From Stigmatella aurantiaca DW4/3-1 (GTDB lineage: Bacteria; Myxococcota; Myxococcia; Myxococcales; Myxococcaceae): a stretch of DNA of 64,000 nucleotides. Both the position numbers and the translations under genes were made by a program. A model generated the notes under the pieces. It was not told the origin of the DNA and ran no database searches. It saw only the letters and a list, made by a program, of their open reading frames with translations. The DNA is taken from positions 186,001 to 250,000 of the forward strand of contig NC_014623.1 in NCBI RefSeq assembly GCF_000165485.1, written 5' to 3'. Below, in pieces: positions 1 to 64,000 of the stretch. Each line of letters opens with the position of its first letter. The first letter of the stretch is position 1.

Positions 1-1
1 C

Positions 2-2866
2 GAGAAGGTCGATCTGGTGGATGAGGTCTACAGCCTCTCCAACTATGAGGTGATCTCCGGTGCGGACGGTGAGCTGAGCTTCCCGGAGGTCATCGAGAAG
101 GTGCGCGGCGGCTGGACCGCGGAGCAGTTGCGCGAGTTCGCCCTCAAGGACGCTTTCCTGTACCGCAACATCGTGTCGGAGGACGGGCAGCGGTCCGCCA
201 TCAACGTCCGGCTGAAGAAGATCAGCGGAGACATCGAGGTCATCGCCAAGGGCAGGGTCATTGCCGAGATCCAGAAGCTGCTCGAGGCCGAGACAGGGAT
301 GGGCCCGTATCAGCTCACCGGCTGGCCGGTGATCCAGGTCGAGATGACGCGCGCCATGGAAGGGGACCTGGGGCTGTTGGTTCCGCTGGCGTTCGGGGCC
401 ATCGCGTTGCTGCTGGTGTTCGCGTTCGGCCGCCCCTCGGGGGTGCTCTTGCCCCTGCTGGGGGTGCTCCTGTCGCTGCTGCTCTCCATGGGCAACCTGG
501 GACTGGCGGGTCTCTCCATCTCGATGATCACCAACGCCCTGCCGTTGATGATCATCGCGGTTTCGACCACGTTCAGCATCTATGTCATGGCGGCGATCTT
601 CCAGGCGCTCCCGCAGGAGCCGGACCGGCTGAGCGCGGTGCGCAGCGCGCTGGCGCATTCGGCGCCGGGGATCTTCCTGTCGGGCCTGACGACCGCCATC
701 GGCTTCATCAGCCTGAAGTTCAATCCCGTCGAGGCGATTGACGAGTTCGGTTCGTTCGCGGCGCTGGGCGTCTTGTGCGCGACGGTGGTCTCCACGGTCT
801 TCATTCCCGCCCTGGCCGCGGTCCTTCCGCTGCGCGCCCGGCCGCCATCGCGGTTCGCCGTTCTGTCCCATCGGCTCCAGCCGGTCAGGCTGCTGCCCGC
901 GCTGATCTCCCCACGGGGACGCATGGTGGCCACCGTGGGCACCGTGGCGATGATCGCCGGCAGCGCCTATGGCGTGGCCAGGATGCAGATCGAGACCGAT
1001 CCGATCTCCTGGTTCCCCAAGGACTCCAGCACCTACCAGACCGTCCAGTCCGTGAACAAGACGATGGTCGGCATCACGCCCTTCAACATCGTGCTCGAGA
1101 CGAAGGAGCAGGGAGGGCTTCAGGAGCCCGCCGTGCTGGAGAAGATCGAGGCACTCCAGAAGTACCTGGCCGGCCATGACGGCGTGGACACCACGTTGTC
1201 ATACGTGGACCTGCTCAAGATGATGAACCGGGCCCTGAATGATGGGGACCCGGCGGCGTACCGGATTCCCGAGACGCGCCCCGCAGTCGCCCAGACGATG
1301 CTGCTCTACGAGGCCGATGGGCTCGAATGGCTGGTGACTCCGGATTACACCAAGGCCAACCTCGTCCTGCGCTCCCATATCCTCTCGTCCGACAAGAACG
1401 TGAGCTTCGGTCAAGAGGTGAATGCCTATCTGGCCAGTCACTTCGCGGGCACTGGCGTCTCCGCCCGCATCACCGGCACGGGCTATCTCTCCTCCAAGAC
1501 CAACCTCTCGTTCACCAGCGGCATGGCGCAGAGCCTGATGCTGAGCTTGGCGCTGATCAGCGTGGTGATGATGATCGTCTCTCGCTCCGTCCGGATTGGC
1601 CTGCTGGCCTTGATCCCCAACACGCTGCCCATCGCGTTCAACTACGCGATCCTGGGTTGGACGGGCCTGACGCTGAATGCCGCGACCAGCATCACCGGCT
1701 GCATCGCGATGGGCATGGCGGTGGACGACACCATCCACTTCATCACCTCCTTCCGGGAGAAGCTCTTCGAGATCCGGGACGTCCGCGCATCGCTGGAACA
1801 CGCGCTGAGCACCGTGGGCCAGCCGATGATGTTCAACGCGTTCTGCCTGTCGCTGGGGTTCTCTGCCTTCCTGCTGTCGGGCTTCGAGCCCATCAACACC
1901 CTGGGGCTGCTGGTCGCCGTGACCATGGCGGTGGCCGTTGTCTGCGAGCTGATGCTGATGCCGAACTTGTTGCTGGCGGTGGGCCCGTGGCTCCTGGCGG
2001 GGGTGTCCAAGGCTCCGCCGTCCAACACCGTGCAGGGAGGGCTGGACAGCGCCGCGCCTGCCGCCGAGGTGAAGCGCTCCGTGGCCGGCTCGGCCAAGGT
2101 CCTGGCGGTGGTGGTGGGACTGGGGAGCCTGCTGGCGCCGGGCCCTTCGAGTGCCGCGGAGCTCACCGCGCAGGAGATCATCGACCGGCTGACCGATGCG
2201 AACACGGTGGGGTTCAAGCAGGGCGCGGCGGAGATGCGGCTGGTGCTTCAGCCGGATGGGGGCGAAAAGCGCGAGCGGCGCTTCATCACCCGGACCCTCG
2301 ACATGGAAGGCAAGAGCCGGAACCTCATCCGGTTCCTGTCACCCGCGGAGGTTCAGGGCAGCGCCTTTCTGATGCTCGAGCACGGGGACGGCAAGGAAGA
2401 TGAGCTGTTCGTGTACCTGCCAGCCCTCAAGCGCACCCGCCGCATCTCCGAGGCTCAGAAGAGCGGGGCCTTCATGGGCAGCGACGTGAGCTATGCGGAC
2501 CTGGAGTATCAGGACCTGAAGAGCAGCTCGCACCAGAAGCTCGCGGATGTGAAGCTGGACGGCGTGGACTGCTACCAGCTCGTCTCCACGCCGAAGGACA
2601 AGGAGCGCTACAGCAAGATCGAGGTCTGGGTGCGCAAGGAGGGCTTTCTGGCGCAGCAACTGAAGTTCTATGACGCGTCTGGCACCCTGCAAAAGGTCTT
2701 CCGCATCCATGAGGCCAAACAGATCGACGGGGTGTGGATCGCCACCAAGGCGCAGGCCTGGGACAAGCTGAAGAAGCACAGCAGCTTCTTCTTCGTGGAT
2801 TCGCTGGACACGAAGACCCCGCAGAACGCGGCCGACTTCACGCCGGAGCGAATGCCGTCGAATTGA
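2..2866 (+). CDS. RND/MMPL-family exporter fused to a LolA-like lipoprotein-binding domain (5' partial)
   Basis: The frame is open to the first bases of the window, so the true start lies upstream; the GTG at 17 is only the first internal start codon. About the first 700 residues look like an RND/MMPL permease: two periplasmic loops and two clusters of hydrophobic helices, including an AMGMAVDDTIHFI segment typical of the second transmembrane half. A further hydrophobic stretch near 2090-2150, ending in SSAAELTAQEI, looks like a retained signal peptide or extra helix. The last ~235 residues match the outer-membrane lipoprotein-sorting (LolA-like) family, with FLMLEHGDG and VYLPALKRTRRI segments. 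In relatives these two parts are usually separate neighbouring genes. The inferred job is export of a lipid or lipophilic substrate towards the outer membrane, together with the beta-barrel gene just downstream (gap 36 bases). The substrate is unknown. Confidence 0.85.
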   Translation, partial: EKVDLVDEVYSLSNYEVISGADGELSFPEVIEKVRGGWTAEQLREFALKDAFLYRNIVSEDGQRSAINVRLKKISGDIEVIAKGRVIAEIQKLLEAETGMGPYQLTGWPVIQVEMTRAMEGDLGLLVPLAFGAIALLLVFAFGRPSGVLLPLLGVLLSLLLSMGNLGLAGLSISMITNALPLMIIAVSTTFSIYVMAAIFQALPQEPDRLSAVRSALAHSAPGIFLSGLTTAIGFISLKFNPVEAIDEFGSFAALGVLCATVVSTVFIPALAAVLPLRARPPSRFAVLSHRLQPVRLLPALISPRGRMVATVGTVAMIAGSAYGVARMQIETDPISWFPKDSSTYQTVQSVNKTMVGITPFNIVLETKEQGGLQEPAVLEKIEALQKYLAGHDGVDTTLSYVDLLKMMNRALNDGDPAAYRIPETRPAVAQTMLLYEADGLEWLVTPDYTKANLVLRSHILSSDKNVSFGQEVNAYLASHFAGTGVSARITGTGYLSSKTNLSFTSGMAQSLMLSLALISVVMMIVSRSVRIGLLALIPNTLPIAFNYAILGWTGLTLNAATSITGCIAMGMAVDDTIHFITSFREKLFEIRDVRASLEHALSTVGQPMMFNAFCLSLGFSAFLLSGFEPINTLGLLVAVTMAVAVVCELMLMPNLLLAVGPWLLAGVSKAPPSNTVQGGLDSAAPAAEVKRSVAGSAKVLAVVVGLGSLLAPGPSSAAELTAQEIIDRLTDANTVGFKQGAAEMRLVLQPDGGEKRERRFITRTLDMEGKSRNLIRFLSPAEVQGSAFLMLEHGDGKEDELFVYLPALKRTRRISEAQKSGAFMGSDVSYADLEYQDLKSSSHQKLADVKLDGVDCYQLVSTPKDKERYSKIEVWVRKEGFLAQQLKFYDASGTLQKVFRIHEAKQIDGVWIATKAQAWDKLKKHSSFFFVDSLDTKTPQNAADFTPERMPSN

Positions 2867-2902
2867 GAGGCCCCCCTGGCGGCCCAGGTGTGACCAAGGC
2901 TT

Positions 2903-4387
2903 ATGCTCAAGACGATTCTCCGGTTTCTCCCTCTCGCGGTGTGCTGCGGACTCGTGGCTCCCAGTGGCGCCCAGGCGAGCCAGGAGGAGCCCGCCCCGGA
3001 GCAGGTCCCTTCCTCGGCGCCGGACCCGGACCTGGAGGGAATGCCGGGGCTGAGTGAAGACCCGGACCTGATGGGGATGCCCGGCCCGGGCGAGGATGCT
3101 CCCGGCGCCGTCTCCGGGGTCTCGCCGGGAGCGACCGCCGGGTCCTCGTTCTCCTTCCGGGGGCGGTTCCGGTCCCAGATCAACATGGATCTGGCCGCCG
3201 ACCGGGCGGGCGAGGATCTCGTGGAGCTGCAGAACAGCTTCGATCTGGAGGCGGACCTGCGTTTGACCTCCGCCTTCTCGGCCCGCTTGTCGGGCCGGCT
3301 GTTCCATGATCTCCGCAGTCCGGAGCGGGACTTTGGCGGCGCCGCGCGCGCCTTCTATGACGGCGAGCTCCGTGACGCGGTGGTCTTCGTGAACTGGGGC
3401 CGGATCAGCCTGGAGGTGGGTCAGCAGACCGTGCGCTGGGGGAGCACCGAGCTCAACAGCCCCAACGACATCATCAACCCCACCGACTTCAGGCGGGGGC
3501 CCGGGGTGGACTTCGAGGTGCCGGTGCTGCCCGTCCCCCTCGTGCGCGCCGCCTACACGGGGGACCAGGCGGGCGGCGAACTGGTGTACGTGCCCTTCTT
3601 CTTTCCGAACCGGGGCTACGCGTTCGGGAGCGACTGGACCGTGCTGCTGGTTCAGCCTCCGCTCCTCGCGGCGCTTCAGCAGAGCGTCACGTTGCCGGCC
3701 CGGACGGGAGTCGCCGAGGAAGCCTTGTTCGCGGCGAATGCGCCCTCCTTCATGCCGCGCAACGGGAGCCTGGGCGGGCGCGCCTTTCTCCGGGGTTCGG
3801 GCTGGGATGCGCGGCTCAACGTGTTCTACGGATGGGATCGCATCCCGGAGCTGGTGTTCTCCCCGCCTGGCAGCTCGTCCGCTCCTTTCCGCTCGACGTT
3901 CTACCGGGAGCTGAGCGTGGGCGTGGATGGGTCGGCGGTGATGGATGACTTCATCTTCCGGGCGGACCTGCGCTTCTCCACTCGGCGCACGTTCTACACG
4001 CAGGCGCTCGTGCCGTTCCGTGACCGGGCGCTGTCGTGGGCGGGCGGCGTGGAGTTTCGCGAGCGCTTCCTGCTCGAACTCTCCGGCATCTGGCTCCCCG
4101 GGCGCACCGCGGAGGACGAACCGCTCTTTCTCATCGACCGCCACATGGCCAGCGCCGCACTGGTGTACCGCGACACCTTCCTGCGCGAGCGGCTGAAGGT
4201 GAACGTGGGTGTCCAGTATGGGCTGGTCAAGAGGGACTGGGTCGTCTCGGGGGTCCTCGCCTTCGATGTGCAGCCCGGCCACGAGCTGGCCGGGGGGGTT
4301 CTTTGGCTGGAGGGGAAGCCGTTCTCCCTGGGCGGTCTCTTCGATGCCAACGACTACGCCTTCGCGCGGTACACCTACGCGTTTTGA
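2903..4387 (+). CDS. outer-membrane beta-barrel protein, DUF1302/alginate-export-like
   Basis: The 494-aa product begins with a clear signal peptide (LPLAVCCGLVAPSGAQAS), followed by a Pro/Glu/Asp-rich linker carrying two similar D-P-D-L-x-G-M-P segments. The body consists of alternating amphipathic strands and ends in FARYTYAF, whose terminal Phe is the classic beta-barrel assembly signal. The segment GQQTVRWGSTELNSPNDIIN resembles the conserved region of DUF1302-type barrels, which are often encoded beside RND exporters and LolA-like proteins. It follows the exporter fusion by 36 bases and is probably co-transcribed, so it may be the outer-membrane component of the same export route. Family assignment is from motif memory and moderately sure; the barrel nature is well supported. 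It converges with the acylase gene, with only 5 bases between the stops. Confidence 0.72.
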   Translation: MLKTILRFLPLAVCCGLVAPSGAQASQEEPAPEQVPSSAPDPDLEGMPGLSEDPDLMGMPGPGEDAPGAVSGVSPGATAGSSFSFRGRFRSQINMDLAADRAGEDLVELQNSFDLEADLRLTSAFSARLSGRLFHDLRSPERDFGGAARAFYDGELRDAVVFVNWGRISLEVGQQTVRWGSTELNSPNDIINPTDFRRGPGVDFEVPVLPVPLVRAAYTGDQAGGELVYVPFFFPNRGYAFGSDWTVLLVQPPLLAALQQSVTLPARTGVAEEALFAANAPSFMPRNGSLGGRAFLRGSGWDARLNVFYGWDRIPELVFSPPGSSSAPFRSTFYRELSVGVDGSAVMDDFIFRADLRFSTRRTFYTQALVPFRDRALSWAGGVEFRERFLLELSGIWLPGRTAEDEPLFLIDRHMASAALVYRDTFLRERLKVNVGVQYGLVKRDWVVSGVLAFDVQPGHELAGGVLWLEGKPFSLGGLFDANDYAFARYTYAF

Positions 4388-4392
4388 AGGGC

Positions 4393-6813
4393 TCAGTCGT
4401 GGCGGAGCGGGAGGGAGCGGTATTCCGGCGCGTGGACGATCTCCTCCTCGGTGAAGGCCACGTCCCGCCATTGCTTGTTGGAGAAGAGGGGGAGCTGATC
4501 CCGGAAGCTGGGGGAGGCGCTGTTGCCCTGTTGCCCGAGGGTGAGCAGGGCCCGGGCGCGAACTCCTCCTCCCTCCTCGAACTCCAGGGCCATGAGGAAG
4601 CTGGTGCCGTTGTTGATGACATACCCCTCGCTCGTCAGGCCTGAGCGGGTGTTGAGCACGGTGGCGCGCGGCGTGGGCGGCTCGAGGGAGGTGTTGAGGG
4701 TGTTGCTGTAGTTGATGACGTTGGCCACGCCTTCCTGTCCCAGGCCGCCGTGCAGCGGGACTCGCTGTCCCGCGCGGAGGGCGTACTGGACCTGCCCCAG
4801 CGGCGTGTTCACCTCGATGCCGGCTTTCCGCAGAATCAGCACCGCGGCGGCGAGCCGGTCGAGCACCGGATCCGGACCGCTGGTGGGCGCGGGCGTCAAG
4901 GTGTTGGGGGTGGTCACGGGAGCCGCCGCGGAGAAGGGCGCGGCGAAGAGCGTGCCCGCCTGGGTTAGCGCTTCCAGACCGAAGGTGTCGAGGAACTCGC
5001 GCCAGAGCGGAGGGCCTACGGACTCCAGGTTGAAGCGTCCATCCCATGCGGCCAAGGCCGCGCAGGCCTGGGAGAGATCCACGGCCACCCCTTCGGCGGT
5101 GCCGCTCGGATTCGCCTGGCAGCGTTGCACCACCGCCGCGCGCAGCAGCTCGGCCGAGAGGCCACGGTTGCTGAGGACGGCCTCCTGCACCTCCTCCAGG
5201 GTGAAGCGGCCATCCGCGCCCGAGGCGCCGCCTTCGCGCACCTCGGACAGCGTCACCGCGTTCATGCGGGTGCGCAGCGAGCGCGCGGTCCGTTCTCCGC
5301 CGTGCAGGGGGGAAAAGCCCTCGAGGGTGACGGTGGGGTGGATGAGCCAGTGGTTGTCATTGGCGTTGAAGACGACATCCCGGCGCGCCAGGCGGGGCAT
5401 GCTCGGGGTGGGCAGCAGTCCGGGGCGGCGGGAGCCTGGCGCCACCTGCCACTCATCGCGTGATGTGCTGCCATCCAGCAACACGATGCTCGAGCGAATC
5501 AACGCGGACTGGAGTGAGCCGGGGCGGGCCACTTCTTGCTGCCAGGCCTGGAGGGTGGGCAGGCTGAGGTTGGGCGTGGCCGCTGCGTCCGCGTACCAGA
5601 CCGAGCCTTCGGCATCGGTGGCCATCGTGTGGACCCAGGGAATGCCCTGCGCGGTATCGATGGCCTGCTGGAGCTCCGTCGTGCTGCGGGCCCGCGCCAT
5701 GGCCAGGTACTGGGTGAGGAGGGCCTCGTTGTCGAGGTTGGCATCCCGGTAGGTGAGGGCCAGGTTCTCGGTCCAGCCAATGCCGGGCAGGGAGATGATG
5801 GGACCGTAGTGGCTGCTGTAGTAGGTCCGGGTGACGTCCCGCAGGGAGCCGTCCGGTTGGCGCACCTGGAGGGTGATGGCTCGCGCGGTCATCGCCCGCT
5901 CCTGCCCGTCATAAAGGTAGGCGGTGGGCTTTCCGGGCACGATTTTCAGGGCGTAGGCCGTGAAGCGGGCGCTGTTGGACACGGTGTGCGTCCACGCTAC
6001 CTGGGAGTTGAAGCCGATGAGGATGACGGGAGCGCCCATCAGGGTGGCGCCGTAGACATCCAATTGGCCCGGGATGGTGAGGTGACTCTCCCAGAGCCGG
6101 AACTCCCCCTCCCAGGGGAAGTGCGGGTTGGCCAGCAGCATGCCGCGTCCGCCCGCGGAGCGCTCCGTGCCCAAGGCCCAGCCGTTGCTGCCGAGGCTCT
6201 CGGGAGGGGGCACGGCCAAGGGGGCTTGATGGGGCAGCCATTGCACGCCCGGGCCGCTGGGCGGCTGGGCCGCGGCGATGGCCGCCACCAACTGCCCACT
6301 GCTGAAGGCCACGGCGAAGTAGCGTTGCCAAGCCAGCAGGTCCACCGGGGTGATGGGGGCCAGCCAAGGCTGGCCGGCGCAGGGCAGGCTCGCCGCGTCC
6401 GGCTCGCTCAGGAAGGCGTTGAATCCGGCCGCGTAGCCCTCGTTCAACGCCTTCTCGTCATCGGGCATGCGGCTGAGCGAGTCCTGGGCGCGGCCGATCA
6501 GATCCAGTGCCCGGAAGGCGAAGTCCGTGGTGAGGTGGAGGTCGCCGGGGCCCGGGCCGAAGTAGCGTGCGCGCTCGCCGCGGATCTTGATGATCTGGTC
6601 GGCCAGGGTGCATGCACGGTCATGCGCGATGGCATAGCCCTGACCGAAGCCCGCGCTGCCCAGATCCTTGGCCAGGATGTGGGGGATTCCGTACTGCGTG
6701 TAGCGCAGCTCGGCTTCATAGCGCGAGGACGGCGGAAGGTGGATTGGGGCATCGTCGGAGCAACTGACGAGGCCCGTGAGGGCAATGAGCGGCAGCAGAC
6801 ACAAGCGGTTCAT
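4393..6813 (-). CDS. penicillin acylase family lipoprotein (Ntn hydrolase)
   Basis: The product is 806 aa from the ATG at 6813. This start was chosen over the upstream ATG at 6828 because GGAGGAG lies at the right distance before it. The N-terminus is a lipoprotein signal with lipobox GLVSC, so the enzyme should be anchored in the cell envelope. The SNGWALG segment is the expected site of autocatalytic cleavage, giving a beta chain with N-terminal Ser nucleophile. LLANPHFPW and the later FNANDNHWL segment are also typical of the family. Members hydrolyse amide bonds in beta-lactams, acyl-homoserine lactones or other N-acyl compounds; which applies here cannot be told. The length is normal and the gene looks intact. 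Confidence 0.9.
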   Translation of the reverse strand: MNRLCLLPLIALTGLVSCSDDAPIHLPPSSRYEAELRYTQYGIPHILAKDLGSAGFGQGYAIAHDRACTLADQIIKIRGERARYFGPGPGDLHLTTDFAFRALDLIGRAQDSLSRMPDDEKALNEGYAAGFNAFLSEPDAASLPCAGQPWLAPITPVDLLAWQRYFAVAFSSGQLVAAIAAAQPPSGPGVQWLPHQAPLAVPPPESLGSNGWALGTERSAGGRGMLLANPHFPWEGEFRLWESHLTIPGQLDVYGATLMGAPVILIGFNSQVAWTHTVSNSARFTAYALKIVPGKPTAYLYDGQERAMTARAITLQVRQPDGSLRDVTRTYYSSHYGPIISLPGIGWTENLALTYRDANLDNEALLTQYLAMARARSTTELQQAIDTAQGIPWVHTMATDAEGSVWYADAAATPNLSLPTLQAWQQEVARPGSLQSALIRSSIVLLDGSTSRDEWQVAPGSRRPGLLPTPSMPRLARRDVVFNANDNHWLIHPTVTLEGFSPLHGGERTARSLRTRMNAVTLSEVREGGASGADGRFTLEEVQEAVLSNRGLSAELLRAAVVQRCQANPSGTAEGVAVDLSQACAALAAWDGRFNLESVGPPLWREFLDTFGLEALTQAGTLFAAPFSAAAPVTTPNTLTPAPTSGPDPVLDRLAAAVLILRKAGIEVNTPLGQVQYALRAGQRVPLHGGLGQEGVANVINYSNTLNTSLEPPTPRATVLNTRSGLTSEGYVINNGTSFLMALEFEEGGGVRARALLTLGQQGNSASPSFRDQLPLFSNKQWRDVAFTEEEIVHAPEYRSLPLRHD

Positions 6814-6966
6814 GGGCATCTCCTCCAAGGGCGCTCAGTGTGGAGGTACCTGGGCCGGGGCTCAAGGGCACGTACACCCCGCCCCGGAGCGGATGCGATA
6901 CGCCAAACAGGAAGCCCATTCCTTCGATCCGCTATACTGGCCTTCGCCTACTCCCGAGGAGTCGCC

Positions 6967-7272
6967 GTGCAGAATGCCTTCCGCTTGCAGTCCTTCGTTG
7001 CATCGCTCGCGCTCCTGGGACTCGTGGGTTGTGCCCACGTTGATATGGTTTCCGCCAACCTCAAGAGCCAGGCGCCCTATGGTGTCGTCCAAATGGGACC
7101 CAGTATTGTGTATATCGTCGACCCTAGGACGGAGACCTGTGTGATTGTCTATGGCGACAGTGCTGCCGCCCAAGTCTCCTGCGCGAAGCTGAAGAAAAAC
7201 GTCCCAGAAGCCGCGCGCTACGTGACCTGGGATCCAGGCGCCGAGGATGCACCCACTCCTGCCCCTCGTTAG
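6967..7272 (+). CDS. small lipoprotein of unknown function
   Basis: This gene encodes 101 aa from a GTG start at 6967, chosen because GAGGAG sits five bases upstream. An N-terminal hydrophobic segment ends in lipobox LVGC, predicting a lipidated envelope protein. The mature part contains two further cysteines (in RTETCVIVYG and QVSCAKL) that could form a disulfide, and ends in a Pro-rich tail. It is divergent from the acylase gene with about 150 bases between them. No family was recognised. Codon use and the good ribosome site support a real gene. Confidence 0.7.
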   Translation: MQNAFRLQSFVASLALLGLVGCAHVDMVSANLKSQAPYGVVQMGPSIVYIVDPRTETCVIVYGDSAAAQVSCAKLKKNVPEAARYVTWDPGAEDAPTPAPR

Positions 7273-7719
7273 GCAAGTCCTTGGAGGGTGTTGAGCGGAA
7301 GCGAGCGGCTACAGCATGCAGCGCTCGCCCATGAAGTGAGACACCGCTTGCAGCACGTGCTGTTGTGGCGCAGCGGCCACCGCCCGCTCTGTCGGAGCCA
7401 CATCGGAGCCCGTGCGCCTCCTCATGGAGCCTCTCGCATCTGACCCTGGGGTTGCCCCGATGGGGTGACGCTCCCGCCCTTCGTGTGGAGCGCGTGCTGA
7501 GGAATTCACGAGGGCCTCGTGCAAGCCGCAGCCTCGCGGAACCTGTCGACTTGTCGGACAGGTTCGTGCCTGTTTGCAACGACAGCTCGCCTCTCACTCA
7601 CCGCTATGGTGCAGGTGCGGGGTTCGGGCGCGGTCGGCTCGCTGCTTCGCTCGCGGTTGCAAGGCGCGGACTGGCGTATTTGTCATAGAACGCCAACCAT
7701 CTTTCGCGGACGCCCTCGT
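7273..7719. other. gene-poor stretch with a dispersed repeat
   Basis: No convincing coding sequence is seen in this ~450-base stretch. The short open frames lack ribosome sites and family resemblance. The only structure noticed is the repeat copy at 7510-7571. Confidence 0.5.
7510..7571. repeat. dispersed repeat with hairpin, copy A
   Basis: A 62-base segment closely matches 24124-24185; aligned by eye there are five differences. Within it AACCTGTC (7540-7547) and GACAGGTT (7557-7564) form perfect inverted arms around a 9-base loop. A weaker version of the hairpin region lies at 35857-35888. The element is in non-coding DNA beside a gene remnant. It may be a small non-autonomous mobile element or a myxobacterial interspersed palindrome. 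Confidence 0.65.
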
Positions 7720-8091
7720 CTAGCAAATGACTGCCGATGGCGACAGCCCATGACCGGAGTGGACCAGAATCGAGTTCCAACCGCCTTCTCTCACTGAGAA
7801 CTGGTAGGTCAACTGCCCCCAGGAAGGCGAGTCATAGATCACCTGAGCGTCATTGAGTCCCGCGAATCGAGTACCCGACACATCGCTGTAACCGGTACCA
7901 GAAGCAAAGCGGCTCTCGCGGTAGGCCAATCGTCGGTCTTCCACCGCCAGGCGAAGTCCTTCCTGGGCGTTCGCTTCGACAGTATTGTTATTGATGCAGG
8001 TTTGATAGCTGAAATCGACCTCGGAGCCGTCGACACGCTTGATCCAGATGCCCGTCGCGTCAGGTCGAACATTGAACTTGTCCCCCGAGCA
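7720..8091 (-). pseudogene. remnant of a hypothetical protein gene
   Basis: An open frame of ~123 codons begins directly after an in-frame TGA (8092-8094) and has no ATG, GTG or TTG until the GTG at 7944. The translated sequence looks protein-like throughout (for example VKIW-type basic and FSYQTCINNN segments, then ESRFASGTGYSDVSG and SVREGGWNSILVH). This suggests a decayed gene whose 5' part is frameshifted or lost. The family is not recognised. It could instead be a short real gene starting at 7944 (74 aa), but coding-like sequence upstream argues for a remnant. It lies next to repeat copy A. Confidence 0.45.
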
Positions 8092-8203
8092 TCAGACGGA
8101 GCTGTGGGCACTGGTGCCACTCTTTCTGCGCATTCAATAGCAGCTTGCCGCTTTGCCTGGTTTCTTGAGAGGGCTCCGCTTCCCTTGCGGAGCTCCTGCC
8201 GCG

Positions 8204-9493
8204 TCAGGGCTGTTGTGGACGATGGCGCTCCCGTGGCTTGTCTGGCAGCTCCCGCAGGGGGACAAGCGTGCCCAACAGGGGTCCTCCGTACTTGAGACGA
8301 GCGATGCGCTGCGCGGGGTAGATGCCTCGGTGGCCCGTGAGCAGGTAGGCGAGGGCGGCGACGATGGCCACGTGGGGCAGCACGCTGGCGCCCACCAGCT
8401 CCACCGCCATGATCGTCAGCGCCAGGGGCGTGTTGGCCGCGGCCGCGAAGAGTGCCGCCATGCCCACCGCCGCCCCCAGGTCCAGCGGCAGCCCCAGCAC
8501 CCGCGCCAGCACGTTGCCGAGCGCCGCGCCGATGAAGAACAAGGGCGTCACCTCCCCGCCCAGGAAGCCCGCCCCCAGCGTCACCGCCGTGAAGAGCAGC
8601 TTCCACGCGAAGGCGGACTCGGGAAGCGCCGGGTCCACGAAGGCGCGCACCAGCGTCGGCACGCCCAAGCCCAGGTACATGTCCGTCCCCACCAGCTTCC
8701 ACAGCCCCACCACCGCGAGTCCTCCCACCGCCATGCGCAGCGGCAACGCGGGGATGCGCCCCTCCAGCAGCTTCTTCAGCCGGTGGGTTCCCTCCACGAA
8801 GACAACCGCCACCGCCGCCACGGCGACGGCGAAGACACACCACTTTGCCAGCACCCCTCCTGTCAGTGGCAGAACGCTGGGCGCGGGGTAGGCGGTGTGC
8901 ACGATGCCCAACCCCCGGGTTGTCAGATCGCCCACCACCGCGGCCACGAGGGCCGGCAGCAGGGCCTCGTAGCCCAAACGCCCCACGACGAGCACCTCCA
9001 GGCCGAACACGGCGCCCGCGATGGGCGTGCCGAACACCGAGCCGAAGCCGCCCGCGATGCCCGCGGCGAGCAGCTCGCGCCGCGTGTCCGCGGAGACGCG
9101 GAAGCGGTGCGCGATGGCATCCGCCAGGCTGCCCCCCATCTGGACCGCGGTGCCCTCCCGGCCCGCGCTGCCGCCAAACAGGTGCGTGAGCACGGTGCCC
9201 AGCAGCACCAAGGGGGCCATGCGCAGCGGAATCTGCCGGTCTCCCTCGTGCACAGTGTCCAGGACGAGATTGTTCCCCCCCCGGATGGACGAGCCCCACC
9301 GGGCATAGAGCGCCCCCACCGCGAGCCCGGCCGCCGGCAGCGCGTAGACGAGGAGTGGAAACCGCTCCCGGAGGGCGGTGGCCTCGTCGAGCAGGAACAG
9401 AAAGATCGCAGAGGCCACTCCGCAGACCCCGCCTACCAGGGTCCCAAGGACCCCCCACTGTGCCAGGACACGGAGGCGTTCACGTGGACTCAT
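8204..9493 (-). CDS. CLC-family anion transporter, possibly the fluoride-exporting CLC-F class
   Basis: The 429-aa membrane protein has the usual CLC run of hydrophobic helices. The GREGTAVQMGG motif carries the gating Glu, and GGEVTPLFFIG corresponds to the GxFxP region. Where chloride-type CLCs have GSGIP, this protein has RGGNNLVLD. The absence of the central Ser, together with Thr after GREG, is from memory a trait of CLC-F fluoride/proton antiporters. I did not recognise a fluoride riboswitch in the ~150-base leader. The gene stands alone, divergent from the ELWxxDGT lipoprotein. CLC membership is sure; the fluoride assignment is an inference. Confidence 0.88.
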   Translation of the reverse strand: MSPRERLRVLAQWGVLGTLVGGVCGVASAIFLFLLDEATALRERFPLLVYALPAAGLAVGALYARWGSSIRGGNNLVLDTVHEGDRQIPLRMAPLVLLGTVLTHLFGGSAGREGTAVQMGGSLADAIAHRFRVSADTRRELLAAGIAGGFGSVFGTPIAGAVFGLEVLVVGRLGYEALLPALVAAVVGDLTTRGLGIVHTAYPAPSVLPLTGGVLAKWCVFAVAVAAVAVVFVEGTHRLKKLLEGRIPALPLRMAVGGLAVVGLWKLVGTDMYLGLGVPTLVRAFVDPALPESAFAWKLLFTAVTLGAGFLGGEVTPLFFIGAALGNVLARVLGLPLDLGAAVGMAALFAAAANTPLALTIMAVELVGASVLPHVAIVAALAYLLTGHRGIYPAQRIARLKYGGPLLGTLVPLRELPDKPRERHRPQQP

Positions 9494-9647
9494 GGACGAG
9501 CACTGTACATCTCGCCGATGTGGCCTCAGGGGCTCTGTTTCATGGCGGCCAGTTTTCAGGCCCCATGCCCGGAAGGCCGCTCCCGCGGAGTGCCTCCCGA
9601 TGACACCTCCATTAGGGATTTCGCCCTAGCCATGGAGAGCATGTTCG

Positions 9648-11138
9648 ATGGTGATCCAGCGCTTTCCCCTGTTGCTGCTGATCTGCGCCACGTCTTGTCT
9701 GTCTCCCGAAGAGGAAGACTTCTTGAAGGAGGACCCCCCGCGGCATGACGCCGTGCCCCTTTCCCCCCGCGGTAAACCCTGCGTTAGCACCCCTGCCCTG
9801 TTGGCGGACCTGTCCCCCGGTGCCATGAGCTCGTTGCCTCGTGAGTTGGTGGCCGGCAATGGCATCCTCTTCTTCACCGCGGACGATGGGGTGCATGGCC
9901 GCGAGCTCTGGAAGAGCCACGGCTTCGGGGATGCCACGGGCCCCGGCGCGTTCCTGGTGAAGGACTTGAGGCCCGGGACCGCCACCTCCAATCCGCGCCG
10001 GCTCACGATGGCGAGCGGCCAGCTGTTCTTCACCGCGGACGATGGGGTGCATGGCCGCGAGTTGTGGGTCTCCGATGGCACCCCCGGGGGTACCCGGATG
10101 GTGAAGGACATCTGGCCCGGTGCCTATGGCTCCTCGCCCGATCAGCTGCTCGCCTTTGGCCCGCTCGTCTATTTCGCGGCGAACGATGGGCAGAAGGGAA
10201 TCGAGCTGTGGCGCAGCGATGGGACGGAGGCGGGCACCTTCCTGGTGAGTGACCTCTACCCGGGTGATGACGTCTACTCGCCGGGCGTGCCCGGCAGCTC
10301 CAGCCCGCGCCGGCTCACCCGGGTCGGCGATGCGCTCTTCTTCGTGGCCAACGTCAATGACGAGGTGTTCATCTGGCGCAGCCTGGGGCTGTCCAGCACC
10401 ACGTCTGTCTTCACGGGCCCCGAGGACAACTTCCTCTCCGCGTTCACCGCGGCGGACTCGGTGCTCTTCTTCCTGCTCGACAATGACGAAGGCGAGGCCA
10501 GCCTGTGGTGCTCCAGAGGCACCGTCTCCGAGCAGCTGCGCTTCTTCCCCGGCCTCTATCCGCATGATCTCACGGCGCTCGGGGGGAAGATCTTCTTCAG
10601 CGCCGGGGGAGGCGAGCCCGAGTTCTGGGGCCAGCCCGAGGGCGAGGAGCTGTGGGTCAGCGATGGCACGTCGCATGGCACGGTCCGGGTGAAGGACATC
10701 TGGCCGGGTCCGGACAGCTCGGCGCCCAGCGCCATCAAGGCGCTGAATGGGATGCTCTACTTCGCCGCGAGTGACAGCCTCCACGGCCGGGAGCTGTGGT
10801 CCAGCGATGGCACCGCCAAGGGCACCCTGCTGCTGAAGGATTTGGCGCCGGGCCCCGAGGATGCGTCGCCGGAGAACCTGACGGCCATCTCCGGGCTGCT
10901 CTTCTTCTCGGCGGACACCCAAGGCTGGGGCCGGGAGCCCTGGGTGAGCAATGGCACGGACGTCGGAACGGTGCCCCTCCGGGAGATCGCCCCGGGCGAG
11001 GAGTCATCGGATCCGCAGGGCTTCGTCCGTCTCGGCTGGGAAGTCTTCTTCACCGCCCAGAATCCCCAGCATGGCATGGAGATCTGGGGGGTGACGGTCC
11101 GTCCCGGCGCCCGCTGCGATGCCCCGGACGACCAGTGA
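9648..11138 (+). CDS. ELWxxDGT-repeat lipoprotein
   Basis: The 496-aa product starts at ATG 9648, eight bases after GGAGAG; an overlapping ATG at 9641 is out of frame. A signal ends at lipobox CATSC. The rest is about eight tandem ~52-residue units with the motif F-x-A-x-D-G-x-H-G-x-E-L-W-x-S-D-G-T, followed by lysine-aspartate (VKDIWPG) and serine-rich turns. These are the ELWxxDGT/hyalin-type repeats common in myxobacterial surface proteins and thought to form a beta-propeller-like fold. Function is unknown; it is probably exposed at the cell surface. It ends three bases from the convergent reverse transcriptase gene. Confidence 0.85.
   Translation: MVIQRFPLLLLICATSCLSPEEEDFLKEDPPRHDAVPLSPRGKPCVSTPALLADLSPGAMSSLPRELVAGNGILFFTADDGVHGRELWKSHGFGDATGPGAFLVKDLRPGTATSNPRRLTMASGQLFFTADDGVHGRELWVSDGTPGGTRMVKDIWPGAYGSSPDQLLAFGPLVYFAANDGQKGIELWRSDGTEAGTFLVSDLYPGDDVYSPGVPGSSSPRRLTRVGDALFFVANVNDEVFIWRSLGLSSTTSVFTGPEDNFLSAFTAADSVLFFLLDNDEGEASLWCSRGTVSEQLRFFPGLYPHDLTALGGKIFFSAGGGEPEFWGQPEGEELWVSDGTSHGTVRVKDIWPGPDSSAPSAIKALNGMLYFAASDSLHGRELWSSDGTAKGTLLLKDLAPGPEDASPENLTAISGLLFFSADTQGWGREPWVSNGTDVGTVPLREIAPGEESSDPQGFVRLGWEVFFTAQNPQHGMEIWGVTVRPGARCDAPDDQ
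9870..10061. repeat. identical 36-base direct repeats inside the ELWxxDGT gene
   Basis: Bases 9870-9905 and 10026-10061 are identical over 36 bases. They are 156 bases apart, exactly one 52-codon repeat unit. The other units are diverged at DNA level, so these two may have been homogenised or duplicated recently. Confidence 0.8.
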
Positions 11139-11141
11139 GGG

Positions 11142-12584
11142 TCAGGCGGTCTGGCGCTTCTCGAGGGCCTCCAGCCGTCGCAGGAAGGCGCGGCCCTTCT
11201 CCGCGTCCGTCATGTGAAGGAAGGCCGCGAGCCCCTTGAGCTGCTCCAGCGTCTCCCCGGTGGGGCCGGGCTTGCCCTGCTCCCGGTTGTGGATCGCCGC
11301 GCGCAGCCGCCGCACCACATCGCGGGGCACCCGGGCACCCGGAACGCCCTCGGGGGCCTCGTTCACCACGAGCCCCGTCACCCGCTGCCGGCTGCCCTTG
11401 CGCTGCACCCGCGTCTTGTCCGGGTGCAGCGTGAAACCCTCGGCCTCCAGCACACCCTTCACCCGCGCCAGGAGCAGCGCCACCGGCGCATCCGCCAGGG
11501 GGAGTTCCTTCTGCCGGGACTTCTTCGCCCGCCGCCAGGAGAACGTCAGGTCATCCGCATAGCGCGTGTACGTGAAGCCCAGCCGCTTCGACAGCGCCGA
11601 GAGCCGCTTGTCCAGCCGCAGGCACAGCGCGTTCGTCAGCGCCGGAGAGGTGGGGGCCCCCTGGGGCAGCGCGCGAGGGCCCTTGGCCACGTACAGCGTC
11701 TCTCCCCGGAACCGCACCACCTCGCGCGGGGCCTCGGTGGAGAGCAGCGCCAGGAGCGTCGCCAGGTTCTCCGGGAGTCCTCCCTTGCGCAGCAGTCCCT
11801 TGACCCGGGGCCACGTCACGGAAGGGAAGAAGTCCTTCATGTCCACCTTCACCACCACGTCCGCGCCCTGGTGGGCCAGCGCGTTGGTGAGGATGGAGCG
11901 CCCCGCCACGAAGCCGTGCGCGGCCCCGTGCACCGGCAGCCGCTCCACCACGTTCGCGAGCACCCAGCGCTGCACGGCCTTGAGCTCCCGCTTCGGCGCG
12001 GTGAGCGTCCGCTTGCCGCCGTCCCGCTTCGGAATCTCCCACGTCTGGTAGTGCGTGCCCGTGTCCACCTCGCGGTGGAAGGAGAACCAGCGCAGGCGCG
12101 ACACGGAGATGCCCAGCGCTTTGGCCAGCGCCTCGACCGAGTCCAACCCCTCCGGCAAGCCGTTGGCCTTGGCCCGCTCCTCGCGCCCGGCCACGTCGAA
12201 CTTGTCCGGCCCTCCGGCCTCGTCCCAGTGCACCCCCACGCCCAGGTGGTGGATGTGCGTGGCCTTCCAGGCCTCCCACGCCAGGCGCTTCTGCGCGCGC
12301 CGCTCGGTGGCCTCGGCCTTCTTCTTCTCCTTCCAGGCCGCCTTCTGCTTGTCGCTGAGCGACTCGAAGTCCACCTCTTCCGCCGCGACGCCCTTGGCCA
12401 CCAGCTGCTGCCGCACCCAGGCGTCCGTGCCGCCCGCCTCTTCGATGGCCTTCCACCGCAGGCGCAGCGCCTCGTGGTGGGCGCGGCGGGCCTCCTGCTT
12501 CGCGGCATCGGGACGGGTGGGGGCGGGCGCCTCGGCGGAGACGGGGGGCGCGGCGGGGACGTGTGACTCCAGCTTGGCGGTCAT
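11142..12584 (-). CDS. retron reverse transcriptase, Mx162/Sa163 type
   Basis: The 480-aa protein starts at ATG 12584 with AGGAG five bases upstream. Residues 1-170 are a charged N-terminal extension, as in the long RTs of Mx162-type myxobacterial retrons (about 485 aa from memory). The retron-specific NAxxH motif is NALAH at 234-238. The palm follows with VKVDMKDFFPS (first catalytic Asp), LPQGAPTSP, and the catalytic YADD at 342-345. The VTG triplet, which helps recognise the cognate RNA, is at 402-404. It reverse-transcribes its own msr-msd RNA, encoded directly upstream, into branched msDNA. It is the last gene of the minus-strand locus after the WD40/HEAT and SWIM genes, and all key residues are present. 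Confidence 0.95.
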   Translation of the reverse strand: MTAKLESHVPAAPPVSAEAPAPTRPDAAKQEARRAHHEALRLRWKAIEEAGGTDAWVRQQLVAKGVAAEEVDFESLSDKQKAAWKEKKKAEATERRAQKRLAWEAWKATHIHHLGVGVHWDEAGGPDKFDVAGREERAKANGLPEGLDSVEALAKALGISVSRLRWFSFHREVDTGTHYQTWEIPKRDGGKRTLTAPKRELKAVQRWVLANVVERLPVHGAAHGFVAGRSILTNALAHQGADVVVKVDMKDFFPSVTWPRVKGLLRKGGLPENLATLLALLSTEAPREVVRFRGETLYVAKGPRALPQGAPTSPALTNALCLRLDKRLSALSKRLGFTYTRYADDLTFSWRRAKKSRQKELPLADAPVALLLARVKGVLEAEGFTLHPDKTRVQRKGSRQRVTGLVVNEAPEGVPGARVPRDVVRRLRAAIHNREQGKPGPTGETLEQLKGLAAFLHMTDAEKGRAFLRRLEALEKRQTA

Positions 12585-12628
12585 GACGGCTCCTGGCGCC
12601 GGTGAGCAAGGTGGGGGGGGCGAGGCAG

Positions 12629-12950
12629 GGCAGGGCGACGGAGCGCGAGCGGTCGAGGGAGGCCCGAAGGCACCACCTTCTCACCTGGGGCACGGTAGCC
12701 TCACCGGCTCTCCCCTCCGGTGAGTACCTCTCCGGCCGGGGAAACGGCGGTTGCGTCGTTGGTTCAGCTCCCCGGCCGGAGAGGTACTCACCGGAGGGAA
12801 GAGAGCCAAGAACAGGCTACCTTGCGGAGAGTGTCCTGCAATTCAACCAGAGCGGCGCAACGCCGCTCTCGCGCTCGAGGCGCTGAGGCTGATGGCTTGG
12901 GACCTCTCTCGGTCGCTCGCACGAGTGTCTGTCGTTCCGTCGCACCTGCC
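12629..12950 (-). ncRNA. retron msr-msd RNA gene
   Basis: The 404-base gap between the SWIM gene and the RT gene has the expected layout on the minus strand. The a1/a2 ends are inverted repeats. The core pairs 12901-12920 with 12645-12664 (GCGAGCG identical, then CGAG/GAGG blocks), and an outer pairing joins 12936-12950 with 12629-12642. After a1 come short AAGC and CAGC sequences (12898-12882) where the branching G should lie. Then an msr stem-loop at 12849-12869 has nine perfect pairs around TTG. The long msd hairpin follows at 12706-12807. Distances would allow an msDNA of roughly 160 bases, in line with Mx162/Sa163. Exact 5' and 3' ends and the branch G are not determined. Only ~40 bases separate a1 from the SWIM stop, so the RNA may depend on an upstream promoter. 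Confidence 0.85.
12706..12807. repeat. msd long inverted repeat (msDNA hairpin)
   Basis: The left arm 12706-12741 and right arm 12770-12807 are complementary over 36 pairs, broken only by a two-base bulge, around a 28-base loop. It could be taken for a terminator, but it lacks a T-run and lies inside the msr-msd arrangement. It is therefore read as the template of the msDNA stem. Confidence 0.88.
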
Positions 12951-12988
12951 TTTCCGCCGCGCGCCCGCGGCCCCGTGGCTTGCGTGTT

Positions 12989-14827
12989 CTACATCATTGA
13001 AGCAGCCGCATCGATATATCCCTCCGCGGCCAAGGACTCCAGGCGCGTGAAGTAGGCGGTGCGCGCCTCGGCGTCCGTGTCGAACCAGAGCTTCTGCCGG
13101 CGGGACTCCCCCTGGCGGGGGCCCCACTCCACCGCCACCACTTTCCCATCCAATGAGACGCGGTACACCTGCTCCTGGCCGGAGGGCTCGCGCCGCACGT
13201 AGGAGCGCGTCTCCGCGCGGATGAGCTGGCGGCCCGCGGGGGTCTGACGCAGTGCTTCCTGCTCGGCGCGGTGCCGGACCTGGACGAGCCGCAGCGCCAT
13301 CATGTGCTCGCACGGGCCCTCGCGCAGCCCCGAGCGCCGGAAGTGGGGGCAGCCGCAGCTCGCCTCCCGCACGCGGCCCTCCAGGTCCAAGGTGAAGGAG
13401 GGGAAGAAGCTGCGGACGGCCTCCCGGTCCACCACCTCGCCGTGGATGCGGGTGCCCTCGCCCACCACCTCGTGCACCTTCGTCAGCTTCACCTCGCCCG
13501 CGCCGGGCCCGTCGTCGCCGAGCAGCCGGTGCGCCCGGGCCTCGCGCTCATTGCCGTAGCGCAGCGCCGCCTCGTCCACCGGGGCGGGCATCAGCTCGCG
13601 CGGCCGGTACGTCTCCTGGGCGATGTCATAGAGGATGCGTCCCCGGAGGCATTCGAGCTGCAACGCCGCGCGCACCGCGTCCTTCGGGGCCCCGGCCTCC
13701 GCCGCGAGCTTCTCGAAGGGCAGGGGGCCCTCGGTGCGCAGCCGCTGGCGCAGCCGCTCCGGGAGCCCCTCTGGCACCGCGCGCGGCATCAGCACATCGA
13801 AGGCGGCGGCGCTGGACCAGCCGCTCTCCGTCCACCCGGTGAGGGCCATCGTCAGCGAGGCCTCGCCCAGGTCCACCGCCCAGAACACCGGCAGGCCCGG
13901 GCCCAGGAGCCGCACCCGCACGCTCTTCGCGTGGGGCAGCAGCCGGGCCAGGGCGACGAGCCGCTGCCGGCCGAAGGTGCGCACCACCGCGGGCACCGTG
14001 CCCGTGTACACCGAGGCGTGGCACTCCAGCACCAGCTCCCACGGCTCGAGGATCAGCCGGGGCGGGGCGCCCGGGACGAGCTCGAAGCGCAGCGCGCGGG
14101 GGGCGGCCTTGGCCTTCCGGGTGCGCAGCGCGAACAGCAGGTTGTACAGATCGATGGGCGCCAGCGTGCACGTGCTCGCCGGGAGCGTGGCCGCGGACTG
14201 CACCTGGAGGAAGCCGCGCAGCCACGCGTGGGGCACCTCCACGTTCCGGGGTGCCCGGGCCTCCTGGGCGGGCAGTGCCACGTGTGCCTCCAGGGACAGC
14301 GGCACGTAGGTGCGCAGCCGGTCCACCTTGGCCATCAGGTCCTTGGGCACATCCAGGAAGGTGGAGCCGTGCGCGGCCTCGCGGCCCTCGAACAGGGCGC
14401 TGTCGAAGGCCAGGCGCGCATAGGCGCTCTCGTCGCGGGAGAACACCTCCAGGGACACCTGGTCCGGGTCCACCGTGAGGACCGGATCCAACACCGTGTC
14501 CTTCTGCTCCTCGGTTTGCAGCGAGGCGTCCAGGAAGGCCTTCTGGGCCTCCCAGATCTGCGCGGTGGCGCGCTTGCCCTGCTTCATCAGGTAGGCCAGG
14601 TACGCCGTGCGGTCCCGGCCCCGGTAGCGCAGGTCGCTGGCGAGGATGCCCAGGGTGGCGGCCAGCGCATCCCGGAAGAGGGCGGGTTCGCGGACGCGGC
14701 CGCGCACGCCCACGGTGCCGCGCGAGCCCTCCAGGGCCAGCAGCACGCGCGAGGCGTCCGGGCGGGTGTCCACGTCACTCGCGGTGGCGTAGCGCAGCTC
14801 GACGGGGTGGCGGGTGGCGGAGGTCAC
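12989..14827 (-). CDS. winged-helix SWIM zinc-finger protein (WHSWIM) of the retron locus
   Basis: The 612-aa protein starts at a GTG overlapping the stop of the upstream giant gene (GTGA), so the two are translationally coupled. Near the C-terminus is a SWIM zinc finger, C491-x-C493-x12-C506-x-H508, followed by MMALRL. SWIM fingers bind nucleic acid or protein. Just before it, residues ~355-413 look like a winged helix (LPERLRQRL, then KDAVRAALQLECLRGRILYD). The first ~350 residues are an alpha/beta region of unknown fold. SWIM proteins with large repeat proteins occur in bacterial conflict systems. Position between the WD40/HEAT gene and the msr-msd/RT suggests it is an effector or accessory subunit of the retron. 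Molecular activity is not known. Confidence 0.85.
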   Translation of the reverse strand: MTSATRHPVELRYATASDVDTRPDASRVLLALEGSRGTVGVRGRVREPALFRDALAATLGILASDLRYRGRDRTAYLAYLMKQGKRATAQIWEAQKAFLDASLQTEEQKDTVLDPVLTVDPDQVSLEVFSRDESAYARLAFDSALFEGREAAHGSTFLDVPKDLMAKVDRLRTYVPLSLEAHVALPAQEARAPRNVEVPHAWLRGFLQVQSAATLPASTCTLAPIDLYNLLFALRTRKAKAAPRALRFELVPGAPPRLILEPWELVLECHASVYTGTVPAVVRTFGRQRLVALARLLPHAKSVRVRLLGPGLPVFWAVDLGEASLTMALTGWTESGWSSAAAFDVLMPRAVPEGLPERLRQRLRTEGPLPFEKLAAEAGAPKDAVRAALQLECLRGRILYDIAQETYRPRELMPAPVDEAALRYGNEREARAHRLLGDDGPGAGEVKLTKVHEVVGEGTRIHGEVVDREAVRSFFPSFTLDLEGRVREASCGCPHFRRSGLREGPCEHMMALRLVQVRHRAEQEALRQTPAGRQLIRAETRSYVRREPSGQEQVYRVSLDGKVVAVEWGPRQGESRRQKLWFDTDAEARTAYFTRLESLAAEGYIDAAASMM

Positions 14828-17800
14828 GAGGCAGTTCCTTCCTTGCGGTTGCGAGCCAGGGCCCGGCGGGCGCGTTGGTGGGCGCGCCAGGCCGCCTTGC
14901 GAAGCGCCTCGGGCTGGCCCTTGTCGAAGGCGAGGCCCTGGAGCAGGTTCGCCGCGCCCTCATCGCCCATGCGCCCGAGGGCGGCCAGGGCATCTTGTTT
15001 CACCGCGGGAGGGTTGCCCCCGGTGGCCAGCGGGCGCAGCGGCTCCCACTGGTGCGAGGCCAGCAACGCGGGCAGCGCCGCCCGGCGTCCTTCCGAGGTC
15101 GCGAGCGGCTCCGGGGCGCGCAGCCCCGAGGCCAGGGGGCCGACGGCCACCGGATCAAACGGCTTCACCGCCAGGGCCCAGTCCGTGCGCTCGGGCGCCA
15201 GCCGGGCCAGGGCGGCGGCGGCGGCGGAACGCACCCGCGCGTCGGTATCCGTCAGCGCGGCGCGGAGGGCTTCGGCCGCCGAGGTGCGCTCCTTCGCGGT
15301 GGCCAGTGCGGGCGTGGCCCCTGCCTCCGCCGTGCCCAGGGTGCCCAGGGTGCGCGCGGCCTCCTGGCGCACCGTCGCGGGGGCTCCGGCCTCGCCTCCC
15401 TGAAGGATGGCGTGGGCGCCGGTGGCCAGCGGTGCCGTTCCCAGCCGCGCGCCGGCCCAGAGCAGCCGCTGCCACGCGCTGGCGAACGGAGGGCGCTTCG
15501 TTCCGGGGGCCGCGGCCCACTCGGTGGCGGTGCGCCGCTCGGCCGCGGCCAGCGCCCCGTGCAGGGTGGACGCTTGGGCGGAGGACAGGGGCGTCCGGGG
15601 CTCGCCCGTCCACGTGCCGATGACCTGGGCGGCCTCTTCGCGGGCGCGGGGCTCTTCGTGGGCGAGCAGCGCGGCCAGCTCCGGCACGGGCAGCCCGCCG
15701 CGCCGGGCGATGCCCCGGCGGATGCGCTGCCGCAGCGCCTCGTCCTTCAGCGTGGCCAGGTGGGGCACGAGCCGCGCGGGCTCGGCCTCGTCCGCCAGGT
15801 ACGTGGCGGCGGGCTGGGAGATGTCCGGGTGGCGGCTCATCACCGCGAGGAACTCCACCCGCACCCGGTCCTTCGGGAAGAGGGCATCGAGCGCCTTGCG
15901 GGCCTCTTGCCGCAGCGGGGCGTCATGCGTGTCGAGCACCCGGGCCAGGGGGGGCTCGGCCTCGGGGGCGCCCAGCTTGCCCAGCTCGGTCGCGGCGGTG
16001 AAGCGCACCGGGGACGCGGTGGTGTCGTCGGTGAGCAGTGCCTCCAGCTTCACCCGGACCCGCTCTCCGCCGATGAAGCGCAGGCCGCGCACACCGGCCT
16101 GTTGCTGCTCGAGGCTTCCCGCCTCCAGCGCGGCGGCTTCCACCTTCTCCTCGAGGCGCTTGCGGTCCTCGCCCTCGGGGAGCTTCGCGGCCAGCCGCCC
16201 CAGCCCTTCGACGGCGGCGACCACCATGCTCGGCTCGGCGGGGGCCTCCGGGGTTCCGCCCGCGGCCACGGCCTCCAGCTCGGCCAGGGCCCGCGCATCG
16301 CCCAGCGTGCCGAGCGCCAAGAGGGCCCGCTCGCGATCGCCGGGCTCGCCCGCGCGCGCATACAGCAGCAAGGGGCGCAGCGCACTGGGCAGTCCCTTGG
16401 AGGCCACGGCCTCGGCGGCGGGCAACATCAGCTCCCGGGCCCCGGCGCGCAGCACCTCTTCGATGGGCTCCACCTTCGCGCCCTCGTGCACGACGCGCCA
16501 GGAGTAGTGCGCCACCGCCTCGCGGCGCACCGTCACATCCCGGTCCGGGAAGAGGCTCAGGAGCAGGGCGTCCTGGCCCACGCCGGCTCCGAGCGCCAGC
16601 TCGCGGGGAACGGCCTGGCGCACGGCCACATCCTGAGAGCGGGCCGCGGCGCGCAGAAAGCGCACCGCCAGCGCCATGTCGCGCAGCTTCAAGTCGCGGA
16701 GGCCCTGGGGGGTGGGCTTCACGTTCCGGTCGGCCACCCCCATGGCGGCGGTGATGCAGGCCAGCCGCACGCTGGGGGCTTCGTCCTCCAACACCTGCTG
16801 GGCCAGCACCTCCACCGCTTCCGGGAGGAGGGTGCGCCCCAGGGCTTTCACGAGGGCGGTCCGCTCGTCCGGGCCCGGCGCGGCGCGGAGCCTGCTGGCG
16901 AGGGCGGCCACGGCGGCGGGGGAGGCGAGCCGCGTCAGGGCCTCCAGGGCGCGCGCGGCGGTGGGGGCGTTCTCCGAGCGCAGGAAGGCGCTCAGCACCT
17001 CCACGGTCCGGTCATCCTTGCGCCACGCGAGCAGCTCGGCGGCCCGCATCCGCAGGTCCTCGTGCTCGCTGGCCATGGCCCGTCCGAGGGCCTCGATGAC
17101 GCGGGCATCGTTGGCCCCCGCCAGCCGCTCGATGACCCCCACGCGCAGATCCGCGTGCTCGCTGGAGAGGGCGGCCAGCAGGGGCTCCAAGCTGCCCTTG
17201 GGGCTGAGCTTCTCGAGCAGCTCGAAGGCGTAGCGGCGCACCTCGGGCAGCGGCGAGTTCAGGGCGGCGGTGATGCGCGGCCGGGCGGCGTCTCCCCGCG
17301 TGGCCAGGGTGTCCAGCGCGGCCCGGGCCACGTCCTGGGAGAGCGAGGCCAGGGCGAGCGCCAGGGGCTCATCGGAGCCCGCGGGGTACAGCTCCTGGAG
17401 GCCCGCGAGCGCCGCCTTGCGCACGAGCTGGTGCGGATCCTCGAGGGCGCGCAGGAGCGCGGCCACGGCGGCGGGCTGCCCCGCGAAGCCCTCCTGGGTG
17501 AGCTTCACCACGCGGTCCACGGAGTCGCGCCGCACCCGGTGGCCTTCGTCGCCTTCGGTGGACACCTGGCGCAGCAGGCCCACGTAGGCACCGAAGGCCA
17601 GCCGCCGCAGGTGCTGCCGTTCGGCGGAGGCGAGGGCCTCGGCGGAAGGGGCCGCGGCCTCCTTGCCATTGGGCGTGCCGGTGGAGAAGAGGCGGCGCAG
17701 CCACCGCTTCGCGGGCTTGTCCGTGTCGGGCCCGGGGCGAGGCGTCGTCTCCGGCTTCCAGGGGGCATCCAGGGAGTGCAGGAGCGCCACCTTCTGGGCC

Positions 17801-20800
17801 TCGCGGAAGTACTCGACGGGCTTGTGGCGGAGGTTCAGCACCTGGGCGGCGGCATACCGCTGCTCGGAGACGTCGCTGGCGAGCGCCTCGGCCAGCTTCA
17901 CCATGCGGCGGGTGCGCTCCTCCTCGGCGGGCCACTCCTTCATGTCGCCGGCCTTCTCGGGCCGGGGCGGCATCAGCACCTCCACGAGGTGGGCGAGGAA
18001 GGCCTCCGGTTCGGCCCGAAGCTCCAGGGCGCGCGCGGCGGCGTAGCGCACCTCGGCCCGGGCGCTGGACAGGGCGCTGGTGAGCAAGTCCGGCGGCTCG
18101 CCCCGGCGCGAGGCGCGCAGGTCCCGGGCGAGGATGATGGCGAACACGCGCTCCTGCACATCCCGGTGGGAGTCCTCCAGGCCGTGGAGCATGCCCCCCT
18201 CGCCCGAGGCACCGAGCGCGGCGAAGGAGAGGAGGGCGCCCAGCCGGACGGGCAGGTGCTCATGGCGCAGCGTCCCGGTGAGCACGGGCAGGGCGCGCAC
18301 GTCTCCCAGGCGCGCGAGGCCATCGGCGGCCCAGGAGCGCACCGCCACCATCGCGTGGCCGAGGGCATCCAGCAGGGCCCCTTCATCTCCCCGGCGGCTG
18401 GCGGTGGCGAGGCCCCGGGCGCCCTGCTCCTTCACCTCGTTCTGCTCGTGCTGGAGCAGGGACGTATAAAAGGAGAGCAGCCGGCGCGAGCCCAGCGTGG
18501 CCAGGGCGCTGGCGGCGCGGGCGCGCAGCGGGAAGAGGATCTGCGGTGGGTAGCGGCGCTCCAACTCCTTGTCGGTGATGAGGGAGCGCATGGGCTCGAT
18601 GATGTCCTCGGCACCCCGCGTGGCGAGCAGCTCCGCGGCGCGGACCTGGAGGGGCAGGGTGGCGGAGAGGAGGCCCGCGAGCAGCGGCCCGTTCTCGTCC
18701 CGGACGAGCGTGTCCAGGGTTTCGAGGGCCTGGGTGTGGACGGCGGGGGCCTCATCCTGGATGAGCTTGAGCAGGGGCGAGCGCAGGGGGCCCACGGGGG
18801 CCTCCGCGGCGCCCTTCGCCGCCAGGGCCCGCAGCGAGGCGTGCGCCGTGCCGAGCGCGGCGAGGTAGGGCTCGGGCTGCTGCTTCCCCACGCGCTTCAC
18901 CCACGCCTCGTAGGCGGCGGTGGCCACGCCCGCGTCCCGGTCCTTCACGGTCTCCTTGAGCCGGTCGAGCGCCCAGGCCTCCTGGCTCCGCTCGGCCAGC
19001 ACCTCCACGGCGCGCAGGCGCAGATCCGGGAAGCGGCCGGCCAGGGCGCGATCCAGCGCCTTCTCGGGGGCCTTCTCGTTCCAGGCCCAGAGGGTGCGGA
19101 AGGCCTCGCCCCGGACCTTGCTGGACTCGTCCTCCAGCGCGTTGCCGAGCAGTGTCTCGGTGCCCCCGGCCCGGTGCGCGGGGGTGCCCAGCTCCACCAG
19201 CCGGGCGAGGCCGCGCACGCGCACGTCCTCGAAGGAGGAGCGCAGGGCGGCCTCCGTGCTGGACAGGGGCGTCTCCGCGTCCAGGGCCACCACGGCCTCG
19301 AAGGCGGCGGCCCGCACATCCGCCTGCTCGTCGTCGAGCATCCACACCAGCCGCTCACGGCCCCGCGGATCCTTCAGCACCTGGAGCGCGAAGGCGGCGA
19401 ACCGGCGGATGGCGGCATCCGGCTCGCGGGAGAGCTGCAACAGGGCGCCCAGGGCGCGCGTGTCGCCGAGGTAGGCGAGTGCCAGGGCCCCGAGCGCCGC
19501 GGTGTCCGGGGTGCGGCAGGCCATGGCGGCCAGCAGCGGCTCCAGGTCCGCCTCGGTGAGCTCCGCCCCGGCCTGGCCCATGCCGGGAAGCTGCGCCCGG
19601 GCGGCCTGGGCTTCGGCGTTGGAGACGGGCTTGTCCGAAAGAGGCTGGGCGGAGGGCGTCCGGGACAGAGGGGCCAACCGGCGGCCCACGTCGAGCCCCG
19701 AGCGGACGAAGTCCGGATCCAGCTTCTCCAGGGCGTGGGCGAGCGCGCGGCGCTCCATCACACGCAGCAGGAAGGCGATGTGGCGCACGTCGGCGTCCGC
19801 ATCGTCCAGGGCGCGGGCCACCAGGGGCTGGAGCGTTGCGGAGCCGAGCTGCCCGGCCCAGGCCGCGCGCAGCAGCACCTCGGTCTTGAGGGGGGCGGGG
19901 CCCCGCTCGAAGGCGGTCTTCAGGGGCTCGTTGCTGCCCGCGGGGGAGGCCTGGGTGAGGGCGTCCAGCGCGGCGAGCCCCACGGACGGATCCGGATCCG
20001 AGAGCTTCCCGGCGATGAGGCCGGGCACCAGGGGCGAGGAGCCCGCGAGCGCGGCGAGCCGCCGCAGGCCGGCGGCCCGGATGTCCGCGTGACGCGAGTC
20101 GAGCGCGGCGCGCGGGGCGGCCAGGGGGGACTCCTCCAGGGTGGCGAGGGCCTCCAGCGCGGCGGCACGGACGGCGGGAAAGTCGTCCTCGAGCCGCTCG
20201 CGCAGCTTGGGGCGGGCGCCGGTCCGGCCCTTCGCGGCCAGCTCGGAGGCGGCCAGCGCGCGCACCGCCGCGTCGCGGTCCGAGGAGAGCACCTGAAGGA
20301 CGAAGCTCAGGGCCTCGGGCTCCTCCAGCGCGGCGGCCTCGCGGACGGCGGCCTCGCGGCGGGGACGGCCTTCATCCAGGGCATCGTTCAGGGCATCGAT
20401 GCCGTGGGCGTAGCCGAGCCGCTCGTCCGTGGGGGTGCCGTCGGGGGCCACGGTGATGCGGAGCATCTTGCGCAGGTCTCCGCCGGTGAAGACATGGCCC
20501 AGGACCGTCTTGGCCTGACGGGGGTTGGCGGGGGGCGCGAAGACGAGCGCGTGCAGCGGCTTGCTGCCGCCATCGAAGCTGCGGGGTTTGCGGCGCTCGT
20601 CGAGGCGCCACACCTTCACCTGACCATCGGCCCCGGCGGTCCAGAAGCGGTCCTTGGCCTCCTGGCCGGGCTCGGCCGCGGGGGTGGGCGGGAAGAGCAG
20701 GGCGAGCACCGGACCGGCATGGCCGGAGTCCTTGTCCCCGCGCGTCTCGAATTCCACGGCGCCGGCGAGGTACCAGATGCGGATGCGGCCATCGTCTCCC

Positions 20801-21381
20801 GCGGAGACGAGCCGGCCATCGCGAGGGGTGAAGGCGAGGGCGCGCACGGGGCCGTCATGGCCGGGCATGTCGCGCTGGGCGCGGGAGGCGAGGGTGAAGG
20901 AGCGGACGACGGCGTCATCGCCCGCGCAGGCGACGGTGGCGTTGTTCGGAGCGACAGCGACGGCGCGGAGCGGCTGGGCGGAGGCCTGCCATTCCTGGAG
21001 CTTCGAGCCAGACGCCAGGGCCCAGGCCCGCAGGGCGCCATCCATTCCCACGGAGTAGAGGCGCTGGCCGTTGAGGCCGAGGGCCAGGGCGGTGCAGCCG
21101 CCGGGGTGCGCACCGGCCAGCTCGAGCTCCTGCGAGCCATCGCCCAGGGCGCCCACGCGCACGGTGCCGTCCGCGCCGGCAGCCACCCAGCGCTCGCCGG
21201 CGAGGGCCAGGGCGAGCACGGCGGAGGGAAGCTCCACGCTCCACAGCACCTTGTTGGCGGCGAAGTCATAGGCGGTGAGCCTGCTGGCGGAGGTGGCTCG
21301 CGCGCCGCCGACGAGGAGCACCCGGCTGTTGGCCGCGAGCGCCCGTACCTTCTCGATATTGCCGATGGCGAGGTTGGCCAT
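14824..21381 (-). CDS. giant WD40/HEAT-repeat scaffold protein of the retron locus
   Basis: The 2185-aa product starts at ATG 21381, with GGAGG twelve bases upstream. Residues ~1-320 form WD40-like blades, for example VWRLDERRKP and IRIWYLAG ends and repeated GDDG turns. From ~345 to the end there are dozens of HEAT/armadillo-type helical pairs with the pattern D-x-x-V-R-x-x-A-x-x-A-L. There is no signal peptide or membrane helix, so it is cytoplasmic. Such proteins are scaffolds or sensors; no catalytic motif was seen. It is the first gene of the retron unit and is coupled by a 4-base overlap to the WHSWIM gene. The pairing suggests the scaffold holds the RT-msDNA complex and the WHSWIM protein, but that is inference. 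Confidence 0.85.
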   Translation of the reverse strand: MANLAIGNIEKVRALAANSRVLLVGGARATSASRLTAYDFAANKVLWSVELPSAVLALALAGERWVAAGADGTVRVGALGDGSQELELAGAHPGGCTALALGLNGQRLYSVGMDGALRAWALASGSKLQEWQASAQPLRAVAVAPNNATVACAGDDAVVRSFTLASRAQRDMPGHDGPVRALAFTPRDGRLVSAGDDGRIRIWYLAGAVEFETRGDKDSGHAGPVLALLFPPTPAAEPGQEAKDRFWTAGADGQVKVWRLDERRKPRSFDGGSKPLHALVFAPPANPRQAKTVLGHVFTGGDLRKMLRITVAPDGTPTDERLGYAHGIDALNDALDEGRPRREAAVREAAALEEPEALSFVLQVLSSDRDAAVRALAASELAAKGRTGARPKLRERLEDDFPAVRAAALEALATLEESPLAAPRAALDSRHADIRAAGLRRLAALAGSSPLVPGLIAGKLSDPDPSVGLAALDALTQASPAGSNEPLKTAFERGPAPLKTEVLLRAAWAGQLGSATLQPLVARALDDADADVRHIAFLLRVMERRALAHALEKLDPDFVRSGLDVGRRLAPLSRTPSAQPLSDKPVSNAEAQAARAQLPGMGQAGAELTEADLEPLLAAMACRTPDTAALGALALAYLGDTRALGALLQLSREPDAAIRRFAAFALQVLKDPRGRERLVWMLDDEQADVRAAAFEAVVALDAETPLSSTEAALRSSFEDVRVRGLARLVELGTPAHRAGGTETLLGNALEDESSKVRGEAFRTLWAWNEKAPEKALDRALAGRFPDLRLRAVEVLAERSQEAWALDRLKETVKDRDAGVATAAYEAWVKRVGKQQPEPYLAALGTAHASLRALAAKGAAEAPVGPLRSPLLKLIQDEAPAVHTQALETLDTLVRDENGPLLAGLLSATLPLQVRAAELLATRGAEDIIEPMRSLITDKELERRYPPQILFPLRARAASALATLGSRRLLSFYTSLLQHEQNEVKEQGARGLATASRRGDEGALLDALGHAMVAVRSWAADGLARLGDVRALPVLTGTLRHEHLPVRLGALLSFAALGASGEGGMLHGLEDSHRDVQERVFAIILARDLRASRRGEPPDLLTSALSSARAEVRYAAARALELRAEPEAFLAHLVEVLMPPRPEKAGDMKEWPAEEERTRRMVKLAEALASDVSEQRYAAAQVLNLRHKPVEYFREAQKVALLHSLDAPWKPETTPRPGPDTDKPAKRWLRRLFSTGTPNGKEAAAPSAEALASAERQHLRRLAFGAYVGLLRQVSTEGDEGHRVRRDSVDRVVKLTQEGFAGQPAAVAALLRALEDPHQLVRKAALAGLQELYPAGSDEPLALALASLSQDVARAALDTLATRGDAARPRITAALNSPLPEVRRYAFELLEKLSPKGSLEPLLAALSSEHADLRVGVIERLAGANDARVIEALGRAMASEHEDLRMRAAELLAWRKDDRTVEVLSAFLRSENAPTAARALEALTRLASPAAVAALASRLRAAPGPDERTALVKALGRTLLPEAVEVLAQQVLEDEAPSVRLACITAAMGVADRNVKPTPQGLRDLKLRDMALAVRFLRAAARSQDVAVRQAVPRELALGAGVGQDALLLSLFPDRDVTVRREAVAHYSWRVVHEGAKVEPIEEVLRAGARELMLPAAEAVASKGLPSALRPLLLYARAGEPGDRERALLALGTLGDARALAELEAVAAGGTPEAPAEPSMVVAAVEGLGRLAAKLPEGEDRKRLEEKVEAAALEAGSLEQQQAGVRGLRFIGGERVRVKLEALLTDDTTASPVRFTAATELGKLGAPEAEPPLARVLDTHDAPLRQEARKALDALFPKDRVRVEFLAVMSRHPDISQPAATYLADEAEPARLVPHLATLKDEALRQRIRRGIARRGGLPVPELAALLAHEEPRAREEAAQVIGTWTGEPRTPLSSAQASTLHGALAAAERRTATEWAAAPGTKRPPFASAWQRLLWAGARLGTAPLATGAHAILQGGEAGAPATVRQEAARTLGTLGTAEAGATPALATAKERTSAAEALRAALTDTDARVRSAAAAALARLAPERTDWALAVKPFDPVAVGPLASGLRAPEPLATSEGRRAALPALLASHQWEPLRPLATGGNPPAVKQDALAALGRMGDEGAANLLQGLAFDKGQPEALRKAAWRAHQRARRALARNRKEGTAS

Positions 21382-21545
21382 GTCGCTCTGAAGCCTCCGG
21401 TGCGGCGAGGGTGCGGTGCGTGAGGCCGCACTCCGGGTGACTCATGGCGCACTGCGCGGAGCCATGGGCCCGCCGGTTTAGCACAGGCCCCGGAGCGGCA
21501 GTGGCAGGAAGGACCATCGAGGATCAAGGGGGGCCCGTGTCCGTG

Positions 21546-21575
21546 TTGACGCCCTGGATGCGAATGTTTCATAGT
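21546..21575 (+). promoter_or_regulatory. possible sigma-70 promoter of the glycosidase gene
   Basis: TTGACG (21546-21551) and CATAGT (21570-21575) are 18 bases apart. They lie in an unusually AT-rich part of the 239-base gap between the divergent WD40/HEAT and glycosidase genes. The match is imperfect at -10. Confidence 0.35.
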
Positions 21576-21620
21576 CTGAAATAACAGTAAAAGCAGAAAT
21601 AGCCTGCGGAGATTTTTGGC

Positions 21621-22994
21621 GTGAAAACTCCTGGTTTCAGAAGCGTTGTGACGGGCGTTGCTTCACTCCTCGCGGTCCTGTCCTCCGTGGGGGCTTCGCC
21701 CGCCGCCTCGGCCCTGCCGCTGACGGGGGTGTACCGGGGCGAGGTCTATTCGCAGCCCAATGCCGTCAACGCGTACTCCACGTGGCTGGGCTCCAACGTC
21801 ACCCTGGGTCAGGGCCACCAGGCCAAGGACTCCTGGGCCAACATCGAGAATCCCACCTGGCAGCTCCAGTCCTGGGGCAACTGGGTCCGTGCTCAGCCGG
21901 GCCGGAGACTCAACTACTCGGTCTCCATGTTCCCCAGCGGGCAGGGCTCGCTGGCCGAATGTGCGCAGGGGCTCTACGACTTCCGCTTCAGGGCGCTCGC
22001 GAACAACATGGTGTCGCACGGCCTTCAAAACAGCATCATCCGGTTGGGCTGGGAGTTCAGCGGCAGCTGGATGCCGTGGTACTCCGGCGGCGGGCGGCAG
22101 GCGAACTTCGCGGCCTGCTTCCGCCGCATCGTGACGGCCATGCGCGCCGCCCAGCCCTCCGCGGGCTTCCAGTTCGACTGGAACCCCAACTACGACATCG
22201 CCTCCAGTGATTTGGCGGCCACCTATCCCGGGGATGCGTATGTCGATTACATCGGCCTGGACATGTATGACCAAGGCTGGAACGGCCTCTACCCGGTGCC
22301 CGCGGGCTGTACGGGCTCGTGCGAGCTGGGCCGTTGGCAGACCGTTTGGAACAACCAGTTCGCGCCCGCGCTGACCAAGTTCCGCACCTTCGCGCAATCC
22401 CACGGCAAGCCGCTGTCGGTGCCCGAGTGGGGCGTGAACGATGCCCTCACCACGGGGGGAGGGGATGACACCCATTACGTGAAGCAAATGCTGGCGTTCA
22501 TCTTCGACCCCGCCAACAACGTGGCGTACCACTCGTATTTCGATGTCCAGGCCGGCGATGGCCACCACCAGCTCTCCCATGTGGACAACGCCGGTGGCAA
22601 CACCTTCCAGACGGAGTTCCCCAACGCGGCCGCGGCCTTCAAAAGCCACTATGCCGGGCTGAACGCTTCCGTCTCGGCGAGCAAGGCCACGGTGAACCCC
22701 GCCCCGGTGACGCGGGGCACGGGCTTCCAGGTGGCCGGCTCGGTGACCTCGCCTACGGCCACCAGCGTGGTGGTGAAGTATGAGATTCGCTCCGCCACCA
22801 CCCTGGCGCTGATCGCCGAGAAGTCCTACTCGGCGCAGGCGTTCACGGCCGGGCAGACGCGCGCCTATACCTCGTCCTTCGTCATCCCGGCCTCCTCCCC
22901 CGCCGGCACCTACCGGGTGGACACGCTGGTGTTCACCTCGGACTGGTCGAAGACCCTGCTCTACCGGAACGACACCCTCTTCACCGCGAACTGA
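21621..22994 (+). CDS. secreted GH26-like glycoside hydrolase
   Basis: The 457-aa protein has a signal peptide ending around ASPAASA. Residues ~35-345 look like a TIM-barrel glycosidase. LGWEFSG would carry the acid/base Glu and VPEWGVND the nucleophile Glu, in the order and spacing of clan A enzymes such as GH26 beta-mannanases. The last ~105 residues form a separate beta-rich module ending YRNDTLFTAN, probably an Ig-like or carbohydrate-binding domain. The predicted role is extracellular polysaccharide breakdown. Substrate is unsure; other clan A families remain possible. The stop overlaps the end of the convergent lipoprotein gene by 14 bases. Confidence 0.78.
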   Translation: MKTPGFRSVVTGVASLLAVLSSVGASPAASALPLTGVYRGEVYSQPNAVNAYSTWLGSNVTLGQGHQAKDSWANIENPTWQLQSWGNWVRAQPGRRLNYSVSMFPSGQGSLAECAQGLYDFRFRALANNMVSHGLQNSIIRLGWEFSGSWMPWYSGGGRQANFAACFRRIVTAMRAAQPSAGFQFDWNPNYDIASSDLAATYPGDAYVDYIGLDMYDQGWNGLYPVPAGCTGSCELGRWQTVWNNQFAPALTKFRTFAQSHGKPLSVPEWGVNDALTTGGGDDTHYVKQMLAFIFDPANNVAYHSYFDVQAGDGHHQLSHVDNAGGNTFQTEFPNAAAAFKSHYAGLNASVSASKATVNPAPVTRGTGFQVAGSVTSPTATSVVVKYEIRSATTLALIAEKSYSAQAFTAGQTRAYTSSFVIPASSPAGTYRVDTLVFTSDWSKTLLYRNDTLFTAN

Positions 22995-23916
22995 GGGGCG
23001 GCGGGGCCAGGGCGGCCGGGGTGAGTTCCAGGTGGAGGCCCTTCTCGGTGAGGCCGATGGAACGCACCCCGCCCGTGGCCGCCGTCCCCAGGTGGAAGCC
23101 CGCTTGGGTCTTGGCCGCCAGGACCGCCTGGGGGAAGCCGGGCAGCCGCGGGCCCTTGGTGGCCATGGCCGTCCGGCCGCCGAGGGCCGTCAGCGACACC
23201 AGGACGAGGACGCGTGTTCCATTGTCTCCCAGCACCTCCCCGAAGCGGCGCCCCGCCTTCTCCAGCTCCGCGAACGAGCGGGCCTTCGCGGCCGCTTCCG
23301 TGAGCGGCCCCCAGGCCTTCACCAGCGCCCACACCGCGTCCGTGCCCAGGTAGGCCACCAGGTAGGCGGAGATCGCGATGGCGATGCCCTGGGTGATGGG
23401 CCGGGGCGCCGTCAATTGGTCCATGTACGCCCCCAGCACGGAGGTGAGCATGGACTTGAGGGCGATGGGGTTGATGGCTTCCTGAGAGGCCTCGGTGGCG
23501 CCATCCCAGGCCGCGTCCCATGCGAAAGACAAGGCAATGTCCCGCCGGCCCCGCGCATCCAGGATGAAGCCATTGCCCAGCAAGGACAGACAATCCTCGG
23601 GGTTCTCCTGGCGCTTGCACCAGGGCCGGTAGGTGGGGGCCCGTCCCGTGGCCGCCAGGGTGTGGGGGTTCTCCCACGATGTGAGGACGACGCGCTCTTC
23701 CAAGGGCTCGCGCTGCAACGGCAGGGGCATGTTCAGCAGCAACTCGGCGATCGCCCGCGTGAAGGCGTCCGGGCTGATCTCCACGGGCCGTGCATCGGCC
23801 GGGGGCGTGAAGACGCGCGGCTTGCCCCTGCCCGTATCCAGATGAACGGTCCTCGGGGTGGCGCAGCCCGCCACAAGCAGTGTCAGTAGCAGCCATGTCC
23901 ACCCGGGCAGTCTCAT
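22981..23916 (-). CDS. SitA5-like lipoprotein lacking an obvious toxin domain
   Basis: The 311-aa product has a lipoprotein signal with lipobox LVAGC. Its body resembles, from memory, the shared N-terminal region of SitA5-family polymorphic toxins of myxobacteria, which move between cells by TraA/B outer-membrane exchange. Similar features are a Cys-containing YRPWCKRQ segment, a DARGRRDIALSFAWDA segment, two hydrophobic helices (QGIAIAISAYLVAYLG) and a RSFAELEKAGRRFGEVLG segment. In the toxins a C-terminal effector follows. Here the protein stops shortly after GLTEKGLHLEL with a Pro/Ser tail. It may be a truncated or orphan member, or a structural carrier. No immunity-like gene is adjacent. 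Confidence 0.6.
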   Translation of the reverse strand: MRLPGWTWLLLTLLVAGCATPRTVHLDTGRGKPRVFTPPADARPVEISPDAFTRAIAELLLNMPLPLQREPLEERVVLTSWENPHTLAATGRAPTYRPWCKRQENPEDCLSLLGNGFILDARGRRDIALSFAWDAAWDGATEASQEAINPIALKSMLTSVLGAYMDQLTAPRPITQGIAIAISAYLVAYLGTDAVWALVKAWGPLTEAAAKARSFAELEKAGRRFGEVLGDNGTRVLVLVSLTALGGRTAMATKGPRLPGFPQAVLAAKTQAGFHLGTAATGGVRSIGLTEKGLHLELTPAALAPPPLSSR

Positions 23917-24123
23917 GTCGTCCCCTCCGTTTGGGTTTTGTTTCCAAGGGCAGAGGGACGAAAAATACAGGGTGGATCTGACGTTTCAGAAAGCCGGCTC
24001 TCGCCTCGGCAGGTTGATCAGGTGAAGCTGCTGGCGACGGGGCCGTTCTCCTGGGGGACCCTGCGATCGAGGACTCCTCGGGCTCGATCCACGGACAGAG
24101 CGCTCGGTCGTGCTCCTCGCCCT

Positions 24124-24185
24124 GAGGGCGTCGTGCAAGTCGCAGCCTCGCGGAACTTGTCTACTTGTCGGACAGGTTCGAGCCT
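24124..24185. repeat. dispersed repeat with hairpin, copy B
   Basis: This is the second full copy of the 62-base repeat at 7510-7571. One arm of its hairpin has a G-T-type change (AACTTGTC against GACAGGTT). It lies in the ~320-base gap 23917-24238, which otherwise shows no gene, about 50 bases beyond the stop of the BTAD/AAA regulator. Confidence 0.65.
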
Positions 24186-24238
24186 TTGGACTTGGAGCGC
24201 CGGGCTCGTGAAGTGCTCAACGGGAGCGAGGAAACCGT

Positions 24239-26338
24239 TTATCCGCGGGAGGCTCCCTCGCGGGGGCGGCACCGCGCCTCGGCGGCGCGCGCTTGCAACG
24301 CTTCCTCGGTCCGGCCCGCCTGCTCCATGAGGATCGCCGCACGCGCATAGTGGTCCGCGGCCTGTTCCAAGGGCAGCACCTGCTCTTCCGAGCGCGCCGC
24401 CGCGAGCAGGTGCGGCAAGGCGCGCTCCACCGCGCCCGCCTCCAGCCAGTGGTGGGCCAGGACGAGGGGCGGCGCGCCGCCGTTCTCGAACACGGTGGCG
24501 AGCCGCCCATGCAACGCCCGCGCGGCGGCGGGCGGGAGGCTGGCGAGGACGGCTTCCCGCACCAGGTCATGGCTGAAGCGCTCGCCCATCAGGACCTGGG
24601 CGGTTTCGAGCTCCGCCAGCGCCGTGTGGACCGGACTGGCGGACACCTGGAGTGCCTCGGGGACGAGCGCGGCCTTGAAGTGGGCGCCCGCCAGGGCGGC
24701 GAGCTGGGCGCTCTGCAAGGCCAGGGGCGAGAGGTGCTCCAGCCGGCGCCGGATAAGGGGGCCCACCCGGCCAGGCGGGGGCAGGCGGCTGGGCCAGTCC
24801 CGGTCGAGCGCGCCGGTTTCCAGCAGGTGCTTGAGCGTCTCGACGATGTAGAGCGGGTTGCCGCCGGTGTACCGGGACAGCGCTTCGGCATGGCGCTCGG
24901 CGCCCGGCAGCTCCAGGCTCGCCACCAGGAGCCGCACCTCCTCGGGCTGGAGCGGCCCCAGCTCGATGATGCGCGCCAACCCTTCGTCCTCGAGTTGGTG
25001 GATGTAGGTCTGCGCATAGGGGGGAAGCTCCCCTCGCCGGTAGCAATCGATGAAGCGGGGCCCGGAAGCCCCTCGCCCTCCGGCATCGGCCAAGCGGCTG
25101 ATGGCGTACGTGAAAGCCTTGGCGCTGGCCTTGTCCCAGTACTGCACGTCATCCGCGATGCTGACGCGCTCGTGCTGGTGCAGCAGCAGCAGGGCCTCCA
25201 CCTGCGCATCGTAGAAGCGCAGCATGCTGGACTCCGAGTGCAGGGGCGGCAGTGGGCGGGGGCCCCCCAGCTCCGGGAGGATGCGTGACAGCTCGTCGCG
25301 CACCCACTCGGGCAGCTTCACCTCGGGCCAGCGGGCCATCTGGTTCCGGAAGGCGCGCGCCTCCGAGGCGAAGGGGATGTCCTGGTCACCCGCCCGCCCC
25401 TCGATGCGCCCCCAGGGTCCCTGGATGCTGGCGAACTCCTCGGCCAGGCGGGACTTTCCGCTGCCGGGCTCGCCGGAGAGGAACAGCATCTGGCCCGCGT
25501 GCCACCCCTCCTCGAGCTGGCGCCAGGCGGCCTCCCGGCCCACCAGCACCGGAGGCCGCAGCACGGACAAGGGCAGCGCCGCGCGGGGCTCGGCGGGAGC
25601 GTGGGGCAGTTGGGTGCCCTTTTCGATCTGCCGCACCAGCGCGAGCGTGTCCGGCATGGGCGTGACCCCCAGCTCCCGCGAGAGGACGGCGCGCAGCCGC
25701 TCGAAGGCGGCGAGCGCGGCGCTGCGATCCCCTTTCAGGTAGTGCAAGCGGATGAGGTGGCTCCCGGCTTGTTCGGACTCAGGCTCCTGCTGAACCCAGG
25801 CCTGGGCCAGGGCGAGCGCCGCCGTCCAATCTCCCTGGGCCGTGTGGCGTTCGATCTCGGCCTCGCGCGCCTTGCGCACCCACCCCTCCACCGCGGCGCG
25901 GGCGCCGTCCAGCCAGCGCGCCAGCTCGGGGCAGTCATCGAAGTCAAAGCCCGCCAGCAGCAGGCCGCCTCCCTCGGGGGACAGGGCTTCGAGGACCTGG
26001 GCGTGTTGCCGGGCCAGGGCGGCGGCCTTCAGCCGCGCGGCGTCCAGCGCCAGGGATGCGCCCAGGGCCAGGCGCTCGGCGTCCGCTTCGATCCACTCCT
26101 CCCCTCCACTTGCCAGCCGCAGCCGGCGCAGCAGTTGGCGCATGTTGTTGCGCACGGTGGCCGCGGGCGAGTCCGGCCACAGCAGGCTGGCCAGCGGAAA
26201 CTTGGGCGCGGCCCCCTCCAGCCCCAGGTAGGCCAGCAGCGCCGCCGCCCGCCGCTCCAATCGCAGCCGCTGGCCACGGGGCCCCCACACCTGGGCCAGC
26301 CCCAGCACCTGCGCCCTCCAATTCGCACTGCGGGCCAC
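24239..26338 (-). CDS. BTAD/AAA transcriptional regulator (SARP/LuxR-large type), short C-terminus
   Basis: The 699-aa protein starts at GTG 26338, six bases after GGAGG. Residues ~1-95 form an OmpR-like winged helix (ERRAAALLAYLGL, VRNNMRQLLRRLRL). Residues ~100-250 form a bacterial transcriptional activator (TPR-like) domain. An AAA/STAND ATPase follows, with Walker A SGEPGSGKSRLAEEFA and a Walker-B-like VSIADDVQYWD. The end contains the start of a helical repeat region but stops at RCRPREGASRG. Relatives usually continue for several hundred residues, so the gene may be truncated; repeat copy B lies just beyond its stop. It is divergent from two small secreted-peptide genes and may control them. 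Confidence 0.82.
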   Translation of the reverse strand: MARSANWRAQVLGLAQVWGPRGQRLRLERRAAALLAYLGLEGAAPKFPLASLLWPDSPAATVRNNMRQLLRRLRLASGGEEWIEADAERLALGASLALDAARLKAAALARQHAQVLEALSPEGGGLLLAGFDFDDCPELARWLDGARAAVEGWVRKAREAEIERHTAQGDWTAALALAQAWVQQEPESEQAGSHLIRLHYLKGDRSAALAAFERLRAVLSRELGVTPMPDTLALVRQIEKGTQLPHAPAEPRAALPLSVLRPPVLVGREAAWRQLEEGWHAGQMLFLSGEPGSGKSRLAEEFASIQGPWGRIEGRAGDQDIPFASEARAFRNQMARWPEVKLPEWVRDELSRILPELGGPRPLPPLHSESSMLRFYDAQVEALLLLHQHERVSIADDVQYWDKASAKAFTYAISRLADAGGRGASGPRFIDCYRRGELPPYAQTYIHQLEDEGLARIIELGPLQPEEVRLLVASLELPGAERHAEALSRYTGGNPLYIVETLKHLLETGALDRDWPSRLPPPGRVGPLIRRRLEHLSPLALQSAQLAALAGAHFKAALVPEALQVSASPVHTALAELETAQVLMGERFSHDLVREAVLASLPPAAARALHGRLATVFENGGAPPLVLAHHWLEAGAVERALPHLLAAARSEEQVLPLEQAADHYARAAILMEQAGRTEEALQARAAEARCRPREGASRG

Positions 26339-26443
26339 CCGTTACCTCCCTCGTCACGCCCCCATCACCCTGGGCGCGTATGGACGTCCATGGGGCAGCG
26401 GACCCCGATCCAAGCAGGACAACCCCCCACCCAGGAGTCGAAA

Positions 26444-26734
26444 ATGAAGCGCATGTTGCTCGTGGTCATGATGGCGTTCACCTTTGGCGCGGCCCACGCC
26501 GGTGAGCAGCAGACCCCCGAAGTGAACGCAGTTCCCCTGGAGGCTTGCCAGGCCACCCACTCGCTGGTGACCCCGGCGCAGCCCCAGGACGCCTCCGCGG
26601 AGGCCCTGACGTGCTCTCCCACGCCGTGTGTCGTCTGCTACAACAAGATCCGGCAGTGCAAGGCTGGCTGCGCCAGTGGCGACATCGAGTGCCTCGCCAA
26701 TTGCGAGTACGAGTGCCAGTACTGCTGTTACTGA
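26444..26734 (+). CDS. small secreted cysteine-rich protein
   Basis: The 96-aa product starts at ATG 26444 with AGGAG seven bases upstream. The signal peptide is MLLVVMMAFTFGAAHAG. The mature part ends in a cysteine cluster with ten Cys in its last ~40 residues (patterns CSPTPCVVC, CKAGC, CLANCEYECQYCCY), suggesting several disulfides or a metal site. It lies 105 bases from the divergent BTAD/AAA regulator. No family was recognised; an antimicrobial or surface-structural peptide is possible. Confidence 0.7.
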   Translation: MKRMLLVVMMAFTFGAAHAGEQQTPEVNAVPLEACQATHSLVTPAQPQDASAEALTCSPTPCVVCYNKIRQCKAGCASGDIECLANCEYECQYCCY

Positions 26735-26928
26735 GCCTCGCCCTCGCCGAGCAGCAGTGGCAATCCCTGGCCCCCGTCCCGCACCCCATGTGCAGGCCGG
26801 GGGCCGTCTTCCCCGTGAAAACCGGAAAAAGAGCGGAAGGCGACAGGTCTCCGACACGGGAGGGTCATATCGCCCCTCCCGGGTGGAGGCGGATAGTGCT
26901 GAAGCCACAGTCCAGACAGGAGCAGCAC

Positions 26929-27198
26929 ATGAAGACGACCACGAAGAAGGGCGGGACGATGGGGTTTCGGCAGGCGGCTGTTGTACTGGCGTTCCTGGGG
27001 GCCAGCTCGGTCATGGCCAATACCCCGGGCAGTGCCTCGCTGAGCGCCTCGGAGGCCATCCCGGTCGAGGAAATCGTCCTCGTCTCCAAGACGGAGCGCC
27101 AGGCCTCGGGCACGGAGCAGGGTGAGAATTGCCTGGGAGACCTCCTGGGAGGTCTGACCGGAAGCCTCCTGCTGGGAAGCCTGCTCGGCGGATTCTGA
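26929..27198 (+). CDS. small secreted Gly/Leu-rich protein
   Basis: The 89-aa product starts at ATG 26929 with AGGAG six bases upstream. An N-terminal hydrophobic segment (AAVVLAFLGASSVMA) looks like a signal peptide. The mature end, CLGDLLGGLTGSLLLGSLLGGF, contains a single Cys and repeated G-x-L-L-G units that could form an amphipathic or membrane-active helix. It follows the Cys-rich gene by 194 bases on the same strand. Function is unknown; bacteriocin-like or adhesive roles are guesses. Confidence 0.62.
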   Translation: MKTTTKKGGTMGFRQAAVVLAFLGASSVMANTPGSASLSASEAIPVEEIVLVSKTERQASGTEQGENCLGDLLGGLTGSLLLGSLLGGF

Positions 27199-27277
27199 GC
27201 CGTCAGGCTTCGGACCGGAGGATCTGTGGGCCGCCCGCGCGCTGACTCGGGGGGGCGCGCGCCGAGGGGGCCTCAGA

Positions 27278-28570
27278 TCAACCGGCGAAGACTCGCCACA
27301 GCAGGTGACCCAGCGAGGCGGCCACGATGGCCGCTGCCGCCGCGCCTCCGGCGAAGATGTGCATCGGGTAGCGGTCCACCCGCCGCAGGGCCTCGTGGAG
27401 TGCCCGCTTGAGCAGCGTGCGCTCGCAGTGCACCTCGATGCGGCCCTCCATGATGCCGCGCAACGCATCCATCATCTCGTCGGCCGACTGGTAGCGCTTC
27501 GCCGGGTCTTTCGAGAAGCCCTTGTGGAGAAACCACACGTACTCCGAGGGCACGGGGGCCTGCTGGACGCCGCGGGAGGTCTGCACGGGGGGGGTGATGG
27601 CCTCCACGCCCTGGAGCACCTCGGCCAGCGACTCGCGGCCTTCGAGGTAGTGCTTCAGGTAGAGGAACTCGTCGAAGAGCACCGCGAGGCTGTAGGTGTC
27701 GCTGCGGATGTCCACGGCCTCGTGCTTGCCCTGGGCCTGCTCGGGGGACATGTAGAGCGGGGTGCCCACCAGCGTCCCCGCCTGGGTCTTCATGAAGAAG
27801 GACTTGCGCACGTCCCGAGGGGCTTCCGGCTCCGCGACATGCGCCACGGTGTCCTGGCTGTGGATGCGCCGGGCCAGGCCCCAGTCCATCACGGTCACTT
27901 CACCATAGGCCCCGACCATGATGTTGGCGGGCTTGAGGTCCCGGTGGATGAAGCCCTTGCGGTGCGCGTACGCCAGCGCGTTGAGCACCCCGAGGAAAAT
28001 CTGCGCCCGGACGGGGATGGGGAATCGCGCGTGCGCGGCGGGTTCTCCCGCGCGGAGCCGGGCGATGATGGACTCGAGCGTCTCGCCCTGCAGGTGCTTC
28101 ATCACGAAGTAGTACCGGCCCTGAGGGTCGACCCCGACGTCGTGCACGGGGACGATGTTCGGGTGGTCGAGCTGCCCCACGGTGCGGATTTCCTCCACGA
28201 AGCGCAGCACGTGGTCGACGCCGGATGCCTCCGCCAGACGCTTGAGGGCCACCTTGCGCTCGATGTCGTGGTCCTGGAGCAGCACCACCTCGCCCATGCC
28301 CCCGTGTCCCAGGGGGCGCAGCTCCTCGAAACGTTCCCGGTCGATGGGCACCATGTTGGGGCGCTCGCCAATCCACTCGACCCGGGGCAGCACGGTGGCG
28401 CGCCGGGTGGCCGCCAGGGCGTTGGGGGAAGGCAAGAGCTCTGAAGGCACCCCCGTCCGGGACGAGGGCAGGGTGACATCCAGGGGGGCGTCTGGGACGT
28501 GATGGAGCGTGTCCGGCATGGTGGCCGTTGATAACAGGCACCTGCCCTCCACGCTGTCCTGTCTGCTCAT
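27278..28570 (-). CDS. Hanks-type serine/threonine protein kinase with C-terminal membrane anchor
   Basis: The product is up to 430 aa; an alternative ATG at 28519 would remove 17 residues and neither start has a close ribosome site. Residues ~80-350 are a complete kinase domain: glycine loop GHGGMGEVV, VALKRL Lys, HRDLKPANIM catalytic loop, DWG in place of DFG, and GTPLYMSPEQAQG activation segment. The C-terminus has one hydrophobic helix (AAAAAIVAASLGHLLW) with only a short tail beyond it, so the kinase faces the cytoplasm. The DWG variant and C-terminal anchor are common in myxobacterial kinases. Its targets are unknown. Confidence 0.9.
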   Translation of the reverse strand: MSRQDSVEGRCLLSTATMPDTLHHVPDAPLDVTLPSSRTGVPSELLPSPNALAATRRATVLPRVEWIGERPNMVPIDRERFEELRPLGHGGMGEVVLLQDHDIERKVALKRLAEASGVDHVLRFVEEIRTVGQLDHPNIVPVHDVGVDPQGRYYFVMKHLQGETLESIIARLRAGEPAAHARFPIPVRAQIFLGVLNALAYAHRKGFIHRDLKPANIMVGAYGEVTVMDWGLARRIHSQDTVAHVAEPEAPRDVRKSFFMKTQAGTLVGTPLYMSPEQAQGKHEAVDIRSDTYSLAVLFDEFLYLKHYLEGRESLAEVLQGVEAITPPVQTSRGVQQAPVPSEYVWFLHKGFSKDPAKRYQSADEMMDALRGIMEGRIEVHCERTLLKRALHEALRRVDRYPMHIFAGGAAAAAIVAASLGHLLWRVFAG

Positions 28571-28618
28571 CAGACAACCGTCCGCCTGACTCCCTTCTTA
28601 CCTGGGATTTCCGGGCTC

Positions 28619-29071
28619 TCACCGCGAGACGCGCTGGATGGCTTTCCGGATGCGGCAGTAGGTCCCGCAGCGGCACACGTTCTCGCTCATGGCCGCGTCG
28701 ATGGCCTCGTCCGTGGGGTGAGGGTTCTGCCGGAGAAACGCCACCGCGGTCATGATTTGCCCGGGCTGGCAAAACCCACACTGGGCGACGTCCTCGTCGA
28801 TCCAAGCCTGTTGAACAGGGTGGAGCGTCTCGCCCCCCAGCCCCTCGATGGTGGTGACCTGATGGCCCGCCACGCCGCTGACGGGCTGGATGCAGGGACG
28901 GAAGGCGTTGCCGTCGAGGTGGCTGGTGCAGGCGCCACACACACCCACCCCGCAGCCATACTTGGGCCCTGTCACTCGCAGCATGTCTCGCAGCACCCAC
29001 AGCAAAGACATGTCCGGGGGGGCCTCGACCGAGACGGTCTTGTCATTGAGGGTGAAGGAATAGACCGGCAT
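28619..29071 (-). CDS. 2Fe-2S subunit of an isoquinoline 1-oxidoreductase-type molybdenum hydroxylase
   Basis: The 150-aa protein has two [2Fe-2S] binding motifs: CGVGVCGACTSHLDG with a later Cys, and CGFCQPGQIM followed by CRCGTYCRI. It passes electrons from the molybdenum site to an acceptor. The gene starts two bases after the stop of the large-subunit gene and the pair is surely an operon. Length is normal. IorA is the closest named family, but the substrate may be a different aldehyde or N-heterocycle. Confidence 0.9.
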   Translation of the reverse strand: MPVYSFTLNDKTVSVEAPPDMSLLWVLRDMLRVTGPKYGCGVGVCGACTSHLDGNAFRPCIQPVSGVAGHQVTTIEGLGGETLHPVQQAWIDEDVAQCGFCQPGQIMTAVAFLRQNPHPTDEAIDAAMSENVCRCGTYCRIRKAIQRVSR

Positions 29072-29073
29072 GG

Positions 29074-31245
29074 TCAGGCTCCTGGGTCGAGGAGGGGAAA
29101 GCGGGTGGGCAGGGTGCCCGTGGCCCGGGCCAGGGCATTGGCCAGGGCGGCGGCGGCGGAGGGATAGCCCAGCTCGCCCACCCCGCCCACGCGGTCATCC
29201 GACCGGACGAGGTGGACCTGCATCTGGGCGGGGACGTGCTTCATCCGCAGCCACCGGTAGTCGGCGAAGCTGCCCTCCCGGACCGCCCCGGCGTCGATGT
29301 GCAACCCGGCGCTCAGCGTCGTGGACATTGCGTCGACAGTGGCCCCCTGGAGCTGGTTCTCGATGCTCCTGGGGTTGATGGGCAGGCCGACGTCGGCGGC
29401 GATGACGGCACGCACCACCCGGGGGACCTCCCCCGTCACGTCCACCTCGACGAGGTGGGCGATGGCGCTGTCCCACTCCTCGTGCACGGCCACGCCCTGG
29501 GCGACGCCGGGCGGCAGCGCCCGGCCCCACGCGCCTTCGAGGACCACCTTGTTCAGCACGGCCTTGAGCCGGTTCGAGGTGAGGAAGGTGCGCCGCAGCT
29601 CGACCGGATCCCTCTCGAGCCCCCGCGCGAGGTGGTCGACGAACAGCTCGTTGGCCACGGCCACCTGGCTGCTGAACACCGAGCGGAACGAGGCCGTGGG
29701 AATGGGCAGGGGCACCTCGTGCAGGTGCTGCTGGGGCAACAGCCCGAAGCGGTAGGGCAGGTGCTGTGTCAGCTCGAAGAAAAACGCGCTGGTCACCTCC
29801 GGCAGCACCCGGCCGACGAGCGAGGTGAGGGCATCCCCGAAGCCGTGGGGAAGCTCCAGCGTGGGGATGGCCGAGCGGTGGTGCCAGCCGAGGATGCTCC
29901 CGCCCAGCCCCAGGAACGCGTGGAGCCGGTGGTGGCTGGCGGGCCGGTAGCGGCCGTGCCGCATGTCGTCGTTGCGGGTCCACATCAGCTTCACCGGCCG
30001 GCCGAGCCCCCGGGACACCTGTGCGGCCTCCACCGCGGCCTCGGGGAAGAACCGCCGGCCGAACCCGCCCCCGGCCCGCACGGTGTGCACCGTCACCCGT
30101 TGGGGCGTGAGCGCCCAGCCGAGCGCCGTGGCCACTTCATGCCGGGTGAACTTCGGATCCTGGCCGCCCGACCAGATCTCCGCGTGCTCCGGCGTGACAT
30201 GGGCCACGCAGCACTGGGTCTCCATCGGAGCGTGCGCGAGGTAGGGAAAGTCGAAGCGCGCCTCCAGGGTCTTCACCGTGAGCAAGGGGGGCAGCACGGG
30301 GCCGCTCACGGCCTCGCGCAGCCGCGCCCGGATGTCCTCGTCGGACAGGTGGCTGGCCGGTCCTGGGTTCCAGAGGATGTCCAGGGCGTCCCGGGCCGCG
30401 AGCGCCTGGGCGAAGTTCTGGGCGGCGACCGCCATGCCCGAGGGGAGCGGGAGCACGCCCACCACGCCGGGCATCGTCACCGCCGCCGAGGCATCGTAGG
30501 ACTGGACGGAGCCGCGCAGCGTGGGAGGCCGGGCCACCACCGCGGCCACGGCCCCGGGAACGTCCAGGTCGAGCGTGTAGCGGGCCGCGCCCGTGACGAT
30601 GTCCCGGGCGTCGATGCGGCCGGTGGGGCGGCCCACCACCGTGTACCGCTCCACCGGCTTGGGCTGGGTGGAGACCTCGGGCAGCCACACGCCGGCGGCC
30701 TCTTGGGCCAGCTCGCCGTAGCCCAGCTTCCGGCCATCCGGGGCGAGCACCTCGCCGTGGGCGGTGGTGAGCGTCCGCGCGGGCAGGTGCCAGCGGTGGG
30801 CGGCGGCGGTGACCAACCGGGCCCGGGCTCCCGCAGCCGCGGCGCGCAGGGGCGCCGCGAGGGAGCGCATCGTCGAGGACAGGCCGGTGAGCTGGTTGAG
30901 CCAGTCCGTGCTCACATCGGCGGTGTGCACGTCCACCTGCCCCAGGTCCGCGTCGAGTTCCTCCGCGACGAGCATCGCCACGCCCGTGGTGATGCCCTGG
31001 CCCATCTCGGTGCGCGGCAGCGTCACGGTGATGCGCCCATCGGTCCGGAGGGCGATGGAGAGGTCGAGCGGTATCACGTCCACGGACGGTGAGGTGTCCG
31101 CGGGCGGAGCGTCGAGGGCCAGCCGCGCCGCGACCACCAGCGTGGGCGAGGCCACCACCCAGGTGAGGAGTTGGCGGCGATCCATTGAGGTAGGCCCGGC
31201 CGTCTCGGGCTTCTTTGAGTCCCCCATGGGCGGATCATGCCACAT
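29074..31245 (-). CDS. molybdopterin-binding large subunit, isoquinoline 1-oxidoreductase beta (IorB) type
   Basis: The product is 723 aa if translation begins at 31245; ATGs at 31227 and 31185 are alternatives and none has a clear ribosome site. DRRQLLTWVV near the N-terminus, followed by a hydrophobic run, looks like a twin-arginine signal, as usual for periplasmic IorB enzymes. GGGFGRRFFPEAA binds the cofactor, and GVGELGYP near the end holds the catalytic Glu. No FAD domain is present, in line with the IorAB layout. It forms a heterodimer with the 2Fe-2S subunit encoded downstream. No cofactor-maturation gene is next to it. Confidence 0.9.
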   Translation of the reverse strand: MWHDPPMGDSKKPETAGPTSMDRRQLLTWVVASPTLVVAARLALDAPPADTSPSVDVIPLDLSIALRTDGRITVTLPRTEMGQGITTGVAMLVAEELDADLGQVDVHTADVSTDWLNQLTGLSSTMRSLAAPLRAAAAGARARLVTAAAHRWHLPARTLTTAHGEVLAPDGRKLGYGELAQEAAGVWLPEVSTQPKPVERYTVVGRPTGRIDARDIVTGAARYTLDLDVPGAVAAVVARPPTLRGSVQSYDASAAVTMPGVVGVLPLPSGMAVAAQNFAQALAARDALDILWNPGPASHLSDEDIRARLREAVSGPVLPPLLTVKTLEARFDFPYLAHAPMETQCCVAHVTPEHAEIWSGGQDPKFTRHEVATALGWALTPQRVTVHTVRAGGGFGRRFFPEAAVEAAQVSRGLGRPVKLMWTRNDDMRHGRYRPASHHRLHAFLGLGGSILGWHHRSAIPTLELPHGFGDALTSLVGRVLPEVTSAFFFELTQHLPYRFGLLPQQHLHEVPLPIPTASFRSVFSSQVAVANELFVDHLARGLERDPVELRRTFLTSNRLKAVLNKVVLEGAWGRALPPGVAQGVAVHEEWDSAIAHLVEVDVTGEVPRVVRAVIAADVGLPINPRSIENQLQGATVDAMSTTLSAGLHIDAGAVREGSFADYRWLRMKHVPAQMQVHLVRSDDRVGGVGELGYPSAAAALANALARATGTLPTRFPLLDPGA

Positions 31246-31296
31246 GTGTCACGGTAGCAAGGCCGGAGCGCGGAGGACCGTCGCCCGGAAACTGCG

Positions 31297-32133
31297 ATGG
31301 CGCGTCTTTCTCAAAGGATGAAGCGGATGGTGCTGGTGGGGGTGGCCGTGTTGGCCGGGGTGTATGCGTTGCTCGGAGGGCTGGTGTTTTTCCAACAGCG
31401 GCGCTTCCTGTTTCCCGCGCCGCCCGGGGCGCGCGAGCCCGTGTTGCCCGGCGCCACCCTGCTGCGCCTCCCCGGGCCCGAGGGCTCCACGGTCTATGCG
31501 TGGCATGCGCCCGCCCCCACCGGGGCGCCCACCGTGGTGCATTTCCATGGCAACGGGGAGCAGCTCGCGGACGCGGAGTGGCTGGCGCAGGCGTTCCAGG
31601 AGGCTGGGCTGGGCTTCTACGCGGTCGAGTACCCCGGCTATGGGCTTGCCCGGGGGCGCGAGTCCTCCGAGCAGGGCCTCTATGCGGCCGCCGAAGTGGC
31701 GCTGGAGCATCTGCACCGGGAGCTGGGCGTGGCCCGGGAGCGCACGGTGCTCCAGGGGCAATCGCTCGGCTCGGGCGTGGCGGTGGAGATGGCGAGACGG
31801 GGCCGGGGGGCGCGGCTGGCGCTCATCACCCCGTACACCTCCATCCCAGACATCGGGGCGAGGCTCTTTCCCTGGCTCCCCGTGCGGCTGCTCGCGAGGG
31901 ATGTGTTCGACAGCGCCTCGAAGGCGCCCGGGCTGACGCTGCCGGTGCTCATCCTCCACGGGTCACGGGATGAGGTGGTTCCCGTGGACATGGGCGTCCG
32001 GCTGGGGACGTTGTTTCCGAACGCCACCCTGCGTCTGCTCCAGGGGCTGCACCACAACGACGTGCTCTCCGAGCCAGCCACCCGGGAAGAACTGATGCGG
32101 TTCGCGGCGGGGGACTACCCGCGCGAGCGCTGA
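31297..32133 (+). CDS. membrane-anchored alpha/beta hydrolase
   Basis: The 278-aa protein has an N-terminal hydrophobic helix (MVLVGVAVLAGVYALLGGLV) and then an alpha/beta hydrolase fold. HFHGNGEQL supplies the oxyanion region, GQSLGSG the nucleophile Ser, HGSRDEVVP the Asp and LHHND the likely His. It resembles the YfhR/Bem46-type hydrolases of unknown substrate. ATG 31318 is an alternative start. The last 19 bases overlap the end of the convergent serB. Confidence 0.85.
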   Translation: MARLSQRMKRMVLVGVAVLAGVYALLGGLVFFQQRRFLFPAPPGAREPVLPGATLLRLPGPEGSTVYAWHAPAPTGAPTVVHFHGNGEQLADAEWLAQAFQEAGLGFYAVEYPGYGLARGRESSEQGLYAAAEVALEHLHRELGVARERTVLQGQSLGSGVAVEMARRGRGARLALITPYTSIPDIGARLFPWLPVRLLARDVFDSASKAPGLTLPVLILHGSRDEVVPVDMGVRLGTLFPNATLRLLQGLHHNDVLSEPATREELMRFAAGDYPRER

Positions 32134-33356
32134 ATCTCCCGCGCCCCGGGCAGGTGCATGCGCACTTCCTGGAGCTCGCGGCCAGTGAGCCCCAGCAGAT
32201 AGAGGATGGTGTCCAGGCCGCCGGAAGAGATGGAGGTGTCGGCCGCCTGGCGCAGCTTCCGCTTGGCCCGGAAGGCGATGCCCAACCCCGCGCGCTCCAG
32301 CATCAGCAAGTCATTCGCGCCATCGCCCACGGCGATGACCTGATCCAGGAGGATGCCCTCCGTCTCGGCGATGCTCTCCAGCAACTCCGCCTTGCGCTTG
32401 GCGTTGACGATGGGCCCCAGCGTGCGGCCGGTGAGCTTGCCCTCCGCCTCCTCCAACATGTTGGAGTGGGCGTAGTCGATGCCCAGCCGGTTCTTGAGCG
32501 CCTCGGCCGCCACGGAGAAGCCTCCGCTGATGATGGCCGTGCGGTAGCCGAGCCGCTTGAGCACCGGGATGAGCGTCTCCGCGCCCTCGGTGAGCGGCAG
32601 GGTGGAGGCCAAGTCCCTCAACACCCGCGCGTCCAGCCCCTTGAGCAACGCCACGCGCTGGCGGAGTGACTCGTCGTAGTCCATCTCGCCCTGCATCGCG
32701 CGCTCGGTGATGCGCGACACCTGCTCCCCCACGCCGTGCACCCGCGCCAGCTCGTCGATGACCTCGATGCGGATGAGCGTGGAGTCCATGTCCATCACCA
32801 CCAGCCGCTTGCTGCGCCGGTAGAGGCTCTCGCGCTGCAACGCCACATCGAAGGTGTTGGAGGCCATGGACAGCTCCAGCAGCGCGCGCTTGAGCTCCTC
32901 GGGCTCCCGGCCCAGGGGCAGGGAGATGTGAAACTCGACGGAGCCCAGCTCCGCCTCCGTCAGGCGTTGGATGCGCTCGATGTTGGCATCGTGCTGGGCC
33001 AGACACTCGGAGACCGCGTGCAGCTCGCGGGCCCCCAGCAGGCGGCCCACCACGGTGACGACATGGCGGTTGGGGGGCGGAAGGGGCTTGCCCCCAGGCA
33101 CCGGCACCGATTGGAACTCCAACGACACGCCCAGCTCATGGGCCGCGAAGAGCAGCTCCTTGAGCACATCCCCCTTCTCGGGCAGACGCACCAGGAAGCA
33201 CAGGGTGAGGCGGTCCTGCACGACGACCTGCTCGATGTCGAGCAGCGCGGCCCCGGCGTCCGCGAGCAGGCCGGTCAGGCGGGAGGCGATGCCCGGATGG
33301 TCCCGTCCAATGACGGTGAGGAGGACAGGCTCTTGAGGGGTGAGGTGGGAAGGCAT
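32115..33356 (-). CDS. serB: phosphoserine phosphatase with N-terminal ACT domains
   Basis: The product is 413 aa from ATG 33356; the longer open frame upstream lacks protein-like sequence. Residues ~1-180 hold two ACT domains (VTVIGRDHPGIASRL and VTVVGRLLGARELH). The HAD phosphatase follows, with DMDSTLIRIEVID (nucleophile and acid Asp), GGFSVAAEAL, and GDGANDLLML for magnesium. It makes serine from phosphoserine in the last step of the pathway. The long ACT-containing form is common in actinobacteria and myxobacteria. It is divergent from the BMP-lipoprotein gene. Confidence 0.93.
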   Translation of the reverse strand: MPSHLTPQEPVLLTVIGRDHPGIASRLTGLLADAGAALLDIEQVVVQDRLTLCFLVRLPEKGDVLKELLFAAHELGVSLEFQSVPVPGGKPLPPPNRHVVTVVGRLLGARELHAVSECLAQHDANIERIQRLTEAELGSVEFHISLPLGREPEELKRALLELSMASNTFDVALQRESLYRRSKRLVVMDMDSTLIRIEVIDELARVHGVGEQVSRITERAMQGEMDYDESLRQRVALLKGLDARVLRDLASTLPLTEGAETLIPVLKRLGYRTAIISGGFSVAAEALKNRLGIDYAHSNMLEEAEGKLTGRTLGPIVNAKRKAELLESIAETEGILLDQVIAVGDGANDLLMLERAGLGIAFRAKRKLRQAADTSISSGGLDTILYLLGLTGRELQEVRMHLPGAREIQRSRG

Positions 33357-33430
33357 GGACCGGGACTCTAATGCGAGCCAGGTTCCTGTGATTCTCCAAA
33401 AGGTGAACGTGTTAGACGTTGGGAATGTCC

Positions 33431-34597
33431 ATGGTCTCGCGAAGCCACTCTGTCTTCTTTGTCGTCCTGGCGATGCTCCTGGCATGCAAAAGCCAGAAAG
33501 AGGAACCAGCGGGTGTGAACAAAATCACGTCCGCTCCCACACCCGCCCCAGCCGCGGCGGAGAAGCCCCGGATGGGACTCGTGCTGGGGTTGGGAGGCCG
33601 TGGGGACCAATCGTTCAATGACTCGGCGCTGCGGGGTCTGGAACTGTGGGCGGGGGGTCTGAAGTCCGTGGGAGCCGCTTATCAGGAGGCCTCGGCGCAG
33701 GAGGTTCAGGACTCGCTCGGGCCGGAGCTGGCCCAGCGCAAGCCGCCCATCACGCCCCTGGGCATCACCCCGGTGGTCGTCCAGAGCCAGGTGGCGGAGG
33801 ACTACGAGCCCAACCTGCGGCTCCTGGTGGATCAGGACGTGCCGCTCGCGCTCGCGGTGGGGTTCATGCTGGAGGGGGCGGTGGAGGCGGTGGCCGCGAA
33901 GAGCCCTGGCACGCACTTCCTCCTCGTGGACAGTCCGCTGATCAACGAGAAGGGCGAGCCGTACACCCTGCCCAACGTGCGCACGGTGGTCTACCGCAGC
34001 GAGGAGGGGTGCTTCCTCGTGGGGGCGCTGGCGGGGCTCGTCAGCCAGGGGGGAAAGATTGGCTTCGTGGGCGGCATGGAGATTCCCCTCGTCAAACAGT
34101 TCGAGACGGGCTTCCGGGCGGGCGTGGCGGCGACGAACCCGAAGGCCACGGTGGTGGCCAGCTACACGGGGAGCTTCACGAACTTCGCCCTCGGCAAGCA
34201 GGTGGGGCAGGACCTGGTGACGAAGGGCATGGACGTCATCTTCGCGGCGGCGGGGGTGGATGGGCTGGGGGCCATTCAGGCCGTGAAGGAGGCCCGGGAC
34301 GCGGGCCGGACGGTCTATGTGATGGGCGTGGACTCGGATCAGTTCCACCTGGCGCCGAAGGCGATGCTGACCACGGTGCTGAAGCGGGTGGATCTGGCTG
34401 TCTACGAGGCGGTGAGAGACCAACTCCAGGGGCGGTTCCAGGGAGGCAGCCTGGTGCTGGGGTTGAAGGAGGGCGGCGTGGGCCTGGCGCCGGTGCGGCT
34501 GGACTTTCCTGGCAAGGAAGAGGCCCTGCGGAAGGTGGAGGAGCTGAAGGCCAAGATCATCGCTGGGGAGATCCAGGTTCCTACCGCGGGCCGCTGA
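33431..34597 (+). CDS. BMP-family (PnrA-like) substrate-binding lipoprotein
   Basis: The product is 388 aa from ATG 33431, which has GGGA six bases upstream; the TTG and ATG just before it are less likely. The signal ends at lipobox LLAC. The mature protein matches the basic membrane protein family of nucleoside-binding proteins: GLGGRGDQSFNDSA, FLLVDSP, GKIGFVGGMEIPL and VIFAAAGVDGLG segments. It would deliver nucleosides or a similar ligand to an ABC importer, but no permease or ATPase gene is adjacent. Confidence 0.88.
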   Translation: MVSRSHSVFFVVLAMLLACKSQKEEPAGVNKITSAPTPAPAAAEKPRMGLVLGLGGRGDQSFNDSALRGLELWAGGLKSVGAAYQEASAQEVQDSLGPELAQRKPPITPLGITPVVVQSQVAEDYEPNLRLLVDQDVPLALAVGFMLEGAVEAVAAKSPGTHFLLVDSPLINEKGEPYTLPNVRTVVYRSEEGCFLVGALAGLVSQGGKIGFVGGMEIPLVKQFETGFRAGVAATNPKATVVASYTGSFTNFALGKQVGQDLVTKGMDVIFAAAGVDGLGAIQAVKEARDAGRTVYVMGVDSDQFHLAPKAMLTTVLKRVDLAVYEAVRDQLQGRFQGGSLVLGLKEGGVGLAPVRLDFPGKEEALRKVEELKAKIIAGEIQVPTAGR

Positions 34598-34683
34598 GTC
34601 CAAAGGCAGGTGTTCACGAGGCTCAGAGAATGAGTTCGTGGTGGGGGCTGGGGCAGTTCTGAACGCTGGAATGGGAGCGTGTT

Positions 34684-34905
34684 TTGAAAAATGCTTTTAG
34701 TATCCTTTCAGGTGGACCCAGTCTCTATGATCCCAGAGACCCAGAGTCGCACGATCGGAGCTGGGATAACTTTGTCACACCTCCCTTGCTCCGCTCGAAA
34801 GGAGGTGCGCTTCACGATCCGAAGAGCGAGGAAGTGCATTGGTTGATCGATGAGCCCGCTTACAAAGAACTCCTAACTACAGGCGCGCCAGCGTTGATGG
34901 GCTGA
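34684..34905 (+). CDS. small hypothetical protein
   Basis: The 73-aa frame starts at TTG with GGGAG about eight bases before it. It is hydrophilic, with Asp/Pro-rich YDPRDPESHD and a GALHDPKSEEVHWLIDEPAY segment, and has no signal peptide. No family was recognised. The sequence looks protein-like and base composition is lower in GC than its neighbours, suggesting acquired DNA. It could be an immunity-type or cargo gene; confidence is modest. Confidence 0.45.
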   Translation: MKNAFSILSGGPSLYDPRDPESHDRSWDNFVTPPLLRSKGGALHDPKSEEVHWLIDEPAYKELLTTGAPALMG

Positions 34906-35035
34906 GGCGTCGAGTGCTTCTGGCTGCGTCATCCAGGAGAAGAGAGGGAGAGTCTCCCAATCGGGGCAAGCTCCCCCCACCCTGTCAGCCCCAGGTGGTA
35001 TCATGGCCCAGGCGGAAACAAGCAGGGGGGAGCAC

Positions 35036-36151
35036 ATGGAATGGGTGGGGCTGGTCGGACGAGTGGAGCAGGACCTGGAGCGGATGATTTCGCAAGGCCT
35101 GCTGCCCCAGGACGGCTTTCTTCCCTCGGAAAACACTCTGGCCAAGCACTACGGCCTCTCACGCAGCACCGTCCGGGAAGCACTGAAGCGCCTGGCCGCC
35201 AGAGCGTTGATTGAGCAGCACCCGGGCCGCCGCAGCCGAGCCCTCCCCTTGGAGGGGGCGGTGACCCTGGAGAACCTGGGAGTGGTGCTGGAGGGCCCGG
35301 GCGCCGCTCACCCGGAGAGACGGAGGCTGCTGGAGGGTTTTCTGGCCCTCAAGCGAGAGACGGCTGTGGAACTGCTGGCGGCGAGTTGCCAGCAGGCCTC
35401 CGCCAGGGACTTGGACACGTTGGCAGGCCTGTGCTTCGAGTTGGCGGAGGCGGCCCGCTGGGGCGAGTGCCCCGAGAGGTGGGCAGAGCTGGAGTTCGAG
35501 TTGCTGAGGCAAGCAGCCCGCGCGGTGGACCGTCCCGGACAGGCGCTGCTGCTGCAATCCCTGGAGCGCTCGTACCGGGGAATGGCTCGGCGACTGAGAC
35601 CGCACCTGAATGCGCAGGCCACTCGGCAGTGGGCACTCTGTGCGCTGCACGCCTTGGCCGCCAAGGACGTGCAGCCCCTGCGCCAGGAACTGCCCGCCTT
35701 GCTCCAGGCGAGCGATGGGCACCTGCTCGCAGGCCTCCCACCCCCGCAGGCGCCAAGGGGGTCGTCACGGCCCCCACTCTGCGCAGAGGCCACCCCCTCT
35801 CACCCCACCCCGGAGCATGAAGAGGCCCCGGAGAGGGTGTCGGAGGCGAACGGTCCAAACCAGTCTGCTTGTCCTACAGGTTCGAGCCAACGGCCACCCA
35901 CGGGTGGCCCCCCACCCGAGGCTCCCTTCTCTGACTCACACGACCCTCTGGTAGGCGGGGCGCCCAGCGCGGAGGTGCCTCAGGGCCAGGAAGCGTCGCG
36001 AAGGGTTCCGCTTGGCCTCCAGGAGCACCCGACCCAGGCTCTGAGTGGCTCGGGCACTGGGTGTGAGTTCTTGGGCAGGCGGAGCGGACACCTCCTCCTG
36101 GATGGAACGAAGGAGAACGAACCTGGTGGAGCGTGTACGACTGTCTTTTGA
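35036..36151 (+). CDS. GntR-family regulator with FCD-like domain and unusual tail
   Basis: The product is 371 aa from ATG 35036, chosen for the strong GGGGGGAG upstream; ATG 35003 would add 11 residues. Residues ~10-70 are a GntR winged helix (LPSENTLAKHYGLSRSTVRE). Residues ~95-235 form an all-helical FCD-like ligand domain. After about residue 240 the sequence turns into a Pro/Ser/Glu-rich, low-complexity tail without a domain. A degenerate version of the dispersed repeat (35857-35888) lies within this tail, so it may have arisen by element insertion or loss of the original stop. Target genes are unknown. Confidence 0.72.
   Translation: MEWVGLVGRVEQDLERMISQGLLPQDGFLPSENTLAKHYGLSRSTVREALKRLAARALIEQHPGRRSRALPLEGAVTLENLGVVLEGPGAAHPERRRLLEGFLALKRETAVELLAASCQQASARDLDTLAGLCFELAEAARWGECPERWAELEFELLRQAARAVDRPGQALLLQSLERSYRGMARRLRPHLNAQATRQWALCALHALAAKDVQPLRQELPALLQASDGHLLAGLPPPQAPRGSSRPPLCAEATPSHPTPEHEEAPERVSEANGPNQSACPTGSSQRPPTGGPPPEAPFSDSHDPLVGGAPSAEVPQGQEASRRVPLGLQEHPTQALSGSGTGCEFLGRRSGHLLLDGTKENEPGGACTTVF
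35857..35888. repeat. degenerate relative of the dispersed repeat, inside the GntR gene
   Basis: The segment around CTTGTCCTACAGGTTCGAGCC resembles the hairpin half of the copies at 7510-7571 and 24124-24185 but is clearly diverged. All three copies share the CTTGTC-xxACAGGTTCG core. Confidence 0.4.
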
Positions 36152-36271
36152 CTCTCTCCCACAACGTGTCCGGTACGAGGTCGCGAGCTACGAGGCTCAG
36201 GTGCTCATGGCCCTCCCGTCCGTCCATCCCTGATTCCACCCCTCAAACCTTATTTTTAGAACCTCAGAGGA

Positions 36272-36667
36272 ATGAAGGTGAGCAGGGTATGGTTTTTTGG
36301 CCATGCTAGGTATGATCTTTGGCTCGCGCTGGACCACGATTTCAGTGGCCATGAGGCCATTTCGCCTGCCGCCGATGCAGTCGTTTCCCAAGACGGCATC
36401 AAAAAGCTCTCGGCATTCTCGTTCGTTCCGCAGAAGACTGCGCTTTGCTCACACAAGTTCTTTGGGTGCAACACGAAGCCGTTCGCCGAAAAGTGGGCCA
36501 GCGCATTCTCTGTGTATGCTGAGGGCTCTTCTGACAAGGTGGGGTTTGAGAAGATCCACGAGACGTCAGGGAAGGTGGTGCTCAGTGCAGGGGCGCAGTG
36601 GTACCAATGCTATAAAGCAGGTGCTCCAAGGCTGCTTTGGGCGAAAACGGGAGATCAGGTAAGCTGA
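36272..36667 (+). CDS. hypothetical protein, possible caspase-like His/Cys fold
   Basis: The product is 131 aa; a GTG at 36278 with AGAGGA upstream may be the true start. VWFFGHARYD near the N-terminus and CSHKFFGCNTKPFAEKWA at ~59-76 resemble the His and Cys elements of caspase/CHAT-like folds (H11 and C66 as candidates). YAEGSSDKVGF then follows as in such folds. The stop shares its A with the ATG of the next gene (TGATG), so the two are coupled. Base composition is less GC-rich than the surroundings. The domain may be a cut-down version of a larger protein; the fold assignment is tentative. Confidence 0.55.
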   Translation: MKVSRVWFFGHARYDLWLALDHDFSGHEAISPAADAVVSQDGIKKLSAFSFVPQKTALCSHKFFGCNTKPFAEKWASAFSVYAEGSSDKVGFEKIHETSGKVVLSAGAQWYQCYKAGAPRLLWAKTGDQVS

Positions 36668-37383
36668 TGAGGCGGCGTGTATCGCTGGCCGTGTTGGCTC
36701 TGATGTGTCTGGGCGTTGTGGTCTTTTACTGGCGCACACATGCAAGTCCTCTTCCCGCTACGCGAAAGGTGCCACAAGCGTTGCCAGCGTATTTCGCGGA
36801 GCGGACATCGGGCTGCGGTGTGGACCTGTTGAATTTGGCGCAGTCGGAATCGGGTCCATTCAAGCCTGCCTTTCCCAGCGGTTCGAACCAGCCCCAGGAG
36901 CGGCTGCGTCGCAATGTTTGGGAACATGGGCGGTATCGAATCCTAGGCCGCTTCACCGGTAGGATCCGAGAGTTCTCCGAATGCGCCAACTTTCCAGAGT
37001 TTGAGGTGTTGGAGTTCAGGCCTTGGGGACCTGTTCAAAGGTGTGCCTCCCCGGGAGCCCTCGATGCAACGATGCTGCTGTACACGGGAGAACGCTCCAC
37101 GGAACATTACGTGCCTGAAGATTTCATGGATGGACCTTGGCCTTCGTCCTTTGATGATGAGTCCTGCCGGCACGTCGGCTCTTGTGCGGCGGACCCACGC
37201 CGCTCCGGTTCCAGCCACACCCTCGAGGATGTGATTGTTGATGGAGAGGAGGTTCCCTCGATGGATGGCGGCTTCTGTCAGCCCCCCGGAGCATGTGTGA
37301 ACGGCGAACGACGTGTCGATGCATGCTCGGGCGATATCTGGTGCTGCCAGCTCTTGCCAGTGGATGGACCGCAAGCGCCATAA
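36667..37383 (+). CDS. signal-anchored hypothetical protein with cysteine-rich C-terminus
   Basis: The product is 238 aa from ATG 36667, overlapping the stop of the preceding gene. One N-terminal membrane helix (SLAVLALMCLGVVVFYW) is followed by an extracytoplasmic domain. The domain contains FTGRIREFSECANFPEFEVL and ends with several Cys (CQPPGACVNG, DACSGDIWCCQL). No family was recognised. Coupling suggests it works with the upstream gene, for example as its envelope partner or immunity protein, but this is inference. Confidence 0.65.
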   Translation: MRRRVSLAVLALMCLGVVVFYWRTHASPLPATRKVPQALPAYFAERTSGCGVDLLNLAQSESGPFKPAFPSGSNQPQERLRRNVWEHGRYRILGRFTGRIREFSECANFPEFEVLEFRPWGPVQRCASPGALDATMLLYTGERSTEHYVPEDFMDGPWPSSFDDESCRHVGSCAADPRRSGSSHTLEDVIVDGEEVPSMDGGFCQPPGACVNGERRVDACSGDIWCCQLLPVDGPQAP

Positions 37384-37406
37384 ACAACGGTTTCGCTCCT
37401 GGTGGC

Positions 37407-38156
37407 TTATGCCGGCTGAGCCAGCGCCACTGCGTCGGGACCGGCTGGGAAACGGAGCTTCCCCGTCGAGTCGTTCGCGGCTCGCCACACCCCCTCGGCC
37501 ACGTCGGACTCGCTCGTCACGGCAGCCAGATGCCCAAAAGAAGCGAAGATGCGCTCCGCGAAAGGCGCGTACGCCTGGGGGAACAACCCTTCCATGCGAG
37601 GCCCCCCGTTGCTCGTAAAGCGCGTGTTTGGGCAATAGCCTGGCTCTACCAGCTTCACCCGCACATGGAATGCCTCGAGTTCGAACGCGAGCGACGCGGT
37701 GAACCCTTCGATGGCCACCTTGCTCGCGGTGTACACGGCCACCAGCGGCATGGGCGCCAGCGTCGCGCTCGAGGTCACGTTCACGATCACCCCCGACTTG
37801 CGAGCGCGGAACTGGGGCAGCACGGCCTGCGTCATCGCCATCACGCCGAAGGTGTTGGTCTCGAATACCTCGCGCACCGTGGTCATCGGCGTGGCCTCGA
37901 AGGCGCCCATGAGCCCGATGCCAGCGTTGTTCACGAGGACGTCGATGGGCGCGCAGGCCTCGAGTGCGGCCGCGATGCTTTCGGGCTTCGTCACGTCGAG
38001 GGCCACGACGCGGAGCCGGTTCGACCGAGGAAGGACCTCTTCGCGCGGCGTTCGCATGGTGGCGACCACGTTCCAGCCCTGCGCGTGGAAGTGGCGCGCG
38101 GTCTCGAGGCCATAACCCGAAGAGCAACCCGTAATGAGGACCGTCTTCACATTCAT
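37407..38156 (-). CDS. short-chain dehydrogenase/reductase
   Basis: The 249-aa classical SDR has cofactor motif TGCSSGYG, NNAGIG, the catalytic Ser in VTSSATLAP and YTASK. No Asp or Arg pattern decides firmly between NAD and NADP, although TMRTP after the second strand suggests NADP. Substrate is unknown. It is divergent from an AraC regulator with 109 bases between the starts, a common arrangement in which the regulator controls the SDR. The gap contains a palindrome at 38218-38240. Confidence 0.9.
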   Translation of the reverse strand: MNVKTVLITGCSSGYGLETARHFHAQGWNVVATMRTPREEVLPRSNRLRVVALDVTKPESIAAALEACAPIDVLVNNAGIGLMGAFEATPMTTVREVFETNTFGVMAMTQAVLPQFRARKSGVIVNVTSSATLAPMPLVAVYTASKVAIEGFTASLAFELEAFHVRVKLVEPGYCPNTRFTSNGGPRMEGLFPQAYAPFAERIFASFGHLAAVTSESDVAEGVWRAANDSTGKLRFPAGPDAVALAQPA

Positions 38157-38217
38157 GTCGGCTCCTTTGCCGCGATGAGCGCGGCGTTCACGGAGGGGAA
38201 CATAGCGGCGGCGAACT

Positions 38218-38240
38218 GGACCCTCTACCCGTGAGGGTCC
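38218..38240. promoter_or_regulatory. palindrome in the SDR/AraC intergenic region
   Basis: GGACCCTC (38218-38225) and GAGGGTCC (38233-38240) are perfect inverted arms around seven bases. The site lies 25 bases before the AraC start and ~60 bases before the SDR start, suitable for an operator acting on both. GTTTTATTTGCTAGAG just beyond it may hold the AraC promoter. Confidence 0.45.
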
Positions 38241-38265
38241 GAGTTTTATTTGCTAGAGTCCGCAC

Positions 38266-39162
38266 ATGAGTGACCCTCTCTCGGAAGTCATCGCGCTGCT
38301 TCAGCCGCGCACCGTGTTCTCGAAGCGCATCAGCGGCGCCGGCCGCTGGGGGGTTCGCTACTCGGACTTCGGCCAGCCGAGCTTCTGTGCCGTGCTCGAT
38401 GGCCGCTGCCGTCTCGCTGTCGACGGCGAGCGTGCCCTGACGCTCGAGGCGGGCGACTTCGTCCTCCTGCCGGCGACGCCGGGCTTCACCTTGTCGGGCT
38501 TCGAGCCGGTCAGGCCAGAGCGCATCGATCCCAAGGTCACACCCTCACCTACGGGTGAAGTCCGCCACGGCACGCGCGGGGGGCGCCCCGACGTGCGGCT
38601 GCTCGGCGGCTATTTCGTCTTCGATTCACCTGACGCGGCCCTCTTGGTGTCGCTGCTGCCGACGCTGATGCACGTGCGCGGTGTCGAACGGCTCTCGGTC
38701 CTGGTGCGGCTCGTCGGCGATGAAACGAACGAGCAGAGAGCGGGTCGCGAGCTCGTGCTCACGCGGCTCGTGGAGGTCCTGATCATCGAAGCGTTGCGGT
38801 CGACATCGGGTGAAGACGCGCCTCCGGGGCTTCTGCGCGGCTTGGCCGATGCCCGGCTCGCGCCAGCGATACGGCACATGCACGGACAGCTCGCGCGTTC
38901 GTGGACGGTGGCCCAGCTCGCGAAGACCGCGGCGCTTTCGCGATCGGCGTTCTTCGAGCGCTTCACCCGCACCGTGGGCCTGCCGCCGATGGAATATCTG
39001 CTCGCCTGGCGCATGGCGGTCGCGAGGGACCTGCTTCGCCGCCAGGACGTCGGAATCACCGAGGTCGCCGAGCGCGTCGGTTACAGTTCAGCGAGCACCT
39101 TCAGCACTGCGTTCAGTCGCCATGTCGGTCAGTCCCCGGGCCGCTACGCGCGCGCGGGCTAG
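38266..39162 (+). CDS. AraC-family regulator with cupin ligand domain
   Basis: The 298-aa protein has an N-terminal cupin-like domain (~20-190; LEAGDFVLLPATPGF) and two helix-turn-helix units at the end (WTVAQLAKTAALSRSAFFERF and GITEVAERVGYSSASTFSTAF, here split by the usual linker). FSRHVGQSPGRYAR is the standard AraC terminus. It probably regulates the divergent SDR gene through the palindrome between them. Confidence 0.9.
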   Translation: MSDPLSEVIALLQPRTVFSKRISGAGRWGVRYSDFGQPSFCAVLDGRCRLAVDGERALTLEAGDFVLLPATPGFTLSGFEPVRPERIDPKVTPSPTGEVRHGTRGGRPDVRLLGGYFVFDSPDAALLVSLLPTLMHVRGVERLSVLVRLVGDETNEQRAGRELVLTRLVEVLIIEALRSTSGEDAPPGLLRGLADARLAPAIRHMHGQLARSWTVAQLAKTAALSRSAFFERFTRTVGLPPMEYLLAWRMAVARDLLRRQDVGITEVAERVGYSSASTFSTAFSRHVGQSPGRYARAG

Positions 39163-39277
39163 GGTGAGAGTCGTCGTCCGGATGCTTCGAGCAGCGGAAG
39201 GGGCGGACAGAGCGCCTCGATTTACAGGACTCCTGTTCGGCGCCTATAAGCGGCTTTCACGGACAGGAGTGGATTCC

Positions 39278-40231
39278 ATGACGAAGCCGGTTGGATTGAA
39301 GATGCGCATTCTCAGGGCCAGTGTGCTGTCTCTGTTACTGAGTGGAGCCGGCTGTGATGCCGGTGAGCCCCCTTCTCCCCAGCGCCTGGAGGAGGTGACG
39401 GAAAGCCTGGCGGCGTTTTCCTGCCCTGCTGTTCGCGCCACGGCCGACCGGGCCGACAGCACCGCGGATTACAAGGTCAAGTTCCTCTACGTGCTGCCCT
39501 CGGACGGATTGGATCGGGCGCTCGACACCAACGGGGCCATCTGCCGGTCCGTCCAGGCGCAATACAACTGGTTCATCGCTCAAACGATGAACGGCGCTTC
39601 CCTGCGCTATGACGTGTCTCAGTCCGTGTTGGACATCCAATTCGTGCGCTTGTCGAAGACCGATGCCCAGATGAAGGGCACGGGAAACACGGGTGACATC
39701 AACACCGGGTATGCCTTCGTGCGCGACAGAATCGAGCGGGAATTGGTGGCCATGGGTGTCATCAACAACGCCCGGAAGTTGTACGCCGTCTACTACGGTG
39801 GCACCAGTGAGTGGGCCTGTGGTGGGGCCGCGTGGCCGCCCCTGCTCGCCGGCAAGGTGGTCGCGCTCTACCTCAATGGTCTCCCGAGCAGCTCGGTCCC
39901 GTGCGCGTCCAACCCCGTGGGAGGCTCCAGCACGGTGCCTGGGTATATCGAATACGCCATGCTCCATGAGACGCTGCACGGACTGGGCTTCGTGGCGGAC
40001 GCAGCGCCCAACGAGCATGCCAGTGGCCACAACTATTACCCCGCAAGGGACTTGATGTACGCGGCTCGGCCGGGCACGTCGGATCCGTACTGGGACATCT
40101 ACTCCGGAGCAGTGGTTCTGGACTACGGGCACGACCAGTACTACGGCCATGGAGGCAGTTACCTCGATCTGGCCCGAAGTGCGTTTCTCGATCCGCTTCC
40201 CGCCGGCGCGGTGGCTCCGCCGGGCTGGTAG
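39278..40231 (+). CDS. zincin-like lipoprotein
   Basis: The product is 317 aa from ATG 39278 with AGGAG eight bases upstream; the longer open frame upstream runs through the AraC gene and is not coding. The signal ends at a lipobox-like SGAGC. HETLHGLGF matches the HExxHxxG zinc-binding pattern of metzincin-type proteases, and a candidate third ligand lies in NEHASGH. The surrounding YLNGLPSSS and YDVSQSVLDIQFVRL segments are unfamiliar. An envelope-attached metalloprotease is likely; substrate is unknown. Confidence 0.72.
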   Translation: MTKPVGLKMRILRASVLSLLLSGAGCDAGEPPSPQRLEEVTESLAAFSCPAVRATADRADSTADYKVKFLYVLPSDGLDRALDTNGAICRSVQAQYNWFIAQTMNGASLRYDVSQSVLDIQFVRLSKTDAQMKGTGNTGDINTGYAFVRDRIERELVAMGVINNARKLYAVYYGGTSEWACGGAAWPPLLAGKVVALYLNGLPSSSVPCASNPVGGSSTVPGYIEYAMLHETLHGLGFVADAAPNEHASGHNYYPARDLMYAARPGTSDPYWDIYSGAVVLDYGHDQYYGHGGSYLDLARSAFLDPLPAGAVAPPGW

Positions 40232-40268
40232 GACCCACGGGGCGTTCATGGTCGTTGGCCAGAGTGGC

Positions 40269-40979
40269 TCAGCCTTGCTCCTGGAGCGCTGCGAACTCGG
40301 CGACTCGGTTCAGGTACTTGCGGATGGCTTGCTCGTGATTGCCCTGGCCATCCCGCAGGTACTTCGCAGGCCAGCCCTCTCCGGGAAGCTCGTGCTTGTC
40401 GTCCCTGAGCCAGTCAAAGAAGTGCCTGTACCGTTCGTCCGTGATGCCATGGGCCATGCGGCAAGCATTGTAGCCGTCGATGGCGGCCGCGAAGCGCTCG
40501 GCATCCCTGCTTTCCAGAAGGGCGTTCCAGAGCCCTTGCTCCAAGTCTTGACGGATCCGGAGCAGCGCATCGAACGTCCCGGAGTATGTGGGGTTTGCCA
40601 GGCGGAGGTTTTCCTCTGCCACGCCTGGGCGCGAGACCGCGAACTCTGCCACGAGGTCCAGATACTTCCGGATGCGCTCTTCATGGCTTCCCTGGCTATC
40701 GCGCAGGAGGTGAATGGTTCCATCCGGCTCAACCGGATGTTGCTTCGCTTCCGTCAGCCACAGCCAGAAGGATGCGAATCCTTCATCCGGGAGTTCATTG
40801 TCGTGCATGCAGGCGCGGTAGCCATCGACAAAACCCATGAATCGGTGGATGACAATGTCTCCAAAGTAGATGAAGACCCTGCCGGGCTTGCTCATATCCT
40901 GGCGGATCCGGAGAAGGTATTCAAGCGTTCCCACGACTCTTCGTGAGCGCTCACCCGGCTTACCCATAGCCTCTGTCAT
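40269..40979 (-). CDS. putative immunity protein with internal tandem duplication
   Basis: The 236-aa protein starts at an ATG overlapping the stop of the toxin-like gene (ATGA). It has no signal peptide. Residues 22-113 and 139-229 are two copies of one ~92-residue helical unit. Both begin LLRIRQDM/L and share a DGY-x-AC segment, an FxxWL segment, LRDSQGSHE or LRDGQGNHE, and IRKYL-x-x-VAEF at the end. The tight coupling to a papain-fold toxin-like gene points to an immunity function. The family was not recognised by name. Base composition is lower in GC than neighbouring core genes. Confidence 0.68.
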   Translation of the reverse strand: MTEAMGKPGERSRRVVGTLEYLLRIRQDMSKPGRVFIYFGDIVIHRFMGFVDGYRACMHDNELPDEGFASFWLWLTEAKQHPVEPDGTIHLLRDSQGSHEERIRKYLDLVAEFAVSRPGVAEENLRLANPTYSGTFDALLRIRQDLEQGLWNALLESRDAERFAAAIDGYNACRMAHGITDERYRHFFDWLRDDKHELPGEGWPAKYLRDGQGNHEQAIRKYLNRVAEFAALQEQG

Positions 40980-41524
40980 GGTTTGGAGACCACCTCCCAT
41001 CTTACGCCATCGATGGCGTGGATTCGCGCCATGTAGTCCACAAGCTTCATGCCAAGAGGCCCCGTGTAGGCATGGTGGATCGTATCCCCCAATCGGATGG
41101 CGGCATGATAGCTGTTTTGCGAAACGGGAACGGTCTTGCCGTTCGCGAGCTCGAATACAATGTGTGGGGCCTCCTGGGCACTTCGGAAGGCAACATACTC
41201 CGGCTTGCGGCCCAGGTTTGAAAACGCAGTGTGGATGATGCGCGCTACGTTCTGGCACTTCCCTGGCATCTGGTTCGCAGCATTATATGCCACCTGTAGA
41301 TTCCGCGGCCAGGCTGGAGCCTGTTGCCCTGTATGCGTCTCATACAAGGCCAACGCACCCACGAGATCTCCCCGGGCGAGAGATGTGAGCAGCTTGGCGC
41401 GTGTAGACTCGGTGATGGCCAAGATGGATTGGACCATCGGTTTGATTGGCCCTGCTCCTGCTGGTGTGGCCAGCAAGCAGAGCATGAGTCCCAATCGCCA
41501 AACGCGTTCGAGCAGATAGCTCAT
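40976..41524 (-). CDS. secreted papain-fold toxin-like protein
   Basis: The 182-aa product begins with a hydrophobic segment (LGLMLCLLATPAGAG) resembling a signal peptide. The C-terminal ~100 residues match papain-fold toxin domains of polymorphic toxin systems. GKCQNVARII carries the candidate nucleophile C90. VSQNSYHAAIRLGDTIH carries H140 with D147 nearby as the possible third residue, and YTGP ends the core. The middle part is short and lacks the usual long trafficking region. The stop overlaps the start of the putative immunity gene. It may act on competitors or kin, but delivery is unclear. Confidence 0.68.
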   Translation of the reverse strand: MSYLLERVWRLGLMLCLLATPAGAGPIKPMVQSILAITESTRAKLLTSLARGDLVGALALYETHTGQQAPAWPRNLQVAYNAANQMPGKCQNVARIIHTAFSNLGRKPEYVAFRSAQEAPHIVFELANGKTVPVSQNSYHAAIRLGDTIHHAYTGPLGMKLVDYMARIHAIDGVRWEVVSKP

Positions 41525-41598
41525 GGCAGAGTCAGAATACGCTCATTTTCAGAGAGCCGCCTTTCCTGGCGGCGCGGACCATTTTAGGGTCGCCGCCC

Positions 41599-43287
41599 AT
41601 GATTTCCTGGAACGCGCCCAAGCCTGCTCGCCTCACCTCCCTTGCCGCCGCTGCCGTCCTGCTGGGCACAGGCGTGGGGCAGGCGCAGGACTCGGGTCCG
41701 ATTGAGCCGGCCCGGCTGTCGCAGATCGTCAAGGTGCTCGCTTCCGATGGATTCGCTGGCCGCGCGCCGGGCGGGCCAGGCGAGAAGAAGACCCTGGACT
41801 ACCTCATCAGCCAGTTCAAGGAGGTGGGTCTGGAGCCTGGGGGCGAGAAGGGCACCTGGACGCAGAAGGTGCCGCTGATCCGGTTTCAGATGAAGGACAA
41901 CGCCACCCTGAAGGTCGTCTCCGGAGACAAGACCGTGTCCCTGCGGCAGGGCCAGGAGGTGATGGTCAACACCCAGCGTCCCGTCAAGCGCGTGAAGATC
42001 GACAAAGCCCCGCTCGTGTTCGTCGGCTATGGCGTCGCGGCGGCCGAGCGGCAGTGGGATGACTTCAAGGGCGCCGATCTGCGCGGCAAAATTGCCGTCA
42101 TCCTGATCAATGATCCTGACTTCGAGGCGCAGCCGGGCGAAGCCGTCCGGGGGAAATTCGGCGGACAGGCCGCCACCTACTACGCCCGGTGGACCTACAA
42201 GTTCGAGGAGGCCGCTCGCCGGGGCGCCATCGGGGCGCTGATCATCCACGAGACGCCCGGCGCGGGCTATGGCTGGTCAACGGTCACGGCAGGCAACGGC
42301 CAGAGCTTCGACATCGTCCGCGCTCAGCCCGACAAAGAGAAGGTCCTGATGCAGGGCTGGATTCAGCGCGATGCCGCCGCGGTGTTGCTCGCCCGCGCGG
42401 GACTGTCCCTTGAAAAGCTGAAGGCCGATGCGCGCAAGGCGAACTTCGAGCCCGTTCCCCTCAAGGGCGTCAGCCTCTCCGCCGACTACACCCTGACCCA
42501 CTCGCGCGCTGACAGTCACAACGTTATCGGCCGCTTGCCGGGAACACAGCGCCCCAACGAGTCGATCATGTATGGCGCTCACTGGGATGCCTACGGGCTC
42601 GGGCCACCCGATGCCTCGGGGGACAAGGTCCGCCACGGGGCCGTGGACGATGCCATCGGCCTCGCGGGCATGATCGAGATCGCTCGCGCGTTTCAACAGG
42701 GGCCGAAGCCCGCGCGCTCCCTCCTCTTCGCCGCCTGGACCGCCGAGGAGCCGGGCTTGCTCGGCTCGGAGTACTACGGCTCCCATCCGCTTCATCCCCT
42801 CGACACCATGGTGGCGAACCTGACCATGGATGTCCTTCAGACGGCCGGGCCCGCCCGGGACGTGGTGCTGGTGGGCGTGGGCCAGAATGAGCTGGAGGAT
42901 GCGCTCGCCGAGGCCGCCGCGCGGCAGGGGCGCACCGTCACCCCCGATGCGAAGCCCGAGCGGGGCCTGTTCTATCGCGCCGACCACTTCTCGCTGGCCA
43001 AGCGCGGTGTGCCGGTGCTGTTGCTCATGGGGCTGGGCGGCGGCCATGACCTGGTGAACGGAGGCCGGGAGGCCGGGGACCGCTGGGTGGCCGATTACAC
43101 CGCGCGCTGCTACCACCAGCCCTGCGACGCGTGGCGCGCCGACTGGGACCTGCGGGGCGCCGCCCAGGATGTGCAACTGCTCTATGAGATGGGCCGCGAG
43201 CTGGCCTCGCCCGGCCTCTGGCCCGAGTGGAAGCCCGGGTCGGAGTTCAAGGGCGTCCGGGACCAGTCGGCCGCCGCTCGCCAGTGA
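41599..43287 (+). CDS. secreted M28-family metallopeptidase
   Basis: The 562-aa protein has a signal peptide ([16 protein letters not shown]). A PA-domain-like insert lies around 130-280. The M28 catalytic domain follows, with metal ligands in [13 protein letters not shown] and [15 protein letters not shown], plus a late His in [13 protein letters not shown]. It is an aminopeptidase or carboxypeptidase of the envelope or outside. The gene is single; AGGG upstream gives a weak ribosome site. Confidence 0.9.
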
Positions 43288-43399
43288 ACCGCGCTGTTGC
43301 GCGTCAGGAACCACGAGGTGCCGCCGGGCTCATCGGTTAGGATGCGCCCCGCTTTCGCTTCCCCGCCGCAGTGCCCTCGCAACGCAAGGAGTCCTCATC

Positions 43400-44344
43400 T
43401 TGGCTGGTTCCAGTCTGCTCGCGCTGCTCGACGACATCGCCACCATCCTCGACGACGTGTCGGTGATGACCAAGCTGGCCGCGAAGAAGACCGCCGGCGT
43501 GCTGGGCGATGACCTGGCGCTCAATGCCCAGCAGGTCACCGGCGTCAAGGCCGACCGCGAGCTGCCCGTGGTCTGGGCCGTGGCCAAGGGCTCCACGGTG
43601 AACAAGGCCATCCTGGTCCCCGCGGCGCTGGCCATCAGCGCCGTCGTGCCCTGGCTGGTGACGCCCCTGCTGATGGTGGGCGGCCTGTTCCTGTGCTTCG
43701 AGGGCTTCGAGAAGCTGGCGCACAAGTTCATGCACAGCAAGGACGAGGATGACGCCCACCACGCCGAGCTGACCCAGGCGCTGGCCGATCCGAAGGTGGA
43801 CCTCGTCGCCATCGAGAAGGACAAGATCAAGGGCGCCGTGCGCACCGACTTCATCCTGTCGGCGGAGATCATCGCGATCGCCCTGGGCGTCGTGGCCACC
43901 GAGCCCTTCATGAACCGGGTGTTGGTGCTGCTGGGGGTGGCCGTGCTGATGACCGTGGGCGTCTACGGACTGGTGGCCGGCATCGTCAAGCTCGACGACG
44001 CGGGGCTCTTCCTGAGCCAGCGCTCCGGTGACAGCGCGGGGGCGCGCTTTTCGCGCGGTCTGGGGGTGGGCATCCTGAAGGGGGCCCCGTGGCTCATGAA
44101 GAGCCTGTCGGTGGCCGGGACCGCGGCGATGTTCCTGGTCGGTGGCGGCATCCTCACGCACGGCATCGCCCCGCTGCACCATGGCATCGAGGGGCTCGCC
44201 GAGCGCGCGGGCAGCGTGTCCGGCATCGGTGGCGTGCTGCATGCCCTCACGCCGCCGGTGGCCAATGCCGTGGTTGGGCTCGTGGCGGGCGCGTTGACGC
44301 TGGCCGTGGTGCTCGGCGTCAAGCGCGTGCTGCGCAAGGGGTAA
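43400..44344 (+). CDS. DUF808 family inner-membrane protein
   Basis: The product is 314 aa from a TTG start at 43400, chosen because the family begins [14 protein letters not shown] and AAGGAG lies eight bases upstream. It has several membrane helices (for example [21 protein letters not shown]). Length and motifs fit the YedI/DUF808 family, whose function is unknown. The open frame continues upstream for ~230 bases but that part overlaps the peptidase end and is not coding in this frame. Confidence 0.85.
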
Positions 44345-44386
44345 CCGCGCCGGAGCGTCTGAAGCCTCGGGCCGCCGGAGAGCGGG

Positions 44387-44457
44387 AACTTTCGCGAGGC
44401 CGTCCCGCAACTTTCGCGCCTTCGTGCTGTTGAGACGTCCATTGGCATCTGGACGTC
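44387..44457. promoter_or_regulatory. direct and inverted repeats upstream of the CxxCH/DUF1501 operon
   Basis: AACTTTCGCG occurs twice (44387-44396 and 44409-44418), 22 bases apart on the same face of the helix. GACGTCC (44434-44440) and GGACGTC (44451-44457) are inverted arms around ten bases, just before the operon start at 44477. The first repeat includes GGAACTTT, which resembles the -35 region of ECF-sigma promoters. Operator or ECF promoter function is a guess. Confidence 0.4.
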
Positions 44458-44476
44458 CCCCTCACGAGGAGCGCTC

Positions 44477-45880
44477 GTGCTTCGACGAATCATGTTCCTG
44501 GCCGCCGTCTGCCTCTCAGGCGGGGCATTGGCCAAGCCTCCCGCGGGCGGCGTCTTCTGCGCCACTTACCCGTCCGCCCCCACGTGCACTGGGCAGCAGC
44601 CCTCCTGCACCTACTGCCACGTCGCGCCGCCCCAGCGCAACGCCTTCGGCTCCGCGCTGGAGGCCTTCCTGGCACCGGGCGTGCCTCGCCCGCTCTCCGA
44701 CAGTGAGTACGCCGCGGCGCTCCCCGCGGCGTTGATCGCCGTCGAGGGGACGGATGCGGACGGTGATGGCTTCTCGAACCTCGAGGAGATTCTGCGCGGC
44801 ACCTTGCCCGCCGATGCCTCCAGCGTTCCGGTGGATACGGGAGGTTGTGCGGCCGGGGGAAACCCCCAGTATGACGTCTGCCGCTACGACTTCCGCTTCG
44901 CGTACCGGCGGGTGCTGCTCGACTTCTGTGGGCAGTCCCCCCCCTATGCACAGCTCCAGTCCTTTGCCGCGTTGAGGGATGACGCGAAGCGCGAGCGGCT
45001 CGATGCGGAGCTCGACCGGTGCACTGCCTCCGAGTTCTGGCGTGGCAAGAACGGGCAACTGTGGAAGCTGGCCCACCCGAAGATCCGGCCGGTGGGCTCG
45101 CTCAAGGAGGGGGAGGACCGGGGGGCCATTCCCCTCGGTGACTACTATGACGATTATGCCCTCTACACCTACGCGCAGATCGATGACCACGATGCGCGCG
45201 AGGTGATGACGGCGAAGTACTTCGTCCGCCGGGAGACTCAGCCCACGCGCTACATCGTGGAGACGTCGCTGCCCACGCAGTCCGTCGACGCGCTGCATCG
45301 CGCGGGCAACCTGACCTCCGCGTGGAGCCTGGTGTACTTCGTGATGTTCACCGCGCTCCCGCGCAATGCCGCATCGCAGAGCTACCGCGCCTACCTGGGG
45401 CTCGACATCGCCAAGCAGCAGGGGCTCTACAGCATTCCGGGCGAGCCCCGCGACTATGACGCCAAGGGCGTGCAGGCACCGGCCTGCGCGGCCTGCCACG
45501 CCACGTTGGATCCGCTCAGCTACCCCTTCCGCAACTACCAGGGCATCGCGGGGGCCACCTCGGCGCAATACGTGCCCAACCGCCTCGAGAAGTACTTCAG
45601 CGATGTCTCGCCCATCATCACCCAGACGCCCGAGGCCGGGTACCTCCTGGGCCAGCCGGTGAGCAACCTCGTGGAGTGGGCCCAGGTGGGCGCCAACAGC
45701 GATGCTTTCGCCATCGCCGCCGTGACGGACTACTGGAAGCTGCTCGTGGGCCACCCGCCCACGGCCGAGGAGAATGCCGAGTTCGTCGCCACCTGGCAGC
45801 GCTTCAAGGGCACCCACCAGTACCGCGTTCAGCGCATGTTGCACGACTTGATCCGGACGGAGGCCTACGGTGCGCCTTGA
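44477..45880 (+). CDS. secreted CxxCH protein, DUF1588/DUF1592-like
   Basis: The 467-aa protein has a signal peptide (FLAAVCLSGGALA). Two CxxCH motifs occur, CTYCH near residue 45 and CAACH near 337, suggesting haem c attachment or a structural zinc site. DADGDGFSNLEEIL looks like a calcium-binding dockerin or thrombospondin-type turn. The CAACHATLDPLSYPFRNY part resembles the DUF1588/DUF1592 proteins found beside DUF1501 genes in planctomycetes and myxobacteria. It is the first gene of a three-gene operon; function unknown. Confidence 0.78.
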   Translation: MLRRIMFLAAVCLSGGALAKPPAGGVFCATYPSAPTCTGQQPSCTYCHVAPPQRNAFGSALEAFLAPGVPRPLSDSEYAAALPAALIAVEGTDADGDGFSNLEEILRGTLPADASSVPVDTGGCAAGGNPQYDVCRYDFRFAYRRVLLDFCGQSPPYAQLQSFAALRDDAKRERLDAELDRCTASEFWRGKNGQLWKLAHPKIRPVGSLKEGEDRGAIPLGDYYDDYALYTYAQIDDHDAREVMTAKYFVRRETQPTRYIVETSLPTQSVDALHRAGNLTSAWSLVYFVMFTALPRNAASQSYRAYLGLDIAKQQGLYSIPGEPRDYDAKGVQAPACAACHATLDPLSYPFRNYQGIAGATSAQYVPNRLEKYFSDVSPIITQTPEAGYLLGQPVSNLVEWAQVGANSDAFAIAAVTDYWKLLVGHPPTAEENAEFVATWQRFKGTHQYRVQRMLHDLIRTEAYGAP

Positions 45881-46559
45881 ATCCCTGGGTGGGGTGTTGC
45901 TCTCCGCGAGCTGTGCGCTCATCGCTTGCCAGACGTCCCCCTCCTCTCCCGAGGAGGACGCGGGGACTCCGCCCGCCGATGCCGGGGTACCCGATGCGGG
46001 TCTTCTCCCGGATGCAGGGCTGGCGCGCTCCTCGCGCAACAATTTGCGCTTCAAGGGCCCCGAGCGTCTGTCCGCCGACTTCGCTGCGGCGCTCGCGTTG
46101 CCGGAGGAGCAGGTGTGCAACGAGCTGGGCCGCTATCCCTGCACCGCCCAGGTGCACCGCGTGACCTTGGGCGGCGTGGACCCTTACAACAATGAGCTCT
46201 ACGAGCCTTTGCCTGCCACTGGTGTCACCTCGCCCCTCGCGGTCGATCGGGTGGCGCTCGCGGCTTGTACGCAGCGGGTCACGATCGATCTCACCACGCC
46301 CTCGTCCGGCGTCCTCTTTGGACACATCCCGCTCGATGCCCAGGGCCGCCTGGTGGATCGGACAGGAACGCCAGTGAAGGAGGCCCTCACGGCGCTCTAC
46401 CAGCGTGTGCTCCTGAGAGACCCCACGGCGGCCGAAGTGGAGGCATTCTTCCAGTTGGCTTCCGATATCGAGACGTCGAGCAGCGTTCAGCCCGGCCGCG
46501 ACTGGATGAAAGCCGCCTGCTTCGCCGTCCTGTCCTCCGCCGAATCCGTCTTCTTCTGA
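45870..46559 (+). CDS. lipoprotein, second gene of the CxxCH/DUF1501 operon
   Basis: The 229-aa product starts at GTG, overlapping the preceding gene by 11 bases. The signal ends at lipobox ALIAC, followed by a Pro/Ala/Asp-rich linker (PADAGVPDAGLLPDAG). The folded part contains LYQRVLLRDPTAAEVEAFF, a segment like those of DUF1592-type proteins that count helical turns. It is probably a partner of the other two products. Confidence 0.75.
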   Translation: MRLESLGGVLLSASCALIACQTSPSSPEEDAGTPPADAGVPDAGLLPDAGLARSSRNNLRFKGPERLSADFAAALALPEEQVCNELGRYPCTAQVHRVTLGGVDPYNNELYEPLPATGVTSPLAVDRVALAACTQRVTIDLTTPSSGVLFGHIPLDAQGRLVDRTGTPVKEALTALYQRVLLRDPTAAEVEAFFQLASDIETSSSVQPGRDWMKAACFAVLSSAESVFF

Positions 46560-46570
46560 AGGGAAGCGCC

Positions 46571-48124
46571 ATGTCACTTCGCAACAATGGCCGGCTCTCG
46601 CGCCGGGAGATCCTCAAGGCGTTGTCGATGTGCGCGGCGGGTTCCACGGCCCTGGGCCCCTTGCTGACGGGCTGCCGAGGGGCGATCGAGACCCCGGAGG
46701 GGCTGGAGCAGCAGGGGGGCGTCCGCCGGGCCCGGCTCGATGGAAAGCCCCGCTTCCTCATCGTGGTGGGCGCCGCGGGGGGGGCGTCGATCATCGACAG
46801 CCTGCTGGCGGTGCGCGCCTCCGAGGCGGGGGCCAACGCCTCGCGGCTCAACACCTTCGCCGACGCGCAGGTGCAGAGCGTCCCGGGCTCGCCGTTCCGC
46901 GCGGTGAAGGTGCAGAGCCCCAAGCTGGGCACGCTCCCCGTCCCAGTGGATGTGGACCAACTGCCCTTCGTGAAGAGGCACAAGGACGCGATGCTGGTGG
47001 CCACCACGGTGGGCACGTCGGTGAACCACACCCTCGCGCAGAAGCGGAGCCTCACGGGCAATGCCGCGTGGCGCGGCCGGACCTTGCAGGAGTGTGTGGC
47101 CCTTCAGTACGGCGCGGGCTTTCCCATTCCCAACGTCAACATGGGGGTGGGAGGTTACGCGGAGCGAGGCACCGACGACTCGTTGCCCACGCACTGCTTT
47201 GGCGAGGCGGTGACCCACCCTTCGCTCTGGCCGCTGGGGCTCGATGGCATCAAGGGGCTCAAGGACGTGCCCCCGCGCGACGCCGTGGAGATGGCCCGGC
47301 GGACGCGCAATCTGCTCGATGAAAGGTCGGTCTTCGGGCAGACGTTCGAGAACGCCGCGGCGCTCCAGCGGTGGAACGAGCAGCGCATCGTGGGCCAGCC
47401 CGCGCTGGAGGTGCAGGATCTGATCACCCGGCTCAACGTGCTGCCGAACATGCCCCCGCAGCTGCCGCTCACGGAGTATGGCCTGTCGAGTTCCCCGGAC
47501 GCGGCGCGGGTGCGCTCGGCCTTCCCGGAGTACTTCACGGATCCCGTCCAGGGACAGGCGGCGCTGGCGTTCCTGCTGCTCAAGTACCGGGTGTCGGTGA
47601 CGGTGACGCTGGGGCCCTCGTTCAACGTGGTGGTGGGGGGCAAGAACGGCATTGCCAGCCCCCCGTTGGCCTTTGACTTCAGCCACAACGATCACCGCAG
47701 CGGCCAGGCGTTCATGTGGGCCCGGGTGATGACGGTCGTGGACAAGCTCATCGGTCTGCTCAAGGCGGAGCCCTTCGACACGGCCACGGGCGAGAGCTTG
47801 TGGGACCGCACGTTGATCTACGTGGCCACGGACTTCGGGCGCACGCGCCCCCGGCCCGCCGATGCCACGGCGTTCGGCACTGGGCATGACCTCAACAACG
47901 GCGTGGTGATGCTCTCGCCGATGCTCAAGGGCAACACCGTGCTGGGCGGGGTGGATCCGCTCACCACCCTGACCTATGGCTTCGATCCGCGCACGGGAAC
48001 CCCTCAGACGGGCAAGGTGTCATCGAATGAACCCGATATCTTCTCAGGTGTCCTGACGGCCCTGGGCGTGGATACCTCCGGCAGCGGTCTCCCTGATGCG
48101 AGCGCTTTCGCGCGCACAGTGTGA
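46571..48124 (+). CDS. DUF1501-family Tat-exported protein
   Basis: The 517-aa product starts at ATG 46571, 11 bases after the preceding stop. SRREILKALSMCAAG is a twin-arginine signal, with a lipobox-like TGC later. FLIVVGAAGGASIIDSLLA, FDFSHNDHRSGQ and YVATDFGRTRPRP fit the alkaline-phosphatase/sulfatase-like DUF1501 fold. Members occur with DUF1592/DUF1588 cytochrome-like proteins. The enzymatic role is not known. Confidence 0.82.
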   Translation: MSLRNNGRLSRREILKALSMCAAGSTALGPLLTGCRGAIETPEGLEQQGGVRRARLDGKPRFLIVVGAAGGASIIDSLLAVRASEAGANASRLNTFADAQVQSVPGSPFRAVKVQSPKLGTLPVPVDVDQLPFVKRHKDAMLVATTVGTSVNHTLAQKRSLTGNAAWRGRTLQECVALQYGAGFPIPNVNMGVGGYAERGTDDSLPTHCFGEAVTHPSLWPLGLDGIKGLKDVPPRDAVEMARRTRNLLDERSVFGQTFENAAALQRWNEQRIVGQPALEVQDLITRLNVLPNMPPQLPLTEYGLSSSPDAARVRSAFPEYFTDPVQGQAALAFLLLKYRVSVTVTLGPSFNVVVGGKNGIASPPLAFDFSHNDHRSGQAFMWARVMTVVDKLIGLLKAEPFDTATGESLWDRTLIYVATDFGRTRPRPADATAFGTGHDLNNGVVMLSPMLKGNTVLGGVDPLTTLTYGFDPRTGTPQTGKVSSNEPDIFSGVLTALGVDTSGSGLPDASAFARTV

Positions 48125-48140
48125 GGGAGAGACCGTTCGC

Positions 48141-49304
48141 TCAGGGAGCGTCAAACCTCTTCGCCGTGGCCAGGAGCGCCACGCACAGCCCCATGCCCGC
48201 GATGAGCGTGAAGGACAGCCTCAGGCTGGAGATGCTGGCCAGCAGGCCCACCACTGGTGGGCCCACCAGGAAGCCCAGGAAGCCGATCGTGGACACCGCC
48301 GCCAGCGCGATGCCCGCGGGCATCGTCCGTGACCTGCCCGCGGCCCCATACACCAGGGGCACCACCGACGAGACGCCAAAGCCCACCAGCAGAAAGCCGA
48401 TGAGGGCCGTGGGCAACTGCGGAATCCCCACCGCCAGCAAAAGGCCCAAGGCGATCAGGCTGCCGCTGAGCTGGAAGACCCGCGTCAGGCCCAGCTTGAG
48501 CGTGAGCCAGTCCGCGATGAATCGCCCCGTGGCCATCGACGCCATGAACGTGGCGTAGCCCGTGCCCACCCACGCTGGCTCCGCGCGCACCACCTGCTGG
48601 AAGTACACCCCGCTCCAGTCGAACATCGCCCCCTCGCACATCATGCAGCAGAAGGCGATGATCCCCAGCGCGAGCAGGGACTTGTCGGGCATCGCGAAGA
48701 TGCGGCCTCCTCCCTGTGTCCGGGCCTCTTCCTTCAACGTGAACCGCGAGCAGAAGGCCGTGACGGCCCACACGCCCAGCGTGACCCCCAGGAAGTGCTG
48801 GGCGGGCACCACCCCCGCGCCCATCACCACCGTTCCCACCGCCGCCGCGGCAAAGCCCGCCAGGCTCCACATGCCGTGAAAGGACGCCATGATGGAGCGC
48901 TGGTAGAGCACCTCCACCCCCACGCCCTGGGTGTTCACGGCGATGTTCACCATGTTGCCCGCGAACCCGAACACGAAGAGCCCCGCGGCCAACTGCGCCA
49001 GGGAGCGTGCCTGCCCCAGGCTGGTGAGGACAAGGCTGTAGAAGAACAGCGCGCCCACCACCACCCGCGCACTGCCCGCCCGGGCCACCAGCCAGCCCGC
49101 CAGCGGAAGCGACACCATCAGCCCCGCCGGCAACGCCAGCAGCGCGAAGCCCAGGTCCGCTTCAGACAGGCTCAACCGCTGCTGGATGCTCGGGATGCGG
49201 GAGGCCCACGTGGCGAAGCACAGCCCCTGCAAGAAGAAGAGGCTCCCCACCACCTGGCGATAGGTGGTCCGGGGAAGGGGGTTCCGCGTCTGGGCGTGTT
49301 CCAT
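48141..49304 (-). CDS. MFS transporter
   Basis: The 387-aa protein has 12 predicted membrane helices, with a GLMVSLPLAGWLVARAGSAR loop between helices 2 and 3 that fits the major facilitator signature. It resembles the YbjJ-type group. Substrate is unknown. It converges on the DUF1501 gene with 16 bases between the stops. Confidence 0.88.
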   Translation of the reverse strand: MEHAQTRNPLPRTTYRQVVGSLFFLQGLCFATWASRIPSIQQRLSLSEADLGFALLALPAGLMVSLPLAGWLVARAGSARVVVGALFFYSLVLTSLGQARSLAQLAAGLFVFGFAGNMVNIAVNTQGVGVEVLYQRSIMASFHGMWSLAGFAAAAVGTVVMGAGVVPAQHFLGVTLGVWAVTAFCSRFTLKEEARTQGGGRIFAMPDKSLLALGIIAFCCMMCEGAMFDWSGVYFQQVVRAEPAWVGTGYATFMASMATGRFIADWLTLKLGLTRVFQLSGSLIALGLLLAVGIPQLPTALIGFLLVGFGVSSVVPLVYGAAGRSRTMPAGIALAAVSTIGFLGFLVGPPVVGLLASISSLRLSFTLIAGMGLCVALLATAKRFDAP

Positions 49305-49349
49305 CCTCCCCGTGCCGTAACATGGAAGCTTCCTCCCCGCAGGGCGGAA

Positions 49350-49922
49350 TCAGGTCGCGTTCCGGTGACTTCTTGCCTCCGACAGCTTTCGGCTCAGCGC
49401 CGAGGCCGCCAGGAACCCGTGGCTGAATCCCTTGCGGAAGATGTTCTTATAGAACCACCCCGCCACGGGCACGGCGGCAATCATGTCCCCGAAGCTCCAC
49501 ATCTCCTCGTGCGCGTGGATGCGCGGCTGAGGCCTGCCCCCCTTCGCGGGGGCATCGAGGGTGAAGTCGTAGACGAGGATCGTCCGCAGCGGGTAGGTGT
49601 ACAGCCAGCTGAACTGCTTCAGGTTCATCACCCCGTCCACGATGGCGCGGCCCTTCTTCTGGTTCTCCTCCAGCTGGACGTTGAGCTGGTACACCTCGAA
49701 GTCGAACGAGAACATCAGGTGGAAGCCCACTGCGCCGAGCCGGTAGTCCTCGATGCCAGCGCCCCGCTGCCACGGGTCCGTGAAGACGATGTCCTCCGCC
49801 AGGTAGGGAAGCACTTCCTCGTCCAACACGTCCGCGGGAACGCTCGTGTCGTAAAGCACCTCGGTCACCCGGCGGAACCGCTCTTCCAGCCGATGGATGA
49901 GTGCCTGATCCTTTTGGCTCAT
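49350..49922 (-). CDS. NTF2/SnoaL-like protein
   Basis: The 190-aa protein begins with helices (LIHRLEERFRRVTEVLYD), followed by EDIVFTDPWQRGAGIEDYR, a typical opening of NTF2-like folds, then several beta strands ending in the HEEMWSFGDM segment. No signal peptide is present. It may bind a small ligand or catalyse an isomerisation; no pocket residues were identified. It is separated from the MFS gene by 45 bases and could share a transcript with it. Confidence 0.65.
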   Translation of the reverse strand: MSQKDQALIHRLEERFRRVTEVLYDTSVPADVLDEEVLPYLAEDIVFTDPWQRGAGIEDYRLGAVGFHLMFSFDFEVYQLNVQLEENQKKGRAIVDGVMNLKQFSWLYTYPLRTILVYDFTLDAPAKGGRPQPRIHAHEEMWSFGDMIAAVPVAGWFYKNIFRKGFSHGFLAASALSRKLSEARSHRNAT

Positions 49923-50034
49923 TGGCTTTTCCCCCTGACAGCGTGCGTTCGTTAACGGCCCAACTTGTTCACGGTGCTCCCCGGAGGCAAGCCAGCCCCC
50001 GGCGCGGCGTCTGGATGGACCCCCGGCGGGGGAA

Positions 50035-50667
50035 TCATCCCTCGGCGTGGACGGCCGTGTCCTGGGCGGCGGCGGACGCGGTTTGTTGCTCCAGCGCGCG
50101 GAGGAGCCCCTCGAAGAGCCGCTCCTCGATGGGCTTGAGCGCCGAGAAGTCCGCGACGCCCACCTCGGCCAGCCGCCGCAGGCAGGTCTCCTCGATGTCG
50201 AGCCGGTGAGACTGTTCCTCGGTGACCACTTTGCCCAGCTCGGCGCGCACCGCCGGGTGGCGCGTGGCGGCCTTGTAGAGCGGGTAGAGGAGCATCGCCC
50301 GCTGCTCCACCAACGTCGTGGTGAGCAAGTAGTTCAGGTGCACGTCCTCTCGCCCCAGCGTCCGCGCCGTCCAGGCGGCCAGCTCGCGGTCCAGCGTCTG
50401 GAACCAGGCCGCCGCCTCCTGGGCGCAGAGGTACTCGGAGGGCTCGGCGCCGGCCACTTCACACGCCAGGCGCTTGAAGGCCAGCGCATGCCGCGTCTCG
50501 TCCGCCAGGTGGCCGAGCACCTCCAACGAGGGGTGCCGGTCCGCCACCGTGCGGCTGATCTTCCGGACCCCGATGAACTCCAGCAGGGACAGGGTGTTGA
50601 GCCAGCGGGCCTCGAGCGTGGGCTCGGAGGCGATTCGCTTGAGGACGGTCTGAATTCGTTCGCGCAT
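50035..50667 (-). CDS. ferritin-like diiron protein
   Basis: The 210-aa all-helical protein carries the ferritin-like metal pattern: Glu in LLEFIG, ADETRHA, LVEQRAML and TEEQSHR, giving two E-x-x-H-type pairs. Members store iron, detoxify peroxide or oxidise substrates. The gene ends the strand after the large HEAT gene with only 28 bases between them and is probably co-transcribed. Confidence 0.78.
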   Translation of the reverse strand: MRERIQTVLKRIASEPTLEARWLNTLSLLEFIGVRKISRTVADRHPSLEVLGHLADETRHALAFKRLACEVAGAEPSEYLCAQEAAAWFQTLDRELAAWTARTLGREDVHLNYLLTTTLVEQRAMLLYPLYKAATRHPAVRAELGKVVTEEQSHRLDIEETCLRRLAEVGVADFSALKPIEERLFEGLLRALEQQTASAAAQDTAVHAEG

Positions 50668-50695
50668 GCCGAGCGGCTCTCTAGCCGGGAGCGGC

Positions 50696-53425
50696 CTACA
50701 AGGAAAGGCTCGGGTGGGCCGCGCGCAGCCGCACCAGCGACGCCAGGCAGCTTTGCCACTCCCCCTTGGCCAGCGAGCCGGTGAACTCGCTCAGTACGGG
50801 GGCCACGAGCCGGGCGAAGGCCGCGTCCTCCAGCCCCAAATCCCGCATCAGCTCGATGACGCGGCGCTTGGCGGTGCTCGCCGACAGGCGCCGGGCCACG
50901 AGCCCCTCGCGGCCCTCCTTGGAGCGCCCCGGGGGCAGTCCGAAGAGCATGCGGCGCAGGAAGTTGCGCAGGGCCTCCACGTGGGCGAACCGCTCGGGGG
51001 TGGGGGCTGGCGAGGCCTGGGCGGCGCCCGCGGGCTTCCACCCCTCGGGCAGGTGCGCGGGGCGGTGCTTCTCCCAGAGCAGCCGCGCGGCGAACAGGCC
51101 CACCTCGCGGTCCGCGCTCTCCATCAGCCACGCCAGCCGCTCGGCCCCGCCCAGCCGCGCGTAGTGCCGGCGGATGAGCTCCATGGCCACCTCGCGCGTG
51201 CTCTGCCGGGTGCTCTCCGTGAGGGTGAACACCTTCACCGGGTCCAGCTCCTCGGGCGTGAGCGTGGCGCGCTCGTCGGCACCGGCCTCCCCGGCGTTCA
51301 GCAGCGCGTCGTAGGCCAGAGCCCGCACCTCCTTCGCGTCCGCCTCGGCCAACTCGTACACGCGGGGCAGGGCTCCCCAGGCGCGCAGCTCCACCCGCGC
51401 CAGGGCCAGGGCGAAGCGCCGCACGTCATCGCGCGTGTCGAAGAAGGCGGGCCACAGCCGCGCGGCGGTATACGCCTTGCGCGGGGCGCGGGGCTTGAGC
51501 CCGTAGGAGGTGGACTCGGGCTGCTCGGGGCCGATGACGGGGTGGTGGCAGCGCAGGTACGTCTGGGCGAACTGGCGCACGGGCGCCGGCTGCTTGGGGC
51601 CCAGGGCCAGCTCGAACAGGCGCTCCAGGCCGGCGGCCGCGTCCCCGGACTCGCTGAAGTCCCCTGGCTCCACGGACTCCAGCAGGTAGCGGTGGGCGAA
51701 GGCATGCAGCGCCGGGTCCGCGCGCCGCGCCAGGGCCAGCAGCCAGGGCACGGTGAGCTGCCGCGGGCTGAACAGCTTGCGGTTGCCCAACAGGGCCAGC
51801 GCCACCTCGCGGGAACGGCCGTGGAACACCATCCCCTTCACCTGTTCCACGTCCAGCCCCGGCAGCGCCTCGGCGCGGGTGAGCCACTTCGTCACCGAGG
51901 GGCCCAGGCGCGGGTGAATGGCGTGCTCCAGCAGCCAGGCCGGGCCGATGGCCTCGGGCGAGTAGGTGCCCAGCGCCTTGAGGGCGAACTGCTCCACCGG
52001 GGCACTCGCCGAGGAGCGCATCCTCGCCAGACGCGGGTCGGTGAGCAGGTCCTTATATAAGGATGCGGGCAGCTCCCGGGCGGCATACCGGGAGCCCACG
52101 TAGCCCTTCACCCACTTGAACGGCTCGGGGCCCCCGAGGAACAGGTCGATGAGGAAGCGGTGGGAGAGCTCGGCCCGGTCAAAGGCCTGCTCCAGCGTCC
52201 GGGCGGCGAACGTGTTGGTGGCACCGTAGCCGAGCAGCCGCCCGAGCAGGTCCACGCCCAGCTCGCGCGGGGCCCGCTTCTCCAACACGGCCACGGCGAA
52301 GGCCACGGTGTCCGGCGGGGCGTGGGCGATCAGCGTCTCCAGCCGCTCGGCGCTCAGGTCCTGCGCGTGCGCCCGGGCGTACTCGATGGCGTAGGCGCGG
52401 GCCTTGGCGCTGGGGGACTCGAGCAGCGCGAGCACCGCCTCGTGGAGCCCAAGCGCGCGCAGCTTGCCCTGGTGGTACTCGGGCGAGCCTTGCAGGGTCT
52501 CCACGAGGAACTCATGGGCGCTGCCGAGGGGCCGGCGCGCGAGCCGATCCAGCCACGCGGGCGTCACCTGGCCGCGCAACACCTCGGGGAAGTCCTGGCG
52601 CAGGCCCTGGATGGCGAAGCGCGCGGGCGGATCCGACAGACAGGTGTCCAGCAGGCGCATGAGCGCATCCGGCGAGCGCTTCCACGCATCCGGGAACGCG
52701 CGGTGCTTCACCAGGTCCGAGGGCAGGCCGATGGAGAAGCCCTGGGCGTTGTACTTGCCGGTGCCGTGGGCCCACAGGTGCATGGACACCCACGTGCCCT
52801 GCCAGTGGGTGTCGGGCGCGTAGTGGCGCAGGACCTCGGCGGCGAACTGGGGGAAGAGCTCCGGCACGGCGGCGCCCAGCTGCCGCAGGTAGCGCCAGGC
52901 CCGGCGGCGCAGGTAGGTGAGGGTGCCGAGCGAGACTTCCCGGGAGCGCGAGGTGTGGCGCTCCACGTCGAAGCGCCAGGCCAGCACGCCGAACAGCTCC
53001 GCGTCGTGGCGCTGCTCGGCGAGCTTGTAGATGCGCTTGAGGCCGCCCCAGAGGCCAAAGCGCAGGTCCGCCGTACGGGCCAGCTCCAGGAGCACCGCGC
53101 GGCTGGCGTCGGTGTTGCGCGTGTAGAGCCCCACGAGCAGATCCGCCAGGGCGAAGCGCGCGGGCAGCGGCACATCCTGCTGGGCGAGGAAGCGCTGCCA
53201 GGCCTCGCGCGAGCCGGCGCTCCGGGCCTCGGCGTCGTGCCGGGACTGCGCCTGGGCCAGCAGGTGCTTCAGCCCCTGGAAGTCCAGGGAGCCCTGCGGC
53301 AGGGGCGTGGAGGGCGGCGGCTCGGGCTGGGCCAGGAAGGCAATGACAGACTCGATCAAGTCCGGCGCTTCCGCGCGGGCCATGCGTTGGAGATCTGCTT
53401 CGCTCAGGGCGTCGCTGGAGGCCAT
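50696..53425 (-). CDS. large HEAT-repeat protein, WGR/MolR-like
   Basis: The 909-aa cytoplasmic protein consists of helical repeats throughout. LGTLTYLRRRAWRYLRQLG and the later DPARLFDL-like helices resemble the C-terminal region of WGR-domain/MolR proteins, which occur near MoxR ATPases; no WGR domain is present here. The C-terminal part has TREVAMELIRRHYARL and repeated L-W-E-K helices. It may be a scaffold. It is not obviously related in sequence to the WD40/HEAT retron protein but shares the repeat type. It is followed by the ferritin-like gene. Confidence 0.68.
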   Translation of the reverse strand: MASSDALSEADLQRMARAEAPDLIESVIAFLAQPEPPPSTPLPQGSLDFQGLKHLLAQAQSRHDAEARSAGSREAWQRFLAQQDVPLPARFALADLLVGLYTRNTDASRAVLLELARTADLRFGLWGGLKRIYKLAEQRHDAELFGVLAWRFDVERHTSRSREVSLGTLTYLRRRAWRYLRQLGAAVPELFPQFAAEVLRHYAPDTHWQGTWVSMHLWAHGTGKYNAQGFSIGLPSDLVKHRAFPDAWKRSPDALMRLLDTCLSDPPARFAIQGLRQDFPEVLRGQVTPAWLDRLARRPLGSAHEFLVETLQGSPEYHQGKLRALGLHEAVLALLESPSAKARAYAIEYARAHAQDLSAERLETLIAHAPPDTVAFAVAVLEKRAPRELGVDLLGRLLGYGATNTFAARTLEQAFDRAELSHRFLIDLFLGGPEPFKWVKGYVGSRYAARELPASLYKDLLTDPRLARMRSSASAPVEQFALKALGTYSPEAIGPAWLLEHAIHPRLGPSVTKWLTRAEALPGLDVEQVKGMVFHGRSREVALALLGNRKLFSPRQLTVPWLLALARRADPALHAFAHRYLLESVEPGDFSESGDAAAGLERLFELALGPKQPAPVRQFAQTYLRCHHPVIGPEQPESTSYGLKPRAPRKAYTAARLWPAFFDTRDDVRRFALALARVELRAWGALPRVYELAEADAKEVRALAYDALLNAGEAGADERATLTPEELDPVKVFTLTESTRQSTREVAMELIRRHYARLGGAERLAWLMESADREVGLFAARLLWEKHRPAHLPEGWKPAGAAQASPAPTPERFAHVEALRNFLRRMLFGLPPGRSKEGREGLVARRLSASTAKRRVIELMRDLGLEDAAFARLVAPVLSEFTGSLAKGEWQSCLASLVRLRAAHPSLSL

Positions 53426-53834
53426 GGCGCGGATCTAACACAGCCCCCTGGGGGGGGCCGATGCGCGTTTGGTCACCTGCGTGCGCGACAATTGTCAGTC
53501 CCCGCCCCAGCCGGGGGCCTAACCCGCTGATTTCGCGCTCTCGCAGGAGTTCCAGGGGACGTGGCATGGCGGGTGCTAACTGCCTCACCTGAAGTCCATG
53601 ACAAGGCAGAGGGCCTGTCCGCGGCGAGGCGGCGGGGCTCTTCTGGGTGAAAACGCGCGGGCCAGGGGCGGGAAAACGGGAGCCCCCTCCTGGCCCGTGC
53701 GTGCTCGGAGGGAGACCGCTGCTGACTTTGACCTGATTTAGGTCAAACTTGTTTCTTGTCAGTCGGAAGTTTGCGTCGTTAGCATCGACTTCAAGCTTGC
53801 CTTGAGGCCGGTCGTGCGACGGCGGAGAACGACA
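53426..53834. other. intergenic control region of the sugar operon
   Basis: The 409 bases between the divergent HEAT and ROK genes hold no convincing gene. The notable elements are the palindrome at 53727-53747 and a possible promoter, TTGTCA (53756-53761) and TAGCAT (53780-53785), 18 bases apart. Confidence 0.45.
53727..53747. promoter_or_regulatory. palindromic operator candidate for the ROK regulator
   Basis: TTTGACCT (53727-53734) and AGGTCAAA (53740-53747) form perfect arms around GATTT. It lies directly upstream of a possible sigma-70 promoter and ~88 bases before the ROK start. AT-rich palindromes of this size are typical of ROK regulators. Confidence 0.55.
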
Positions 53835-55037
53835 GTGAACCGCTGGAGCGGTCTTTCCCCGGGAGAACTCGCGCTGCTGGACACGGTGTTCTGGTCCGCC
53901 GGCTTGTCGCGCGATGCGCTCGCCCAACGCTCCGCGTTCTCCAAGACGCGCTCGAACGCGGCCGTGGCCGGGTTGCTCGAGCGGGGGTTGCTGGAGGAGG
54001 TCGGCTTGCAGGCCTCGTCAGGAGGCCGGAGGCCCGAGACGCTGCGGCTCCACCGGGGCCTGGGCGTGCTGGTGGCGGCGGACCTGGGGGCCACGGGGCT
54101 GCGCGTGGGGGTGCTGACGCCGGATCTCCAGGTGCTGGCGCGGCATGTGGAGTCCGCGGATGTGCGCAAGGGGCCCGAGCTGGTCCTGTCGCGCGTCCGG
54201 GCCCTGATCGGGCAATTGCTGGCGCAGGCGGGCCTCACGGCACGCGACGTCATTGGCATCGGCATGGGGGTGCCGGGGCCGGTCAACTTCGAGAGCGGCC
54301 AGCTCGTCAACCCGCCGCTGATGCCCGAGTGGGACAGCTTTTCGATCCGCGACGACATGAGACAGGGCTTCGACGCGCCGGTGTTCGTGGACAACGACGT
54401 GAACATCATGGCGCTCGGCGAGCTGTGGCGGATGCAGCGCACCCTGCCGAACTTCCTGGTCATCAAGGTCGGCACGGGCATCGGCTGCGGCATCGTCTGC
54501 CACGGCCAGGTGTACCGGGGCGCCACGGGCTCGGCGGGGGACGTGGGCCATATCTGCGTGGATCCGGCGGGCCCCCGCTGCCACTGCGGAAACCTGGGCT
54601 GTGTGGAGGCGATGGCGGCGGGGCCGGCGATTGCCCGCATGGCGCGCGCGGCGGTGGAGGCGGGCGAGAGCGTGTTGCTCGCGGAGACGCTGACGGCCAC
54701 GGGCACCATCCTGCCCGAGGACGTGGCCCGGGCGGTGCGCGCGGGGGACACGGCGGCGAACGCCATCGTGCAGCGCGCGGGCAGCCTGATTGGGCAGATG
54801 CTCGCGTCGGTGGTGAACTTCTTCAACCCGTCGCACGTGTTCTTCGGCGGCTCGATGATGCGCATCGGCCCGCTGTTTCTCGCCTCGCTGCGCCAGAGCA
54901 TCTACCAGCGCTCGCTCGCGCTCTCCACGCGCCAGCTGGAGATCCAGGTGACGCCATTGGGCGAGCAGGCGGGGCTCATCGGCGCCGCGGTGCTGGCCAT
55001 GCAGGAGACCCTGCGGATGAACGGAGCCGTGCGATGA
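53835..55037 (+). CDS. ROK-family transcriptional regulator
   Basis: The product is 400 aa from GTG 53835, which has GGAG upstream; the TTG at 53802 would add 11 basic residues. Residues ~1-65 form a winged helix (LSRDALAQRSAFSKTRSNAAVAGLL). The sugar-kinase-like ROK domain follows, with VAADLGATGLRVG, the GIGMGVPGPV signature, and a Cys-rich zinc motif CHCGNLGCVE. It should repress the operon and release it on binding the substrate sugar. It starts the operon, with a 4-base overlap to the ATPase gene. Confidence 0.9.
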   Translation: MNRWSGLSPGELALLDTVFWSAGLSRDALAQRSAFSKTRSNAAVAGLLERGLLEEVGLQASSGGRRPETLRLHRGLGVLVAADLGATGLRVGVLTPDLQVLARHVESADVRKGPELVLSRVRALIGQLLAQAGLTARDVIGIGMGVPGPVNFESGQLVNPPLMPEWDSFSIRDDMRQGFDAPVFVDNDVNIMALGELWRMQRTLPNFLVIKVGTGIGCGIVCHGQVYRGATGSAGDVGHICVDPAGPRCHCGNLGCVEAMAAGPAIARMARAAVEAGESVLLAETLTATGTILPEDVARAVRAGDTAANAIVQRAGSLIGQMLASVVNFFNPSHVFFGGSMMRIGPLFLASLRQSIYQRSLALSTRQLEIQVTPLGEQAGLIGAAVLAMQETLRMNGAVR

Positions 55038-56521
55038 GCCTGGCCATCGAGTTCCGCGACGTCGTGAAGGCCTTCGGCCCGGTGCAGGTGTTGCACGGGG
55101 TCAGCTTCGCCTTGCAGCCGGGGCGGGTGACCGGCTTGCTGGGGGAGAACGGCGCGGGCAAGTCCACGTTGATGAAGATCCTCTCCGGGTACGAGCAGGC
55201 CACGGCGGGGCAGGTGCTCGTCAACGGCCGCGCGGCCCGCTTCAAGGGCTCGCGCGAGGCGGAAGGGGAGGGCATTGTCCTGATCCACCAGGAGTTCAAC
55301 CTCGCCGAGGACCTGACGATCGCGCAGAACATCTTCCTGGGGCACGAGAAGAAGCGCGGCTGGCTGCTGGACGATGCGGCGATGAACCGCGAGGCCGCGG
55401 ACGTGCTCGAGCAGGTGGGGTTGCGCGTCCGCCCCGAGACGCCGGTGCGCCAGCTCATCGTGGCGGAGAAGCAGCTGGTGGAGATCGCCAAGGCGCTGGC
55501 CCGCAAGGCACGGCTGCTCATCATGGACGAGCCCACGGCCACGCTGACGCCCGGCGAGACCGAGCGCCTGTTCGCGCTCATCGCGCAGCTCAAGGCCGCC
55601 GGGGTGACGCTGCTCTACATCTCGCACAAGCTCGACGAGGTGGAGCGCATCACCGACGAGGTGGTGGTGATGCGCGACGGCCGGTACGTCACCCGCTCGG
55701 AGACGCGGGAGGTGACGCGCCACCAGATGGCGAATCTGATGGTGGGCCGGGAGACCTCGGACCTCTATCCGCCCAAGGCCCCGGTGCCGTCCTCGGTCGC
55801 GCCGAGGCTGCGCGTGCAGGGCCTCACGGTGCCCGGCTGGGCCGAGGGGGTGAGCTTCGAGGTGAGGCCTGGGGAGATCCTGGGGTTCGCGGGGCTGGTG
55901 GGGGCGGGCCGCACCGAGCTGTTCGAGGGGCTGCTGGGCTTGCGGCCGCGCACGGTGGAGCGGCTCGAGCTCGATGGCCGGGCCATGCGCTGGCGAAACC
56001 CCCGGGATGCGGCCCACGCGGGGCTCACGTACCTCAGCGAGGACCGCAAGGGCAAAGGGCTCCACGTGCACTTCGGCCTGCGCGAGAACCTGACGCTGAT
56101 GGCGCTCTCGCGCTACGCCACCCCGTGGCTGAAGCCCGAGGCCGAGCGCCAGGCGCTCGAAGAGGCCGTGAAGCGCTTCGGCATCCGCACCGGCACGCTG
56201 GACAATCCGGCCTCGGCGCTGTCCGGCGGCAACCAGCAGAAGCTGGCGCTCGCCAAGGTGCTGCACCCGGACCCCAAGGTAGTGGTGCTGGATGAGCCCA
56301 CGCGCGGGGTGGACGTGGGCGCCAAGCGCGACATCTATTTCCTGATCGAGGCGCTGGCCCGCGAGGGGCGCGCCGTCATCGTGATTTCCTCCGAGCTGAT
56401 GGAGCTGATCGGACTGTGCCACCGCGTGGCGGTGATGCGCGGCGGACGCCTCCAGGCCACGCTCGAGGCGGACCAATTGACCGAAGGGGAGCTCATTGCC
56501 CATGCCACCGGAACCCACTGA
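55034..56521 (+). CDS. sugar ABC transporter ATP-binding protein (MglA/RbsA type)
   Basis: The product is 495 aa from ATG 55034. It has two ABC domains. The first has Walker [10 protein letters not shown], the signature replaced by [13 protein letters not shown] and [12 protein letters not shown]. The second has a degenerate Walker A GLVGAGRT, the usual [15 protein letters not shown] and [14 protein letters not shown]. This two-domain layout is typical of ribose/galactose/xylose importers. It overlaps the permease gene. Confidence 0.95.
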
Positions 56522-57557
56522 GGCCCTGAAGCCAGGGGCCAGCGCCCCGTCTGCTGGAGGCGGCGCCGTGCGCCCGGAGCCCCACCCTCGTGCCAGCCTC
56601 CGCGTGCGCGCGTTGTTGCAAAGCTTCGGGCCCGTGCTCGGCCTCATCCTGCTGTGCATCATCGGCACCGCGCTGAACAGCGACTTCGCCGCGGTCGACA
56701 ACGTGATGAACGTGCTCACGCGCACCGCGTTCATCGGCATCATCGCGGTGGGCATGTGCTTCGTGATCATCCTGGGGGGCATCGACCTCTCGGTGGGCTC
56801 GATGGCCGCGCTGATCGCCGGGGCGATGATCCTCGTGATGAACAAGCTGGGGCCCGCGCTCGGCTCGCCCGTGTCCGCGATTGCGCTGGGCATTGGCTTC
56901 GCGGTGGTGCTGGGGGCGCTGTTCGGGCTGGGGCACGGGCTGCTCATCGCCAAGGGCGGCATCGAGCCCTTCATCGTGACGCTCGGCACGCTGGGCATCT
57001 TCCGGGCGTACCTCACGTACTTCGCCGATGGCGGGGCCCTCACGCTGGATTCGGACCTGTCCGATGCCTACAGCCCCGTCTACTACGCCAGCATCCTGGG
57101 CATCCCGGTGCCCGTCTGGGTGTTCCTCGCCGTGGCGCTCGTGGGCGGGTTGGTGCTGAACCGCACCGCGTTTGGCCGGTACGTGCAGGCCATCGGCTCC
57201 AACGAGCAGGTGGCGCGCTACGCGGCGGTGGATGTGGGCCGCATCAAGGTGCTCACATACATGTTGCTGGGCATCTGCGTGGGCATCGCCACGGTGCTGT
57301 ATGTGCCCCGCCTCGGCTCGGCCTCGCCCACCACGGGCCTCTTGTGGGAGCTGGAGGCGATCGCGGCGGTCATCGTCGGGGGCACCGCGCTCAAGGGGGG
57401 CTCGGGCACGGTGACTGGCACCGTCGTGGGCGCCGTGCTGTTGTCCGTCATCAGCAACATCCTGAACCTCACCAGCATCATCAGTGTGTACCTCAACGCG
57501 GCGGTGCAGGGATTCGTCATCATCGCCGTGGCCTTCATGCAGCGCCGCCGCAAGTAG
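56502..57557 (+). CDS. sugar ABC transporter permease
   Basis: The product is 351 aa from ATG 56502; TTG 56496 is a nearer alternative to the ribosome site. After a ~30-residue cytoplasmic tail it has 8-10 membrane helices with the RbsC/XylH-type [13 protein letters not shown] motif and [16 protein letters not shown] loop. It forms the membrane channel with the ATPase and binding protein of the same operon. Confidence 0.93.
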
Positions 57558-57592
57558 CGCCGTTCTTCCCTCACCCGCAGGAGACAGCACGT

Positions 57593-58555
57593 ATGAAATC
57601 CGTCCTCCGTCAACTCGCAGTGGGTGCCGTCACGCTTCTCCTCTCCTCCAGCGCGCTCGCGCAGGAGCCGAACAAGGTCAACCTCGGGGTCGCCATCCCC
57701 GCCGCCACGCACGGCTTTACCGGTGGCATCGTGTGGTGGGCCAACCAAGCCAAGAAGGAGCTGGAGAAAAACCATCCCGGACTGAAAATCACGGTGAAGA
57801 CGGCCGCCAACGCGCCCGAGCAGGCCAATCAGCTTCAGGACCTGCTGACCGTGAACAAGATCAACGCGTTGGTCATCTTCCCGTTCGAGTCGGCCTCGCT
57901 CACCAAGCCCGTGGCGCAGGTGAAGGGCAAGGGCGTGTACGTCACGGTGGTGGACCGCGGGCTGACCGACACCCGCGCGCAGGATGCCTACGTGGCCGGT
58001 GACAACACCGCCTTCGGCAAGCTGCCGGCGGAGTACCTGGCCAAGCGGCTCAACGGCAAGGGCAACATCGTGGTGCTGCGCGGCATCCCCACCACGCTCG
58101 ACAACGAGCGCATGGATGCGTTCAACGCCGTGCTGAAGAACCACCCAGACATCAAGATTCTGGATGCCAAGTACGGCAACTGGAACCGGGACGATGCCTT
58201 CAAGGTGATGCAGGACTACCTGACGCGCTTCAAGCAGATCGACGCCGTGTGGGCCGCGGATGACGACATGGCGGTGGGCGTGCTCAAGGCCATCGAGCAG
58301 TCCCAGCGCACGGACATCAAGGAAGTGTTCGGCGGCGCGGGCTCCAAGGGCATGGTTCGCACCATCATCGAGGGCAGCAACAAGCTCATCCAGGCCGACG
58401 TCTCCTACTCGCCCAAGTTCATCTACGACGCCATCAAGCTGACGGCCGAGGCGCGCCTGAAGGGCGAGAAGCTGCCGGCCAACACGATCATCCCCTCGGT
58501 GTTGATCACCAAGGAGAACGCGAAGGACTTCTACTTCCCGGACTCGCCCTTCTAA
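57593..58555 (+). CDS. periplasmic sugar-binding protein
   Basis: The product is 320 aa from ATG 57593 with AGGAG upstream. It has a signal peptide ([12 protein letters not shown]) and the type I periplasmic-binding fold of the ribose/galactose family: [32 protein letters not shown] and [11 protein letters not shown] segments. It captures the imported sugar. No lipobox is present. Confidence 0.92.
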
Positions 58556-58581
58556 CGCCCCACGCCCCTCAGGACACCGCC

Positions 58582-59604
58582 ATGCCGAGACCTGTCACGC
58601 TGTTCACCGGCCAATGGGCCGATCTGCCGCTCTCCGAACTCGCACCGCTGGCCCGGCGAATGGGCTACGACGGCCTGGAGCTGGCCTGCTGGGGCGACCA
58701 TTTCAACGTCCAGGAGGCGCTCGCCTCCACCGCCTATGTGAAGAACAAGCGGGCCCTGCTCGAATCCCACGGCCTGAAGTGCTTGGCGATCGGCAACCAC
58801 CTGGTGGGCCAGGCGGTGTGCGACCTGATCGACGAGCGGCATCAGTCCATCGTCCCCGCGCACGTGTGGGGCGATGGCAGCCCGGAGGGGGTACGCCAGC
58901 GCGCGGCCCAGGAGATGAAGGACACGGCGCGGGCCGCCGCCGCCTTCGGGGTGAAGACCGTCACCGGCTTCACCGGCTCCTCGGTGTGGCACGCCACCTA
59001 CGCCTTCCCGCCGACCTCGCAGGCCTTCTGGGACAAGGGCTTCGCCGACTTCGGGCAGCGCTGGACGCCGATCCTCGACACGTTCGAGGCGCACGGCGTC
59101 CAGTTCGCCCTGGAGGTGCACCCGACGGAGATCGCCTTCGACATCGCCTCGGCCCAGCGCGCCATCGAGGCGGTGAAGGGCCACCGCCGCTTCGGCTTCA
59201 ACTTCGACCCCAGCCACCTGGGCTACCAGGGCGTGGACTACGTGAAGTTCCTCCGCACGTTCACCGATCGCGTCTTCAACGTGCACATGAAGGACGTGTG
59301 GTGGGGCCGGGGCGATGGCACCGTGGGCGTGTTCGGCGGCCACACGAGCTTCGGGGATCCCCGCCGCTTCTGGGACTTCCGCAGCCTCGGCCGAGGCATG
59401 GTGGACTTCGAGTCCATCATCGTCGCGCTCAATGACATCGGCTATGCCGGCCCCTTGAGCGTGGAGTGGGAAGACAGCCGGATGGACCGGGTGCACGGGG
59501 CCACCGAGAGCGCGGCCTTCTGCAAGCGGCTCGACTTTCCCGCCGCGGCGGGCGCCTTCGATGCCGTGTTCGACAAGGACAAGCAAGCGCGGGTGGGCGG
59601 ATGA
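58582..59604 (+). CDS. sugar phosphate isomerase/epimerase (TIM barrel)
   Basis: The 340-aa protein fits the AP-endonuclease-2/xylose-isomerase-like TIM barrel. [49 protein letters not shown] and [11 protein letters not shown] hold the metal-binding Glu, Asp and His residues. It probably isomerises a keto or inositol-type intermediate of the imported sugar. The stop overlaps the next start (ATGA). Confidence 0.9.
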
Positions 59605-60767
59605 GCCCCCGGCCCGAGCGCAAGCTGCGGTATGCGATGGTCGGAGGGGGGCGCGACGCATTCATCGGCGCGGTGCACCGGCACGCCATGGCCCTGGATG
59701 GGCAGATGGAGCTGGTGGCCGGCGCGCTCTCGTCCAATCCAGACAAGGCGCGCGCCTCGGGCCGGGACCTGGGGCTGGCCCCGGATCGCAACCATGGCCG
59801 GTGGGAGGACCTGCTGGCCGATGAGGTGACGCGCCCCGTGGAGGAGCGCATCGACTTCGTCTCCATCGTCACGCCCAACCACATGCACTTCCCGGTGGCG
59901 AAGGCCTTCGCCGCGGCGGGGATCCATGTGGTGTGTGACAAGCCGCTCGTGCACACGCTGCCCCAGGCCGAGGAGCTGGTGCGCACGGTGGAGCAGACCT
60001 GCGTCGTGTTTGGGGTGACCTACAACTACACCGGCTATCCGATGGTGCGCGAGGCGCGCGATCTGGTGAAGCGCGGCGTCCTCGGCGAGCTGCGCAAGGT
60101 GGTCGTCGAATACAACCAGGGCTGGCTGGCCACGCACCTGGAGGGCCACGGCAACAAGCAGGCCGGCTGGCGCACGGACCCCGAGAAGAGCGGGGTGGCG
60201 GGCGCCATCGGCGACATCGGCTCGCACGCCGAGAACCTGGCCGCCACCGTCACGGGGTTGGAGCTCGAGGCGGTGTGCGCGGACCTCGGTGCCCTGGTGC
60301 CCGGGCGCCGGCTCGATGACGATGGCAGCCTGCTCCTGCGCTGGCGAGGGGGTGTGCGGGGGGTGCTGATGGCCACGCAGATCGCCGCCGGCTTGGAGAA
60401 CGACTTGCGCCTGCGTGTGTTCGGCTCCGCGGGCTCACTCGACTGGCGGCAGGAGAACCCGAACGAGCTCGTGCACGCGCCGCTCGATGGGCCGAAGCGC
60501 ATCCTGACGCGGGGCTCGCCGTGGCTGAGCGAGTCCTCGCGCCGGGCCTGCCGCCTGCCGACGGGCCACCCCGAGGCCTTCATCGAGGCGTTCGCCAACG
60601 TGTACCTCGGCGTCGCGGCGGACATCCGGGCCCGGCTCTCCGGGGTGGAGGCGGATCCGATCGCCGCCGACTACCCGCGGCTCGCCGACGGCGTGCGGGG
60701 CGTGCGCTTCATCGAGAAGACGGTGGCGTCGGCGGCCAGCACGCTCAAGTGGACGCCAATGGAGTGA
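59601..60767 (+). CDS. Gfo/Idh/MocA-family oxidoreductase
   Basis: The product is 388 aa from ATG 59601. The Rossmann domain opens with [17 protein letters not shown] and continues with [13 protein letters not shown] and CDKPL (the catalytic Lys). [10 protein letters not shown] provides the later catalytic His. It oxidises or reduces a sugar or inositol derivative with NAD(P). It ends the operon; its last 23 bases overlap the convergent terpene synthase gene. Confidence 0.92.
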
Positions 60768-61758
60768 GCTGCCGCGCGACGGGGTGGTGGAAGTCGTGGT
60801 GGATGTAGAACTCGCACGCGAAGGCCGCCGCGTTCACGATGGCCTGGGTGGCGCGGGAGCCCGCCGCGGCCTCCCCGCTGCCGGACTGGATGCACCGCTC
60901 CATGGCGTCCAGGAGGTGGGTCTTCACCTCCGCGCGGGCCCGCTCCAGGGCCCGGGGGGCGTCCATCCCATGCTGCGCCATGAGTTCGCGCTGGAAGAGG
61001 ACGAGGGAGTTGAGCTTGCCCTCGGCGACCTCTCGCTCGTAGCTCCGGAGATCATTGGCCAGCCGGATGCTGATGGCCGCCTCGTGTCCCAGGCCCATGA
61101 AGTGAGGCAGGCGCGGCAGGATGGCCGCCTCGTTGATGGACGTCAGCACGCCCAGATAGATGGGGAGCGTGCCGCTGGTATAGCAGGCGCCCTTCTCCAG
61201 ATAGTCCTCGAGCGAGGGCAAGGGCCCCTGGGGCGCCTGGCGATAGAGGAGGCTCCACGCCGTCTCATGCCGGGTGCCACGCAGGAAGTCCCGGAGCGAG
61301 CTCTCCAGGGGCACGCGGAGGGAGGCAAAGAGCGGGAACTGGGCCAGCCCCTCCCGGATGTCCCGCATGGCCTGGCGCAGCGGATCCTCTCCGGGGGAGG
61401 CAGGGTCGGGCGCTCCGAACACGGACACGGCCTGCTCGAGCCGCGCCCAGAGGGGGGCATCGGACGCGGCCTGTTCCCCGGGCGGGGCTTCATCGCAGAG
61501 GTCGTCCACGGCGAAGAGCCACATGAACAAGCACGCGGTGGGCAGCAGCTCGCGGGCAGTCAGAAACGGCGCCGAGACGGCCAGGGTCAGGCTGACCTGA
61601 GGCACCCGGAGCGTCCGCATGAGCGTGGGATACTTCTTCGACCACACCGACAGCAAAACAGACAGCTCCCCGGTGAGGGAGAAGATGTGTTCACGCTCCG
61701 TGTTGGGCAGCGAGTCGAGAAATGTGCTGCGAAGGGGGTTTGCAGACGTAGAGGACAT
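60745..61758 (-). CDS. class I terpene synthase
   Basis: The product is 337 aa from ATG 61758; the open frame extends upstream into the preceding gene. The first metal-binding motif is FAVDDLCDE, and the NSE motif is [13 protein letters not shown]. The all-helical fold and length fit bacterial terpene cyclases, which make sesqui- or diterpenes from prenyl diphosphates. HHDFHHP near the end resembles the usual terminal aromatic/His segment. It follows the BNR-repeat gene by seven bases and is probably in one operon with it. The product cannot be predicted. Confidence 0.88.
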
Positions 61759-61765
61759 GGTTTGC

Positions 61766-62842
61766 TCAAATCGACACCACGCTGACGAGCCCGAGTCCTT
61801 CGAGGATGGGCTCGACCTGTTTTCCACCATCGCGGGTCAGCCAGACGGAGCCATCCGTCAACCCCGCGCAGAATGTCTCAGGTTCTCGCGGATCCCCACA
61901 CGCCGTCCAGCAGCCCCCAGGGATGAGCGGTGTGTTGCCTATGCGTCGCCAGTGTCCGCCCTGATCATCGCTGCGGAAGAAGGCCCCCTCGGCACCGGCG
62001 CCCGGTTGGAACCAGGACGGGGGGTAGTTCCGGGTGCAATAGGCATAGAGCGTCCGGGGACGTGCCGGATGCAGGACGAGGGGGGACAGGTAGCGCCCCT
62101 CGAGCCCCGTGTGAGAGGGGCGGAAGTGCGCCCCCCCATCGTCGCTCCGGTAGAAGCCGTCGCCGCTCGTGGAGAGCAGGACCTGTGGCTGGCCCGGGGC
62201 GAAGAGGACGGAGTGCGAATCGAAATCCGAGCCCTCGGTCAGGTTCGTCCAGGTCACGCCCCCGTCGAGGCTGAGCACGAGCCAGCCCTCCTCGATGGCG
62301 GCGGCGATGGCCTGGGGCCGCTCCGGATCGAGTCCAATGCCTCTCACCCGGGGTTCATGGCGGGGCGGGTTGGGAGAGGTCCACTCCCGGTAGCGGGGCA
62401 AGGTGGTGAAGGGGGTGCAGGGCGTCCACTCGGTGGCCCCTGGATGCTTGCGATAGAGGGCGGCGGGCTCGGTGCCGGCATAGAGCACCCCCGTGATGGG
62501 GTGCTGGACCAGGGACCAGATCCGCAAAGAGCCCAGCCCGGAGCTGTCAGGCACCCACGTGGCGCCGCCATCCTCGCTCCGGAAGACGCCCGCGGCCTCG
62601 GTCCCCACGTAGAGCCTGCCGGGGCTCCTGGGGTCGGCGATGAAGCCTCCCTTGGGCATGTCCGCGGTGACGGCTTGCGTGCGGCTGCCGCGAAACATGA
62701 TCTGGAGGGCGGAGTCGGTGGTCCTCGCCGACGCGTCCACCGGGAGGCGGCCCAGGAGGGTGGGGACGTAGCGGCCGTTCACGTGCCGGGCAACGAAAAG
62801 GCCGCGTGTCGCGCCAACATAGATATCCGGGAAAGGGCTCAT
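61766..62842 (-). CDS. BNR/Asp-box repeat protein
   Basis: The 358-aa product has no signal peptide. It carries repeated Asp-box motifs (SEDGGATW, SLDGGVTW, SDDGGAHF, SDDQGGHW) at ~60-residue spacing, giving a beta-propeller like sialidases or VPS10-type proteins. Sialidase catalytic Arg residues were not identified, so it is more likely a binding or structural propeller. It lies seven bases upstream of the terpene synthase gene, which is an unusual pairing. Confidence 0.82.
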   Translation of the reverse strand: MSPFPDIYVGATRGLFVARHVNGRYVPTLLGRLPVDASARTTDSALQIMFRGSRTQAVTADMPKGGFIADPRSPGRLYVGTEAAGVFRSEDGGATWVPDSSGLGSLRIWSLVQHPITGVLYAGTEPAALYRKHPGATEWTPCTPFTTLPRYREWTSPNPPRHEPRVRGIGLDPERPQAIAAAIEEGWLVLSLDGGVTWTNLTEGSDFDSHSVLFAPGQPQVLLSTSGDGFYRSDDGGAHFRPSHTGLEGRYLSPLVLHPARPRTLYAYCTRNYPPSWFQPGAGAEGAFFRSDDQGGHWRRIGNTPLIPGGCWTACGDPREPETFCAGLTDGSVWLTRDGGKQVEPILEGLGLVSVVSI

Positions 62843-62953
62843 GAACGCATTCTCGCATCACTCATTCTCTCAGCATCGGAGAATGGAATGCGCTGTGGGG
62901 GGGGCGTGCTAGCTTGCGGACATTCAAGTGTCTCGCGGGGGGGGGAATCCGTC

Positions 62954-64000
62954 ATGGAAGCAGGTTCGACTCAGTGGGAGCCAGGCAGCAAACCCGTCAT
63001 CGTCCCGGCGGCCTGTTGGTGTGGGCAGCGCCTGGCGGAGTTGCTGGGGCAACGCCAGTTGGAAAGCACGCTCAAGGTGAGCGCGCGGGGAGAGGATGTC
63101 CGTGCACTCCAGGAGCATTTGATCCGCTTTGGCTTCGAGGTGGAGTTGATGAAGGCCCCCCGGGTGGGCAAGGCCGCACCGAGCGATGATCAGCGGCTGT
63201 GCATCTGGGGGAATTACACCACCCGGGCGGTGCGCATGTTCGCGCTCCACCCGGGCGTGGGAAGCAAGCCCGAGAAGGTCCTTCCGGCGGATGGGAAGAA
63301 GCTGACGCAGGCGCTGGTGGAGAAGCTCCAGGATTGGTGCCGCAGGGGCACGCGCAGCCCTCAGAACTACTGGGAGTTTCCGCACCTCAAGCTCGACGGC
63401 AAGTCCCAGCTCATCGACGCGTATGGGGAAGACATGGGGCATGGGCCGCAGAGCGCGTGGCACCACCACATCCGGCAGATCCAGGAGGACCTGGCCCAGG
63501 TGGGCTTCGGCGTCCACGCGGATGCCCTCTGTGATCTGAAGATCGCTGCCCGGCCCAGCGGCAAGTACGTGGCGAACGTCCAGAACGACAAGCAGCTCAC
63601 GGACCTCGCTTATCTGGTGCGCAAGTTCCAGCGCCAGTCCAAGTGGCTGTGGCGGATGAACGCCGAGGGAAAGCACCTGGCGGACGCGGACCCGGCCCAA
63701 GACAACACCGTTTACCGGAGAGAAGAAAACAGCGGGATCATGGATCAGGAGACCGCGCTCGTCCTGCGTGCCTGGGTGGAGAAAAAGCTCCACATGGTCG
63801 TCAACAAGTTCGAGTTGAAGGAGTTGCACTGGCCACCGGACAGCACCACGGTCATCCCCTCGGAAGGAGGCCCGGCCAAGCTGAGAAAGGATGCCTATGA
63901 GGCATGGTTCAAGGCCGCAACAGAAATACATCGGCTCGGAGGGTACCTGGGAAAGACTTTCGCCAGCAGCCCTCGCGGATACAGGGCTGGAAAGCTCTCC
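62954..64000 (+). CDS. peptidoglycan-binding-like protein (3' partial)
   Basis: An open frame runs from ATG 62954 to the end of the window (349 codons seen) and has no stop. Two segments look like peptidoglycan-binding helical repeats: SARGEDVRALQEHLIRFGF near residue 40, and RQIQEDLAQVGFGVHADA near 165, followed by DLAYLVRKFQRQ. HLKLDGKSQLIDAYGED lies between them. No signal peptide is seen. In myxobacteria such proteins can be spore- or secretion-associated cell-wall factors. The C-terminal function is outside the window. Confidence 0.72.
   Translation, partial: MEAGSTQWEPGSKPVIVPAACWCGQRLAELLGQRQLESTLKVSARGEDVRALQEHLIRFGFEVELMKAPRVGKAAPSDDQRLCIWGNYTTRAVRMFALHPGVGSKPEKVLPADGKKLTQALVEKLQDWCRRGTRSPQNYWEFPHLKLDGKSQLIDAYGEDMGHGPQSAWHHHIRQIQEDLAQVGFGVHADALCDLKIAARPSGKYVANVQNDKQLTDLAYLVRKFQRQSKWLWRMNAEGKHLADADPAQDNTVYRREENSGIMDQETALVLRAWVEKKLHMVVNKFELKELHWPPDSTTVIPSEGGPAKLRKDAYEAWFKAATEIHRLGGYLGKTFASSPRGYRAGKLS

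What the first reader, a model, noticed from the sequence alone, without database searches (positions are those of the whole stretch)
12629..12950. msr-msd with a 36-pair msd stem and ungapped a1/a2 core
The msd arms (12706-12741 and 12770-12807) pair almost perfectly, and the a1/a2 core aligns without gaps and extends after a bulge. The geometry fits Mx162/Sa163-type msDNA. The short distance from the SWIM stop suggests the RNA is made from the operon transcript or a promoter inside the SWIM gene.
Basis: seen in the sequence. Interest (0 to 1): 0.7.

Follow-up and report, generated by a model that had tools for sequence, protein, structure and literature searches.

The report
Classic Sa163 retron, re-found

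Summary
On the minus strand between the SWIM gene (stop 12989) and the reverse transcriptase (RT) gene (ATG 12584) lies a complete msr-msd: paired ends, CAGC branch site (G 12889), msr hairpin, long nearly perfect msd stem. A covariance model built without the window's genome and its nearest relatives finds it at 193 bits, E 1.6e-40. The three genes match PADLOC's RT_XIII, SWIM_XIII and HEAT-ARM_XIII. Genome size and contig number point to Stigmatella aurantiaca DW4/3-1, so this is very probably retron Sa163 (Retron-Sau1) itself: already known.

Comparison added: (1) a TGrTGTAgAA element overlapping the SWIM stop stays with the RNA gene where SWIM is detached (Archangium) or the RNA duplicated: a likely promoter; (2) 80 distinct msd stems are 98% Watson-Crick and their rare defects look like DNA wobble, not RNA wobble; (3) in four metagenome-assembled genomes the operon lacks the RNA gene, but 4-6 msr-msd copies lie elsewhere in the genome; (4) tandem copies occur. 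For (3) the only precedent in the text I could read is Ne160.

The parts
14824..21381 (-). HEAT-ARM/WD40 repeat protein gene, 2185 aa, first gene of the operon
   Evidence: PADLOC HEAT-ARM_XIII, 1528 bits; Pfam HEAT and WD40; overlaps the SWIM gene by 4 nt
12989..14827 (-). SWIM zinc-finger protein gene, 612 aa
   Evidence: PADLOC SWIM_XIII, 530 bits; Pfam SWIM 19.1 bits, just under its cutoff of 19.6
12986..12996 (-). candidate promoter element TGATGTAGAAC, overlapping the SWIM stop codon
   Evidence: Similar element about 162-190 nt upstream of the junction motif in most Myxococcaceae loci; kept where SWIM is detached. Inferred, not mapped
12936..12950 (-). outer extension of the terminal stem, 5' strand
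   Evidence: pairs with 12629-12642 after a bulge
12901..12922 (-). a1/a2 core, 5' strand
   Evidence: faces 12643-12664 without gaps, 19 of 22 positions paired
12888..12891 (-). branch site CAGC; predicted branch G at 12889
   Evidence: CATCAGCC conserved in the alignment; CAGC reported for Sa163
12849..12870 (-). msr hairpin GAGAGCGGCG-TTG-CGCCGCTCT
   Evidence: covarying pairs, often G-U in relatives
12806..12821 (-). msr/msd junction motif GGTAGCCTGTTCTTGG
   Evidence: one exact copy in the own genome; 47 of the 64 RT loci have it upstream of the RT with up to 3 mismatches
12769..12803 (-). msd stem arm 1
12743..12768 (-). msd loop with a small apical hairpin, strongly conserved
12708..12742 (-). 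msd stem arm 2
12693..12707 (-). stem-base motif CCGGTGAGGCTACCG, pairs with the junction motif
   Evidence: nearly invariant pairs; 113-114 nt after the junction in the 77 loci (which admitted only spacings of 105-125)
12677..12839 (+). approximate extent of the 163-nt msDNA strand (arithmetic only, ends not mapped)
   Evidence: 163 nt from the retron's name and the 8-base msr/msd overlap of Mx162, with Sa163's RNA length and branch position recalled; DNA fold
12643..12664 (-). a1/a2 core, 3' strand
12629..12642 (-). outer extension of the terminal stem, 3' strand
11142..12584 (-). retron reverse transcriptase, 480 aa, long N-terminal extension; shows YADD, NALAH and VTG
   Evidence: PADLOC RT_XIII, 512 bits; Pfam RVT_1 at 184-405; sequence

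Best explanation
This is a complete type XIII retron, very probably Sa163 (Retron-Sau1) of Stigmatella aurantiaca DW4/3-1. Gene order on the minus strand is HEAT-repeat protein, SWIM protein, msr-msd RNA, RT. A promoter that probably overlaps the SWIM stop codon makes an RNA whose ends pair (a1/a2) and present the branch G of CAGC. The RT primes on that G and copies the msd into a DNA of about 163 nt that folds into a long hairpin and stays joined to the msr RNA. Shown here: genes, RNA anatomy, covariation, DNA-type conservation of the stem. Known for Sa163 from the literature: msDNA production. Inferred: the promoter, the exact ends, and a phage-defence role in which the RT-msDNA complex restrains the SWIM/HEAT proteins, as in other retrons.
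For: RT_XIII, SWIM_XIII and HEAT-ARM_XIII at 512, 530 and 1528 bits. A covariance model without the window's genome or its nearest relatives (closest RT used 81% identical) gives 193 bits; in the whole genome one hit at E 0.001, with 150 of 9242 first-look candidates scored, and one exact junction motif. 41 of 59 consensus pairs have double-sided changes. CAGC and an N-terminally extended RT, as described for Sa163. Genome of 10,260,756 bases in one contig against 10.3 Mb, one contig for DW4/3-1. msd stems: 2928 of 2979 aligned pairs Watson-Crick; defects in RNA sense 27 A-C, 5 G-U, 19 other, while the msr hairpin has 33 G-U and 3 A-C. RNA-sense A-C is G-T in the msDNA, so the stem is conserved as DNA.
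Against: No tool named the species; the exact DW4/3-1 genome length and Sa163's 480-aa RT are recalled. Window GC is 68.8%, the genome's 67.5%. Three mismatches in the a1/a2 core. Pfam's SWIM match is below its curated cutoff. The term XIII does not occur in the three retron papers searched for it, so I have no text on the function of type XIII.
Confidence: 0.95

Rival explanations
1. A type XIII retron of a different Stigmatella-like strain, homologous to Sa163 but not Sa163 itself.
For: A relative (G005) has an RT 97% identical and a very similar msr-msd (L066), so near-identical retrons exist in the genus.
Against: Size and single-contig status fit DW4/3-1; G005 is larger (11.0 Mb, 2 contigs).
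Confidence: 0.04
2. A long hairpin of another kind (terminator, attenuator or mobile-element end) that only resembles an msd.
For: The stem alone is a strong hairpin.
Against: The whole msr-msd plan covaries, with branch site, junction and base motifs beside RT_XIII; no terminator-like site in 12560-13400; DNA-type defects in the stem.
Confidence: 0.01
3. The RNA has no promoter of its own and is cut out of the HEAT-SWIM-RT operon transcript (a rival on expression, not on identity).
For: HEAT and SWIM overlap and all genes are on one strand; no sigma-70-like site was found, though the scan has little power.
Against: In six Archangium-group genomes SWIM lies 1-5 kb (four), about 60 kb (one) or on another contig (one) from the RNA gene, and the TGGTGTAGAAA element stays with the RNA. 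Trans copies in four MAGs lie on contigs without an RT match; in 14 of 20 the best promoter-like site has its first hexamer 60-77 nt before CAGC, but it scores only 7-8 of 12 and no shuffle control was run.
Confidence: 0.3

Closest known systems
Retron Sa163 (Retron-Sau1), Stigmatella aurantiaca
   Different: No difference found; not compared letter by letter.
Retron Mx162 (Retron-Mxa1), Myxococcus xanthus
   Same: The M. xanthus AM003 locus L019 has the same gene order, junction and base motifs and CAGC.
   Different: RT 73% identical; variable part of the stem largely different in sequence though equally paired. L019 was not compared with the published Mx162.
Type XIII retrons (RT, SWIM, HEAT-ARM) in PADLOC
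   Same: All three models match.
   Different: None seen. The name comes from PADLOC; its literature source (Mestre et al. 2020) is recalled and not held.
Retron Ne160 (Retron-Nex1), Nannocystis exedens
   Same: Repeated msr-msd copies without an RT within a kilobase, like the trans copies found here in MAGs.
   Different: The window has one copy with its RT beside it; Ne160 sequence not compared.

Membership tests
Retron | Retron-type RT with YADD and the region X/Y motifs (NAxxH, VTG; motif names recalled) | tested here: met
   RYADD, NALAH, RVTG; PADLOC retron RT models
Retron | msr-msd RNA with paired ends and a conserved AGC branch site | tested here: met
Retron | msDNA with a 2'-5' branch | not testable with these tools
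   needs purified msDNA
Type XIII retron | RT_XIII with SWIM_XIII and HEAT-ARM_XIII | tested here: met
   512, 530 and 1528 bits. In the 64 loci a SWIM match is found in 55 and a HEAT match in 46, several losses being at contig ends
Retron Sa163 | Host Stigmatella aurantiaca | tested here: inconclusive
   size and contig number fit DW4/3-1; no tool named the species, exact length recalled
Retron Sa163 | CAGC branch site and N-terminally extended RT | tested here: met
Retron Sa163 | 163-nt msDNA of the published sequence | not tested
   sequence not held; geometry allows it
Anti-phage defence system | Protection against phage | not testable with these tools
   no assay possible; no text on type XIII found

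The most novel reading that the evidence does not exclude
In one lineage of type XIII retrons a single RT operon without its own RNA gene serves a family of 4-6 dispersed msr-msd genes, each with private a1/a2 ends and its own promoter. Across the family the msd stems behave as DNA cassettes: replaced as units, homogenised arm to arm by template switching, and exchanged between loci, perhaps with msDNA itself as donor. Retron msDNA would then be a natural self-editing donor, and these bacteria would carry a repertoire of msDNAs.
Probability: 0.4. Interest if true: 0.65.

Novelty: already known. Interest (0 to 1): 0.3.

Why it matters
The window itself adds a clean confirmation of a founding retron and a concrete promoter candidate. 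The comparison matters more. It suggests that the msd stem of this family is conserved as DNA rather than RNA, which would be sequence-only evidence for msDNA in many untested genomes. It also shows that RNA gene and RT can be uncoupled in type XIII, so searches that look only next to the RT will miss msDNA genes. Both make the old question of what myxobacterial msDNA does easier to test.

Tried and rejected
Rfam at gathering thresholds: no match in the window; the permissive threshold was not tried.

A promoter scan of 12560-13400 found nothing, with nothing expected by chance either. A sigma-70 score on 15 cis loci often pointed at the SWIM stop, which alone could be conserved coding sequence; I took it seriously only after seeing it kept where SWIM is detached or the RNA duplicated.

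I first read Archangium as having lost SWIM. A genome search showed SWIM present but displaced, so I dropped that. The second motif in G033 and one of three in G167 sit at contig ends and look like breaks of one gene at the palindrome. L036 lacks the msd stem (spacing 22 nt), probably an assembly collapse, and was left out of alignment A1.

Hairpin searches in the RNA-less loci gave no candidate that I could match between them; motif and model searches then found the RNA genes elsewhere. No structure prediction was run: the protein families are clear.

Rows dropped: A1 used 50 of 63 extracted copies (near-duplicates and L036 removed); L075 and L077 were skipped before that at contig ends. Model R1 used 28 copies, leaving out the own copy and L066-L070; L001, whose genome the tool places in the window's GTDB genus (G006), was kept. 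One search counts come from loci then held, spacing 75-135, cis, tandem and trans together. One search compared 51 distinct loci, only pairs with equal spacing and at least 80 four-fold sites. Neither is corrected for relatedness. The msr stem was chosen as the window with most Watson-Crick pairs, which works against finding G-U there.

Full report
Identity of the locus. On the minus strand the order is HEAT-repeat gene (21381-14824), SWIM gene (14827-12989), msr-msd RNA, RT gene (12584-11142). PADLOC's best models are HEAT-ARM_XIII, SWIM_XIII and RT_XIII at 1528, 530 and 512 bits. The RT has a long N-terminal part before the Pfam RT domain at residue 184, as a review describes for Sa163 and Mx162 (PMC6868368, passages). 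The window is G000:C1:186001-250000 of a 10,260,756-base single contig. The complete Stigmatella aurantiaca DW4/3-1 genome is listed as 10.3 Mb, 1 contig, 67.5% GC (PMC8538405, passages); I recall its exact length as the same figure. Sa163 is the retron of S. aurantiaca (a 1987 Cell paper on its msDNA is in the reference list of PMC12405507, passages). So this is very probably Sa163. A 2024 paper cites a study in which Sa163 gave the most msDNA among retrons tried for editing (PMC11624263, one passage).

The RNA. The arms 12708-12742 and 12769-12803 are 97% complementary over 35 nt. The transcript strand folds with z = -10.0, the presumed msDNA strand with z = -11.4. The branch site CAGC of Sa163 and Mx162 is at 12891-12888. 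Among 50 aligned copies 41 of 59 consensus pairs include double-sided changes. A covariance model from 28 copies, without the window's copy or L066-L070, finds the window copy at 193 bits, and it is the only hit in the genome at E 0.001, with 150 of 9242 first-look candidates scored.

Conservation in relatives. Of the 64 loci, 47 have the junction motif upstream of the RT with up to 3 mismatches. In Myxococcota 66 of 195 genomes hold an exact copy of GGTAGSCTGTTCTTGG. Among the 77 loci, which admitted spacings of 105-125, junction and base motifs are 113 (55) or 114 (22) nt apart, while the stem between them varies widely. Outside that set most trans copies have 116, two have 105 and 83, and L036 has 22.

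The stem looks conserved as DNA. Aligning the two arms with all mismatches penalised alike, 80 distinct copies gave 2928 Watson-Crick pairs, 27 A-C, 5 G-U and 19 other in RNA sense. The first 27 pairs from the base had 3 defects in 2152; the A-C defects lie at pairs 28-34 and all 5 G-U at pair 38, next to the loop. The msr hairpin, which is not copied into DNA, gave 260 Watson-Crick, 33 G-U, 3 A-C, 10 other over 34 distinct hairpins. RNA-sense G-U is A-C in the msDNA and RNA-sense A-C is G-T there, so the pattern is that expected of a DNA hairpin. Fisher p is about 1e-10 but ignores relatedness. The review says msd stems generally contain mismatched or wobble pairs; this family hardly does.

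How the stem changes. Pairs of loci at a mean four-fold-site distance of 0.083 (20 pairs) differ in 9.8% and 8.5% of positions of the variable parts of the two arms; at 0.127 (48 pairs) in 14.7% and 13.8%; the loop differs in 1.9% and 3.1%. The four closest pairs (distance below 0.05) show no change, and the values jump between pairs, from 0 to about a third at similar distance. The arms were compared position by position, so double changes follow from this together with the pairing. Paired changes about as frequent as neutral single ones, with few intermediates, fit template switching, which is described for RNA hairpins (PMC8794818, abstract and start of introduction). Diversifying selection is a rival, and the pairs are not independent.

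Expression. TGATGTAGAAC overlaps the SWIM stop at 12996-12986. With up to 2 mismatches to TGGTGTAGAAA 20 of 75 upstream regions have such an element, shuffled 0.7%; with up to 3 mismatches 45 of 75, shuffled 8.5%, a few of these at other positions. It was not found in L027, L035-L041, L043-L046, L048, L049, L054, L055, L058, L059, L061 or the tandem L125. In Archangium-group genomes SWIM is 1-5 kb away (G013, G033, G110, G113), about 60 kb (G111) or on another contig (G112). An NRPS gene lies before the RNA in L060. The element stays in front of the RNA in all seven such loci looked at (L016, L060, L168-L172). In tandem RNA pairs the second copy has it too: exactly in L070, with one mismatch and closer in L001. 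This is the best evidence for a promoter there.

Other placements. In Zooshikella (G064, G065) the one RNA hit lies about 12 kb upstream of the RT on the same strand, in G064 upstream of the HEAT-like match. In G066 it lies about 3 kb upstream of HEAT, on a contig without the RT. In G063 it is on a contig without an RT match. In G059-G062 the SWIM-RT gap is 18-24 nt and holds no RNA. Those genomes hold 6, 4, 5 and 6 copies (one in G059 and one in G060 are cut by contig ends, the fourth of G060 is a weaker model hit not examined further). At E 1e-10 each has one close RT_XIII (60-64% identity) and two distant RTs, all on contigs without a copy; the close RT of G062 has one internal stop in the assembly. 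Of these copies 18 were tested for end pairing: the own partner was the best of 18 in 13 cases and among the best three in all. Five positions look orthologous between G059 and G062, one of them on thin evidence (L144/L153). In two of the five the stems agree (0.94); in three they do not (0.50-0.53; shuffled 99% point 0.47), and L148, L153, L154 and L156 match a copy at another position better (0.81-0.88), L144 and L145 only weakly (0.69, 0.59). These are MAGs, so bins may be impure, but shared positions between genomes argue against contamination.

Literature on trans copies. Ne160 is said to have repeated msr-msd without a nearby RT (PMC6868368 section 9, read). The search returned no paper and the 15 of 58 papers listed showed nothing closer by title and abstract start; the library lacks most subscription journals, so absence there is weak.

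Verdict. The finding is correct and ordinary in itself: a known retron. The observations on relatives are worth following.

Noticed in passing
L144-L160, L167 (G059-G062): 4-6 dispersed msr-msd copies per genome; 18 tested copies pair best or nearly best with their own ends, while the HEAT-SWIM-RT operon (L023, L024, L025, L029) has no RNA gene between SWIM and RT.
   Followed up: partly
L144-L160 stems: In 3 of 5 apparently orthologous positions the msd stems differ, and several resemble the stem of another position, as if stems were exchanged as cassettes.
   Followed up: partly
80 msd copies from the loci held: Stem defects are of the DNA-wobble kind (27 A-C to 5 G-U in RNA sense), opposite to the msr hairpin; no relatedness correction.
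   Followed up: partly
L001, L070, L027, L162, L125: Tandem double msr-msd upstream of the RT; the two stems differ in the first four, L125 (two motifs 359 nt apart) was not read.
   Followed up: partly
L063:8915-9372: Planctomycetales locus with two similar hairpins (30 of 33 and 29 of 33 pairs) upstream of an RT_XIII; not found by model R1.
   Followed up: no
L166, L165: RNA gene upstream of the HEAT or HEAT-like gene instead of before the RT (Zooshikella and G066).
   Followed up: partly
L016, L060, L168-L173: Archangium: SWIM detached from the RNA-RT unit, in L060 with an NRPS gene in front; a short SWIM-end remnant is kept.
   Followed up: partly
L035, L038, L040, L044, L055, L058, L059: In these loci the HEAT match lies downstream of the RT, a different gene order.
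   Followed up: no
L080, L082, L088-L093: Second retron family in related genomes (RT about 47%, SWIM 38-41% identical); of these, four were searched with model R1 and gave weak hits (33-42 bits).
   Followed up: no
G000:C1:262261-262515: Weak second RT match in the own genome (E 3.8e-4), outside the window.
   Followed up: no
L036, L145, L160, L161, L163: Contigs end or lose sequence at the msd palindrome, so short-read assemblies may under-count these genes.
   Followed up: no
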